A DNA stretch of 64,000 nucleotides, from the NCBI GenBank assembly GCA_000827325.1, contig KN832887.1, positions 620,001 to 684,000 on the forward strand. The letters run 5' to 3'. A program made the position numbers and the translations under genes. Of the stretch, positions 1 through 64,000 are shown in pieces. The notes under the pieces were generated by a model. It did no database searches and was not told the DNA's origin. It saw nothing but the letters and a program-made list of their open reading frames with translations. Numbering within the stretch: position 1 is the first letter of the stretch; the number at the start of each line of letters is the position of its first letter. Source of the stretch: Oidiodendron maius Zn (Eukaryota > Ascomycota > Leotiomycetes > Myxotrichaceae).

Positions 1-594
1 TTGACCTTGGGCCCCGTGCCTAGGGGGTATTTGTCAGCCAGTAATTATGAGGTAACTTACTGCGATGAATTGGCAAGCGGTAATATGGTAAGAAGTAGTC
101 ACTGCAGCTCGAGCTCCGCAGAATTATATAAACTAGTTACCCAAATAATAAAGGAGACTGAAGTAGAAACTCGATCATACTTGTGAGTAACAAATATCTG
201 GAACGTGCTGACAACCCGCGCCAGAGGGATGCTCTTGTCTGTCTTCTAGGCCCTAGCAGATTTTGCATCATCAACGAAGATCACGAAGTCGTCATCCTTG
301 TCCTTATAATGGACCTTGGTCTGGTTTGCTTCGCCTCGAGTCATGATCGTTATCTGCTGAATAGGGTGTAAGATATTTGCTCTGAATATGTCGGTGGGTC
401 GCGATTATCTGTAGGTTTCTGATTGTAACTGAATTAGAGAATCAGCGGAGGCGTGAGAGTAGGAAACTTCACCTGCTTCCAGGCGTGATTAGCTTCGGCA
501 CAGCGTCATAGTTCAGGGATCATTAAAACTAATACACATTATACGGGCAGTCCGAGCATCCCAAAACATAAATCAACCATAAAAAAAATTCTAT
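1..594. other. spacer, no gene seen
   Basis: Only short, poorly composed open frames occur on both strands. No splice-linked coding pattern, tRNA-like structure or repeat was recognised. Confidence 0.5.
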
Positions 595-1376
595 AATAAA
601 TCGCGACTACCCTGGGGAATATCAGAAGAGCCTGATCTAGAGGTCAACCACGACGGTGGTCTGTTAGGCCAAGGCTGAGTCCAAGACCGGGAGGAAGCAC
701 TAATCTGAAGAGAATCGGGTTGATCAGCGCTATTGTAGACAAGGATAAAACAGGATGTGCTGTACCGACGATCGACGGCTCTGCTCTGACCCCGCGCCTC
801 CTGCAGTAGCCAGTGTTAATCGCTCAAGGGTCAGGATGCCACTAGTTTAGTTTCCGCGGTAGTCAGGGCCTTGAATTGTGAGCGCGCGATGACGTACCAG
901 CCTATGACAGCCAGCCCAAGTAATCTCCCTATCTGTCGATTGCAGAGGACACCATATCTCTTGCTATTAAGGAATCAAGCAAATTTACAAACAATGACTG
1001 ACATACGCAGAATGAGAGTTATTAGCATTTACGAGCTTGCTCAGATCAAGCTCTCTTCTGAGTGCGTCCAGGCCGACCACAATCTGCTACTCGTTGTTGG
1101 GCACACAAACCTTCCCGACTCACTTCGTCTCCATCTCGGATATTTAGATTTAGAAGACGAAATACAGAGGTTCGACGAGGAGCTTACTGGTCTGAAAATG
1201 AAGGAAGATAATCGTGAGACGAACTCCAAACCAAGTATGGTGATCGGTAAGAGAAACACTCCACCGAAGAGGGCCATTTTGCTGTATTAATTCAGTGTGC
1301 AGACCTCTCTGTTTCTGTAGAGGAGGCTGAGGAGGGCGGAGAATACGGCGTGCCATCTCGACCATGACCTCAACTT
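595..1376. repeat. diverged repeat, copy A (pairs with 7735-8090)
   Basis: The stretch 600-945 aligns by eye with 7740-8030. Shared blocks include AGAGCCTGA, GCACTAATC, AATCGGGT and TGTAGACAAGGATAAAACAG, in the same order and orientation. A second matching block follows at about 1308-1376 (GGCGTGCCA then CGACC/GACCTCAACT) and matches 8030-8090. Copy A carries about 360 bp between these blocks that copy B lacks, and the small ORF 994-1290 lies in that extra DNA. Divergence is high, so the duplication is old. What the ancestral unit was is unknown. Confidence 0.6.
994..1290 (+). CDS. small conserved-looking hypothetical protein (98 aa)
   Basis: An ATG at 994 opens a 98-residue frame. Its middle part (SSECVQADHNLLLVVGHTN) followed by DSLRLHLGYLDLEDE resembles a group of small unnamed ascomycete proteins with a conserved 'ADxxLxxLVGHANLLDSLMLxLADAE' core; this resemblance is from memory. 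No signal peptide, membrane segment or catalytic motif is visible. It sits inside the DNA that distinguishes repeat copy A from copy B, so it may be an inserted gene or a relic whose counterpart was deleted from copy B. Its tail is short and basic. An upstream in-frame start at 871 exists but would extend into the repeat. Confidence 0.35.
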   Translation: MTDIRRMRVISIYELAQIKLSSECVQADHNLLLVVGHTNLPDSLRLHLGYLDLEDEIQRFDEELTGLKMKEDNRETNSKPSMVIGKRNTPPKRAILLY

Positions 1377-1766
1377 GACCCGTTAACACCCCCAGTCCAT
1401 TTGGCTAGCTTATCTAAATATGATCGGAAACAAGTCGATAGTGACTCTGACTATGACCAGAGAATTAGTTGTAAGGAAAGAGGAGTTTCAACCACAGCTT
1501 TTGAAAGTAGAAGATTTCTTGCCCGTATTGGTCTAAGCACCTTCTTTTGAAGTGGAAGAGTTATAAATGATTGTGGTGATTTGCAGCATGTATAATTTGA
1601 ATATCCCTAACATGTATTACTATTAAGAAATCTATAAATATAAGAAATGCCAGATCTCTACTCCAAACCGCAAAATGTGCTGGGAAGAGATTGGCTTCCT
1701 ACATGAGATCAAGGAACTGTCTCTGGAAGATGATATACTCCATTAGAACTAGGGAAAGGAGCTGCC
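1377..1766. repeat. spacer with an empty-site copy of the pogo target (1590-1690)
   Basis: Positions about 1590-1690 match 9995-10053 joined to 12179-12215. Both have TGAATATC, AACATGTATTA, GAAATCTATAAATATAAG and then CTCCAAAC(C/T)GCAAA. Here the sequence is continuous, whereas at 10 kb it is split by the pogo element. The rest of the interval shows no coding signal. Confidence 0.55.
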
Positions 1767-1869
1767 ATGCCCTTCATATCGACGATCAAGTACGATCTGC
1801 AGCATTATAACCGCTCTCGGGAACGACTATGCGAACGACTATGCGAAGGATCTGCAGGGCGTTTTGAGT

Positions 1870-2130
1870 CTCCCTCGGCCCACTCAACTCGACAAATCGC
1901 AAGCGACATTCTTTCTAGCAGGGCTCTGCCAGACACTCAGCTTGATCCAGGGACCTCCAGGTTAGCTTAGTTATACTTCGAGTGACTCACGTTGTAACAG
2001 ATGTTCTCTAGGGACGGGAAAGTCTTTCACCGCAACCTCACATCTCCAACAGCACTTGTTCCTTTTATTGCAAGAGGCTATACTGCCAGATACTGTCCCA
2101 GATCTATTCAAAAGGTCGCCATTATCCTGA
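1870..2130 (+). pseudogene. remnant of a superfamily-1 (Upf1/NFX1-like) helicase P-loop exon pair
   Basis: The frame from 1870 reads a Q-motif-like stretch (LDKSQATFF) running into SLIQGPPG. Removing a GT-AG intron at 1961-2011 (51 bp) restores GPPGTGKSF, a Walker A motif typical of fungal SF1 helicases related to NAM7/ZNFX1. The reading frame closes at a stop near 2120, and the downstream 2.1-3.1 kb has no long frame with helicase motifs II-VI, although several medium frames lie there. I read this as a decayed or fragmentary helicase gene. The intron and P-loop are seen in the sequence; the family assignment is inference. Confidence 0.45.
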
Positions 2131-4036
2131 CCCTACAATCAATCCATTCCGGGAGTCATGGATTCGTGTTGTGAAGCACCAAAGTCATCTCTATCTGGGG
2201 CGACCAAGGCGGACTCTTCTCCCAAGTCAAGCAAGAAAGACTCTGGACTCCCTTCTTGGATTTACTCCTTTGTACCTGTATTCTCAGCTCTTCTCCACAG
2301 CCCCTGCTGCTGTTCTCCCGTAGTATCCCCAGAGATCCCCCCCAGCTTGTGCTCACATCCAAGCAGACACTCCTTGATCTCAACCCGATTGGTTCCGCAT
2401 CAGCTGCAACCGTCAGCAATCTTCGGCCCACATTTGTGACCATAACTGTCCTCATTCTCCTTGGCAGTCTGCGTCGACAAGGGCTCAACCGTCACAACTT
2501 GCTCCGAATAGTCGCCTCAGACTTGGTTTTGCTCTTCCCTAAGGCTCTCAGCTATTATCAGGAAGCCACTGCAGTCGAGACGCCGAAGCACAGCTGCCAT
2601 TGATTTCTCCCGAAGTAAGCTATCTTCCACCACCGATTGAGATATTCATCCGTGGAGCTCGTTGGATTGGATGTCCGTTCCAACCAACCGCGAACGGCCC
2701 TATAAGCCTTGTGCTTATCTACTTACAGAAGCCTTACAGATCAGACGCTCTTTGTTACCTAGACGTATGACCGCGTTCTTCGTATGATTTGTTGTGTTGA
2801 TTGTGGCTGGTAGGCAGCAGCCTGTCTACTGCAGATGCATATCATGTGGCAGAAGGCCCTCACTTGCCGCTACTCGGCTCAGCCCTACACAAGCTTCACA
2901 TCTCCACCTCGAATTCTTGGCAAAAGATTGCAATCGTCGTCAGTCTAAAGCAGTTCTCACACCGGTTGTCTGGCGCCATGGATTACTCCGTGGTCCCACA
3001 TACGCGCACATTTGAGGCAAGATTGGACCAAGCCTCACGACACAACAAGTCCCAATTTTGCGACGCCTGCTGAATCATCTTCGCCTTAAGGTTGACTCAT
3101 AGTCTTGCTCTCTGAAAGTGGATTTTCTCTCGTTAACATGCATGTCCTGCAAGTATCTTGTGGCGTTGTGGTGGCTTCAGCAAGCGACATTGAGACTGAA
3201 GGTAGAACCAGGCAGTCTGGTGATAGCTGCTCAGATTATAGATAATTTTCTCGGAAAGGATAAAATCTAGAGCCTGCAGGTTTGTTTCACAGAATTAGAC
3301 GGATTTACTCTCGAACATAAATCCAATTCCCGGTCTTGCCTCCTCTGATACAGAAAAGCAAGGTCTTCCCTTGCCAAGGCTTCAGGGGTTAAGGCCAGTT
3401 GCTCGGGAAAAACGCGGGCACCAATTAAGTGCTGCACCCATCAGCCATACTCAGAAGAGACGGGGACAATTAGCAACGTGTGGACTCCGTAAAACATGTA
3501 GGGAGGAAGTAGGGAAGCCTTGCACAAATCGGATATAGCTTGATGTTATGCGGGAGCGGCCAGGTCTCGTGCGCATGCGTTCGCTATCGCCAATTAGTGA
3601 AGCAGCTCAGCAGTTTCTCTAGATCTTGCTAAAGAAAAGCTTCTCCTGTCAATCGGCTCACCTGAACCTGTTCCGCGCGAACACAGCCCTTGATGGGCTT
3701 GCCGCCGCTGCACAGGATCGGAGGTGAGCAGAGACGTCCATGACTTCTGCGCGAGTATTGCTGGCCGTCCAACAAGAGCCGTGTGAATCATACAAGCTGC
3801 GCCAAGCATTGGGCGTCTGCGCCGAGCCTTCAGCTTCAGCCATAAGTCTTGGCCATTGTGACCAAAGCCAGAGCCAGCCAATGTTCCATAGACCTCTAAA
3901 GGCTATTCTTCCTGGCTGCCCCCTCAACAACTCACGACAGCTGCGAATCTCTACAGTTGTGCGACCATAGAGAGTCACATTGTCACTGTTACTATCAACA
4001 GTCAACAATAGTCAACAGCCTTTTGCTTTCACTGCG
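2131..4036. other. spacer, probably decayed coding DNA at 2.1-3.1 kb
   Basis: Overlapping medium open frames at 2158-2603 and 2794-3073 have no recognisable domain and may be decayed sequence downstream of the helicase remnant. From 3.1 to 4.04 kb no coding pattern is visible. Confidence 0.35.
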
Positions 4037-4045
4037 TTTTATACC
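4037..4045 (+). promoter_or_regulatory. possible TATA element of the 4098 gene
   Basis: TTTTATACC lies about 55 bp upstream of the ATG at 4098, a usual core-promoter position. This is a sequence match only. Confidence 0.3.
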
Positions 4046-4097
4046 CTTTTAACGCACCTCCAAAGAGCCACCTCCCTTCCGCTCGCAACCTTCAAAC

Positions 4098-6941
4098 ATG
4101 GCGGCGTTCTCCTTGCTCAATTCAAATGGCTTCACATTTGATGGCCCTTCGGATGTCGACAGCCGACTGCTGACATTTTTCAATGCCGGACGTGTGAATG
4201 ACTTTCTTCACATTGAGGCTGACGCGCATGATCCTGCTGTTGACCTTGTCGCCTGTCCGACCAGTGGCGTCTGGCAGGTCTTCGACAACGAGGACTCCAC
4301 TCCAGATAATCCCATCACTTACAAGCCATCTGTGAGCCTCAGCATGGACTGGGATAGTCCTGGACTATCTTGTCTATTACAGGGACCGCAGGGACCACAG
4401 GAACCGCAGAATAGGCTTCAGGTTTTTGCTGCTGGCGAAAAGCTCAGGGTCACGGACATCACTGCAAATGAGCCGCTGAACAACTGGAAGCCAATTCCAC
4501 TTCAGGATTCCAGTGGAAATCTCCTGAACGCTGGTGTAATTCAGGCCATGGCACTTCAAGGCCAATTACCCTACGCGGCCATTATCTTGGCCTGTGACAA
4601 TATGGTTCTATGGGCCAGGATCCCCACTAACTCACAAGAAACATATTCTTTCAGAGAGGCTGTCTTCGTTCCTCAAATTGCAGGCCCAATATCTTTCTCG
4701 AGTGTCTCTGAAGGCGGATACCACACTATAGTTACGGCTTGGGGTGGGAAGCAAAGCGGGAGTCCAGGCGGTGTTTTCGTTGGCACTATCCAGTCTGAAG
4801 ATCTGGTTTTCACCGTCCCAACTAATGCTACCATCAGTGGAACTGGCGTTCCTCAATTTTCAAACTTTCCCAGATGGGACAACATGGGAGTCGCAGCGGT
4901 GACAACCTGTACAGATTCAGTCAACGAACGAAACCTGCCGATGAGTTTCGTCGTAGCAGCCAATTCTGACGGTGGAATGTACTGTGTTATTAGCACTACT
5001 GATGGTGAAAATTGGCTGGAGCTTTCAGTGCCTACCGGAGCATCTACTCTTCCAAAAGGCGAAAAATGCTGTATCTCAGCGTTGCAAAATGATGGTAACA
5101 TTAGCGTGGCCATCGGCTGGTATACGGAATACTTCGTGGGAACTGGAACTCTGGAGTCCATACCAGGTTGGCAGAAGATTGACACAATGCATCTCAACCT
5201 CAATATGGGTGTCCACAGTATACAGCTTCTAACAAACATTCAACTAGGTGTCACGAACTGGGACAAAGAAACTGGAATCGCCATTGGCAGTAGTGGGGGC
5301 TTCGCTGTTATCCCTTTCACCGACCAACCAAGCCCAGATGATGTCAAATTCGGCTTTAACAGGCTTCTTCCCAACTTGCAAATGCAGAAACTTGCCCTCA
5401 ATGATGCCAAGTTTGGTTTTGGTCTTGTGGCTGGTAGCTTCCAAGATGGCGGCAATTCTTACACCAACCTCTTCCCGAGTCCAATATCATGGGCGAGATT
5501 CCGGGAGGGTAACGGCAGGACAGTCGAGTTTCTTAGTAGTGGTCAGCTTCTGGACCATGACAACGCGGTGGATTTGTCTCTAAACAACGCTGGCTTCCAG
5601 GAGAGGGAGCTGAGCCGCCTCTCCCAATTCAGAAAGTGGATTCAAAGCGAGGGTCTTATTCCTCTTGAGGGGTCACCTGGAACAGGCCTCGTACTGCCAG
5701 AGGGACGACAGGTCACAGGGACGAACGGCTTTGTAAAGCAACTCTGGCCTATGGAGCGTGTTCGATCCCCCTCTTGGACAGATGGGAAAGGCCGGCTTCT
5801 CGTAGCCGTTGCTGGTGGTAGTGAAGCTCAGCTGTTCGGCCTCATGCTCGCGAAATCAGGTACTGCTCTTACCTGGGTTTTGCTGGGCAAGATCTACAAC
5901 ACTACCCCTGGACCCATCGTACTGCCGTTGGATATTCTCTCCGTTGCTTCCGTTGATGGCCACACCATCTTTGTCGGCACGAGCGGAGGCGATATTTTGG
6001 CCATGGCGACGGCCTCTCTGCCCCTTGATCCGACGCAGACGATCTGGCCTGCCCAATCAATTTGGCATATCGGACGGCCTCCTGTTGATCTCCATGATCC
6101 ACATGGGGCATTCACCTCCATTACCAAGGTCTCGTTCACCTCCGATGGCACACCCTTGATCATCGCATCTGGCAGCCGCATCCTCAAACTCCAGGAGTCG
6201 GCTTGGGTGGACATTCCAAGCCCTGCTAAATTGTTCCCGCTTCCTGACGGATCGATCGAAGAATATACTGGACTAGACACTCTATGGACCCCTCTGGACT
6301 CCGACGTTCTCGGAAGCGGAGTGGCCGTTGTATGTACGCAGACAAGGGTATTCCTCACATCGGATGCCAGCACCTGGACTGATAATTCCGCTGGCCTCCC
6401 AAAGGCACCATCCATCACTGATATCAAACTCTTTCTCGAGCCTGGTGGACTGTTAAGTATCTACGTATCCACATATGGCTGGTCGTTGTGGCGGCAGAGG
6501 GGAAGCAGCTTCCTTAGAGGCTTCACAAAGCAACAGTTTACCGTTTCCCGAGGAGGCGGCACAGACAATTGGGGGCTAACTGTGGAGATCCTCTCCGGAG
6601 ATGAGCAGCCGAAAGGTCTGATACCACTAGCAGAAGCAACGGTGGACTTTCTGAATCCAGTCGCGGAGATAGGTTTTGACAAGACAAATATTATTGGGGG
6701 TGGACTTTTTTCGGAAAACCGGACGGTCATGTCGGACCTGACAGTGCGATACGAAATCAACGGACTGGACCACACAGTTGGAGCCTACTGGAATATATTC
6801 CAAAACGATTCGTACACGGGACATCAACCGGTCACTGACGGCACCGTCATCCTTAATGTTGGCGATAGCGTGTACGAGGCAAGGGCCGTGGAGGATGATA
6901 AGATAACTAGCGGTTTTGATTTCCATATCGGTCTTCGCTGA
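4098..6941 (+). CDS. 947-aa single-exon hypothetical protein, likely beta-propeller fold
   Basis: A long uninterrupted frame with an ATG in good context (AAACATGGCG). The family is not one I recognise. There is no signal peptide or membrane segment, so it is probably cytosolic. The first roughly 800 residues are rich in short hydrophobic strands, aromatic-glycine turns and Asp-box-like patterns (SDGGMYCVISTTDGENW, TSDASTWTD). These resemble BNR/sialidase-type propeller blades, so a multi-bladed propeller is an inference. The last roughly 130 residues, after a Gly-rich turn (SRGGGTDNWG), look like a separate beta-sandwich module. GC-richer third positions than the surrounding spacers and a 2.8-kb intact frame argue for a live gene. 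A composition unlike the decayed flanks could indicate transfer, but this was not measured. Confidence 0.85.
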   Translation: MAAFSLLNSNGFTFDGPSDVDSRLLTFFNAGRVNDFLHIEADAHDPAVDLVACPTSGVWQVFDNEDSTPDNPITYKPSVSLSMDWDSPGLSCLLQGPQGPQEPQNRLQVFAAGEKLRVTDITANEPLNNWKPIPLQDSSGNLLNAGVIQAMALQGQLPYAAIILACDNMVLWARIPTNSQETYSFREAVFVPQIAGPISFSSVSEGGYHTIVTAWGGKQSGSPGGVFVGTIQSEDLVFTVPTNATISGTGVPQFSNFPRWDNMGVAAVTTCTDSVNERNLPMSFVVAANSDGGMYCVISTTDGENWLELSVPTGASTLPKGEKCCISALQNDGNISVAIGWYTEYFVGTGTLESIPGWQKIDTMHLNLNMGVHSIQLLTNIQLGVTNWDKETGIAIGSSGGFAVIPFTDQPSPDDVKFGFNRLLPNLQMQKLALNDAKFGFGLVAGSFQDGGNSYTNLFPSPISWARFREGNGRTVEFLSSGQLLDHDNAVDLSLNNAGFQERELSRLSQFRKWIQSEGLIPLEGSPGTGLVLPEGRQVTGTNGFVKQLWPMERVRSPSWTDGKGRLLVAVAGGSEAQLFGLMLAKSGTALTWVLLGKIYNTTPGPIVLPLDILSVASVDGHTIFVGTSGGDILAMATASLPLDPTQTIWPAQSIWHIGRPPVDLHDPHGAFTSITKVSFTSDGTPLIIASGSRILKLQESAWVDIPSPAKLFPLPDGSIEEYTGLDTLWTPLDSDVLGSGVAVVCTQTRVFLTSDASTWTDNSAGLPKAPSITDIKLFLEPGGLLSIYVSTYGWSLWRQRGSSFLRGFTKQQFTVSRGGGTDNWGLTVEILSGDEQPKGLIPLAEATVDFLNPVAEIGFDKTNIIGGGLFSENRTVMSDLTVRYEINGLDHTVGAYWNIFQNDSYTGHQPVTDGTVILNVGDSVYEARAVEDDKITSGFDFHIGLR

Positions 6942-7734
6942 GATCGTCGACGTGTAGGGCGAGCATTGACGCTGCCTTGAGCCGCCACCGGAAACAGATT
7001 GAGCTCTCAGATCAGGTTGGATGTTGGAGTTGGTGGTCTCAAGGTCTGTAGTTATGTCGCCTTCCTGTATTTTGAACAGCACCGTATTTCCTGGTGTTGG
7101 ATTCGAAGAATAACAGCTTCTTCATTGTCTTCCCTATGAACAGAAATACCAAAATTTTGTTGTCGTCTTAAATGCCGAGATTCAAGGACAATGAGAAGAG
7201 CGATACTGAACTTGAACAGCTCCAGAATATTACATTTGTGACTGCTGACTGCTAATGCCAAGCACTCATATAATAGGGTAGAAACGGCCATCAGAGTAGG
7301 GAGGGAAGCTCATGTAAACAATAACCGAGTCTTCAGGGGGTCAAAGGGGCACATCAAGATTGACTAAGCATGCATGACTCTGATACAGAACTTGCCTCTG
7401 CTCGCGACTGTGGTTTTACAGGAGATGGAGGCTATACGTGGATATAGGGGGATATTGGCGAAAGTGATTGACTTGGCCCCACTATGGGTGGACACAAGGG
7501 ACCCCGTTAATAAAGAAAGGAGCAAAGTTGACACCCAGAGAGTCGAGTTAATCAAGTCTTTTTCGACCTGCATTGTTGACTAACCCACCGACCCTGCAAG
7601 AACTCGCAGGTGTTGTGGAGAGCGCCTCTATCATGTCTTTAAATCACCACATCAAAACCGCTGCTATCGATGACACTCTACACTACAGCGCAGCTCTGCG
7701 TACGACACGATGCATACGCTCAATAAATGAGGAG
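6942..7734. other. spacer
   Basis: No coding pattern supported on either strand; 7374-7583 is open on both strands, but without a family or composition signal. Confidence 0.4.
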
Positions 7735-8090
7735 ATAACATTCGTAGAATATCAAAAGAGCCTGACTTATCGGTCATCCACGATGACGGTCTGCCAGCTC
7801 AAGCACTAATCAGAAGAAAATCGGGTCGCAGGCCACTGTAGACAAGGATAAAACAGGATACACTTTACCGAGAACTGCATGATCCATGGCCACTGCTCCG
7901 ACCCCGCGCCCCCTGGCCCCCTTGCAGCCCAGTGGTGACAGTCCGGTGGTGACACTCCGGCGGTGAAAGCCCGGTGGTGACGTACAAGCTCATGACTTCC
8001 ATGCTCGAAGAATCTCGCTATCTGTTGCTGTAGAAGAGCTTGAGACCGGTGGAGAGCATGGCGTGCCACCTCAACTGCGACCTCAACTAC
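7735..8090. repeat. diverged repeat, copy B
   Basis: Counterpart of 595-1376 (see that entry). It contains AGAGCCTGA, GCACTAATC, AATCGGGT, TGTAGACAAGGATAAAACAG and GGCGTGCCACCTCAACT in the same order, without the 360-bp segment present in copy A. Three nearby TGGTGACA/CGGTGGTGAC units at 7930-7985 form a small local repeat specific to this copy. Confidence 0.6.
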
Positions 8091-8200
8091 GATATCAATA
8101 ACGACCTCAACTACGACATCAATAACAACCTCGACTACGATATCAATAACGACCTCAGCTATGATCTCAAATATGACTTAAATACGTCTTCAATTTGCTC
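8073..8200 (+). repeat. 24-bp tandem repeat (about 4-5 diverged units)
   Basis: Units of the form CTCAACTACGATATCAATAA follow each other at a 24-bp period from about 8073 to 8200 and decay at the 3' end. Each would encode LNYDINND in the + frame, and the frame stays open from 8040 to 8258. It starts exactly where homology to repeat copy A ends (GACCTCAACT), so it probably expanded from that block. Whether it is translated is unknown. Confidence 0.65.
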
Positions 8201-8339
8201 TGTTAATCCCCCCCCGGGCCACGACGTCACTCCATCAACAATTCCTTTGAAGCTCTAAATTCACTATCACTCTCTGCACGGTTTCTTGAGCTACGACCCA
8301 CGTCGCTCGATACTCTTATTCTGCACCGATCTTCTCGTC

Positions 8340-9458
8340 ATGACGGAAATTGGGAGGAAACCCATGCCGCCCGACGCCCACCCGGCTGTGCTGCCGCAAA
8401 GCGACGCCAACTACAACCAGAACCACAGTCACACATGCACAACCTCACCCAATACTTCCCCCGCCATTGTTTACCCAGAGTATAAGCAGCGGCACCAGCA
8501 CCAGCACCAGAATCAGCATTTCCAGCAGCACCCCCAGTATTCCTCGAATAACCAGGTATATCGCCGCGCGCAGAGGAGAACCCCCTCACAAGGGACTTTC
8601 TCGACCGCCAGTAGTGGAAATGCGGCCCCGTTACACTCTCCCTCTCAAGACCCCCGATGCTCCACCTCCTCACGCTCCGGCGGGTCTCCACGAGCCACTA
8701 GTTACGTGGCGCTGATGCGGAGGCAAAAAGCTACAGTGTGGTGCGATCGAGCCCAGCGCGAGGATCCCCGCCTGGTTGCTGCACAGACGGCTGCGACGAT
8801 GAGAACGGCCACAGCGGTCGTCAGACGCTCCAGCTCGGATAAATGGCATTCTGCGTTCGGTGCCTGCGGCACGCTGGCTAGCTGCAAGAGCATTACGTCG
8901 AAGATCCGTCACCATGGCAAGGCAGGGTTAGTTAGCTACAGCCCAGATGATCTTTATGGAAGCTTTGGTGGAGTTCCTATGCGCCTGAGCGCGACGGAGG
9001 TTGAGGGCGAAGACTCTGATGATGAGAACACCAGCGTACACCGTGGCTACCATTCTCGTTCAGACAGTGGGCGAAGCAGCATTGGGAGCAGTTGGAGGGA
9101 GCCTACCTACTCCCGACAGTCCGGTGCCAGTTCTATTGGAAAATGGAGCTCAGTTAGTACACCCTCGGATTCACTGCACGACCTTGCCGAGGATCCAGGT
9201 CCAGGCGATCCCAACTACGTCCCAGCCGATATCCATGATGGTAGGGGCAGCGCAGAGAGCACAGGTCAAGCCCGCGACTTAACGTCCTACTATGCCACCA
9301 GGCTTACAAGCAACAATCTGCTGCAGTCGACAGTCACGCATGAGAAGAGCGTGCGGAACCCTCAGGAGCTGCGGAGGAGAGGAAGCGCGGACGAGAGTAC
9401 CATGACGATGAGCACCGGGCGACTCTACATCGCAAATCCGGATCTGGATAGCGACTAA
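8340..9458 (+). CDS. conserved fungal disordered protein (372 aa)
   Basis: Start chosen at the ATG at 8340; the frame extends 54 bp further only through non-ATG codons. The N-terminal 100 residues are low-complexity His/Gln/Ser/Pro. A conserved core follows (YVALMRRQKATVWCDRAQ, EDPRL, AAQTAATMR, then SKIRHHGKAG and GVPMRLSATEVEGE). This combination recurs in an unnamed family widespread in Pezizomycotina, which I recognise by pattern only. The C-terminal half is Ser-rich with acidic patches and ends with a tail in which the motif RLYIANPD stands out. No membrane or secretion signal is present. Function unknown. It is a single exon and lies between repeat copy B and the disrupted repeat at 10 kb. 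Confidence 0.8.
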   Translation: MTEIGRKPMPPDAHPAVLPQSDANYNQNHSHTCTTSPNTSPAIVYPEYKQRHQHQHQNQHFQQHPQYSSNNQVYRRAQRRTPSQGTFSTASSGNAAPLHSPSQDPRCSTSSRSGGSPRATSYVALMRRQKATVWCDRAQREDPRLVAAQTAATMRTATAVVRRSSSDKWHSAFGACGTLASCKSITSKIRHHGKAGLVSYSPDDLYGSFGGVPMRLSATEVEGEDSDDENTSVHRGYHSRSDSGRSSIGSSWREPTYSRQSGASSIGKWSSVSTPSDSLHDLAEDPGPGDPNYVPADIHDGRGSAESTGQARDLTSYYATRLTSNNLLQSTVTHEKSVRNPQELRRRGSADESTMTMSTGRLYIANPDLDSD

Positions 9459-9994
9459 TGGACCGAGGTGTATAGAGAAACACTTGCAGACAAACCCACA
9501 CACGTTGCATCGATACGGCGTTTCAGTTCTAGTCATTGGATTGGGAATCTTGGCATGCCCAAGGCATTCTATCGTTTCAGGGGAGAGTGGTTATTGCTAA
9601 ACCTATCATTAACGGACAACCAGCGTACCGTTTTCTTCTTTTTTTTTCTAAGCTCGGCTCTCCTGTCCTTTGCCTCTTTAATATACTCGCCTATGAGTAC
9701 CATTTTTGAGAGCTGGGTGAGTAAGGCCTCACCCTTGAGCTCCTTCTCTTTCTCTCCCCGAACAATGTATTTTTTAACCTTCTTGAGTCTTTCATCTAAA
9801 GGTGAAGCTAGCAATACTGTGGCTATGGGATAATCGCCTGTGACATAGGACAGGTGCCATGGCCTAGAAATGCTGTGTGATAAGAGGGGGGCATTTGGGG
9901 GACTCACTATCTCCACATCGTTAATCGTGTATTGGTTTGGCCGGTACGGTGTTACAGCCTTTGTCCGCGATATAGCGAGCGAGCGAGTCGAAGC
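9459..9994. other. spacer with unsupported minus-strand frame
   Basis: A minus-strand frame at 9569-10021 (150 aa, Lys-rich tail) is open but runs into the repeat at its 5' end and has no recognised family; not called as a gene. Confidence 0.35.
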
Positions 9995-10053
9995 GCAAAA
10001 CACTTGAATATCTCTTAACATGTATTATTAGAAATCTATAAATATAAGTAATA

Positions 10054-10192
10054 ATCGCGAGGTTTCCACCTTCTCGCCTAGTTTCCGGTAAACTAGGCGA
10101 GGTACAGCCAAAACGACCGTTACACCGAAAACGACCGTCCCCATACAATTTTACTAGTAATTCAATGCCAGCACCACCACAACCATTTCAAA
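10054..10192 (+). repeat. left terminal inverted repeat of the pogo-type element
   Basis: Begins ATCGCGAGGTTTCCACC directly after a TA. It pairs with 12040-12178 over 139 bp with one visible mismatch (ttaCaccg versus ttaTaccg in the same sense). Holds a 12-bp-arm palindrome at 10073-10101. Confidence 0.92.
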
Positions 10193-10211
10193 GTTACTTA
10201 GCCCCTATTAA

Positions 10212-11996
10212 TTAATTAAGAAATACTAGTGTACAGCTCCCAGTACAATGAAAATTTAACATTTCAGCCATCCAGTGATTATAACGCTTCAAAACAAGAG
10301 GATCCCTAGGCTTCCAATCACGCCCCCTCCTAGCTGCAGCCCTCGATATCACTCCCCACTTCTGCATTCCAACCTTATTAATCCTTTCAGTAATCTTTTG
10401 AGCCCTTTCAGCCCTCTTTTGCTCAATATATTGCTCCCTTCCAGCTATCCGTAGCCTTGTATCCCCTGCTTTAATTACCCCGTAATCAGAGGCAATACGC
10501 CGCTGGCCACCGTCCCTTTTATACCGAGCTTTTCTAGCCTCCTCAGCCCTTCTTTTGTCTAGTTCTTCCAGAGCTAATATTCCATTCAAAGCAATGGTTG
10601 ATTGAGCCTTATTTCTCTTCTCAACTACCCGTGCAACTGTAGGGGAGAGTGGGATTGAGCCATCTATTGCACCAGTTAGTCTAGAATCAATATAAGCCGA
10701 ATATCGCTATATATCAGGAAGCTTTAATTGAGGGGTTTGGCAGTTAGTCCACTCAATATTGAAGCACTCTTCTGGCTCTGGCGTACGGTTAGGCTCCTGG
10801 TGGGGTTGAAACTTCCGTACATTCTTAAGAACAATATATGGTTGAAAAGGCACAAGCCCCGAACTCTCCTATATATGAATAATTGAGTACTTCTTCATTG
10901 AACGTATACATATTTCATTATATACATCCAAGAAGTCAGTCCTTGAGTATTCACACCCACCAAAGCGTACTTGTTCAGCTAGGATATTCTGGTGTTGAGC
11001 CTTCATTAGGCGAAATATCCCAATATCGAGTGGCTGGAGGATATATATTAAGTGTACAGGGAGTAAGAAAGGGACTACTTTATGATCCCAGCAGTAATCG
11101 ATAAACTCCTTTATCAGGTAAGATCCATGGCCATCTATAACAAGGATCCGATACTCTCCAGAGTGTATAATACCCCTTCTCATCTTGATACCAGGTCTAG
11201 TTGCCTCCTCCCAGTGCTCTAGCCAATCCAAAGCTATCATATCACTCGAGAACCCAGATCCAGTCTCCTCATTTGTAGTAAAGGTAACATCATTCGGTAT
11301 ATCGTTATCAAAGTACTTCACTAGCAAGACCTGGCCAGGGAGTATCATGAAGCTAGGAGCTCGGCCTCCTTCTGCATTGATTGCTTCAATCGTAGTTAAG
11401 GACTCTCATATATCTGGATCCGACATATATACTGTTGATATACTCGGAAAGGTAAAGACTAAACGTCCTCCAAGCATTCCAATCCTCCAGCCAGTCTCAT
11501 CGCAGTTCCATATATTTTGAGGGGTAACGTTATACTCAGAGACTACTTGTCGGAATCGTCGAAAGTGAGACTCAATTTCAGCCCATTCGACTGCAGCTTT
11601 ACGTTCAGCTAATAAGGGCTTCGATCGTCGAGCTTTAAGGAACTGCTTATTCCTATTCAGCCACCTAGTTAGCCAGGGCTTCGATACTGGGGGTTCCCCT
11701 ACAGCACGCAATATACTATTTGCAGCAGCCCGAATATGCTGGCGCTCTGGATTCAAGCCTGCCTTAATACACCTCTCGCAATATAGCTTCAAAGCAGCGT
11801 CTTGCGCGTCGTTTAGACGCGTATTTCGACCACCCCGAGATGAATTAGGAGGCGTACCCTTTGCGCGGGCAATAAGGACCCTATATCGAACAGTATATCG
11901 ACGCGCTGCAGCCCTCCAGGACGTGAATTGACCCCTCTGCATAGCCTGTATAGCCTACTGGATACGACCCTCTTCTTCAGCCGAAGGTGTTCCCAT
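10212..11996 (-). pseudogene. pogo/Fot1-type transposase, interrupted frame (about 594 codons)
   Basis: Read on the minus strand from the ATG at 11996 in one frame. In order: a CENP-B-like helix-turn-helix region (RLNDAQDAALKLY, RQHIRAAANSIL, SKPWLTRWLNRN), the first catalytic Asp in NCDETGWRIG, the second in LVIDGHGSYL, and the third in LQPLDIGIF. That gives a DDD catalytic triad as in pogo/Fot1 transposases. A basic Arg/Lys-rich tail follows. Four in-frame stops fall within this one frame (three TAG and one TGA: near residue 16, after SDPDI, after SIIHI and after LPDI). No frameshift is needed. Each stop could arise by one C-to-T or G-to-A change from Gln, Arg or Trp, which fits RIP but does not prove it. 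The product would be a cut-and-paste transposase acting on the flanking TIRs. Confidence 0.9.
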
Positions 11997-12039
11997 ATCG
12001 CTGATGTTGAATTAGCCGGAAAAAATCACAAAAGGTCAA

Positions 12040-12178
12040 TTTGAAATGGTTGTGGTGGTGCTGGCATTGAATTACTAGTAAAATTGTATGGGGACGGTCG
12101 TTTTCGGTATAACGGTCGTTTTGGCTGTACCTCGCCTAGTTTACCGGAAACTAGGCGAGAAGGTGGAAACCTCGCGAT
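12040..12178 (-). repeat. right terminal inverted repeat of the pogo-type element
   Basis: Mirror of 10054-10192; ends CCTCGCGAT immediately before TA at 12179-12180. Confidence 0.92.
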
Positions 12179-12430
12179 TACTCGACCTTGACTCCAAACT
12201 GCAAAGTGTGCTGCAATATGATCAAGATGGGCCAGGCTTTATAGTTCGCACACAGGAAGGAACACCAAAGTTACCTCTGGATGAATATCTACAAGACAGA
12301 CGCTTTGTGCCGTCGCAAGCAAGCAGGGCTTCAGGGGGAGCAAGAACGATATTCCCGCGCCTAACACAAGATATAATGCAGCAGTTAGCAGCGGCCTATT
12401 TCGACACGTTCAATCTCATCTGATGTTATT
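12179..12430 (+). pseudogene. fragment of a fungal transcription-factor gene next to the transposon
   Basis: From 12181 the + frame reads LDLDSKLQSVLQYDQDGPGF, then RTIFPRLTQDIMQQLAAAYF and DTFNLI, and stops. The pattern 'FPRLTxDIxxxLxxxYFDTFNxI' is the start of the fungal-specific transcription-factor domain in Zn2Cys6 regulators. No zinc cluster precedes it, and the rest of the domain does not follow in any frame. The 5' side is the broken repeat (9995-10053) split by the pogo element. It reads as a decayed exon; the 35 bp nearest the element also match 1655-1690. Confidence 0.5.
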
Positions 12431-12556
12431 CCTCTCTCGTTTGACACGTGACATTGTCTAGAAGTATTGCTTGCGTTCTATTACATTAATGTCCGCTCTT
12501 CTGTTAATATGCGTCGCTATACATACCGCCAGGGCTCGTCAAAGCCGGGGACAGTT

Positions 12557-14192
12557 CTACACTTTGGCCGAGTATGCTCCTATCGCTTTACCCACAGCCC
12601 TCATAGTGGTCTCAGAATCAAAAACCTGTGCGTGATCTAGATGTTCGAACCATAGTACCTCAAGCCCAGATCCTGTAAACTTCCCACCCGTCCATGCTCC
12701 AGTCTCTTGCTTGCGCGCTTTGGTTATGCTAGCCTTTCTGTTCCCATTCGTCATACAACCCTGTGCCTTATTTGGTATGCCTCCGTCCGATAAAGAGGCA
12801 GCCAGGTACCGTCTCACAGCCTTGGTATCCACAATAAGATCTCTGCCACTCAACACGACCGTAACATCCCTGCCCTTATCCCCATCTGCCCCCGCAACCC
12901 CCAAGTCCTCCCTCCACATGATATTCTGACTCCAGAAAAAGCTTCGCGCCAAAGAATGAGCCACACCTATATCCTTACTCCCAAAATACCACAACTGGTA
13001 TTCGTTTGCGCGTACCGGCTGACGTGCCGTAAAGTTGTACGCAACGTCAGGGAGGTGGAGAAGGAAGGAAACAGGATCGATAAGTACAATAGGGCCGATG
13101 AGCGGAGCTGTAAGAGGGGACTTGAGCAGATGTGTGGATATTATAGAGCCGTAGGAGTGAGATACGAGAACGAATCTACTCCAGCCGTGGTATTTGAGGA
13201 TTGCCTGGATTTCACGGACCATGACATCTTTCTCGAGTGCTGGGTGTGTTATGCGAGAGCTTACGGGCATAATTTCAAGTGCTATTATGCCGACCTCTCT
13301 ATCATCTCTACCAACTGGCTTTAAGTTACGCAGAAATTCGGTATATGGATAGAGTCCAATGCCTATCCCGTGTATAAACAATATAGGCAGTCGGTCCTTG
13401 GATAAATGCGGTCGATGCCAATAGGTAAGATGTTTGACAGGCGACCTATAAGTGGAGAATACCGTAAGAGGGCGAAATGGAAAGAGCATAAAGAACCGTT
13501 TAAGAGAAGCGCGGTGGAAGTGGAAGCCACTGTATAGCATCGACAAGTACGTTATAGTATCGACCACCCAGACACACTGTTAAAGAGTAAGTTAGCTTTT
13601 CAACCCTTAAGAGAAGGAGAGAGTAACAGACAAAATACCACAGAAGACTACGATGCAGACAGTCAACTTTATCTACCGTCAACCTTAGACTCTTCGCGCC
13701 GCCCTTTCCTGGTAGTATATCCCTCCCTAGTAGCTTCTCCATACCATCCACATAGCCCTCTACCTCGTCCTCGTTCTCGCTCTTCGCCTGTTCGGAATTC
13801 AAGAATGCCCACCTAACAAACTCCTTGACATTGTCACGCTTAATATGTTCTTTTTGCGCGCCAAGAAACCATTGGCTCAAATACTCCTCTGGGTCCTCTA
13901 CCGTGGCATTGCAGCGCTCAAAAAGCTCTGCCCTCCCCTCTCGTGACGGCAATTCAGGATGGATAGCAGGACTCTGGAGATAGTATTTATATGGTAGAAA
14001 GAAGACAGTAAAGAAGGTCGCTTCGGCCACAAGCCAGGCTTTGACGGGGAGGGGGAGACTATGGATAGAAAGGCTCGTTGGCAGAGGGGAGAGGAGGAGA
14101 GCGGTGTAGAGGAGGCTAGCGGGGGCAATATTGTGGAGGATGAGGATGCAGCCGCGTATGAATATGTACTCGGCAGTGGATGTTCCGATCAT
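12557..14192 (-). CDS. alpha/beta hydrolase with N-terminal membrane segments (526 aa)
   Basis: Two exons: 14192-13632 and 13576-12557. A 55-bp intron (13577-13631) has a GTCTGT donor, a GCTAAC branch site and a TTAACAG acceptor. The splice joins SLLWYF to CVWVVDTIT in phase 0 and removes a stretch that would otherwise end the first frame. Exon 1 encodes hydrophobic segments near residues 5-60 and an acidic linker. Exon 2 holds the hydrolase core: the oxyanion-hole region LFIHGIG and the nucleophile elbow SHSYGS (Ser about 328). A late His near HLDHAQVF is the likely catalytic base. This layout matches a fungal family annotated only as AB-hydrolase proteins, probably membrane-anchored lipase or esterase-like. 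The substrate is unknown. The donor GTCTGT is weaker than usual. Confidence 0.88.
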
Positions 14193-14758
14193 GGCAGTCT
14201 TTCAGTGTGCTTTTGCTCTGCGGAGCTGCTAAGTTGAGCTCAGCCTGACAAGTGAATTTACGAAATACTAGTGAGACTTATACATACCCATAAGATTAGA
14301 TCTGTAGGGCCGAGGAGCCCAACATATGTGTAGCGTGTTCACATGCCAAATAGGTCGTAACAGAATTTAACGGATGGAGAAAAATTGTTGAGCCTGTGAA
14401 CCGAGGATGGTTTTGCGACTTTGGCTTGTGACGTCAGCAAGGGAGAATCGGCTGGTCTCACCAAAAGGGACAGGCACCAGTGTATAAAACATGGGCGTGC
14501 TAGGGGTGATGACGAGATTTATTACGACGACGACGACGTAGGCTCGCTGCCAATTGCGATACGGTCACAGAGAAATTCGAATGATCTTTGTTTGTGAAAC
14601 AGGTACAGTATTGTCCCCCGACACGGCCAGCATCAACCTACATAAACTGGGCCATCCAGACCACCAATGTATATTTATTCGATGTCCACACTCAAATCAT
14701 AACTCGAGAAAAGACATGAAACACGTACCTGCTTTTTTAAAATACCTAATCACTCGGT
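14193..14758. other. spacer with a TATA-like site
   Basis: TATAAAA occurs at about 14482 on the + strand, followed by a (GAC)n run (ACGACGACGACG) near 14525. No gene is clear. Confidence 0.35.
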
Positions 14759-15328
14759 ATGTGTACTACACGCGACGCCGTTCGCAATGGGTCCACCATC
14801 GACAAGGTGAAGGACGCTCTTCACTTAAACAAGAATCACGCCACGGCCACTCACGACCAGACATCATACCACCAGTACCCACGCTACTGGTACACGTACT
14901 GGTTACAATGGTACCAATGGTACTACGAATTCAGGGCCTCACAACGTAAGGACCCCCCTTTGAGCTGTTCTACCTTCTCGAGTCTCTTCGATTATTCGTT
15001 TCGGAAACTTTGGTCAAATATTGCCAACAAGCTTGACCCCCGCGTCGACTCAGATACATACGATTTAAGAAACACGGGCGTTTCGACAGGTCCCACTGGT
15101 ACAGTCGCTTGCATGGCTAGCTTCCCCTGCCCCAATTTTTTTTGTTTGGAGTTTGCGGACGACAGAGGTCATCGGCTCATTATCCAAGCAGAGTTCAGGG
15201 CGAATGACCTAGACGAGTCCATTGACCAAGCCCTTGCTATCGTCCAGTTTCTAACTGAAAATCTCCAAGCACGCACGAGAGCAGCATCTTTCTTGATCCT
15301 TGTTCGATCTACCATCCCTCATATTTAG
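14759..15328 (+). CDS. possible hypothetical protein (up to 189 aa)
   Basis: An open frame with ATG at 14759. It has an odd aromatic cluster (YPRYWYTYWLQWYQWYYEF) and then a more ordinary C-terminal half (FADDRGHRLIIQAEFRANDL, DQALAIVQFLTEN). No known domain. It could be one exon of a gene starting at the TATA-like site near 14482, or chance. Confidence 0.25.
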   Translation: MCTTRDAVRNGSTIDKVKDALHLNKNHATATHDQTSYHQYPRYWYTYWLQWYQWYYEFRASQRKDPPLSCSTFSSLFDYSFRKLWSNIANKLDPRVDSDTYDLRNTGVSTGPTGTVACMASFPCPNFFCLEFADDRGHRLIIQAEFRANDLDESIDQALAIVQFLTENLQARTRAASFLILVRSTIPHI

Positions 15329-16387
15329 TGTTATGGCCTCAAATCTCGCTCCATCTCAGCATGGTCTCAGTTATGGCATGATAATTGACCGGCAATGCAC
15401 GACTCGCGAACCCCTCCTCAAAAGTCTAAGTTATTCTGGAAGAGATAGCTATATCCTTATTGAACGAATTTGGCATCCTCGTGATGCCATACTGTATTAG
15501 CAGGTTTCTAAAACCCATTAATTAGTCCAAGAAAACAGCTCGCCGAGTAGCGAAAGAGCGATATCCGGACCTTCCATCGGTCTCCAAGACTGTATGCTAA
15601 TCCTACCATTTTCATGCTCAGTATTTCTTCATTTTCTGGGCCAAATAGTATTATCGTCTTCATCCCCTTCAGTGCCATATTTTCTGCATCATCTACATTT
15701 CCTAGTTTCCCAAGTCGACCTGAAGGATATCCAGTGGTAGATCTTATTGATATAGGAGTTCGATCAGGTTTGGAGACGAGGAGTAAGAGCGACTTATCTC
15801 GCTACTGCTCTGTGATGAAGCCCACACGGTTTGACTATCGTCAGTATAGTAAAGGCGTCCATCTGGAGCCCAGTATGGGCTAGAGCCAGAATTCTACATC
15901 GACAGAGGCGCGCTAGTCATAATTTCGAGGAGTTATGGGCTCTAAGACGCCGTTACAAGGTATGTGCGTAACTTGAGCTGTAGAAGAGTAGCTCTTGCAC
16001 ATGGGTCGTCCGAGAATAAAAAAGAGATCAAGATTTCAACGTGACCTGAATATATAAGCATTAACGCAACTTAGATTCATCTCGAGCTTCCACTACCATA
16101 AGTCCTCGCTGAAATCTTAATTGAATATCCTGTTATGTGCTCATTGGGCCATCCCAGTCATCACCCCAAGTAACTTCTATTCACCGTGTAACCATGCAGT
16201 GTCTATCCTAGAGCATAAATAACTTGACTCTCTGCCTATATAGTCCGTTATGTGTAGGCCATCGTATCTTGAAGTAGGCGAAGTTGTGATAGTTATCCTC
16301 AAGCCTCGGGGAGTAAGTGACAGGTTGAGTGATGGACGAGTAATCACCATAGCACAGAGGCGTATTATTAGCCATTTGCACTGCCCT
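15329..16387. other. spacer
   Basis: About 1.06 kb between the doubtful frame above and the 3' end of the zinc-cluster gene; no coding support. Confidence 0.4.
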
Positions 16388-18616
16388 CTAAATCATAAAT
16401 GCAGAAATGTCGTAGTTCCAATCAGCTTCCTCCACCCAGGTGAGGAATTGGTCGATATCAAGAGGATCGCGATCCGCCGCGGCACTCGCTAATATGGCGG
16501 CATTTTCCACTACCAAGTGTTGTGCATTTTCTGTGACAGAATGATGATGCTGGGGATCGATTATTTGATCCAGAATACAACTCAGGACGCGGTGAGCCCA
16601 CTTGCAGGAATTGCTGTTGCCGTCTTCAAACCGAACTGCTCGTTCAAGATGAGAGACGAGTACTGAGAGGTTTCGAATAACCTCGGCGCGGGGTATGAGA
16701 TCTAGGTGTCGGTCTGAAGGATTCTGTGGCTGGGTAGTCTGCTTGAGGAGCTCAACTGCCAGGATGCTGGCGCCGGGTAACCCGTAGTAGAGAATCTTTG
16801 TGACTATCAGCATTCTGGAAGATCTTTTCCAAGAGGGCATAAAACTTACAAACCATGATATGTTACTGTGCATATCTAAAATCTGATCGGAGAGGGCGAT
16901 GATTCGCAGGGCTGTGGATAATTGGGACCTCGAAATCCTGTGAAGAGATTCCCATGAGGACTGGTTCTCCTTTACAAATTTCCGATGTAGCAGGAAGCGA
17001 TTTTTATTCTGCTCCATATACAGTGCCATCATTATATACCTTTTTGTCGGAGACACGTTTTCCGACCCGGTAATCTCATCGTATCTTAGATAAGATGGGA
17101 TTTGATTCCATGCTGTTTCGTGCCTAGCCAGTACAGCTCTGTTAAGTCTGTCAGCTAGATTCTCCTGCCCTCTTCGCGTATGTTACTTACAAACCCTTGC
17201 CATAGATATCATCCCGAGGAGCCCCGAGGCATAATTCAAGTACTTCCTCTCTGAACTGGCACACTATTAATTTCATGCGCTTGACGGTAGATGGCCGCAA
17301 CATCCCGTCCTTGTTCCATCCATCTTCATTGAGAGTCTCCAGTGCTTTTCCTAACGCGGCGTCCTCCAGATATAAAATAGAGTCCGAAATATCTGAACAC
17401 GAAATATCCGAAGAGTACCGGCCCGAGATCCTTGGTGGTCGACCCAGGAGCGTGCAGAAAACCTTATCTTCGCAATAAAGGTGCGATGCATATCTTCTAC
17501 GCAGCTCTAATTGGTAGAATGGAATATTCTGGGTCATGGCACAGTCTTGATGGAGCCCAAGGGCATAGTACATGCTTGAGAGATCTCCCAGAGACCTCCA
17601 TACTTGGTAGCCTGAATCATAACTTAGCGGGGTTCTACTGTCATTGAAGATTGATACCCACCCATGTCCCCAAACACCACGATTTTCAGGTGTGCCTCGC
17701 CATATAAAAGCCATAAAGATTGGTGGCTAACAGAGTTTCCAGAGTCGCATACTGTGCTGCAATATCCAACTGCATCGAGCAAGCGATGTGCTTTGGACCT
17801 CCAAGCAAGGAATAACGCTGTGGAGTGGATGTCGACTCCCCTTTTTAGGTCAAGCTGGAGAGCCCGCCCCAGCAAGGCAAGGACATAACCTACGATCTCC
17901 CATCGTAGATTCCGTCCGGTGAATAGAGTATGGTAGTCCTTAGCTCTGACAGACGGGAACAGCGCCAGAGGCTTGTAGGTGTTTTCGCAGATGCTTAAAA
18001 CTAGTCTCCTCAGCTGTTTCTTGCCCAGTTTTCCTGCTGGCCCATGAAGTATCTCATGAATAGACGTGACGCATGCCATAGTAATGGAACGAGGCACCAT
18101 ATAAGTGAAAGATAGGTCATAGGCTCGTTGAATGAGGGCTACCATATCCGGTAGCTCGAGGCACAACTTCAGCACATCCATGCCGGCCAAGATCTTCTCT
18201 TCGGAGATCGCGGTGCAACAGTTATCTGTCTCTGGCAGGAAACGTCGATTACATACTTGGTTAGTATGTAGATCAACAACCTGCCTGTCGTCGTCGATTA
18301 CTGCTGAAAAGCTTGTACTCCCCAGGAACTCTGCGTCGGTGTCGGCAGGAGTATGACTGGATCCATTTCGACTGCCCGCTGGAGATGACGAGACACTAAG
18401 AGACGCACTATGACCTTCTACAGAGACATCGGTATGCTTTTGGGGGGGTTTTGTTAGGGGCGCTGGGTGGTATGTGCAGCCCCTCTTCATCCCACGGGCG
18501 ATGCATCTGCCGCAGACTGGAGTTCTATGGTCACATCGAACCTTCGATATCCGACATGGTTCACAGGATTGCAGTTTCCCATTACGTCGTCTAAGGATCG
18601 GACTGAGAGGAGGCAT
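16388..18616 (-). CDS. Zn(II)2Cys6 fungal transcription factor, four exons (about 690 aa)
   Basis: Exons 18616-17662, 17611-17191, 17138-16850 and 16795-16388. Introns of 50, 52 and 54 bp have donors GTGGGT, GTAAGT and GTAAGT. The first two are required to keep the frame; the third is in-frame but has a strong donor, and its removal gives ISWFILYYGLPGAS, typical of the family. The zinc cluster is at the N-terminus (Cys 18, 21, 28, 35, 38, 47; CX2CX6CX6CX2CX8C), followed by a Ser-rich linker. A middle homology region follows (LWLLYGEAHL, VWRSLGDLSSMYYALGLHQD), with a PSYLRYD-type motif further on. It is a nuclear DNA-binding regulator of unknown target. It has no biosynthetic cluster beside it, and the nearest gene downstream is the alpha/beta hydrolase on the same strand. 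Confidence 0.9.
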
Positions 18617-18922
18617 TCGGTCTGAATCACAACGCGTTGCTCGTCGGCACGATCGTAGTCTATGCCAAGACAGCTGACTCCTTGATGGTCGCGATACTCT
18701 CTCGCGGACTCAGATTAAGTAAAGCGTATACTTTGAAATAGGTAATTCTGCTACGGTTGATGTTCTCGCGAGGGTTGTTGGGTCTGGACTAAATATCGCG
18801 CGTTTGCTTACACCGAACGAATTCGGAACTCGATTTCATTCCGAAAGGCGATTTTACCTCTCGGAATTCAAAATTCTGGTTGGGGACTGGAACATCTCAG
18901 TCACGAACTGCCATACGGCCGC

Positions 18923-18939
18923 TATATAATTATATATAA
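18923..18939 (+). promoter_or_regulatory. TATA-rich core promoter candidate
   Basis: TATATAATTATATATAA lies about 230 bp upstream of the small frame at 19168. A GTAAGT donor-like site at about 19043, within the intervening leader, would fit a 5'-UTR intron. Inference only. Confidence 0.3.
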
Positions 18940-19167
18940 GCTGAGTAGAATGTCTGAGCATTATTTATTCCTTCCAATGTCAAAACGAAAGTGAAAACTG
19001 AGTTGCAAAGCAAATTCAAACGCTTGTTGGATTATACCTCACAGTAAGTACTTTTCTTCGGCACGGTTACTAAAACTCCATCACCTTAAGTTGGCTAAAT
19101 AATCTAAATTTGATATAAGACGACTACAGCTTATTAAATCCTCTGTTTTGCTTCGCGGAGATTAATC

Positions 19168-19392
19168 ATGCTCTCCTCTGTTAAATCCAAAATATCTTCC
19201 GCGATAGACAAGGCCGCCGTTTCGAAAAAAGACACCTATGACAAGCTAGGGGGCGGCAAGGATTCACCCTCAATTATGAGCGACCAGGAGGACGTTCGTA
19301 AGGCGAGCATACAAAAGATGGTTAGAGTTCGGCCAAGCCGGTTTTACCGTGCTGATCACGAAGCTATGTTGGCATACTTTGTCTCGAAGTGA
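19168..19392 (+). CDS. small hypothetical protein (74 aa)
   Basis: ATG at 19168 after an AT-rich leader with a TATA-like box. The product is Lys/Ser-rich (MLSSVKSKISSAIDKAAVS, then KKDTYDKLGGGKDSPS) and ends after YFVSK. No secretion signal, domain or family is recognised. The N-terminal amphipathic stretch and Gly run give it a protein-like composition, but a chance frame is not excluded. Confidence 0.35.
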   Translation: MLSSVKSKISSAIDKAAVSKKDTYDKLGGGKDSPSIMSDQEDVRKASIQKMVRVRPSRFYRADHEAMLAYFVSK

Positions 19393-19890
19393 TCGTGCGG
19401 CTGTGTGATAGAATGCGTAGTTTTTAAATGATAATACTGTATAATTCACGGCCATATATTTAATCATTTCTTCACGATGACCCCCTCTTTGTCTTCCGTA
19501 AATTGCATCCAGATCTTTTAAATTCACTTCTACTATCACCCATTTTCTAATTATGGTCGTCACCAAGTTATTGCAATTCAAAGTCCTTGCGATTCAGACA
19601 TGACCCTTTCATGGCCATTAGTGAAGCATTTGAGAGGTTGATTGTTCGCAGGTCCGCACTCAGTTTCCGCTCATCCAGCATTTCTCCTTCTTTTCGCCAG
19701 GACAACTATATCTAGGGCGAATGATGCCATGTATCATGCTTGAACACAAGCTTTAATAGAGGTCTAGAAACTACTGTATCGAAGGAAAAGCCCACAGAGC
19801 AGGGCAATAATGGGCTTTGCACCGAGTCATCGCGCAGAAGAATCCCCGTAAAGTCTTCGACATGACGGAAGTGTTACTGCAAGCACTAAC
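19393..19890. other. spacer
   Basis: No coding signal; AT-rich. Confidence 0.35.
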
Positions 19891-20115
19891 TTATTGCCTG
19901 AAAGATTCCAGCACTCGGGCATTCCGTCCTGCTTCAGCCGCGAGGAGGTTTCGCAGCTCGTCGTCATCTAAGCTCTGTACTATCGATAAAACATCATCTA
20001 TAACATGTCTTCGTTCTGTAGAGGCAAGACGAACCCGCTTGAATGCCCTGCCTTCAGCGGAAATAGCTCGCCTAATTCCTAGCGACTTCAGGTAATTGAC
20101 AATATGAAGGTTGCC
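19891..20115 (-). pseudogene. minus-strand coding fragment without a start codon
   Basis: The minus strand from about 20115 to the stop at 19891-19893 reads a convincing protein-like 70-residue stretch (VNYLKSLGIRRAISAEGRAF, STERRHVIDDVLSIVQSLDD, DELRNLLAAEAGRNARVLES) with no Met. It looks like the 3' exon of a gene whose 5' part is lost or scrambled; candidate upstream pieces at 20100-20350 lie in other frames. Family not recognised. Confidence 0.35.
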
Positions 20116-20779
20116 GGAATCTTATCTTCCCGTTTTCCGAGCTCGAATCTAAGGGCCCTCATTCCATCTTTTATAAACATCCGAAACGATAAGTCTATGC
20201 TCTGTCAAGTTAGCAAGGAGAACTATCCGGAAGGTGGGGTTGCGGAACATGCGGTTAAGATTGCTGGTGCACTACCGTATCGCGTGCTACGCGCCCGTCA
20301 CATGCCGGGCGATGGAATCTGCCACAAATACAAATTTCTTAGTCGGAACAGGTAGGATAGTCGGTAGCAGTCCAACAGCTTCAGACGGCGGATCAGTCTA
20401 CGAACCTCAAGATGCGCAAATTTTATCACTCACTGTCCGCTATCGCAGGTCTTTGGTAGAGTCAGACATAGCCTTTAGCCAGCTAGCCCTCGGCGGGGTA
20501 ATTCCCAAGAATGAATCAGCAATGGCCAAGTCGTCGAGGAACAGCCTCAGCACCACAACACATCCCTCAGTTAAGTAAGCCAGCTCTGCTTTCTATCATT
20601 GCCTTGGTCCTAATTGATGGCTATCCGGGACTCATCGCTAATTGAAGACTTGCTAGAAGGCGACGAGCGAAACGCCGAAAGTACATACGAGCCTCGAAAG
20701 CACGACTAATAGACGCGGGCGCTGCTCCTTCGCACTGCGCGCCGAAGCCCCCCATTAGACAAACCGCGGAGAAGCAAAA
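20116..20779. other. spacer, possibly the lost 5' part of the fragment at 19891-20115
   Basis: Short frames only; no consistent coding pattern. Confidence 0.3.
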
Positions 20780-22060
20780 GGCCCACCAGGACGGAGTCTC
20801 TCGGAGTACGGAAGCCAGAGAGAGAAGACGGGTCTGATATCGGCGAAGCCGAAGACCTTATCGTCGTGGACGCTGGGACAATTGAAGAGGATGCGCCAGT
20901 AGCCGTCGATGAGGAACGACCAGTCAAGGGACTAGAGGACGGAGATCAAACCGTCAATAATGGTATTCTAGAGCTAAATCCTGCCATGGACGGTCCAATG
21001 GATATTCAGCAAGAGGTAGTGGGACCGAATATACACATTGCGCATGATGTCCCTCGAGTAGCGTCAACACAACCTATCGAATCGCCTCAAGAAGATATAT
21101 CTTTCAACTCGGAAGTCGAATTATACTCTAAGGAAGCTCCCAGGAGACTGCGAGTAGGCGTAGGAACATACGCCCGCTGGTAGACCGTTACGAGAATGGT
21201 CAACGATCGTGGATGCGGAATACCGGGTTCCCAACAACAAGAAACAGAACAACCAACTTGATATCGTACATCACCTGTATAGCTTGGCGCTCGACAGCAG
21301 GTTGTATGTAGCGCCAATTGGAGAGAGCCCCTAGAAGGTCCTCGATATCGAGACTGGTACAGAAATCTGGGCTATAGAATTTGCAAGTCGACACCCCTCA
21401 GCGGAGATTATCGGGTTTGATCTTTTACATGTATCCAAGAGACAAGCTGTACCAAATGTGCGGTTTGAGGTGAAGGATGTATATGATCTAGATTGGGGCT
21501 ATGAAAGGAACCGCTTTGACTTTGTCCATATCTACACGATGTCTGGCTGTGTTACTGATTGGCCAGCATTTCATTAACAGGTCCTCACGTGAGCCTCCTG
21601 TTATCCTTGGTTTGATGGTCCCATCAGCTGATATGACTATAGCCATCTTACTCCCGGTTGTTGGTATCAACAGATTGAAATATCCGTGGCTCCTACCTCA
21701 GATGATGGGCTCTGTCACGACAGACGGTATATTTAGCCAGTGGGGCAAGAATTTCCTCAAAGCTGGAGACAGGTGTGGCAAGGATTTTCGAATCAGCGAG
21801 CGGTCAAAAGCTGTCTCAAGGTCGCCGGTTGGAAGATGTCGTCGAGCTCACTTACAAGTTGCCTATTCGATCCTGGAGCGAGTATCCACGTATAAAAGAG
21901 ACCGTGAGGTGGAGTCTTTAACAATGGCAGGAGGGTATTGAGGGCTGGTCACATCCCGTGCTTCGAGAGTCGCGTTAGTGGATGTGTCCGCGTCAGGATG
22001 GGCGAGGGTGGTGTTGCGGTCTAGGTACCGTTGTAAACTTTGACAAATACCCTCAGATAA
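20780..22060 (+). pseudogene. LaeA-like SAM-dependent methyltransferase, broken
   Basis: Pieces of one protein occur in order on the + strand but in different frames. The order is an acidic N-terminal region (20866-21183), DRYENGQRSW near 21185, LDIVHHLYSLAL near 21257 and APIGESP near 21311. A motif-I region then reads VLDIETGTEIWAIEFASRHP. Further pieces are PNVRFEVKDVYDLDW, FDFVHIYTMSGCVTDWPAF, then PGCWYQQIEI, SQWGKNFLKAGDR and GIEGW up to about 21950. These are hallmarks of the fungal LaeA/velvet-associated methyltransferase-like family. At least two frameshifts and three stops separate them. Motif I, normally LDxGTGTGIW, has two Gly replaced by Glu, each one G-to-A change, so SAM binding would be lost even in a corrected frame. 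A non-functional gene. Confidence 0.85.
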
Positions 22061-22854
22061 GAAAAGAGGGAAATATATCGACATAACGGCTCTTGAAAGC
22101 CGGTGTTCCTATTTGGTTTCACCGGTTCTTTCTCCATAGCAATTTCCGAAATATTACCGACAATCAATTTTCCATGAGACGTCTTTTAATCACGAGAACA
22201 TTATTCTGGCGCATCTATTTATCCCAGATATCATAGTTACCTTCAACATTACCTTTCCATCACTTTCCTCTGCTCCCTCCTAGGATCGTTTCCGTCATTT
22301 ACCGGCTGCCCATCCCCCTAGGCCCCTCCCTTTCTTCTCGGCTTTTCCCCCGTTTCAAGTGGTCTTGGCCCCACTCTCCCCAGGGCCATATACCACCCTC
22401 AGTTGCCTGGTGGGCGATCATGAATTGAAGGCGCTTAGCGGAAGCTCCGGGTTTACGAACGCACCCGAGAGTGGAGTGGAAGTTTGTGCTTGTTATTCGA
22501 TACGCGCTCACTCGAGAATGGCCGGGTTTCATAACGCGCGGATATTTCCCTGCCATTTCCCTTGTAATCCTTAGGTCTCTACAGTCGTTCGGCGGCTATT
22601 AGCAGGGAAAGATCTCAAGCTGAGAATTTCATTCCAGCTTAACCAATCAGATACGCAAGCATGCTTCGGCCTCTACCCACACGCGATTGTGACGGTCCTT
22701 TTGTAGGTTGCATACGATTAGATTCAAGTGGGGAATCAACTGTGCAATTACTATAAATTGAAAATGCGTTGCTCTTCTCAATGTCTAATTCTAACCCTCA
22801 GCTCTCCTGCAATACCGGACGCCAGCAGATTGTTATTCCCTCTTTTGTCAGTAA
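22061..22854. other. spacer, promoter side of the 22855 gene
   Basis: Pyrimidine-rich tracts at 22250-22360 (CCTCCC, TTTCCCCC) are common in fungal promoters. No gene seen. Confidence 0.4.
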
Positions 22855-23349
22855 ATGTGTGAGATGTGTTTCTTCGATCAGAAGGTATTCCAATGTGGAG
22901 ACTGGAAGTGGGGTTCACGGCGAGAGGCGTGCTCAAAAGCGCCGGCGGCCGGCGATTCATGCCGCATAAAGCTCATTATGAATTCCCAACACACGACCGA
23001 GGTATGCAGCATCTGTCAATATATTGAGACGAAACGGCGTCGCATCCACAGGTTGGAGGCAAACATTAAGCGTTGGAGCGAAAACGGCAAAAGTTGGAGG
23101 GCCTCGATAGAAGCTGCACAGCAAGATATTCGCATCATCGACACACAATGCAGAGAGCTAGATATGAAAAGAGCCAGCAAACAGAAATGCCTCGCAAAAG
23201 CGAGTCACACTGCTGCAGACTACCGTGCTGTAGACGCGCCTTTCGATCAGGGGTGGTTTGAGTGGCCAACGAGCCGCGGGATAGAGATTCGTCAAATCTG
23301 GCTGGGACGTTTGCGAGATGAGGGAGCATGGAGGGATGCATCTCATTAG
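22855..23349 (+). CDS. small Cys/His-containing hypothetical protein (164 aa)
   Basis: Single exon from the ATG at 22855. The N-terminus MCEMCFFDQKVFQCGDWKWG, with later CSKAP and CSICQYIETKRRRIHRLE, follows the pattern of an unnamed, very common group of small ascomycete proteins that begin MCxxxxxxxxCGHxxxG and have spaced Cys plus a charged helix. Four to six Cys could bind zinc, but no named zinc-finger spacing is met. Residues 60-120 form a charged probable coiled helix. Cytosolic or nuclear by lack of signals. Function unknown. Confidence 0.65.
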   Translation: MCEMCFFDQKVFQCGDWKWGSRREACSKAPAAGDSCRIKLIMNSQHTTEVCSICQYIETKRRRIHRLEANIKRWSENGKSWRASIEAAQQDIRIIDTQCRELDMKRASKQKCLAKASHTAADYRAVDAPFDQGWFEWPTSRGIEIRQIWLGRLRDEGAWRDASH

Positions 23350-26070
23350 CAAGATGCATTACTTCGAATAGAAAATCAGAATTAAATCCTCAGCGAAGAA
23401 ACGACCAAGCCGGTTGACCTCAACCAATACCCCACCCTGATGTTGTGCAACAGATGGCTCAGCAGCAAACCCCCGCAAACGCTCGATGTACGGGTTCGAT
23501 CGAAGCATGAGTTATCAGGTCTTATATGAAGAGATTCAAGTCTATTCCTCCCAAGATCAAAGGTGTCAACGGACGGATGTGTGGATGGATGGACGGATGA
23601 TCGGCGTCGGAACGGTGTACTGTGCGAGCTTCGCACGCGGCATGTAGGGCGCAACGATGGAGGGAGGGGTGTGGAATATGCTGGAGTGTGAACCGGCATA
23701 TGAGAGGGTCTGAACAGGATGCCATTATCCCCGCTAGATAAGCCCTGCATCCGTCACCCCTTCCTGTCCTTGTGCTGCCTTGTATCTGTGGTAGGGTCAA
23801 AGGGCGGTCGGCATCATCATCTACTGATTCTCTTGGGGCTTCTGCGATGATTTACGGTTGTCTTCGGTCGCGGAATCCTTAACGCTGTTGATCAATCGTT
23901 CAAGCAGACTCGCTCAGCCTGTGTGGCTTTCTGCAGTTCTCAGAGCGCTGGGTTCAGCGAGGCGGTCATCCGGGCTCAATCTGATCTCAGATTAGTGAGT
24001 GAGGTGAGGTACAGGAAGCCTTGATGAAGGCAGTGGTACCGCGAACTGGTGGTTTATCTCACGATGGAGTGTGAGTTGTCTGGATGTCGATGATGCTTTC
24101 ACTTTAGAATAACGTTCAGCAAGAGAGCCAATATTAAACTATAACATCTGTCCCTGCGTCACGAGACGCACTGTGTCACGAGACAAATCTCTAGCTTTAG
24201 AATCATAAATTTTTTCTTAGCAAGTCACAAAGTTGTTACTAATATGTCACCTTCTTTAACTATTTCTCCCTAAAGAGACCACTTAGCAATAGAGAAAAGA
24301 CTGTGGTTGATTATACTATCAATTGTTTTATTTATACTACTAATCGCCGTTTTGGTTATCCCCCCTTGTTTAATCATGACTATTAAAGTCTTTTTAAAAT
24401 TTGTAGCACTTCAGGAAAGGTCTTATAACGAAATAATACGGCTCTAAATTTTAAAGAAACTTAGAGATGAAAAGAATATAATCCAGGAGTTTTGCGGCTA
24501 CGAGGAGAGGGGACATTTAGAGCTTATTAATATAATGTAAGTTAACGAAGGACGATTAGTAAATGTAGGTCAATGAAGGAAGATTAGTGAGGAAAGGGTA
24601 TTGAAGGTTAGGCTAGTATTTTGCGGCTGCTTTGCCTTAAGTCCCCCACACCACACTTGTAATGGTAAATCGGCACCGTAACACTCCTCGCAACATCCTT
24701 CCTGGTAGAAGGCTCCAGCTGATAATGGAATTTTCGGCTCCTATTTGAACTTCCCCGGCGGTGATCTGCACAAGGCAAGGTCCACACGTCCGCTACCTCA
24801 CTTCCAACTGCTTGTAGGTGCTTCGCTCCCGCGTTCGAAAGAGGCATTGCATGATGCTGTAACCAGGCGCTACCGGCGATCCTGAAGTGTCGATACTGCT
24901 TGCTAACGTATCTGGTCATGTTCCCGAAATATCTTGCCTGGAGGATTAAAGCCCCCCAATATGAATTGCATATTGGGAGTTTATATAAGCGCATGCAACC
25001 CCTTTGAGGTCCATATCTGATTAGTGAAGCTCATACAAGCTCTTGATGCTCCCATCTAGCTTTTGCATTGCTCAGGAACAATAGTATTTGGTATGGCAGC
25101 CTAGAACAATAGTTACCGGTATGTGCAATAATACGATCACCAGCTAAAGAACATCCAACTTACTTGCATATCCCCTATGTCATGGAGGTCTGACGACTGC
25201 CTAAATTTCTCATCTTCAAAGTTGAGAGCTTGGAATAAGCTTTTACTGGTCGCAGGATCGACCGGGGGGACAGGGTTGCCGCCTGTCTACCAATCCGCTT
25301 CTCAAGATCAGACTTCAAAAAAGGCACCGAGCCATACGTTCAGCCGAGGAAAAAGCTTTTCAGGTGGGTACTGTTTTCAGCTCCGGTGCACCCATGCTTC
25401 TCATCAACCCTGGCAGCTCGTATTGCGGTCAAGAAGACAAAGCTTGTTCTTTGTAGGACCTAAGAACCTGAAGAGCGCATTTGTAAAGCCCGACTAGTTG
25501 ACTAGTTAGTTGCATCAACATTTCTGTTGTATCATCGTCCGGTTGTTTGTATTGCACGACTATCTTTGCAAAGCTGTTTTTCAAACGGTCTTTCGACACC
25601 AGACGCCCAACAGAATGCCATGGCCGCATTTCAAAAGCATGAACTAAACGCCACTTGTAATTTATGTGGAACCTCGTATTCGGTGAGCCAAAAAGGAATC
25701 TAGTTATGCTGCATGATATGACTGCACCAAAGAAACGGGAATTTGTAAGTCTAAGACCGTCATTGGACCTTCTAAGCGTCCCGAAGAGTTGCAGGGCACA
25801 TGCAATCCTCGGCTGCAGTAAGATCCGATCACAAAAGCTTGTCAGAGTTGATCACAAGAGCTTGGCCTGGGGAGAGTTTTTAATATCCATGGACGGAGGG
25901 GGAGTCGGCCCTCGACACACCTCGTAATAGGTGTTCTCCAATGAGTTGACGAATAATGATAATTACGGCCCCTGAGCGGCACATTTCAGTTTCGTTCGCT
26001 CCCATTCGTGCCCGCACCTCCACGAATATCTAAAGAGGGCTGCGCTCTATCCTCAGCCTCAAAGAGAAAT
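23350..26070. other. 2.7-kb gene-poor spacer, AT-rich at 24.1-24.6 kb
   Basis: Only short unrelated frames occur on both strands. A GGAT-type microsatellite (GGATGGATGGACGGATGAT) lies near 23580. At 24150-24195 two GTCACGAGAC units occur, one inside the palindrome TGCGTCACGAGACGCA, followed by a strongly AT-rich 400-bp stretch that could be a decayed mobile element. No transposase motif was found. Confidence 0.4.
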
Positions 26071-26077
26071 TATAAGA
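26071..26077 (+). promoter_or_regulatory. TATA box candidate of the CVNH gene
   Basis: TATAAGA 118 bp upstream of the ATG at 26189. Confidence 0.35.
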
Positions 26078-26188
26078 TGGGTTAAAAGTCCTGGCATACT
26101 TTCCTCATTCTTTGAAGCTATCTCTACCTTGGCTATTCCTGGAAGAAATTTTGAATTTAGCTTAACAACTCAAGACCATCTGTTCAAG

Positions 26189-26764
26189 ATGAAGATTTCA
26201 AGTTATCCCTCCTTAGCTATCGCCATTTTTCTTTGCTCTGTTATGAATAGGGTCTTAGGATTTGACCTTATGACTACCTGCAATACGGGCGACTTTGTAC
26301 TTGATACCCCTGAGCTTCACTTCACGTGCTCCAATCAGGCTGGGGGTCAGCATAGCGGTCAAGAAGATTTGGATCTTTGCATTTCTAACCAGAATGGACA
26401 ATTAACTCAAGGAAATGAGTTAGTGTATTTCCACCAATATATTTGAAGTACCCACTGACAAGTCGCGAATGATATAGTGGAATTTTCTCACAATCATGCC
26501 ACTCTTGTATCTTCACAGTTGCACCAAGGGTACATAAAGATATGCCTCTCATTGGAGAAATTCAGTGCGCATGCAGAGACGACCGTGGGCATTATCCGAC
26601 ATCCACAATTCCCTTGGGTTAGTTTCCCTTCCTTGCCTCGACTCACAAATAGTGGAAGACTGTATGCGGAGTCCTGTATAGCTCGAAACTAACTTTGAAT
26701 AGATGGTTTTGTAACCGTCGACAATGACGGCTACGTCTGGTGCCTTGGACATAGAAGCACTTGA
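26189..26764 (+). CDS. secreted CVNH (cyanovirin-N homology) domain protein, three exons (143 aa)
   Basis: Exons 26189-26418, 26478-26617 and 26703-26764. The introns (59 and 85 bp) have GTTAGT donors and branch sites CACTGAC and AACTAAC. Splicing restores one frame through an otherwise broken stretch. Residues 1-24 (MKISSYPSLAIAIFLCSVMN onward) are a signal peptide. The mature part has the two-repeat CVNH layout. The first half has TCNTGDFVLDTPELHFTCSN and LDLCISNQNGQLTQG; the second has FSQSCHSC, IGEIQCACRDDRG and STIPLG, ending VDNDGYVWCLGH. Paired Cys suit extracellular disulfides. Fungal CVNH proteins are lectin-like and some bind mannose-rich glycans; a role here in wall, defence or host interaction is inference. 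The start at 26189 is preferred because the signal peptide follows it directly. Confidence 0.8.
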
Positions 26765-26783
26765 TGCTACTAGGATACCAGGA

Positions 26784-27362
26784 CTAAGAGAGAAGATTCC
26801 CTCGCAAAGCCTGAATAGGAATTTGGGTAATCTCGTGAATTAGCGTTTCAAGTGACTTTTTGTCACCTAGTAGCTTGTGCTCTTGAGAAAAGAATTCAAC
26901 TATCACCGGAACAATAAGTTCTTGAAGAGTCCAGCCTCTATTAAACCATTTACTACTCCAAAAGGCTACATCCCACATGCTCTAATGTGTTTGAACATAT
27001 ATGTAATCACCAGCTACCGATACATCCGCGAGGTACACGTAGCATTTCTTTACATTTCGATACCAGCGAAACATAGAATTAATAGCTTTTGAAAGCTCGG
27101 CGGGATCCGACTTATCGATGCAGCAGGTGTCCACCCAGAAGTATTCCAGTCCATCGGCTGCAGCCTGTTTCACGCAGAACTGTATCTTCCTCCACCCAGC
27201 CTTGTTCACAGTCTTACTCTTCTCCTTGCCCTTCTTCAAGTCTTGATAGATGACATCCTCTTCTCCCTAGGTGTGAGAGAGTATTGTATAGGCAGGGACT
27301 TCGCTGCTGGTAGGTGCGCGAAAGACGATCTCACCGTTGGGTTTGCGTTGCAAGAGGCGTAT
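26784..27362 (-). pseudogene. broken HET-domain gene, 5' two-thirds of the domain
   Basis: Read on the minus strand, the stretch carries the landmarks of a heterokaryon-incompatibility (HET, PF06985) domain in order. These are RLLQRKPNGEIV, ILSHT, WRKIQFCVKQAAADGLEYFW, VDTCCID, MFRWYRNVKKCYVYLADVS, WFNRGWTLQELI and LGDKKSLETLIHEIT. It ends soon after ALRGNLLS, so the C-terminal part is absent. The copy is broken in about three places and truncated; it is treated here as a fossil. The breaks are all of the C:G to T:A kind, which suits RIP. It lies between the CVNH gene and a decayed transposon scrap. Confidence 0.85.
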
Positions 27363-27487
27363 GGGAGATATACTGGAGGCTCGCGAGCGACCTCATAGCA
27401 AGCGCGACTTGTATTACTCGTTCGGCAGATTGGCGCAAGCACTGTGATTGCAAGGTCGAGACGTTGAAGAACTGAGCGTGAGAGGAT

Positions 27488-27690
27488 ATGCAGTCGTTGT
27501 CGTCGGCGCCGCCCACGAGGCTGTATCATTGGGGAGATGGTAGGCATAATAAGAAGCTAAATTCAGTGCAAGATACGGCTTTACGAGACTATATATTTAT
27601 GCTTTATCACTGCAGGGCTTTTGCTAATGTAGAAGCAGTCTTCTTAGCTACTAATCGGCTACTCTACGATAGGCTCTTAACATTCTAAAC
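27488..27690 (+). pseudogene. decayed pogo-type transposase N-terminal fragment
   Basis: The + frame reads GRHNKKLNSVQDTALRDYIF then AVFLATNRLLYDRL. This parallels the helix-turn-helix region of the transposase at 10.2-12.0 kb (GGRNTRLNDAQDAALKLY, IRAAANSILR). The match is partial and comes from a different, much older copy. No TIRs were seen. Confidence 0.45.
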
Positions 27691-28037
27691 GCTCATCCTT
27701 CTAGAAGTATAGACCGTTTCGGTAATTACAATGGCTCCTTGCAGGGCTCTAGATCTAAACTCTCCTTAAGGAGAATCCTCTTACACCCTTTAACCCTCTA
27801 AAGACTTGTAGGAGGCTTATGTTAGGAGCCTATCGTACATTCGACATATATAATTACTACTCTATCTTTAGGCCTAAATCTTGACTTAAGTATATTTAAG
27901 ATCCATTATTATATAGTATAAAGTGCGTATTTTAGATGGTTATAGAAAGACCCTTAACTTTAAGTAACCGCTTTGTAAAACGTATCTATATATTCTATAT
28001 AGGTTACGTCTTCATTAGAGTAGGTTTGGTCCTGCAG
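27691..28037. other. AT-rich decayed spacer
   Basis: Rich in TATA/TTAA runs with few CpA or TpG dinucleotides by eye, as expected after RIP. Probably the rest of the decayed pogo-type copy. Confidence 0.4.
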
Positions 28038-29199
28038 TTAGGAGGCTAAAACCGCTGTGGTATTGAGAGAAGATGTCTTTCCGTTCCGCTGGTTATATGA
28101 AATTCTTTGGTTGGCAATGTTACTCCAGAAATTCTCCACTTCTATCTTCAGATCCTCCCGTTTCGTAGCATTGCTCCACTCGGGGAGGTACGATTCCGCT
28201 CTTCGAAGCCAGCCCTCCATCCAAGAATCCCGCACATTACTGGCTCCGGCACAGTGTAACACCATATCACCTTGCATGATTTTCCAGGGCTGGATCTTCT
28301 TCCCATTCCCATCATCATAAACCTCGTCGGTGCCTTTATCAAAAAGCTCGTCGGTCATGTTGTGGTTGAATATCCAGTCCCAGCCTCTAGAGAAAGCATT
28401 ATTGATTGGCAGTGAGTTGAACCAGCGCATTGGCACTTCGACCCAGTTTTCTCTTCCTCCCATTCCTAACTTTGTCAACGGCGAGTCCCGCGCTTGAAGT
28501 AACCACTGGAAGGCGCTTTGATCCCGAAAGCGTTCTTTCTCGAGCTTTCGTGGAAGATATACCGGATAAGCGAGGACGGCGGAGAGAAGAGAGACGGACC
28601 AAGGATGGACTCGCATAGCGAAGGCGCCAGAGTTCAGGCCATCCCAGTTACTAGGCATGAGAAGGTGGACATTCGATAGCTCGGCAATCGACTCAGAGGG
28701 GAGGAAGATTTCGAGAGGAGTGTGCGGATTCATGACAATGGTATCCGCATCGAACCAACTGTGCATTTAATCAGAGAACGTTTGAAAAGTAGTTTCCGAC
28801 AAGTCCATCCACGTACAAGATCCAGTCTAGCCTTTCCGACTCGGACTTCGCCAACTCGGCCACGATGATTGACAGTAAAAGCGCTGGTTTACTCCAGGCG
28901 CCTCGAGGTCGGCGAGGATCATTCTCCGACAGGTCGCCTACGACTTCAACCGTACTGATGTGATGTCTGTAGTTGTGGAGATCATTTTGTCTCTTGTGTG
29001 TGGCCAAAGCCTTCTGAATCAGAGGGGTGTTGAGGGAATTGGCGGCGACTGTGGCCTTCGCGATTCGTGAACTCGGCTTGAGCCTGACATAGTGTTGAAG
29101 AAGTGGTAATACCACGACTAACTTCGACCGAAAAGTCCACCAGAGGCACATCACGACTAGTGACGCGACAGCAAATTTGGTGAAACGACGACGTATCAT
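28038..29199 (-). CDS. GT34 family glycosyltransferase (GMA12/MNN10 type), 367 aa
   Basis: Exons 29199-28817 and 28758-28038. A 58-bp intron (28759-28816, donor GTACGT, acceptor CACAG) sits inside the catalytic motif. Splicing gives DWIFWFDADTIVMNP with the DxD metal/nucleotide-sugar site. Residues about 9-25 (FAVASLVVMCLWWTF) form a type II Golgi signal anchor. Later family motifs include LLMPSNWDGLNSGAFAMRVH, ERFRDQSAFQWLL and QGDMVLHCAGAS. GT34 enzymes add galactose or mannose to N- or O-glycans in the Golgi lumen; whether this is an alpha-1,2-galactosyl- or alpha-1,6-mannosyltransferase cannot be told. The length suits the family. Ordinary, intact, flanked on both sides by HET genes. Confidence 0.9.
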
Positions 29200-30336
29200 C
29201 GCGGATATCTTCCCATCCTAACGCTGACGACGGAACACACGCGGATGCACGTTTCCGCTGGACGGAAGGGAAAAGTGAATAGGCAAGAATCTGTGAGTAC
29301 GGCGCACTGAACATATATCATTCAACCCCTAATGCCAAGGCCGGGAGGCGGATGCGTTAGCAGGGCTCTTTGAAAGCTTGTTTCTGCCCCCATCTCTTGG
29401 CACGACAAAGCACGAGTTCCTCAATTAACAGCTATTAAGGAGATAATTTCGGCCCGCAGCCCCAGCATATATTGTCAACAATGAGGGCCCGTGATTGGAT
29501 AAGAGAGGATGCGATAGATAAGACAGCTCGCCAATCGGGGCCTAATTCTCGCTCACGTTGCCAAATAGCTTTGCGCGGTTCGTCCTCTTTTTTGATATTC
29601 TCTTGAATTTCTTCTGCCATTCCAATAGACCGTGGGCAAGCGATCAATGGCGTTGGTCATGCGCAATCTTAGGGACGCATGGCCATGCTCTGCGCCGCAC
29701 CTCGAATTGTATCATAAAGAGGCATGTAACCTCGCATATCGACCTATGTGTAGTTGTCCCTTCACCTAGCGGGCCTAAACTAGTTTCATATCCGATGCTG
29801 CAGGCCTCTAATTGCGTCTCTCTTTCAGCGGATAGTCACTAGAGGCATAATTAGACCTATAAAATAATAATAATAATACTAACCCCCCTACATATTAATT
29901 ATACATTACCACTTTTATGCCACCCCCTATTCAATCATTCCTAACCCTATCCTATCTCTATATAAAGACCTTATAGCGGCCTTCCTACCGCGAGAGCTTT
30001 AAACATAATGCAAGATCAGAGCGCAATAAAGTCCTTCTGACTACCCTTTTCATCGTGATCAAGTACTTATTTAATACTTATCCATTCGAAATTTTCCCGA
30101 AGTGCTTGACCATCCATTACACATAGACAAATGCGCTTCTAATAATCATATAGTGGTCTTGCAATGGTCGTCAGAGAATGCTTGGCATGCTATAGGACTT
30201 AAGATCTCCAGGCTCGCAGTCAGGTGTACCAAAACCAAGCATGTCCTATCTAGTTTTAAGAATCAAGTCGTCAACTCCACTTATATATTGTCCACATTAT
30301 TTAATAATTTGCTTTGCCCTTGGTTCATATACAGCT
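29200..30336. other. spacer, AT-rich
   Basis: Contains an (AAT)n microsatellite at about 29858-29876 and AT-rich low-complexity DNA to 30 kb. No gene supported. Confidence 0.4.
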
Positions 30337-32312
30337 TTAAATAATCTGGAGATAATGCTTGTCCCAGACTTGTACTTGATGCTCTATTTCATGTTGGCTC
30401 GTGGCAGCAATTCCAATCCGCTTGTATACAGGGATCTTTTTAGAGCTATCCTTATTCGTCTCCTCCTCCTCCTCCACCGCTACCGACTGTAGAAGTAGAA
30501 AGTAAGTTTGCGGTGAATGGGACGTCTGAATCCATGTCGTAACCTTCAAACCTATACATTCTCCTTTCTCTAAGTCATCAAAGTCCATCACGCACTGCAT
30601 TTGAATACCTCCGAGATAAGCCGTGCCTTGTCCGCAGCGCAGGGATGAGTAAATAGAAAATGTCCCCGACCGAACCGCACCGTGCACCTGAATACTCTTT
30701 TCAGTCACAGTAAGGAACTCAGCATCAGATGGATGTTCAATCCGCCTCAGTGGATCCATGTGCCACCATCCATATGTCACTGGAATGTCGCAGGCCACCC
30801 AGCTCCACGTTGGTCCTGTAAGCCGTAGCTGGTGGTTAGTAGACCTCAGGCTGCCGTCCGCCGTTCTCTCAAGCTCGTCCCGCGACCACAGCAGTCCCCG
30901 ATATAGATCCTCGGCCCACAGACCCACCAGAAAGCGGCAGTGGTACTGGCGTTCCCAGAGGCTTGCCATGCCAAGAAAAGCCTGCAGCCGATCTGACGGT
31001 ACTGACAGTTTCCTCTCGGTGTAGATACGCACAAGGTGGCACCAGATGGCGAAGTGCCCGTCTGGTAGGTCACGGTAGTAATTTCTAGGATCAACATGGA
31101 GAGCCTTCATAAAAGGCTGTGCAACTCTCGTGAGATATGGATCCACCTCCGTCCCAATCATGGTGTTGCACTCCCAGTAGAGCTGATTATCACCATAGTG
31201 TAGGAGTGCGTGCGACAATACCCGCTCCTGGAGCGACCAACCTCGTTTGCTCAAGTTTGCCGTTCTCAAGTTGTCGCGGTACAGAGCAACGGGTTCTCGC
31301 ACGACGATGGTTTGGCTAGACATCCATTTGATATGGTCTTGGAAACGACGGGCAGCAAAAATACCTGCATGGCTGTCCGCCGCAGCGAGAGCGGAAATTG
31401 TTAGAACGCTGCCCTGATAAATGGACGCCATCCGCAAGGATTCAATATCCCAGTCGGCCTTGGAATCCTGAATGATACAGTAGCAGTCGATCCACAAATA
31501 CTGATATCCCAACCGACGCGTGATGCGGATAGCGTCTTGGAAAGTCGCTGGTAGCCGGTTGAATGGCAGACTCTTGGCGTACTCTTCAATGTTCGCAGTC
31601 GTAGTCTCGTGCCGGTTCGCCACGTCTCCCCAGCAGTGACTTAGAGTCAAATAGGCGCCTCGCTGGCCGTTTGGGGTGAATAGAAATGGCTCCTGCGATC
31701 CGTCACGTGGGCCAACATCAAGGACTCGCGTGGGCAGGATGCTGTTATCATGGCAACTCTTAGTATTCGTAACTTAGTCTTGTAGATCTAGACGTATCTA
31801 AAGAACAAAGCGAAAGAATATATATCATTTGTTGACATTTAACAAATGCATCTATACAAGAGGTGTTGACAGAAAAGAAAAAGAAAAAACTACTTATTGC
31901 TGCCATAATCTGCTCTTGTGCTGGCACAAAGCGGATGATTCGTCAGGCACTCCTCGATCCACCATCCGGCGATCTTATAGCAGCTAGGTGCATCTGTCCG
32001 TGGAGCTGCCTCATTCCGTGGCGGCTGGGTACGAAAAATCAGTGGTTGTAATTGGGAAGGTGACGACACCGTGCTCGTTAATGAGGATGATTGTTGATCC
32101 GGTGACAAGAACGGCTGTGACCGTCGAAGTCCCTGCTTGCTTTCTCCAGAGCTTGATACAGATCGATGCAGCGGCTTCTTCTGTGTTTCAGGCACCTGCG
32201 CTTGTCCTACATTTAAATCTACTTTGTCGTTCCTGTTGCTCTCATTGCTCGTCGCGGGGGTTTCGATCTCCGCAGGCTCCACTAGTACTGGTAGAGCGGT
32301 ATGAAGAGACAT
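30337..32312 (-). CDS. HET-domain (heterokaryon incompatibility) protein, about 612 aa
   Basis: Two exons: about 32312-31894 and 31756-30337. The intron of about 137 bp has a GTAGTT donor; the acceptor choice is uncertain. Exon 1 begins at the first in-frame ATG (32312) and encodes a Ser/Pro-rich leader ending at WWIEECLTNHPLC, the Cys-containing lead-in usual for this HET subfamily. Exon 2 has NSILPTRVLDVG and then the HET domain: YLTLSHCWGD, LGYQYLWIDCYCIIQD, MASIYQGSVLTISA and LSKRGWSLQERVLSHALLHY. A roughly 250-residue variable C-terminus follows. HET domains act in non-self recognition and cell death; some show a distant TIR-like fold. It is divergent from the HET-S-like gene with 464 bp between the starts, so shared regulation is possible. 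No amyloid (HRAM) motif was seen in it. Confidence 0.88.
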
Positions 32313-32776
32313 TAAAATGATTACAACCTTGTGCAATTCCAAGGTTAGTTGTCTTGAACCGAGGTGAAGGGAGATACGATTTAAGGCATAGCGTCCGGTT
32401 GTGTACAGTTATCAAAATAGGGTTAATTGCTAGGATGAGTTTTCCTCGCCGAAAGATATCCTACGCGATTATGTAATGCCCCGTAAAAGGTGTTGCATAA
32501 GAGGTGTATCCACGCCTCCAATGAAAGCGCCAAACGATAGTCCAGTCACCACACCGTCTAACGGAGGACGAGCGCGACGGGATCCACGTCGAGCTCCACT
32601 GAATTCCTACCCACCAAGGAATTGAAGGCAACAAAGTAGTAGTGGGCAAACTTGCCAAGAGGCTACCAGATAGACCCAGACGCGAGGAGGTAAGGCACAG
32701 CTCCTGGACCGTGCACGGTCCTACAAATGAGGACCTCGTGTCTACTTTATCTCTCGCGCAATTTACTACCTCCACA
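32313..32776. promoter_or_regulatory. divergent intergenic region between the HET and HET-S-like genes
   Basis: 464 bp between two divergent start codons. The HET-S-like frame stays open upstream to 32642 through an in-frame ATG, but the family start (MAEPFG) is at 32777. No strong TATA box. Confidence 0.4.
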
Positions 32777-33619
32777 ATGGCAGAGCCTTTTGGCGTCGTC
32801 GCTGGTGCTATTGGTATTGCATCTGCTTTCACCGCATGTGTTGGCTGCTTCGAATACGTCCAATTTGGCAGGCGATTCGGACGAGACTTCCAGACAGATC
32901 AACTGGCTCTTAGTTGCGCAAGGCTGCGCCTTACACGTTGGGGAGAGTCTGTTGACATTTACAACGATCCGAGATTAGGCAAATCCAACGCTACTGTGAC
33001 TGAGATCCAAGTTGCAAAGGATACGTTACTCCAAATCCTAGTGCTCTTCGCTGACACTGAAGCCATCTCAAAAAAGTACAAGTTGGCTGCGAAGGCTGGC
33101 GATGACCTCTCCGTGTTTTCGACGGGCGACATGGACCCAACATTGATCGCGCTGGACAATAAGATGAAAGGTCTGGCTATGAAGCGTCAAAAGAGGAGCC
33201 GGTTCTTGAAGCTTACCAGCTGGGCTCTCTACCATAAGTCCGAGCTCACAGGCCTTCTTGAAGGGATCGTCTCGCTCATCGACAGTATCGAGAAATTGTT
33301 TCCCGCTGCTGAAGCACAAACCAAGCTCGTCCGACAAGAAGCGACAGAAGTCGGCGATAAACAATCTCTTCAGCTTCTTGAGAATGTAGCCAAGAACGTA
33401 GATAACCTTCTTCAAATCACTGCAGGGGAATTACGTTCAGGTCATCAATACTTGAATGTTGTCGTCAGAGGCGAGGCTCAAACTGGCGATGCGTATAGTA
33501 ATGATTGGGTAGGGGCCGGGGTAGGGACGTCTCATGAGTATAAATGTATAGAGGTGGAAAAAGGTGGGAAGGCTTTGATTGGGAATAAATACGGCGGGAA
33601 GGACTTTTGGGACGATTGA
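32777..33619 (+). CDS. HET-S/HET-s homologue: HeLo domain plus C-terminal amyloid (HRAM) repeats (280 aa)
   Basis: Start at the ATG at 32777 gives MAEPFGVVAGAIGIASAF, aligning with Podospora anserina HET-s (289 aa; MSEPFGIVAG...). Residues 1 to about 220 match the HeLo domain (CFEYVQFGRRFGRDFQ, LRLTRWGESV, RQKRSRFLKLTSWALY). The last 58 residues form a prion-forming-domain-like region with two pseudo-repeats. The first is HQYLNVVVRGEAQTGDAY (223-240); the second is HEYKCIEVEKGGKALIGNKY (253-272), then GGKDFWDD, against the HET-s tail VLIGNEYGGKGFWDN. In HET-S the HeLo domain becomes a membrane-disrupting toxin when the amyloid region is templated. The residues deciding type in Podospora, 23 and 33, are Gly and Arg here. 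Proline 33, typical of the prion allele, is absent, so HET-S-like toxicity is the better guess. Single exon, intact. Confidence 0.95.
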   Translation: MAEPFGVVAGAIGIASAFTACVGCFEYVQFGRRFGRDFQTDQLALSCARLRLTRWGESVDIYNDPRLGKSNATVTEIQVAKDTLLQILVLFADTEAISKKYKLAAKAGDDLSVFSTGDMDPTLIALDNKMKGLAMKRQKRSRFLKLTSWALYHKSELTGLLEGIVSLIDSIEKLFPAAEAQTKLVRQEATEVGDKQSLQLLENVAKNVDNLLQITAGELRSGHQYLNVVVRGEAQTGDAYSNDWVGAGVGTSHEYKCIEVEKGGKALIGNKYGGKDFWDD

Positions 33620-34344
33620 GAGCATCTAGGCCGATAACCTGGCTATCCGCGCCATCCTTCAGATCGGAGCAATATCTCCCTGAAATGATAGTTAATGACA
33701 TCTTAAAGTTGGAGTATCCACGCCTTTGTTGGACTTCTGCAACGCTGGGTTGATTATGAAGCTCAATTGTGAGGCCTAGTTTCATGCCCACAAAAGCGCA
33801 GTCTCAATTAGTGAAGTTGACAACTCGTTGAGCTGGCATGGTAAGAGCGATTCTTGACTTTCAGGACGAAAGGCAACTAACTCAAAGACTCAACGTTAGT
33901 TCCCTTCAGTCACGGTCATGCCTCCAGAAGTTTTAAGGAAATTCTACAGTTACCAAACAAGGAGCCGCAATTTTGTCAAAGCTCTCCTACAAGTTATTTG
34001 ACACCTTCCATTCTTTCCCAGAAATTCTCTGCCGATTAGGTAGGTAAGGACTTCATAGCTAGACTATATTCAAGGCTATTGTAGTTACAGTAAGATGCTT
34101 TTGGTATTTACAGTCAGGTATATAATACAATCGGCTCATTAACGCTGTGGGGTGTGTATATGGTGCGGTCAGTGGCATCGCAGGCTCTTATATGATTCTA
34201 TAAGCTCGTCTGTCGATTTAAGCCCGAGAGTTGGATCACAGAATATCGTAGTGCCTGGTTCAGAGTGATCCAGCTGCAGTGTGGCCGCGCAAATCTCCTG
34301 CAGATGTGTTTCGGTACCCGCGGCGGATTCATTTCATCGAAGCC
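33620..34344. other. spacer
   Basis: No NLR or HRAM-coding frame was found between the HET-S-like gene and the next gene. AT-rich in the second half. Confidence 0.45.
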
Positions 34345-34918
34345 TCAATATGCTTTCTGAGGAGCTGAACGTCTTCCAAACCCGGAAAGTTTTCGAACAA
34401 TCTCTTTCATGGATATCGTTGTTGACCGTCTTCTGAGGCCGGGTATAGGTTCAGGTGAGGCCGGATAGATATTCTCATCCTGCATACTCGCCTGATCGTC
34501 CAGTGGATGCGCTTGAGACATATTAGAAGGAATGCGAATAAGGAGAAAGATGGCCGACGTGGAATTGCATACCTTGTTCATAATATTCTTTATTTTGCCA
34601 CTCATTCACATCGGGGCACCAAGCTTTCCATAACCGTTCACTCTGTTCGCCATCTGTTTCAACGTATGATTTCCAGCAGCGCATCGTCGGATCGTATACC
34701 GGGGTGAGATATCCTTCTCCTTGAGGTAGCGGAGGTGGTTGAGCGCCTCGCCGGACCTTCTGGAGGTTCGACATGTTTTCGTTGGCTTGCCTTAACTCGC
34801 CACTTTGGCTAGAGCTCATCATTATTGCCCTTTTCTGTGCCCGTTTCCTTTCGCGATCTATAGCCTCTTCTCTCTCCTTCTCGGCTTCCTGGCCCACCTT
34901 CCTCAGATACAAAGGCAT
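34345..34918 (-). CDS. small charged hypothetical protein, two exons (170 aa)
   Basis: Exons 34918-34573 and 34511-34345. A 61-bp intron has a GTATGC donor and a CTCAAG acceptor, phase 1, joining KEYYEQ to AHPLDD. The N-terminal 35 residues are a highly charged helix (VGQEAEKEREEAIDRERKRA), probably coiled coil. A central module GYLTPVYDPTMRCWKSYVET and LWKAWCPDVNEW is Trp-rich and could be a small fold. The tail is basic with TTISMKEIVRKLSGFGRR. No family recognised. The splice signals and phase agreement support it as a gene. Confidence 0.55.
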
Positions 34919-36115
34919 GGTGAGATCTGGCCGATGCGCCCCTAGACAAAGGGAACAGATTAGCCGACGACAGGAAATGCCTTATCTACTGGGCTTCAGG
35001 TACATACCTTATGTATCGATGGCGGATTCGATGCCTTGCAGACGATTAAATTGGTTGTTCAAAAGCGCGACGCGCAAACGACAGTTGGAGGTCTACGACG
35101 TCGCAGAGGTGGTGCAGAAAGTAAGGCGACCGGTAAGTATGCCTGGGGGAGGGGATGTATATATGGGAGGGATGGGATGACATAGCGCCAAGGTGACTCC
35201 GAAACAGGGCTTCTAGTGGTGCAGCCGAAACGTGGCGGCTGGGAATTGGAATAGGGAGTGTGAGGAAACGCTTCGCTCATTTCTAAGCATTACAAGCATT
35301 ATACAGAGTAATAATAATAGTAAAGTAGATTCAATTCTGGCACCGCATATCACATATATATATCACTGCTTATCTGAATACAAATCTTGGGTCTTGGTGA
35401 GGATTGAAACCTTGAACTCGAAAATTGGATAGGTCGGGAGGTGGCACCCGGAAATCCAGCCCGATCGGAAAACGCCCTGATGCCAATTCGTACAGGGCGA
35501 TGGTGACTTGCATCCGCCTGACGTACCATGACACCGCCACCGTCAGGTCATCCATAACCGCAGGATGCCGAATAGTACGAGGGGCTAAGGGCGTGAGGCG
35601 AATCCGGCTGCTCAGCCACTGCTGTGGCGGCCTGTCGAAAATATCACGGGTCCGTTCAGTGATAGGGAGATAGGGAGCCTGGGATGTGTCCGATGACCCA
35701 CAGCCTCTTCAATAAGTGGGAGCACATGCACCCCCGTAAATAGATTGTGATCGTCTTTGGGGGCCAGCTGGACGGCCCGCTCCACGTCCAGACCAGAGCC
35801 AATGAGTTGCGACCAGAATGAAGCCCGGCGCACGAAACACAGAAGTGGATTTGAAGGCTGTGGAAGACATTCCAATCTCTATTAGCAGCCCCTCATTCCC
35901 TGCAGGATTCCTGCATTTCATTCCTTTCGGCGCCATGGCGATCGCTATCCCACCACCATTTCAGCCGCCGAGGGCACGAGATGGGTCGGGTCTCATATCC
36001 CGCACTCAGGGCTGCTCTATTCAAATACCAAACACCTAGACTCCGGAACGTCGAATCACCCAGTTCTCTTATTGCAGCCTTTCTGCCCACTAGATCTGTT
36101 CCATCGATTTTGCAA
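34919..36115. other. spacer
   Basis: Includes an (AATA)-rich run near 35305-35360. Several short antisense frames near 35.6-35.9 kb lack support. The DUF6594 frame extends upstream to an ATG at 35981, which I do not prefer. Confidence 0.4.
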
Positions 36116-37431
36116 ATGAGTCAACCACCGCCCCAGACGACCCAGCTGGGTAGTGGTCAGCCTCGTCGGCTACCGCCAAATTCCCAGCCTCGCCTCCAAC
36201 AGCAGGCATCTCAGCAGCAACGGACACCGCAACCACAGCAGACACCCCAATCTCAGCAGACGCAGCAACCTCAGCAAGCATCACTGCAGCAGCAGACACC
36301 CCAGCCACGGAGCATCTATCAGCGAGGGACATATCATCAGCCGGGGATGAACCTGAAAACATTCAATCCTCCCAGGTATATTGGCTACCGCGTCTTCTGC
36401 AAATGGGCGGCATCAGATCAGACCTATTTCATCGTCCGCAAGTTTCCGGCCCTGAATGTTCGGGTTATCCTCAGCCTACAAGATGAGATTGTTAAGCTGG
36501 AGCAAGAATTGGACGAATTAGACGAAGACTGGAGCAGAGAGGAACTGCCAGCCAGTATCCATCATCCCGATCCCGATCTAATTCATAACGGTACCTTTCG
36601 TAACGATTGCGTTGGAGATCGGAAAAGGCTCCTGGCAGAACTCACTACCAAGCTTTCGAATTATAGTAAGACTTGCTGTCCTATTATGTACCCCTATCCC
36701 TATCCCCACAGCACTCCTCGTTCCCTATTGGTCCGTGCATGCCACAACTGGCATGTAGTGACTTGTCTTGTTCTGCATATTTCCTTTAACCTCTCATCAC
36801 TTCTTTTTTGTGCTCTACTAGCGATATACACGTGTCATTATCATTGCATGGTATACCTAAAGCCAACACTCCAGATCGGTATGTCAACGACTATGCGCAA
36901 TTAGCCAGGCAGCCGCAAGCGCCTATGGATGATATTACAAATGTGGAAAGTTGGTTCGAGAACCATCCGACGGCGATTGACGAATTGGAAAGCCAATATA
37001 TCAGGCACCACGAGGAGCTCATTTCCGTGCAGCCCAAAATTCGATCTTGGTTTCGGGGAATCCTAGAGATGACGCACTTTCTCAAAATCCCTTGCATCAA
37101 ACCTTGGTTCACGCGAAAGCCGTATGATTATACAATCATTGATGACGGTCGAGGATATTGGCAGGACGACAAGAAAGTTGAGACTGTGTCGCAGTTCACA
37201 ATTGCAATTGTTGGGCTGGGCATGCTGGTAGGGCCACTCTGGTGGTTGAACTTCGTTTCAGCGCCAGAAAGCCAACTTGGTATTATCACTGGATTCATTG
37301 CGCTCTTTTTCGTGTTGGTAGCGGTTGCAACGACGGCGAGTGTCGCCGAAGCGCTAGCTGCTGCTGCTGCATACTCCGCAGTGCTAATGGTATTTTTGCA
37401 ACTTGGTTCTGGTGGTGGCTCTGGGCACTAG
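36116..37431 (+). CDS. DUF6594 membrane protein, two exons with an unresolved junction
   Basis: Exon 1 runs from the ATG at 36116 (MSQPPPQTTQLG) to about 36665: a Gln/Pro-rich tail of about 85 residues and then the family start GYRVFCKWAASDQTYFIVRK and ILSLQDEIVKLEQELDELDE. Exon 2 starts after about 36821 or 36862 and ends at 37431 with the C-terminal hydrophobic segments of DUF6594 proteins (FTIAIVGLGMLVGPLWWLNF, GIITGFIALFFVLVAVATTA, AAAAAYSAVLMVFLQLG). The obvious donor (GTAAGA at 36666) leaves phase 1, while the natural acceptor (CTACTAG at 36821) needs phase 2. A downstream acceptor at 36862 (CTAAAG) closes the frame but drops about 13 conserved-position residues. Function of the family unknown. 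It may be a slightly damaged gene. Confidence 0.75.
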
Positions 37432-39429
37432 CAGAGCCTTTTATTTCCATAAATCAAGTTGTAAAGAAAGAGACGAATACCCTCCCTTAAGTCATGATGT
37501 TTACTAGCATGGCCTCCTAGAAAAAGTCTATAGCTCTATATATACAATTACACTAAACTAGATGGGAGGCATCTAGTCTAGCTTTGTAAATCTCAATATG
37601 ACAGATAATTCCACAACACGATGGGTCGACGGATTTTACCCAGGGTTTTTAGCAATTGCTCGGAATTTGCTACATATTCAACAATAGGTCTCTTTCCTCT
37701 CTTTTCTTTCAGCTCTACCACACTACGTATTGAGCTGGCTGGGGAATGCTTCTATAAATTTTATATAAATTTTCTTGAAGCAGAGGTTCGGTAGTGCACA
37801 GGTTGTAGTCAGGAATCAAGGTGAAACTCAGTTATATTGACTATAGGCTTTCGGCATAGCGCTATGCGGAAAGCAGTAGATAACGTAAGTGATGCAGAGA
37901 CAACTAAAGTAAGAAGAGATTCAGGAGAACTAGAGCCTTTTATGCTCAACACTATACACTCAATTATATAGTACTAGCAGCCACTCTAGCCGTATTATAT
38001 TATACTTTATACTAAATTCATATAAAGTGGTGTTCTTCTAGAAATTTCCTTAAGTAGCCAAGTACCTATATCGCTTTGCCAGGAGCATAGTAAGTTATAA
38101 GCCGCCGCGCTAACGAAGCCCTTGTTTTCCTCTTTATACCTACTTATACAAATCATACTGTACTGTATGTACTACAAGTATTCTCACTTCGGAATAAGCA
38201 GCCGCATCCTTTAGACGATGCGTGGTGACAGATTTGACAGATTTGAACTCTAATCGAGGTGCGACTCTAGCGACAAGACCCAATCATGCAATTGCGCAGA
38301 ATCATCAGTCGCGCACGAGATCTAAATACGGTTATCAATCTAAATTCTATATAGGACTAGAAGCCGGTGCTTATAGCCCATCGAAATACTTGATATCGAG
38401 GTTTACTGAGTTTTGGTTCCTGAGAATGAAGGGGAGGGCCTACTTGTGTATTGTATACCGCTTGGCGCCATTATGACGAGATTAGTGGAGGCGCTAACTC
38501 AAACGGTGGTGCTTACAGATAAACTAGAGATGGCTAGAGGTTCTACTGCTTCCGTGATATAAAAACGAAGACAGTAGCTGTCAGGAAGATATATCAGCTG
38601 CTAGCAGGACATGCCTGAGTTGCTCTCTAAGTAATGAGAGATTGTAAACGATAATAGGCTGAAAATGAGGATAGCGCTTCAGGATATTACTTGTTAATAA
38701 GATATTTCATATGATTTGAACTCTGACTTTATGAGGCTTGAAGATCCGGTGTTCGCGCTTTGTAAGGTCTTTTGGCTTGAAGGTATAAACGAATTTGTTG
38801 ACTCAGATCATGCCATCATGAGAGATGTCTCGATCTGTGCGGTTTCTTAGTGTGTCAGGGTGTAATTTCCAGAAATGTCTAGCGCCTTCTTCATGGAAGT
38901 CATCAAGTAGGTAATGCGACTGCTCAAATTCCCGCAGCTCGACGTAGCGTGTTTACTATATCTATCGCTGAATCTCGAGGTCGGTATCTGCTTCGTCCGT
39001 TACGAAAAAAGCGACAGGAAATAAATTAAAGTCGGATCCTGCTTTGATAGACTTGATCCCATGCACATGGTGGTCAAGGTATATGACACCTGCAGCGCCT
39101 GTGCTCATGAGTGGCATTTCTAAGCTACTAACATGCTTCATTATGCTAGATAAGGCTTGGACTATTCTAAATGGGGTCAGTCCCGATCCGTGGCATTTTC
39201 CTCTACTTTATAGGTATATAATGTGCAGAAAAGCATTACTCGGTTAAGGATAATTCCTAACCCATGCAGTAAATAGACACTAGGATCAATGATTATAAGA
39301 CTACCACGTTAGGAATAGCCCCGTTTATAGACCTTGACGGTCTTTCCCCCACTACTTTACCGAGAACACTTTAACAAATAAGTTAACAAAAGTCAATCCA
39401 CAGATCAATTGACTCTATATACTCCATCT
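37432..39429. other. 2-kb AT-rich spacer
   Basis: Short frames only, many TA-rich runs; looks like mutated non-coding or decayed repeat DNA. No family recognised. Confidence 0.4.
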
Positions 39430-40987
39430 ATGGCATCCAGGGCTTGCGCCCGCTCTCCTGAGCTGAGCTCGCTCATAGTATCGCACCTTGCCCCGGAGCC
39501 GAGTTCGCTCATAGTATCGAACCTTGCCCCAGAGCCCCTCGCCGCCTATGCCACCGTCTCGGAGGAATGGCGTTGGGCCGTCGAACGGCGCACTTTTTCC
39601 ACGCTACATCTCAACCCGTCCCGGCTCGCGGACTTCGCACGTATCGTGACGAGCCCCAGGCGCCAGTTAGTTGGCCGCCTCGAGTTCGACGTCGTGCTTG
39701 ATGCTTACAGCAAAGAGGCGTGCTCGAAGTACGAGACGCCGGAAGAGCAGGCGAAGAACGACAAGGTTTTCACCGAAGCTGTGAAGGCGCTGTTTAGCTA
39801 CTTGAGCGCTTGGTCTGAAGAGGAAGTCTCAAAGAATGGGCTTGAATTGAACATACTAGCCTATTCGCCGAGCGACCTTTTTTGTACACCAACAGAAGAA
39901 CGCATGAATCGCATTATGATGCGATATGCTCAGCCAGCAGATCTTCTTTCTGAGAGATTCGAGAGGTCTTACCTTCGGCTTGTGTCGACTGGCGCGAGTG
40001 CGAGCGAGACGCTCCCAGACCTGCCTATAATCACGAGGCTGCATGTCGGTTCTAGATTCTTCTCTGGGTCCCCCGGACCTCGGCTTATTTGGCCTGGTTC
40101 GGCCTCTGCCATTGCTTTGAAGCTTCCACGATTACAAGATCTGAAACTAACCCTCGGGGATAACGAGAAAAGAAATCTCAGCTTACGGAAGACAGCTCGT
40201 GATGGTAGCTACATTGCTTTCTCGAGAGCGAAGACTTATGCTAACCTGGACCCTAGAATTTAGGCATGGCATCTCTTCATTGCCGTCCACGATTAAGTCG
40301 TTCAGCTTATATTACCCCTACATTACACCTAGAAATGAGTCTTTCATGCCACCAGATATTACCCCCAAAGGCAGCGGATCTGACCCGCTGAGTAATTCCC
40401 TCCGGACCTTCTCGCAGCAGCTCACCTCCATCTACATTGAACATATCGTCATCTCATCCGAGTTTTTCTGGCCACTTGGTTCAGATGCTGCGCCCATAGA
40501 TCCTCCGCACTGGCCTTATCTCACTACTCTCAATATCCTCTTTCTGCCAGTCACGCCATCTGGGCAATGGCTTTTCGAGCGCGATCCGGCTGAAGAGGTT
40601 ATCGATGATGAGGAAGACCGCACCCGAGACTTGTCTCTCCACTACGAACCAGAGCGACTCCCCCCGCGCGAAGATTGGTATATAGATCACTTCCGCCGAA
40701 AACCTAACGAAAGACTCATGAATGACTTCTATTTGGCGATAGGACGTGCAGTAGACAACATGCCATGTCTAAGGGAGTTGGTTCTTCGAGCGGAGCAGGG
40801 ATGCGGAGTGGATCATACTTTTGAATTTGTGGCTACAGAGACGACGGCTAGCTTGACAATGTCGAGTGCGACACCATTTGAACTTGAAGAAATGGTCCTG
40901 GACGTGTGGAGAGAAGCGGCGAGGAAGAATACGGGAGCAGAACTAGAGACAGAGTTCTTGCTCGATCCATTCTATCGAAATATATAA
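39430..40987 (+). CDS. F-box-like protein, two exons (501 aa)
   Basis: Exons 39430-40204 and 40257-40987. The 52-bp intron has a GTAGCT donor, a perfect GCTAAC branch site and an ACCCTAG acceptor. The join gives TARD-EFRHGISSLP in phase 1. The N-terminus carries an F-box-like helix set (SPELSSLIVSHLAPEP, LAAYATVSEEWRWAVERRTF), as in a large family of Aspergillus/Penicillium-type F-box proteins. The body has the usual downstream motifs (ISSLPSTIKSFSLYY, WPYLTTLNI, AVDNMPCLRELVL). F-box proteins recruit substrates to SCF ubiquitin ligases through Skp1; the target is unknown. Twelve residues of the F-box are duplicated in tandem, which may disturb Skp1 contact. Confidence 0.82.
39465..39536 (+). 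repeat. 36-bp in-frame tandem duplication inside the F-box
   Basis: Units 39465-39500 and 39501-39536 differ at only three positions by eye. They encode LSSLIVSHLAPEP-like and SSLIVSNLAPEP-like copies, placing two F-box helix-1 sequences in a row. Confidence 0.9.
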
Positions 40988-42673
40988 TATAATTATCTAC
41001 GAAAGCGAATTGCACGCTGCAGGAAATGGCTTACTCCATGCGGGCAGTGCAGCTTATGCATTTTTCAAAGCAGTAATATGCGCTAGGACTACCTCGTTCT
41101 CCTCAGTGCCAGTCATGGGTACATCCCCATCGCCACCGGGGGCGGAGTGCACCGACTCGATTTTTGATATCCATTTATCCAGGAACACTTTCAAATAAGT
41201 TAGAGGCCATTCCCATCGATCATAGGGAAGGGATATCGGGAATGCAACATACATCTGTACTTGATAACTGCACGAGGTTGCTGCTTATATATCCATTCCC
41301 GCCAGCATCGCCGAGGATCCTTTAAAGCAGCCTTTTATTAAATATCGAATATTTAGATCTATCTAATGCATATAGGGGGTAGGATGGGGGGTAAGTGCTA
41401 GTAATATGCCTGGTTAACCTTTTACTTCTCCTCTCTTAAGAGTTATTTAAGCGTAAGTTAGCTAACTTTACTAAAGTTTATAGTTTTAGGCTTGGCCTCC
41501 CTCTAATATTACATTCTTAAGCATACCCTTGATATTATATCCTATTGCTCCTTTTCCCCTATATATACATTATACCTATATACCCTTTCTTACTTACTAT
41601 ATATACTCTTTCTCTCATAGGCTGCGCACTTTGGGTACCATGGCCCATGCCATCCATGTAATCAGCGTCCTCTAGAATTAGAGAAAAAAATTGAGCAAAA
41701 ATTCGCGAATAGCCTCATTCGCAGAGTCTATCTCAAAAGACGACAAAAATTATCATAAAAATTAATAGAGACGCACGATCGCTGGGCTGTCTTGCAACCC
41801 AAAGCGGCGAGCCCAGATCTTGTTCATGGCTACATTACGACAACCCCCTATAAACAAAAGCGGAGAATTTACTTCATTTCGCAAGATATAAAGAGCGTTT
41901 TCAATTCGATGCAAAAATGTCTCTAGCGTATCGGAAGGAAATTGCTGAAGAGTGCCAAGCGCCACGAGGATGAGCACCATATCTGCTCCAGGATAAATGA
42001 CTGGTTGCAGCTGGAAATAATCGTAAAAATCTTCCCAAAAATTGGAGAATATTTGGGCGGCATTTATCGTCAAAACTTGAATGTGCTTTGAATTGCCTAA
42101 TCTGATTGTCATTGTTGACCGATGATACTTGTCCGCACAAGCGACGAGTTGCTTCGAAGAGAGATTAGATGCATAATCTCTTTCGGCACTTGTCTAGACC
42201 TGAGCCCACGATCTTAGCATGACTTTTGGATGTTTCTACCAGAGCTTTCGTTTCCCCTTTATTACAAATAAAGGGGATTGGTAAGGGCTTATATTATCGT
42301 TAGGAGCCATCGTGTGCGCCTCCACCGCTATCTTTGTATTGCTAATGCGAAGTCACGGAGATGGACTGAAAATTATAGCCAGTCTTATTTCGGGCCATAC
42401 GCATTTTATTCGCTGTCGGGCGATTACAGCCCGCATTAGACACGATGACACGCAGCGCTGGCCGAGAATCGGCTTGGCACGGCCAACTTCCTGACAAATC
42501 AAGTACTTTGGCACATTAGTAAAACTTCATCCACAAGTTTGTTTGATATCATATCTTAATTGCCCGTCAAGCACAAGAAAATATATATAACCCAGCAGGA
42601 AAAGTAACTACAAGTCAAATTATGAAAATATTCTAGAATATTATAAGTTTCCCGAGGATAAGATTATTCAACA
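40988..42673. other. spacer, AT-rich, with one doubtful minus-strand frame
   Basis: 41330-41620 is strongly TA-rich. A minus-strand frame at 41762-42112 (116 aa, GADMVLILVALGTLQQFPSD) has a protein-like composition but no family or splice partner that I could find. Confidence 0.35.
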
Positions 42674-43741
42674 ATGTCCATCTCTTTCACGATTGTCGAT
42701 GTATTTTCCAAAACCCAATTCAAAGGCAACCCGCTTGCGATTGTTGATAACACAGCGGATAGCCTTAGTGAAACTCAGATGAAGATAATTTCTCGCCAGT
42801 TCAACCTTTCGGAGACAACCTTCTTCTCTCCCCCGACGGTACCATCAGCCACCTATCGACTACGCTCCTTCCTCCCGGATGGACGAGAAGTATTTGGAGC
42901 TGGCCACAATATTCTGGGAGTATGGTGGTGGCTTGCCACAGCCGGTTTTCTGGATCTCTCAAAGCCAAATTCTGCCGACAAATCAAATGGCGTTGAAGAA
43001 TTTATATTTCACCAACAGTTAGGAGATGATGTGCTGCCTGTTAAAGTTATGAGGATCGCGAGAGATGAATTATCATCAGGACAAACAGGGTCCATGGACT
43101 CCCCAGCCGAGATATCCATCTCCATTCGACAAATCAGTCCAGACTTCTATAACTTCCACCCTAACCCAGCGGAACTTGCCCAAAGTTTTGGTCTCACCGC
43201 TGCGGACATTGGCTTGTCTCATGATGTCGCACAAAATAACTCTTCCAAACCCCTTCGCCCACAAGTCGTGTCAACATCGACAACTCGACATCTCCTGGTG
43301 CCTATCTCCTCGGTCTCTGCTTTAAATCGGGCTTCTGTACAGCGCGATAAACTTCTCCGGCAGCTTTCCATCGTAGATAACAAAGCTTACGGGCTCTACT
43401 TGTTCACGCCGATGCCTTCATCACCGGATTCTAGAGGTAAAGCTATATATCAGGCGAGGTTTTTCAGCCCAGGCATGTCTGGAGAGGACCCGGCTACAGG
43501 GAGCGCTGCGGGACCTTTGTCTGCTTACCTGTATAGGCATGGTCATCTGGACATTACCGGGTCTGTTGGAAAGCTGACGATTCAGCAAGGGATAAGTGTC
43601 GGTAGAGAATGTTGGATTGATGTTACCCTTTCTGTGACCACTATTGGAGATAGTGAGGTGTTGAATGTGGATCTGTCGGGAGGTGGTGTAAAGGTTGCAA
43701 GCGGGGAGATAGCTCTTCCTAGTATCGATCTCCACTTCTAA
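42674..43741 (+). CDS. PhzF family isomerase/epimerase-like protein (355 aa)
   Basis: Single exon from the ATG at 42674. The protein begins FTIVDVFSKTQFKGNPLAIV, the usual PhzF opening. Catalytic Glu47 sits in NLSETTFF, followed by YRLRSFLPDGREVFGAGH, the substrate-side motif of the first half-barrel. The second half carries ARFFSPGMSGEDPATGSAAG, with the conserved GxDPATGSA signature, here with Glu-Asp. PhzF proteins have two pseudo-symmetric diaminopimelate-epimerase-like domains and catalyse proton shifts; in phenazine bacteria the substrate is DHHA. Fungal members have mostly unknown substrates. No phenazine or other biosynthetic genes surround it. Length is normal and the frame intact. 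Confidence 0.92.
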   Translation: MSISFTIVDVFSKTQFKGNPLAIVDNTADSLSETQMKIISRQFNLSETTFFSPPTVPSATYRLRSFLPDGREVFGAGHNILGVWWWLATAGFLDLSKPNSADKSNGVEEFIFHQQLGDDVLPVKVMRIARDELSSGQTGSMDSPAEISISIRQISPDFYNFHPNPAELAQSFGLTAADIGLSHDVAQNNSSKPLRPQVVSTSTTRHLLVPISSVSALNRASVQRDKLLRQLSIVDNKAYGLYLFTPMPSSPDSRGKAIYQARFFSPGMSGEDPATGSAAGPLSAYLYRHGHLDITGSVGKLTIQQGISVGRECWIDVTLSVTTIGDSEVLNVDLSGGGVKVASGEIALPSIDLHF

Positions 43742-43800
43742 TAGGTCCCATTTTTATAGTCTGCCCAAACTATGAAACCAGTCGTTACTTAATATTGCCA

Positions 43801-43951
43801 GCTCTCTTTAACGGCCAGCTACCTAACAAATGTAGAAATAAATGCCCATTGCCCAGTATTCTAAGTTGCTCTACCATCGGCTACGACTCATATGGGGCTT
43901 CTTGAAACCATGTCAAGTGATCGATCACATGGCTCCTCCGAATTCGGAAAT
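43801..43951 (+). repeat. 151-bp dispersed repeat, unmutated copy
   Basis: Direct repeat of about 52377-52528. Starts GCTCTCTTTAACGGCCAGCT and ends AATTCGGAAATG. By eye the pair differ at ten positions, all of them C or G here and T or A in the other copy. Here the + frame MPIAQYSKLLYHRLRLIWGF stays open for about 60 codons. The parent gene or element was not recognised. Confidence 0.85.
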
Positions 43952-44292
43952 GCTGCAACAAGAATCCTCTGGCATCTGGCTCTTATATTTTGCTACACAT
44001 GTCAACCGGCTGTTTGATTGAGCTAGGCATACCCTAAGGCGGGATACAATAGGTAACAAACAATGCTTTAGATGACGGCGGAGAGGTTTGATTGGTTACC
44101 TTTGCCCGGAGCGATATCGCTAGGCGGACCGAAATCGCCCTGATATTTAGAAAAGACGTGAGAATCCCCATATACTCAAGCTCACAGTATGTAAAACCAA
44201 AAATAAAAGGACATTCTCCCAGCAAAGATCATCTTTAATAAAAGCAGGACTTTAATAAAGCCAAACCACTTCTCTCATACAATCCATCCTAG

Positions 44293-45492
44293 ATGAATAT
44301 CTTGCAGTTTCTACTACTTAGTTGTGCATTTGCATCGAGCGCGTTTGCAAATGTCTACAGTCTGGAATCTACCATTCCATGGGCTCCTACAACTCCGGCA
44401 TTAGTTGATCAAAGTACAATCTTCAATGGGACTTACTATCTGTCTGACCGCTCGAATGCCGGTGTCCATGTAATCTCTCTCTCCGACTACACTCAGCGCA
44501 TGATCATCGGCGGCTTCCACACTGGTCTCGCCAATGGCTCCGCCTCTTCTGAACTATCGGGCCCAAACGGCCTTGTAGTCCTTCCTAATCGCAATGAACT
44601 TTATGTTGGCGATGGAGACGGTAGCATTAAAGTTATCTCACTTCTGACAAACACCATCGTCGCCAACATCAGCACAGGTTTCCAAACTCGTGCAGACGAG
44701 CTTGATTATGATCCCATGAACCAAATAGTCGTCGTTACAAATCCCAGCGAGCATATCCCTTCAGTCAGCATTATAAACGCAACCAGTCGATCTGTTCTAG
44801 GCAATATCTCATTCCCAGGGGCCTTCACCCTCGAACAGCCTGCTTTTAACCCTTCTGATTTAAAGTTCTACGTTTCAATTCCCTTATCCAATTTTTATCT
44901 AGGCGGCGCCCTGGCAGTCCTTAACATCACCTCCCTCACGGTCGCAAACACAATCCCCATTCCGGAGTGTCTTAATGCAGGAATCGCCTTTGGTGCACGC
45001 AATCAACTCTTCTTAGGCTGCTCTGCAACGCAACTCAGCGCCTTTGGCTTCGCAGCGAGTTATGTAATGGACATTTCGACAGGAACTATTGTGCATAATA
45101 TTTCGGGTATTTCGGGGAACGACCAAGTGGCATACTCGAGCTCTACGGGCTGGTTCTATGCTGCTGCTTTCCAGAATGTGTTAGCAAATGGAACGGAAAT
45201 ACCAAGAGTGGCAGTTATAGCAAGCAATGGGACGGTGTTACAGAGCATTGCGACGGATAACAGTGTTGCCCATTCCCTCGCTGTCGATGAGCAAACGGGG
45301 AAGTTGGTGATACCCGTCAAGGCACGAGGAATTTTGGTTTACAACCGAACGGGGACTGCCACAATTACTGTCAGCAGTTCTATATCCCCAATATCTGTGA
45401 CGCCTACTGCAAAAAGTGACGCCCCGAAACAGCTATTTAACCTATTGTTTCTGGTTGGCGTAGGACTGTTTTGGTCTGTTCTGTGGTTGTAA
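44293..45492 (+). CDS. secreted, probably GPI-anchored beta-propeller protein (399 aa)
   Basis: Single exon. Residues 1-19 (MNILQFLLLSCAFASSAFA) are a signal peptide. The mature chain has repeated strand-turn units typical of YVTN/NHL six-bladed propellers (GPNGLVVLPNRNELYVGDGD, GSIKVISLLTNTIVANI, VSIINATSRSVLGNISF). It has many N-glycosylation sequons (NGT, NIS, NIT, NGT). A Ser/Thr-rich stretch precedes a C-terminal hydrophobic segment (LLFLVGVGLFWSVLWL) with small residues ahead of it, suiting GPI attachment at the wall or plasma membrane. Similar proteins are common and unnamed in ascomycetes; function unknown. Frame intact. Confidence 0.85.
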   Translation: MNILQFLLLSCAFASSAFANVYSLESTIPWAPTTPALVDQSTIFNGTYYLSDRSNAGVHVISLSDYTQRMIIGGFHTGLANGSASSELSGPNGLVVLPNRNELYVGDGDGSIKVISLLTNTIVANISTGFQTRADELDYDPMNQIVVVTNPSEHIPSVSIINATSRSVLGNISFPGAFTLEQPAFNPSDLKFYVSIPLSNFYLGGALAVLNITSLTVANTIPIPECLNAGIAFGARNQLFLGCSATQLSAFGFAASYVMDISTGTIVHNISGISGNDQVAYSSSTGWFYAAAFQNVLANGTEIPRVAVIASNGTVLQSIATDNSVAHSLAVDEQTGKLVIPVKARGILVYNRTGTATITVSSSISPISVTPTAKSDAPKQLFNLLFLVGVGLFWSVLWL

Positions 45493-46749
45493 GTGACAAA
45501 TCAATCTCCGGTTACTGACTGGTACTTATTGAGAAGCTCTACTGTACATAATGCTTTTAGCTTTGCGACCCAAAATTGTAAGCCGAAGATATTGTGGCCT
45601 AAAGAGCGAGAATAAAAGTGTCATACGATATGTTACAACTGTTCTCTAATTGTATCGCCTGCTTTTGGGGTAACATTGATTATGACACTATAAAGAATGC
45701 CATGTAAAAGTTATAAAAACGATTTATAATAATACCAAAATCCCTAGTAATATAGTATATTACTTCTAGAAATGGTACGAGGTTAGCCATATTGTGGTAT
45801 ACAGACTTCATACCGTGTCAGGTGCCACAAAGGGGGACTGTTGAGTCAGATACGTGGCACTAGTTGGGGTAATGCAGAGCTGAGAAAAATGATAGGTAGG
45901 AAACGGGGGAAGGGGGAAGTCCTGTGATCAGTCTACTGCTACCAAAGACCATATCTTCAAAATAATGCCCCGACGTGCGAGTCTGGTGCAGCTTCCTAGT
46001 AATTTATCTTCAACCCAGCTGCGGACTACTAGCTAGCCCCCTAAAAGCCTGAGAGTCCCTTTCGACCCTCCAGCAGGTGAACTTACCTCAACTGCCGTTC
46101 TCTCAGTTAACTCCCTGTCAGCCTGCGAGTCCCTAGCGACCATCTGGTAGTTGAATTGAGACCTGCTGTCATTCTCCAGCTAGCTACTGCTTCAATCTGT
46201 ACTGCTAAGACACATGATATACCTGCTATTGAATGAAATCTTAGGACCCATGGAGATTCGCACATAATGACAAGAGAAGAGAGATTATTTTGGTTCAATT
46301 TTTCTGAGTACGCTGCGGGCGTTGAAATGATAGCAGGGAAAAAGTTAGTATGGGCTATGCCTACTTCATTGAGAGATCGGACCAATTCGCTAGTCGGAGC
46401 GGTGATCGCGCCGACGGGATCCCGCGTCGTCAACTACCGCAAGGTCGGCGCCGTCTTGCTGACGCCTCGTAATGCCTATAGATCCAACACAACGATTCAT
46501 AATGTGGTAAGGGGTGAGCATCAGAATGTCACCCAATGCCTCTGATTGATAAGTTTGAACTTTTTTTTCATTGCGCCGTACAGGTTTTCAACATTTTAAA
46601 CACCCCAACGTCCTCCTTCACTCCGTCTCACCATGCTCTACTTCTCGCTATTGTCATTACACACTCTGTTTGTTTTACTGTATCCCTCTTAAATTGCATT
46701 CTTAAAGTTCTGCTCTCACTTTCAACCGGGAACTGCAGCATATCGCAAA
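45493..46749. other. spacer and promoter side of the RTA1 gene
   Basis: AT-rich to 45.8 kb; then a diverged tandem pair (see 46018-46185). The last 150 bp before 46750 are pyrimidine-rich, as in fungal promoters. Confidence 0.4.
46018..46185 (+). repeat. diverged tandem duplication, period about 85 bp
   Basis: AGCCTGAGAGTCCCTTTCGA near 46046 and AGCCTGCGAGTCCCTAGCGA near 46119 head two matching blocks that both end CTG(C/T)(C/T)(G/A)TTCTC. The alignment is by eye. No coding role seen. Confidence 0.5.
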
Positions 46750-47874
46750 ATGTCGGGCGACGTTAGCGCAAACTTCACAGCCAACCCCAATGGCACACTG
46801 AACTTGTTCGTGAAGGGCCGGGAGACATTATTCATTCCCACCGATGGTCTGACCGGTTACAACCGCTATAACAACACTGCCTATGGGAACCTCACTCTGC
46901 TTGAAAATCAAAACTTGTGCAGTCTCACCACTTGCGACCTGACGCTTGCCTCTTTCGACTATCGACCTAGCCTGGGTGGAAATGTTTTCTACGCCTCCAT
47001 CTTCGGTGTTTATCTCGTTATGAACATCTATCTTGGCATCCGGCACAAAACCTGGGGCTATATGGCTGCAATGTTATGGGGGCTTGCAGGGGAAATCATT
47101 GGCTATATTGCACGAGTTCTCCTTTATCAAAACCCTTTTGATCCCAGCGGCAATGACTTCCTCATCTATATTGTCTGCCTCACAATATCACCTGCCTTCT
47201 TATCCGCTGCTATATACCTCTGCCTGGGACGCATAGTTGTGGTGTTCAGCGAACGAATCTCCCGCTTCCGTCCGCGTACATACACCCTTATCTTCTGCGG
47301 TTGCGATTTCTTCTCCCTCATCCTTCAAGCTGCAGGAGGTGGTATGACGGCCAGTGCGACAACCTACACCTCGCAGCAGACTGGCATTAATATCATGTTG
47401 GCGGGTCTTTCCTGCCAAGTTGCATCCCTTCTCATCTTCGCGGTTATGTCACTCGAATATTCGTACCGCCTTTACAAGAACCCCTTATCTTGGGACACCA
47501 CCCACTCAGCACTCTACGAAAGCAAGGTCTTTAAGGCCTTCCTCTGTAGCCTCGCCCTTGCTACTTTAGCTATTTTTACGCGATCGATCTTTCGAGTCGC
47601 TGAACTGTCAGGTGGCTTCCATGGCTCGCTGGCCAACAATCAGATCTCGTTCATGGTTCTAGAGGGTGCTATGATCACGATTGCCTGCTCATGCCTTACA
47701 CTCTTGCATCCTGGTATCTCCTTCCAGGGAAGTTGGTCGAGTGCTAATTTCACGTTTCGGACGAGAAAGGATGGCGATCTTGAGAAGACTATCCATCCCA
47801 CCTCGGTTGAAAGCGGGGAGATTACCGTTAATGAGCAGGCCAATATTGGGAGTGGAGAAGAAAATGTGTCTTAG
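46750..47874 (+). CDS. RTA1-like lipid-translocating exporter family membrane protein (374 aa)
   Basis: Single exon. A glycosylated N-terminal outside segment (residues 1-65, NFT, NGT, NNT, NLT sequons, with TTCDLTLASFDYRPSLGGN) precedes seven hydrophobic segments. Family landmarks are FYASIFGVYLVMNIYLGIRH, EIIGYIARVLLYQNPF, LTISPAFLSAAIYLCLGRIV and CDFFSLILQAAGGGM. FTRSIFRVAELSGGF follows, and a polar tail lies in the cytoplasm. RTA1/RSB1 proteins are linked to resistance to 7-aminocholesterol and to sphingoid-base release; the exact cargo here is unknown. Neighbour of an MFS permease on the same strand, 1.2 kb apart, with no sign of co-transcription. Confidence 0.93.
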   Translation: MSGDVSANFTANPNGTLNLFVKGRETLFIPTDGLTGYNRYNNTAYGNLTLLENQNLCSLTTCDLTLASFDYRPSLGGNVFYASIFGVYLVMNIYLGIRHKTWGYMAAMLWGLAGEIIGYIARVLLYQNPFDPSGNDFLIYIVCLTISPAFLSAAIYLCLGRIVVVFSERISRFRPRTYTLIFCGCDFFSLILQAAGGGMTASATTYTSQQTGINIMLAGLSCQVASLLIFAVMSLEYSYRLYKNPLSWDTTHSALYESKVFKAFLCSLALATLAIFTRSIFRVAELSGGFHGSLANNQISFMVLEGAMITIACSCLTLLHPGISFQGSWSSANFTFRTRKDGDLEKTIHPTSVESGEITVNEQANIGSGEENVS

Positions 47875-49057
47875 ATGAAAGGGAGGTGGGTTGAACTTGA
47901 AATATTGCAGTAGACGAGTAACCCCGCTATATGCTTCAGTATGCAAGAGCTTAGTACCAACTCTCAGCTTTCTGTTGCTCAGAACTGCGGCGGGTATCCT
48001 GTCTGTTGATTATTTTGGATGTATCCTCAGAGACTATGTTTCCTTTCACTATCATTTAGACCCGGAGGCCATAATAATATTTGATTATCAAAACTAAATC
48101 TTAGCGAGAATATCTCATTTTGGATCGCAGAAAGCTGCTTTATTTCAATGGTGACAGGTAATACCGTACAAAATCCGAAGTCGCAAATTCGAGAATAGCT
48201 ACAAATGATTTCTTGCTGCAGCTGATGAAAATAAGAACAAGATATCCTTGGTATTATCAGGCACCGCCGATGGTCGCATGTAGTCTAGCTCTCCCTAGCT
48301 CTTACACGGCATTGAGCTCCCCAAATGCCTCAGTCGTGAGAAAAGACACGCCTATAGAATGAAGTGTAGGGAATATTTCTGCATCTTCTGCACCGTTGGC
48401 ATTTCAATCTATGTTTGTTACGGCTGGATTTAAACGAGACGGTTCATGATAAACTGAAGCAATGCAAGCTAGTTGCCTTTCGACGTCTTACCCAACGAGA
48501 TGAACTCTTTATATACTACTGCTATCTCCATCACCCATTCATTACCACTTCCGATCCTTGTCACTCGTACTCACCCGGGGCGGACGGGTTGGAGAACTTC
48601 GGAGAGCCACATCCACCACATCGGCACATGGAGGTAGGTCATCTAACTTGACTGCAACGCCTGCACTGTTTCACTCAGCCATGCCGGGGGCTCGGCAGTT
48701 AAAGAGTTAAGAAGTACGTATGCCATCAGTTATAGCACAATTTTGGAATAGTATTAATTGAGAAATATGAAGACTTTGCTGCCTAGCGACCTAGTTCGTC
48801 AGCCGTTAGGGACCTACCAAACCACGGGAGGAGGAAATGTCACTCGCTCCGGGCTCGGCAACTGGTCCGCATTCGCACCGATGGGGACGTCCGACCACTC
48901 TGGGGATATGTACAGTACAGGAGTGTCTCTTCCCCAGGCTCGCCCCGATTCCCCGGATTTCTCAGATTTATTTTCGTATGTATAGGAACGACCCGCGCCC
49001 GAATTAACCCAAATCATCTTCCTACGTCTAGTTCACGCTCTACTTTCTCAAAACAAC
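47875..49057. other. spacer upstream of the MFS gene
   Basis: An open frame at 48758-48985 ends 73 bp before the MFS start. It is GC-rich and lacks a family, so it is more likely leader or promoter DNA than a gene. Confidence 0.4.
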
Positions 49058-50813
49058 ATGATGAACGACGAGTCGAAGGACGATGTGCGACAATCGCATG
49101 TTGAGAGTTTGAATAATGTTAAGAGCTTCGGGTCAAGAGATGTCGCCACCCAGCTCGTCGACGTTTACACTGCAGTTAATATTACTCCAGAGCAGAGTAA
49201 ACAATGCCTCCGCCGAATTGACCTAGTTCTCTTACCCGTCATGTTCATATCGTTCGCTTTTCAGTACTTGGATAAGGCCTGTTTGACGTCAGCGGCCCTC
49301 TTTGGTATTATTCCAGATCTCAACCTCTACACGATGTGAGTAATTTAAAATGCAGTATTTAGCAGAACCCCTCTGATCTGGTTATTATAGTTCAGCGTCG
49401 GGATTGAGTACCCAGAAATACGGGTACTGCTCCTTAATATTTTACTGGGGCTATTTGATTGGTCGTAAGTTGATACTCTGCCCCCTTTCTACCGTAGAAG
49501 TGGCGTAACTAAGATGTGCGGAAGTCCTCCCTGGCGTGTACCTCGTTCAACGCTTCCCTCTTGGCAAATATGTTGCTGTCGTTGTTCGTGTACCTATTCT
49601 ATAAGCCCAAACAAATTAACTAATCTTTGTAGTTATTTCTATGGGGAGGTGTCGCGGTTTGCACTGTTGCTGTGACTTCCTACCATGGCCTTCTGGCCCA
49701 ACGCTTTTTTCTTGGTGTCACTGAGGCGGGGCTCTCGCCGGCGTTCTCTCTAATCACCGTGATGTGGTACAAGCGTCAGGAACAGCCCTTGCGATTTGCC
49801 ATTTGGTTTTCAGCCAGTGGATTCTCGACCCTCGTTGGCTCTTTAATCTTTTACGCCATCGGACATATCCATGGAAGACTGGCCGCCTGGCAATATCAAT
49901 TCATGATTGTTGGAAGTCTTAGCTCTGTTTGGGGAATCTGTGTCTGGTTCTTATTACCTGACAGCCCTCTTACAGCCTTCTTCTTGTCAAAAGACATGAA
50001 AATGGTTGCCGTGGAAAGGATGAGATTAGAACTCATCGGAATTGAAAACAAACGGTTCAAATCAGAACAGGTTAAAGAAACCTTCACGGATCCAAAGACC
50101 TACCTCTATATGTTAATGATCTTTTCAATCAACATTACCAATGGCGCCGCTGGCGGGTTTGGTTCTATTATCGTCCTTAACTTCGGTGTATGTTATTCCT
50201 TGTGTGCTCTATAATGAAGTAAGATTCTTACCACGTCTAGTATACTATTTTGAGATCAATCCTACTCCTTGGTGTGGCAGGAGTGTTTGTTTTTGTTTTC
50301 ACCCTTGGTACAGGATTGATATCTGTCTTCTGGCGCAACACAAGATGTTACTGTGCCATGTTTTGCTGCCTTCCTGTCATAGCTGGCGCTGTTATGATTT
50401 GGAAATCAAATTGGCCGCACACAAAAGCTGCATCGCTTTGGGGCTTCTTTATGCTGACTGTGTTTTCGGGGGCCCAAGTGATGGTTCTGTCACTAGTCGG
50501 TGCAAACACTGCCGGACACACAAAAAAGGCGGTCACTGCTGGCCTGGTCTGGGCAGCGTATTCAGTGTCTAATGGTATCGCACCGCTCCTTGTTAAGACC
50601 CAGGAAACGACCCGACACTACCCATCATCTCTCATTCCAATCATATCGTTAATGTCGCTAGTATTTATTCTCCTTGGAATCTATCGCATTTATATTATGC
50701 ACCTGAACAAGAAAAGAGACAGTGTAAAATTAGTGGACAGGGATTCAGCTGCAAGAACAGGTTTCCTTGATATAACTGATCGTGAGAACGAGAACTTCCG
50801 TTATCAAGGATAA
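49058..50813 (+). CDS. MFS allantoate permease (Dal5/ACS family), five exons (512 aa)
   Basis: Exons 49058-49335, 49391-49464, 49525-49583, 49633-50187 and 50241-50813. Introns of 55, 60, 49 and 53 bp have donors GTGAGT, GTAAGT, GTTCGT and GTATGT; the third donor is weak and could shift by a few bases. Phases agree throughout. Order of landmarks: RIDLVLLPVMFISFAFQYLD (TM1), FYWGYLIGLLPGVYLVQRFP joined over intron 2, GKYVAVV and LFLWGGVAV joined over intron 3, GVTEAGLSPAFSLITVMWYK, then WPHTKAASLWGFFM in the C-terminal half. Twelve membrane segments are expected. The family carries allantoate, ureidosuccinate, nicotinate-like and other organic anions with protons across the plasma membrane. 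Substrate not determinable. Confidence 0.92.
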
Positions 50814-52376
50814 CTAAGTCATAGGCAATGTGTAAGGGCTGTTGAAAGGTTGGGCATGGGACACTCTAACATCTGATTAGGTCCTAGTTGTAGAAATTGG
50901 GGGCCATTTGACTAGGGGGATCTTGAGTTGAAGCTTGTGAGACGGATAATGCCCAGAGGCGCTGGGTTAGATGTTAAGTTAGAAATTGTTAGAGGTTTAG
51001 CGCATCAAATGGGAAGGTGTAATAAGCCTATTGATAGTAGGATTTTGCTTAGTAAAGGCCCAGGCTAAGCATCTGGATAAGTGATATTAAACACAGTCTA
51101 CGCACTGTAATTGCAGAAGTAATACTGAAGAAGGTAGGAGTGGGCATATATTCCGCCAGCCTACAGTGGAAACGAAGCAGCAGGCACAACAACAACAATA
51201 GCATCACAAAACTATGGTAGCTGGCAAATGTGGTAATATACTATTGAATTGGTGTCTGGAAAATTGTGGGTAGGATCTACGAACAACTTCGATGCTACTT
51301 GACTTAAGGCCAACTGACTTCAGAATTGAAGTGCTTGAAATTTCCCTACTGCAATTCACATTATGCAATGCTTTGCATGGATATTTGCATTATCAATAAC
51401 TGTCTGCGTCAACGAGACATATTGAGCAAGCTCCCCATCAGATACGACGAAGATGATGGCTAATTCCATCAAGTTGAAAACAACTAGCCGTCTCTAGCCT
51501 TCCCGACATCTCTGCCATGTCCGTTATCTGAGAGATAGTGAATCGATCGTATATGGGCTTTTCCGGGTAGAGATGCTGCGCCAGATCTTCCTTTGGCAAG
51601 AGGATAGATTAACAGCTGAAAACAGAGCCAGTCCTTCCTTTTGTGCTGTCGGAAGCACATCTCTTTCCATCGTCAATGCCCAGCTCAGTCGAACGAAATC
51701 CCCTCTTTTCTTCGCGAACCGTCCTATTTCTTAAGGTCTGCGTCTCCTAAATGATACCCAGCCTTAGGAGCGGCGGGGAGCGGCGGAGAGCATTATTTAT
51801 CTCTATGAGTAACATCTTTAATCATTCCCTATGTAGAAAGTCACGCTTGCTACGGCAGGTAATTTTAGTTGCTTTATACAAGCGCAAATTTGCCCCGCGC
51901 GGAGGCCAATAGCCCAATAGCCACTGCTAGCTTGTCCTATGGCCATTGAAATTAGCCGCTCCCCCACCTACTTCTTACCAACTTACAAGCTAATAGCCCC
52001 CGATTGCCGGGCTTACGTAGACGCCGGCGTCGAAATTTCCGACTTCCCCGTCGGCACCCCACGGTGGTATCAGTTTCAGCACACGAGGTTCCATCTAGCT
52101 CTGTTAATTAAATAGATGAGAGTACACCCTCAAAATTGTCTTTTGATTAGCACCTTTCATCTTAATTTGCACATTTGGAAGCTAGATTTTTGAAATCTTT
52201 TTGAGCCTTGGTTATCCGGTCTCACCTCAATCTAGAGAACATCGTGATATTTTACATAAAGATCTCAATGAAATGTGCTGTTGCAATAGGGGTCCTCTTT
52301 TCGCATGAATGAGCTGCTTATTTAACTACTAACCAGTTCTGGACGTTCCTCTGTGTAAGCCCTCGAGAAATTCAGT
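50814..52376. other. 1.6-kb spacer
   Basis: No coding frames of note. GC-rich patches near 51770 and 51890-52070 (CGGCGGGGAGCGGCGGAG, GACGCCGGCGTCG) stand out from the AT-rich surroundings. Confidence 0.4.
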
Positions 52377-52528
52377 GCTCTCTTTAACGGCCAACTACTT
52401 AACAAATGTAAAAATAAATGCCCATTGTCCAGTATTCTAAGTTGCTCTACTATCGGCTACGACTTATATGGGGCTTCTTAAAACCATGTCAAGTGATCGA
52501 TCACATAGCTCCTCCAAATTCAGAAATG
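52377..52528 (+). repeat. 151-bp dispersed repeat, C:G to T:A mutated copy
   Basis: Partner of 43801-43951, 8.58 kb away in the same orientation. By eye it differs by ten transitions, each C-to-T or G-to-A relative to that copy, with at most a one-base length difference. Homology stops abruptly at AGAAATG. Confidence 0.85.
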
Positions 52529-53785
52529 GTAAATCCTCTCCATGTGTTGAAGCTACGTCACAACTGTCCATTCTCCAATAAAATGGCAAAGAAAGAAACC
52601 CTCATTACTTCCATGTTATTTCTCATTATGCCACATTGGGTTAACAGCTACTCTCAGTCGCGCCCTGGAGAGTTCTGTGTCGTAAAACAACGAGAACCGA
52701 ATTCTGAAGTCAACTGGAAGATAGCGAGAGATTAAGAGCCGCGAAGCCCGAACACCACACCTGCATTAAATAATTATATTTGATAATAATTTAACACTTG
52801 AACTAGATATTGTACTCGTACAACTGTCAAGCATTGCCTTCCATAGCACCTCCAGCAAGATCTCAATCCTCTTGGTTTAAAACAATATTGTCATCTTTTA
52901 GCTCGATCAGATTATAACCACAAGAGGCATATTGGGATAAGACATACGAGCTAAGAGCGACTAGTAACAAGTACAATGACATATGCAATGGTCACAACTG
53001 TCGCACCAGTGATTACTTCTGCAAGCACAGTGTTGACATTGACACCCGCAATATGGGCACACGCGTGAGCACTGCGTCGCAAAACATTAGCTCGACTGCT
53101 ATTAGATCTCTTGATAAGATCCAGGTCATACCATATTGACTTGACGTATGTATAGAAATATTTTAGGGCAGAGAAGCTTTGAAGTTGAATGAAGTTAAGT
53201 GAGATTGATGCCAGAGACGTGATTAAATAAAACCAAAGTTTGAAGTAAGAATTGCGTGAATAGAATAAACGGCTCCTAAAATACTCGAGCTTTGTGGGTG
53301 TATGTTTTACCCCGCCAGATGAGGAGATAACCACTTGCTTACGCAGATATGATAGGGCTGAGCCTCGAATGCAACATGTTTAGTCACAGGATGGTGACCA
53401 ATCTCGTAAAGAATAACCCATGTGAAGTGGTAGAGTTATATGGACATGACAGGTTATCACACCTGGCCTGCGTGGCTGACTTCGCTGGCCATTGGAAGGG
53501 AAGTTCAGCTGCATTCCATTCCCACCTTGCATGGGACAGAAGGACATAGTCTTATCAATACGGGGACCGACACGTGTCGAAGTAGATTCCACTCATTTGC
53601 GCATGTGAATCAAAGGAGCGATGACATGCGTTCCACTATATCCTTCTCGAAGGTTTCGGCATTAACTACAGTAAATGACAATGAATAAAAGCCATGGCTC
53701 ATTATTGGCTAAAGACTTGAAAAGCTTACGCTCTTTTATTATTATAATTAAGCTATTCAAGCACAGCGTAAACTAGTGAAAATCA
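52529..53785. other. spacer with doubtful hydrophobic minus frame
   Basis: A minus frame at 52951-53334 has one hydrophobic C-terminal segment (VITGATVVTIAYVIVLVTS) but no family or splice partner; not called. Confidence 0.35.
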
Positions 53786-54220
53786 CTAAAACCCTATGCC
53801 TTCAAGCGCAGGGATAATTTGTGTTAATCGTCTCTGTATTCTTCTAATAGTAGCTACCGTAGAGCTGCCTTTATCAATGCGGCTGCTCCTCAGAATATGC
53901 CATGTAGAACAGCTATAGAGAATCTGCGGTATAATCATCGCTCTATATACGTGTCGAAGATTGGTTGGTCCTGGACCTCGCATTGAAGCAGACAGGCGCT
54001 TTGTAAGTGTAGAAATAAGTTGTCCGGTTAAAAATATTTATGCCTGACAAGCAGACACCAAAGAGGTAAGGCTGGTGGGTATTTTGATGTAGCTGGTTCC
54101 TTTACTATTATGTACTGTGATCTCATCCTAGCGATTTACCAATGCTCACTTTGATCCAGCAGATAAGTTTTAGTATTTCTTATCTGGAATTGACTTTCTC
54201 GATCTCCTCCATCCAGTCAG
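53786..54220 (-). mobile_element. fragment of a Tad-like LINE (reverse-transcriptase 3' region)
   Basis: The minus-strand frame 53983-53786 reads LRHVYRAMIIPQILYSCSTW, IRRIQRRLTQIIPALEG. The motif 'xxYxAxxIPQMLYxxSxW...IQRRxxxxIxGA' lies between RT and RNase H in fungal Tad1-clade LINEs. Upstream (to about 54220) related residues occur in shifted frames with several stops. Neither end of the element is present. Old, dead fragment. Confidence 0.65.
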
Positions 54221-56091
54221 TTGGCCGTTGCCCTTCATATGTTAAGATTTGGTGACAAATCAATGCCTAGTTTCAAATGGGGCGTTGTCCTGAAAGGGAA
54301 AGTATATAGCTCACAGGATGCCCAAATACCACTCATCATGATTATCAAGTTTATCGATGGACGATATGTCTTCTCGAATAGGCGGTTTCCCAATGATTTG
54401 CATGCTAGACGCAGCAAAAAATGGCTGATGCCAAATGATTGACCCTCTAACCTCGGCACCACTGAAACGGACTGAGAGGCGTCCGTTGCTGCCAAGGATT
54501 GGTGCAACCCCGATCGGCGAAAAGGTTCTCCCTCCTTGTCGAACCGATCTAGATACGGGGGATGGCCTGCGCGACTCAACACCTCCACGCGTGCAGGCTG
54601 GAAATGTGGTACTCTTCGAGTGAAGAGTGTACTATGCAGCTAAGATTAGTCAACACGAGCCAGAGAGTATCAGGGAGCTCCACCTGATATATCACGCGAT
54701 TCTACTACATTCAAAATTCGACGCGCCGCATCAAGAATCAACATATCACGGGTGTTACTCCTGACATTGGTGTAGGCTTTGGATATGCTTACGGACTAGG
54801 TCAATTTCGCATTAACTCAGGCACGCGTTTTGGACTAAGGATTGCTAGTTTAGAGTCTGACATGATTTCCGCGCTCCTCCAGCAACTGCGAAACATGTAC
54901 CAGAAGGGGCCTCGGATTTCTGGATAGGGGGAGGTGTACACGGAATTTTGACCGGCGGATACAGCCAGCTATACTTGGAGGAAGGTATTCTGCGACGCGT
55001 TAATCTACAAAAGAGATAACCTGGGAGGTATAGACTCGAGACGCCCAGGGCAGAAATCAATCTAGACACGAGCACAATTATGAGTGCGCGTCGAGCATCC
55101 ATTGAGCCAGTGCACTGGCTGATACGCAGTTACAATAAGAGGCTGAACAGAACAATAATGGGCAGGATAAGGTTCATATCTGGTGTGCTCTATTAACGTT
55201 TAAGGAGTATGTGGACCTTATTTGAACCAGTTGTACTACAGAAACTCTGCAAGTACATAGTGTATACACAGAGAATGGAATGAAATTTTTTTAAAAAAAA
55301 TAATAAATAATAAATAAGATATTGGGGATTTTCGGTGAGGTCGCTATGATGTTAACGGCCTGGAAAACATATCCCAATGAGTGCTGACAGCCCCGCTAGT
55401 ATTTAAGTTGCGTCAATATAATATGGGCTTCTGTTGGGTAGGTACAATTGTGTCCACGGTAATGCAAGGGTTATGCGGTTATGCAGACACTCTGTACGTG
55501 ATCGTACGATTCAGGACTAGTTCCTGTAGATCTACCCCTTCATATTTATTCAGATTTTGGCCTCAAAATAGGTAGACCTCTCCAATATATTAAATGCAGA
55601 CCTGTCCTTCGCTTAGGTTACGAAATTGATGTATTAATAAACTCATGCGGTTAACTTGTGTCGATTTAGTCAAGGGACTGCGTCGATTTAGCTAGCCCCT
55701 GCGTATTACGAAGGCGGATAACCCCTGGTCGTCGGACCGACTGTCAGGACTAAATATACGCTGTATAATGTGTACCGCAGTATTAGACGTCAATTCCAAC
55801 ACGACAAATGCCTCAAAAGGCAGACATTCGAATGTGCGGTGAGGCATAATCTTTCCTATTGATACTCGCGACAATTTGAGTACAACGCAAAAAGGATAAC
55901 GGGAACGGTGGGGATACGAGAGCCTTAGTCGGGATGATCATAGAGTGAGTTGAATGCTCAAGGTTGAGAATTGAGCACATTGAAAAGACACTCACGACTA
56001 TACGGATTCGGCATATCTCCGTAGGCGGAAGGCGCCGAGCTGGAAGATCCATAGTCTTGTCTCCCCAATTGTCTCGTTGGTGGCAACAGAC
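54221..56091. other. 1.9-kb spacer, decayed
   Basis: Short frames only. 55285-55320 is an A/T run. No family recognised at 54.6-55.1 kb, although several short frames there look protein-like. Confidence 0.35.
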
Positions 56092-59000
56092 ATGGAGTCA
56101 CGGGAGACTCCAGTGCAGCCAGTCGGGCTAACGCTCTTGAGTGACCCTCCAAAAGCGGCGATTGAGTACGTAGGTCATTCTCGCTCAAAATCGGTGCCAG
56201 AAACTGACTTGAGATAGTATAGTGTTTGTTCACGGCCTACAAGGACATCCGCAATCGACCTGGACTTTAGAATCCAAGGCTAATCGAAGACTTCCTTCCA
56301 CGGAGCGCCGAGATCATTTTCCATTTCGCCTGTGGCTAAAAGACAAGAGCGCCGAATCGAAACTCTCTAACAAGGAAGAGGTGGTAGACGAGGCAAGTGG
56401 CAATGAAAGTAAAAGACAAATAGGAGCAGTCTTCTGGCCAAGAGACCTACTTAAGGACGATTTTCCAAATGCTAGGATAATGACCTTTGGCTACGACACA
56501 ACAATTATGCAAGGTTACCGTCCTGTGCATCAGGGCAATATCTTCTCTCATGCGAAAAATCTTCTCTATGGGTTAGAGTTAAAGAGGAGAAATGAAACGA
56601 AACGGGATCTTGTTTTTATCGCCCATTCGCTCGGCGGGATATTAGTTAAGGAAGTTTTACGACGCTCTGAATGCGATCCAGACCATAAAATTAACAAGAT
56701 ATTCATGTCAACGACTGGCATCTTCTTCTTCGGGACTCCCCATAGAGGAAGCGAGGAATGGGCTTCGTTTGGAGAAGGCATCGCGACCATTTCAAGTCGT
56801 CTCTTGGGTATGGATATGAATGCGACGGTCATTGGTGCGCTATTGCCTGGTAGCGCGGAACTTAAACTTTGCCAAGAAACATTTACAACTCAATGGGCAA
56901 AGCGTAGAGAAAGCCTCACCGTAAGAACTTTTCAAGAGTCGAAAGCTGTGATAGGCATTCGGTTTGGGGGAATAAATAAGCTGGTACGTCAATGTTCCGT
57001 GTGGTATCGCGCAATAGAGTGACGAGTACAATAGATTGTGCCACCGGACTCATCTACTCTCGAACACCCAAATGAGCGCGCTCGCACGATAGATGCAGAT
57101 CATATAAATATGGTAAAATTTAGCGGGAGGTATGATAGAACTTATGAGATGGTGAAAGGTGATATTGAAGAACTAGTCAGAAGGGCGGAAGAAATGGCTG
57201 GCAGGGCTGTGCCAGGTCTGTCTTAAACTCTCTTAAGGTTATAATACTATTAAGATTCTAACCAAAAAGAAGATCCAGCGCAGTCTGCATACAAAGATTA
57301 TGAAATGCAACAACGAATGAGCCGTACCACTGTTGACGCTAAGACGGTGCATCCTCCTTGTGAGTACACAACTTTGCTGATTTCTTATCTCCAAGCTACA
57401 TGCCTCTTTTTAAGCATGGGGTTCTCAGAGTGGATAGAGTCATTTGATATGTCCTTAATCCTGTATGGTGTCGTGATGAATTCGGGATATTTCTACCCTA
57501 TGAGACGATGTTTTTGAGCAGTGACTAATTTTGGATTAGTTAGTTCAATACCACTTACGGTACTACCTTTTGGTCGGAATAGAGAATTTGTTGGCCGAAA
57601 ATCTCAACTGGATCGACTCATTACAACTCTACATACCAATAAGACGGAAGACTGTCCATGTATTGCTCTAGTTGGTCTAGGTGGAGTTGGGAAGACCCAA
57701 ATTGCCCTAGAATGTGCATTCCGGCTCAAGACGATCTCTCCGACATGTTCCGTGTTTTGGGTCAGGGCAAGTGATCAAATGAGTTTTGATGACGCCTATC
57801 GCGATATTGGACAACAACTCCATATTCTTGAGCTTGAAAATGACAAAGCAGACATCAAGAGACTTGTCAAGAGGAGGCTGTCTCAGGAAAGCACAGGGAT
57901 GTGGCTTATGATTATAGACAGTGCAGATGATTTCGAAATGTTCTATAATAGTAACGATACTAACGTATCTGGCATATTATCAGAGTATCTTCCTTTTAGT
58001 ACTCTTGGTGCTATTCTATTTACGACTAGGGATCGTGAGGCTGCTACGAGATATACTAGCTCAAATGTGATTGAAGTAGATGAGATGAACAACACAGACG
58101 CAAGGGAGCTTCTTCGACACAGCCTCCAAAGCAAACAGCCAAATCAAGATGAAGAAGGAGTAACTAAACTTCTAAAATTACTTGTCAACCTTCCACTTGC
58201 AATTATGCAAGCAGTCGCATACCTCAACACAAGGGAGTGCACCATCACTGAATATCTCAGAATCTATGAAGAGAGCAGTGATAATGTTATTAAGTTACTA
58301 AGCCAAGACTTCAATGATGCGAGGCGATATCCAGGCATAAAGAATCCGGTTGCTACTACATGGTTCATCTCATTTGAGCAAATCCTAGTCCGAGATCCCC
58401 TGGCAGCAGATTATATTGCCTTTATTTCTTGTGTCAAAGAGCAAGATATTCCCCGAGATCTCCTGCCACCAGCGTCCGAGTTTGAGCAAAAAGAGGCACT
58501 TTACACTCTGAAAGCCTTTAGATTCATTAATGAGCATGGTGCGGAGTTATATAACATGCATCGACTAGTTCATCTAGCGGCCCAACAGTGGCTAAAACTC
58601 AAAGACAAATGGAACAGTTGGAATGAAAGTGCCCTTGAGCAGGTTGCGAGGGTGTTCCCCTTTCCTCAGCATGAGAATAGGGCTTTGTGGATGTTGTATC
58701 TCCCTCATGCACATTGTCTTATTGCGACCCTCAACATGGAGCTCAAGAGAACAAATGAGACAAACCAGTTGATAGCGGATTTACTGCACAAACTAGGAGA
58801 GTGTTCAAAAATAAAAGGTAATTACGCAACGGCTGAGGTCATGTACCGGCAAGCGTTACAGCTGAGGGAGACTGTGCTAGGGAAGGAACACCCGGACACC
58901 CTTACTAGTATGAGCAACCTTGCTGTATCACTTCACTGGCAAGGAAAATACGCTGTAGCCGAAGATATCCACCGGCAGACGTTGCATCTGAGGGAGGCCG

Positions 59001-59659
59001 TGCTTGAGAAGGACCACCCAGACACGCTCACGAGTATGAGTAACCTCGCCTTATCGCTTCACTGGCAGGGCAAGTATGCAGCAGCAGATACCATGCACCG
59101 GCAGACTCTAGAGCTTAGAAAGAAGGTGCTGAGAAGAGACCATCCTGATACTCTTAAGAGCATGAACAATCTCGCTTTATCACTTCACTGGCAGCGCAAG
59201 TATGCAGAAGCTGAAGCTATGCACCGGGACACTCTAGAGATTAGGATAAAAGAGCTTGGGAAGGACCACCTAGAAACGATTACAAGTATGAGTAACCTTG
59301 CCGTATCGCTTCAGTGGCAGAAAAAGTATGTAGAGGCCGAGACTATGCATCGACGGATTCTAGATATCAGGGAGAGGGTGCTCGGAAAGGACCACCCGCA
59401 AACGCTTACGAGTATGAACAACCTTGCTTTATCACGAAGCTGGCAGGGCAAGTACGCAGAAGCTGAGGCTATGCACCAGCAGACGTTGCAACTTAGGGAG
59501 ACTGTGCTAGGAAAGGAACACCCGGACACGCTCACAAGTATGAGAAACCTTGCCTTATCACTTAGACGCCAAGGTAAAAACGCGAAAGCAGAGGCTCTCC
59601 AACTTCATGTTCTAGAGCGTAGGGATGAGGTGCTAGGGGGGGCCACCCACATACGATAA
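56092..59659 (+). CDS. NLR-type protein: SesB-like serine hydrolase, NB-ARC, TPR (about 1046 aa)
   Basis: Exons 56092-56165, 56218-56983, 57035-57215 and, less surely, 57540-59659. Introns 1 and 2 (52 and 51 bp) have GTACGT donors. The third, 57216-57539, would be 324 bp, unusually long here. The first junction gives AAIDIVFVHGLQGHP. Residues 25-275 are a SesB/lipase-like alpha/beta hydrolase with nucleophile motif AHSLGG and FFGTPHRGS. The NB-ARC has Walker A GLGGVGKT (about 386-393), Walker B WLMIIDSAD and LFTTRD. Seven 42-residue TPRs follow from about residue 767. Fungal NLRs of this kind are thought to sense non-self and trigger a response through the N-terminal effector domain. The last repeat ends early: a G7 run at 59636-59642 shifts the frame, since one more G would continue HPHTITSIRN. 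Possibly still functional. Confidence 0.9.
58817..59659 (+). repeat. seven 126-bp tandem TPR-coding units
   Basis: Units start near 58817, 58943, 59069, 59195, 59321, 59447 and 59573, each 126 bp (42 aa: KYAEAEAMHRQTLELR..VLG, then HPDTLTSMSNLALSLHWQG). Units 1 and 6 are identical over LQLRETVLGKEHPDTLTSM, nearly so in DNA as well, which suggests recent exchange between units. The seventh is truncated. Confidence 0.93.
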
Positions 59660-60256
59660 CAAGCATACGAAATGTGACAAACTCCCGAGATGGAACTTCT
59701 ATAGACGGTTACGGCTATCTCGGATAAATTCTGTTGTGGGTGGAATGATATAAGCTTGCTCGCACCAGCTCTCCTCAGACCAAGGGATGGTAAATACCCT
59801 TAAAAGAGACGTTTAACGGTCCAAATCCTATCAATGATATAAACATTTAAGCGTCTCCCCGCCCATATCGGAAACCACCAAACCGGCAATCCTCTCTGGC
59901 ACGACAAATCATATTTAGATGCGCCGGATGCTGCTTCCTTCAACCATTCGCAGTTGCTCAAACTGTGATAGAATATCTTACTTATATAGCAGCGTTGTTG
60001 ATAGTTATTGACCTGCCCCTGAATTACTGATTTATCCAACAAGCGAGTGCCATGGTATTGTCCTCTTCCCAATTCCGAGTGTGTTCATGAATCCACGGCG
60101 TCGCATCATAGCCACCAATAACGTCCGCGTCGTGTACAATTTCGCGCGTCTTCGGCGGAAACCGAGAAGGCCACCGTAGATAATGAGATGCTCGATCAGA
60201 CTAAGTAATGACTTAACTTGTGGAGTTACAACTTATTGTATTCATACGGGTCTCTC
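59660..60256. other. spacer downstream of the NLR
   Basis: No coding support. Confidence 0.4.
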
Positions 60257-60478
60257 TGTTACTAATATAAGGCAGCAGAGGGCAGCCTACTAGGCACGGT
60301 ACGTGCCTAGTATGAGAGGGCTTTACTGCCTAGAGTATGACTCTAGGGCTGCCGATCAGGGCTGCCTAGAGGGGCTTTAGGGCTATATATTAGGGACTAC
60401 GCACCTCTGTAACCCTTAGTTATTTAGTTGATTCAGTACTCTCAATTCATACTATATTGCTGCCTGACCTCTGCAACA
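60257..60478. mobile_element. solo LTR of an LTR retrotransposon (fossil)
   Basis: A 222-bp unit starting TGTTACT and ending GCAACA (TGTT...AACA ends), flanked on both sides by the same 5 bp, CTCTC (60252-60256 and 60479-60483). Those are the marks of a single LTR left by recombination between two LTRs. It contains a 25-bp palindrome (60288-60312, TACTAGGCAC arms) and an AT-rich TATATATTAG. No internal region is present. The superfamily cannot be assigned from the LTR alone. The perfect target duplication suggests a moderate age. Confidence 0.8.
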
Positions 60479-61388
60479 CTCTCAAGTTTTTCTTCCAATT
60501 ATGTTGAATTTTCTCTCCTTCACTATTAGATTCAAGATTAGCTTCTAGACTATGACGGTTGTAATCGGAATGCATGAATGGAAAGTAGACTCCAATTACG
60601 TCCCCATCGGGAGATTACTCTACTACAGGAGAAAATTCGAAAGCTTCAAAGGCTAGATATCGAGAAAGCATATATAACTAGACACTACAAGGCAGATTAA
60701 GCAGGTTAGAAGCATCCCATTAATTAGACATAGAGATAAGACAACATCGGCATAAGCCCTTCTAGAATTCAAATCTAGAATTTACTACCGTTGCCCTCTA
60801 TCTGCTTCCGACAATGGCGCCCCAGACCTTCCCACACTCGGCTTCCATGTCATTAATAGAACAACCATTAAGCTGAGATAGGTGCATTGCTACAGTCTTA
60901 TTAGTGTGATAGCGGTGACCTTCCAAGACACTTAAAAGTTCTTTTTCTTCAGTAGGTGGCCACGACTAGGCCAAAAACTGTAATGGCCACATAATCTTTC
61001 TCGGCCTGGATTCTGAACTAGCAAGTATCCCAAATTCCTACTAATTTCTTGTCTGAAACCTAGACACCGTTTTGCTTGTCCCTTTTACGGAACAACGGCT
61101 TTACATCTCGTATGGGAAACCCGGACCGCTCCCTTGGAGAAGACGTCTTAATCGATTGAGCTTGGTCGAAGAAGGTTGTGGCCGCGACGATCCAGTGTCG
61201 TGTCAATATGATTAAGAGCATAGACATATAGATGCGCGATCCCTTGATGGTAAATATGCCTGAGGCGAGTTCCAATGTGTTCCAGGTGCGGCATGGTCCC
61301 GAAAGTTTTCACTCATGCAAAGTACGCAAATCCCCCAGTTTCGATGCAGAGAGCCCTATTTATAGGAGAGAGGTGAGAACAGTTTTCT
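60479..61388. other. spacer
   Basis: No coding or repeat structure recognised. Confidence 0.4.
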
Positions 61389-62312
61389 CTAGCCTTTATA
61401 GTAATAGCTGTCGGTGAGGGGTCTCATATTAATCGGCAATACTTTGGGGACCGCATTGGGTCCGTAAGCGGAAGCAAATGCATGCATCGATTTGCCGCGC
61501 TCCACGCTGACAACCATAGGTCTGAATGAGGTGGATGCTACTGAGGGTGGAGTTACTGTCGAAGCTAAGGAAACTGGGCTGCCACTTGACTGGAGAACCG
61601 GGGGCGCTGAAAGGGTCCTCTTGGCTTTCAGACTTTGCTCGTATCGTTCAACATCTCGTCTAATTCTTGCAGATATACTCTCGGGGGTCGTTGGAGTTTC
61701 GATACTGTCTTGCCATGCTCCAGACGTATAGATGGGCGATTGCGAGGGTGCAGAATTCGAAGGTTTGAAAACTAGTGGCGAGGCTCTAGGCGTATCGACG
61801 CTTGGTTGCGAAGGTGAAGAAAGAGGGATATCTGTCTTCGGTTTCTGCTTCTGCAGTGCAGAATTCGAAGTATTGGAAACTAGTGGCAAGGCTCTAGGCG
61901 TATCGACGCTTGGTTGCGAAGGTGTAGAGAGAGGGATATCTGTCTTCGGTTTCTGCTTCTGCAGTGCAGAATTCGAAGTAATGAAAATTCGTGGCGAGGC
62001 TCTAGGCTTATCGACGGTCGTCTCCGGTTTCTGCTTCTGCAGTGCAGAATTCGAAGTAATGAAAATTCGTGGCGAGGCTCTAGGCGTATCGATGGTCGTC
62101 TCCAGTTTCCGCCTCTGCAGTGCAGAATTCGAAGTAATGAAAATTCGTGGCGAGGCTCTAGGCGTATCGATGGTCGGTTGGGAAGGTGGAGAAAGAGGGG
62201 TACCTGTCTCCGGTTTCCGCTTCTGCAGTGGCCATTTGACCTTACGGCCTACCTTCTCTAATCTTCCTCGGATCCACTCTCTTTTCTTTGCCATAGAAGC
62301 AGACGGTTTCAA
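61389..62312 (-). CDS. disordered tandem-repeat protein (307 aa)
   Basis: Single minus-strand frame from the ATG at 62312; a second Met lies six residues in. The N-terminus is basic (MAKKREWIRGRLEKVGRKVK). Residues 40-200 are tandem repeats of 26-36 residues built on DTPRASPRIFITSNSALQKQ and a variant with an added TDIPLSSPSQPSV insert. A charged helix (SISARIRRDVERYEQSLKAK) follows, then a Ser/Pro-rich tail ending YYYKG. No domain recognised and largely disordered; the basic N-terminal helix and Ser-Pro sites could suit a regulated cytoplasmic or nuclear adaptor, which is speculation. The opposite strand is also open over 61732-62418, so the coding strand is a judgement based on composition. 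Divergent from the 62586 gene with 273 bp between starts. Confidence 0.6.
   Translation of the reverse strand: MKPSASMAKKREWIRGRLEKVGRKVKWPLQKRKPETGTPLSPPSQPTIDTPRASPRIFITSNSALQRRKLETTIDTPRASPRIFITSNSALQKQKPETTVDKPRASPRIFITSNSALQKQKPKTDIPLSTPSQPSVDTPRALPLVSNTSNSALQKQKPKTDIPLSSPSQPSVDTPRASPLVFKPSNSAPSQSPIYTSGAWQDSIETPTTPESISARIRRDVERYEQSLKAKRTLSAPPVLQSSGSPVSLASTVTPPSVASTSFRPMVVSVERGKSMHAFASAYGPNAVPKVLPINMRPLTDSYYYKG
61753..62205 (-). repeat. five tandem coding repeats with 108- and 78-bp periods
   Basis: The marker GAATTCGAAG occurs at about 61753, 61861, 61969, 62047 and 62125, so spacings are 108, 108, 78 and 78 bp. The short form lacks a 30-bp piece (coding about ten residues). All periods are multiples of three, keeping both strands open. 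Confidence 0.9.
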
Positions 62313-62585
62313 ACATTTGAAGGAGAGCTTGCCGTATGGGGTTGGTGATCTTCGTATAAAAGCGGGCGGGTTCGACTGGAGTTATATGTTGACAAATCTC
62401 TCACTTCTGCCGATGTAACGTAAACGCTGTTAAATACAGGGGCCGGCAGATCACATGCTCTCAGCTGCTGCGGCAGCTCTGCATTTCCCATCAAGATCTC
62501 GGCGATGATTTGTTGGCGATAAAAGTGGGATACTATTTTTATAACACCCAATTTTCCATATCCTCCAGGGGACGGGCTGAAATCT

Positions 62586-64000: not shown

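Follow-up and report, generated by a model that had tools for sequence, protein, structure and literature searches.

Introduction

The closest described systems are HET-S and HET-s of Podospora anserina. A hidden membrane helix has been given a role in HET-S, and the single change H33P makes HET-S HET-s-like; the reverse conversion needs both D23A and P33H (PMC3531502). In the HET-s tail, G242/G278, Y281, K284, F286 and W287 are important, and the loop carrying F286 and W287 has a functional role (PMC4055769). Among the wider group of HET-s motifs, position 3 is Asn in canonical HET-s, Gln in HRAM2 and His in HRAM3, and a small fraction of the published sequences needed gaps placed in the first repeat (PMC4518210). 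Such genes often lie beside their putative NLR partner: PMC4518210 reports an adjacent NLR for 98 of 155, and PMC3321046 an NLR beside every het-S homologue analyzed there. The authors of PMC9815663 suspect signaling between genes that are not neighbors, although the HRAM3-like NLR motif there is paired with single motifs on PNP_UDP effectors.

Here we analyzed a HET-S homologue of the leotiomycete Oidiodendron maius Zn, carried by a stretch of 64,000 nucleotides (contig KN832887.1, positions 620,001 to 684,000; hereafter the window).

A complete HET-S homologue and its relatives

The forward-strand frame at 32777..33619 contains 280 codons and a stop, without internal stops or any need for an intron, and starts at its first in-frame ATG with MAEPFG, an opening found in many relatives. 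The gene is therefore read as complete and single-exon, with the coordinates and start that the original prediction had given. Its HeLo domain (residues 6-201, 32792..33379) was recovered both by profile and by solved-structure matches. The PF14479 profile, proposed earlier as a check on this domain, scored 160.9 bits against a Pfam cut-off of 23.2, far above chance, and the fold is that of HET-S/s, with 39-41% identity to the Podospora structures over the superposed HeLo domain.

The protein search returned 318 matches, 120 of which were listed, and a further relative search returned 238, again with 120 listed. Two of the 120 listed sequences lacked a readable repeat pair, leaving 118, and three lacked a readable stretch around residues 23 and 33, leaving 117; the counts of 120 and 117 include the window protein itself (P0001). 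The alignment took in 95 of the 120, with the window protein standing for P0001, and the same 95 served for the comparison of predicted strands. Among the matches listed, the relatives are mostly 279-280 aa long, have the same architecture and are 58-88% identical to the window protein, the upper value being that of P0002, a full-length relative found elsewhere. Those listed with a name, several of them as 'small s protein', come from Bisporella, Rhexocercosporidium, Hyaloscypha, Lachnellula, Pseudogymnoascus, Xanthoria and others; the best of them belong to Bisporella and Pseudogymnoascus, both Leotiomycetes, and to other genera. Lichen fungi, Xanthoria (Lecanoromycetes) among them, account for further relatives, and Geoglossum, Trichoglossum and Curvularia for one each.

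The two C-terminal repeats

Pairwise comparison of the tail with HET-s 218-289 gave weak scores, with E-values of 0.015-0.021 for the whole protein as query and 0.002-0.0028 for the 76-aa tail alone, a search in which an NADH:ubiquinone oxidoreductase chain appeared at 0.01. Because these scores are weak, the identity of the tail is settled by the presence of both repeats, R1 and R2, in 118 of the 120 listed sequences, the window protein included. The PF11558 profile (HET-s_218-289), whose failure to match had been named in advance as evidence against the prediction, indeed found nothing in the window protein at E-values up to 10. However, it also matches only three of 95 family members, weakly (best E 0.048), and 38 of 155 published double-motif proteins (PMC4518210), so its silence is unsurprising and leaves a HET-s-type tail unrefuted. 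A PF11558 match does not define the wider group.

R1 spans residues 221-240 (33437..33496) and R2 residues 251-272 (33527..33592). With motif positions numbered after PMC4518210, the ladder begins at position 3 with a His in each repeat (H223 in R1, H253 in R2), as in 117 and 116 of the 118 listed sequences, respectively. Positions 5, 8 and 10 (Y225/Y255, V228/I258 and V230/V260) are hydrophobic in each repeat of all 118. Position 16 is Ala (A234/A266), position 19 is Gly (G237/G269; 116 of 118 in R1 and 117 of 118 in R2) and position 20 is Asp in R1 (D238) and Asn in R2 (N270). The core position 18 is I268 in R2 and the non-hydrophobic T236 in R1, a Thr shared with 91 others of the 118. At position 15, R2 has K265 and R1 has E233; R1 carries Lys in 60 and Gln in 50 of the 118 listed sequences, and Glu in the window protein only.

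The protein thus has two C-terminal pseudo-repeats with Gly19 and a hydrophobic core, as in HET-S/HET-s and with the sole reservation of R1 Thr18, together with the His at position 3 that marks HRAM3. Under the published motif description, the tail can be assigned to the HRAM3 subfamily; it is a type already described and kept across a large family. The linker between the repeats (33497-33526) has a Trp within five residues after R1 in 117 of the 118 listed sequences; R2 is followed in like manner by its FW loop, and the Trp after R1 might form a second aromatic pocket. The protein ends in an aromatic loop, GGKDFWDD (residues 273-280, 33593..33616), which aligns with the F286/W287 loop of HET-s and is the commonest C-terminal end among the listed sequences (51 of 118).

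Unequal rungs and their register

The two repeats differ in arch 2, which has two residues in R1 and four in R2 in 112 of the 118 listed sequences, the window protein among them. A short R1 occurs in 116 of the 118, in these 112 with a longer R2 and in four with an equally short one, and the other two have both repeats long, making six with equal repeats (four short, two long). The original prediction had described R1 as having diverged much more than R2 and had suggested an unusual solenoid. Neither is supported as something peculiar to this protein, since the short form is common to 116 of the 118 and the motif fits HRAM3, and R1 is not degenerate; one real oddity of this R1 is Glu233 at position 15.

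The claim that both rungs are present is supported by the conservation of R1 and R2 and by AlphaFold, which predicts strands at 224-226, 229-230, 233-236 and 239-240 in R1 and at 254-256, 259-260, 265-268 and 271-272 in R2, coinciding in motif position. Covariation was computed on 141 sequences (effective number 24); of 152, 11 failed the matching expression, six of which were added by eye for the position-20 count (n = 147) and five, truncated or with another C-terminus, were dropped. Among the corrected couplings of 324 R1-R2 column pairs, the in-register pairs 18-18 and 20-20 were in the top three, and in-register pairs exceeded the others, a weak excess (p 0.02; 141 sequences). Charge products between R1 and R2 gave no register signal.

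At position 20, the R1/R2 combination was Asp/Asn in 138 sequences, Asn/Asp in five, Asn/Asn in four and Asp/Asp in none (n = 147), an Asp in R2 always being accompanied by an Asn in R1. When mapped on a HeLo-domain tree, this requires at least six changes in R1 and four in R2, with two or three independent pairs in one direction and none in the opposite one, which are too few for significance (p 0.25).

The N-terminal segment

Residues 23 and 33 were correctly read in the original prediction as Gly and Arg. Gly23 occurs only in the window protein among the 117 listed sequences, 113 of which have Asp23; 90 have Asp23 together with His33, and none, the window protein included, has Pro33. Residues 7-25 (32795..32851) form an apolar, uncharged segment that corresponds to the hidden membrane helix in HET-S. 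Its mean Kyte-Doolittle hydropathy is 2.03, compared with 1.81 for HET-S (2wvo), 1.36 for HET-s (2wvn) and a median of 1.86 over 115 sequences. Taken together, the lack of Pro33 and the apolar, uncharged N-terminal segment favor the HET-S type, and by analogy with Podospora a HET-S-type pore former is plausible.

Genomic context

The genome (45.9 Mb, 58 contigs) gave 16 matches with the window protein and 25 with the HeLo profile. Three close relatives (C1:4270153-4270853, C17:302615-302997 and C3:839052-839846; L002/L048, L003/L046 and L004/L047) are broken by frame breaks, stops or lost parts, without a clear RIP signature, and apart from the window copy no intact member of this type was found in the genome. 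Two more distant HeLo proteins carry other amyloid-type tails, as judged by eye. One (L006, G000:C5:1467477-1468115), in a 287-aa frame, has a duplicated tail of another HET-s-like kind (NIFNNIDV...FGDN and GVYTRITV...FGNN). The other (L007, G000:C11:1664659-1665354) carries NSGFQIGNN in its C-terminus, in agreement with the published PP pattern NxGxQxGxN, and has an NPHP3_N match ~4.5 kb away (C11:1669820). Four further loci (L010, L011, L013 and L017) have HeLo in longer frames of 554, 1063, 693 and 630 aa; three of these look kinase-like C-terminally by eye, and the one of 1063 aa matches NACHT as well.

Upstream of the HET-S homologue and head to head with it lies a divergently transcribed HET-domain gene on the reverse strand (PF06985, E 3.2e-30), composed of 30340-31773 and a probable exon within 31893-32408, with a probable intron near 31774-31892 whose limits are tentative. 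No NLR adjoining the window gene was found among the matches listed, the nearest being an NB-ARC and TPR gene recognized by profile matches on the forward strand (frames 56213-57022 and 57518-59659). The frame ahead of its NB-ARC/TPR part has a weak lipase-like DUF676 match (E 0.0013, below the Pfam cut-off). Elsewhere in the window, Tc5/pogo-type transposase pieces (HTH_Tnp_Tc5 and DDE_1) occupy two adjoining frames at 10872-11954 on the reverse strand, and a reverse-strand frame at 61389-62381 has long, near-identical internal repeats.

At least 89 NACHT, 63 NB-ARC and 153 NPHP3_N matches, in overlapping sets, were found in the genome. Profile scanning of 34 NLR loci, a minority of the NLR N-termini, and of the window gave no r0 motif, a short motif in any case, and whole-genome tail searches returned only the window gene and one broken relative. 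One pattern matched exactly only in the window gene, and with up to two mismatches at 43 places versus 29 for the control. An adjacent NLR is not obligatory, since 98 of the 155 published genes have one (PMC4518210).

Discussion

The window gene probably encodes a cell-death effector of HET-S type, belonging to the HRAM3 subfamily and triggered through its amyloid tail. The evidence from this locus consists of the HeLo domain and fold, the two repeats, their conservation, the predicted strand pattern and a weak in-register covariation, which together support the earlier reading of a HET-S homologue whose tail has two rungs. The remaining features are carried over from Podospora: a tail that is disordered until templated, insertion into membranes, toxicity and a partner. 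By that analogy, the resting protein would have a folded HeLo domain and a disordered tail of 60 residues. The tail would then meet a matching amyloid template, either the N-terminal r0 motif of an NLR that has been activated or amyloid already formed by the same motif, on which R1 and R2 would stack in register as two beta-solenoid rungs. The solenoid would strain the HeLo domain and release the apolar N-terminal helix into the membrane, where HeLo oligomerization may kill the cell.

A non-toxic prion former of the HET-s kind, whose tail amyloid would propagate itself while the HeLo domain stays inactive on membranes, is suggested by residue 33, which is Arg and not the His of HET-S, given that the single change H33P suffices in Podospora (PMC3531502). 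We consider this unlikely, as Pro33 is absent from all 117 listed sequences compared, the window protein included, and Gly23 removes the helix charge carried by HET-s. It is very unlikely that the gene is a functionless, decaying copy: its three other close relatives in the genome are broken, but the window copy is intact and retains the equivalents of G242/G278, Y281, K284, F286 and W287 of HET-s, and the 88% identical P0002 is also full-length. We give next to no credence to a two-gene death module that would work without an NLR, with the divergently transcribed HET-domain gene (30340 to about 32300, reverse strand) as the partner of the HeLo effector. The head-to-head arrangement suggests such a module, but this genome has so many HET-domain genes (at least 150 matches scored among 481 first-look candidates) that the neighbor may be there by chance, and none of four neighboring frames searched had a match where the three broken relatives lie.

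An HRAM3 HET-S-type effector thus accounts best for the locus, as one more ordinary immune or allorecognition gene. The original interpretation is partly supported, and the observation behind it is confirmed. Beyond the single gene, the clade might share a HET-s solenoid modified by rungs of unequal length and by a heterotypic, swapping Asp/Asn ladder at position 20, in effectors that largely combine Asp23 and His33 and to which the residue-23 toxicity rule of Podospora would not transfer; we propose this only tentatively and consider it rather doubtful. The points deserving a test are the tail with unequal rungs throughout the clade and the pairing of Asp23 with His33. The clade offers a direct one of whether HRAM3 folds as a HET-s solenoid and seeds separately from HRAM1, and of whether toxicity is decided by Asp23 in fungi other than Podospora. 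For a leotiomycete, the gene adds a clean, intact HET-S-type effector with a widely kept form of tail.

Compared with Podospora anserina HET-S/HET-s (2wvo, 2wvn and 2wvq; amyloid 2kj3/2rnm/2mus), the window protein has the same order of HeLo domain, two repeats and aromatic C-terminal loop. It differs in having His where HET-S/HET-s have Asn at ladder position 3, in the Asp/Asn pair at position 20, in an R1 two residues shorter than R2 and in Gly23/Arg33, and no adjacent NLR was found beside its gene. The leotiomycete and lichen-fungus relatives share the HeLo and two-repeat architecture, but largely join the 'HET-s' Asp23 with the 'HET-S' His33, unlike the window protein. The HRAM3 subfamily, exemplified by six Pseudogymnoascus pannorum proteins (PMC4518210, Table 1), has the same His3 in both repeats, G19 and hydrophobic positions 5, 8 and 10, and prefers a positive residue at position 15, where R1 of the window protein has Glu.
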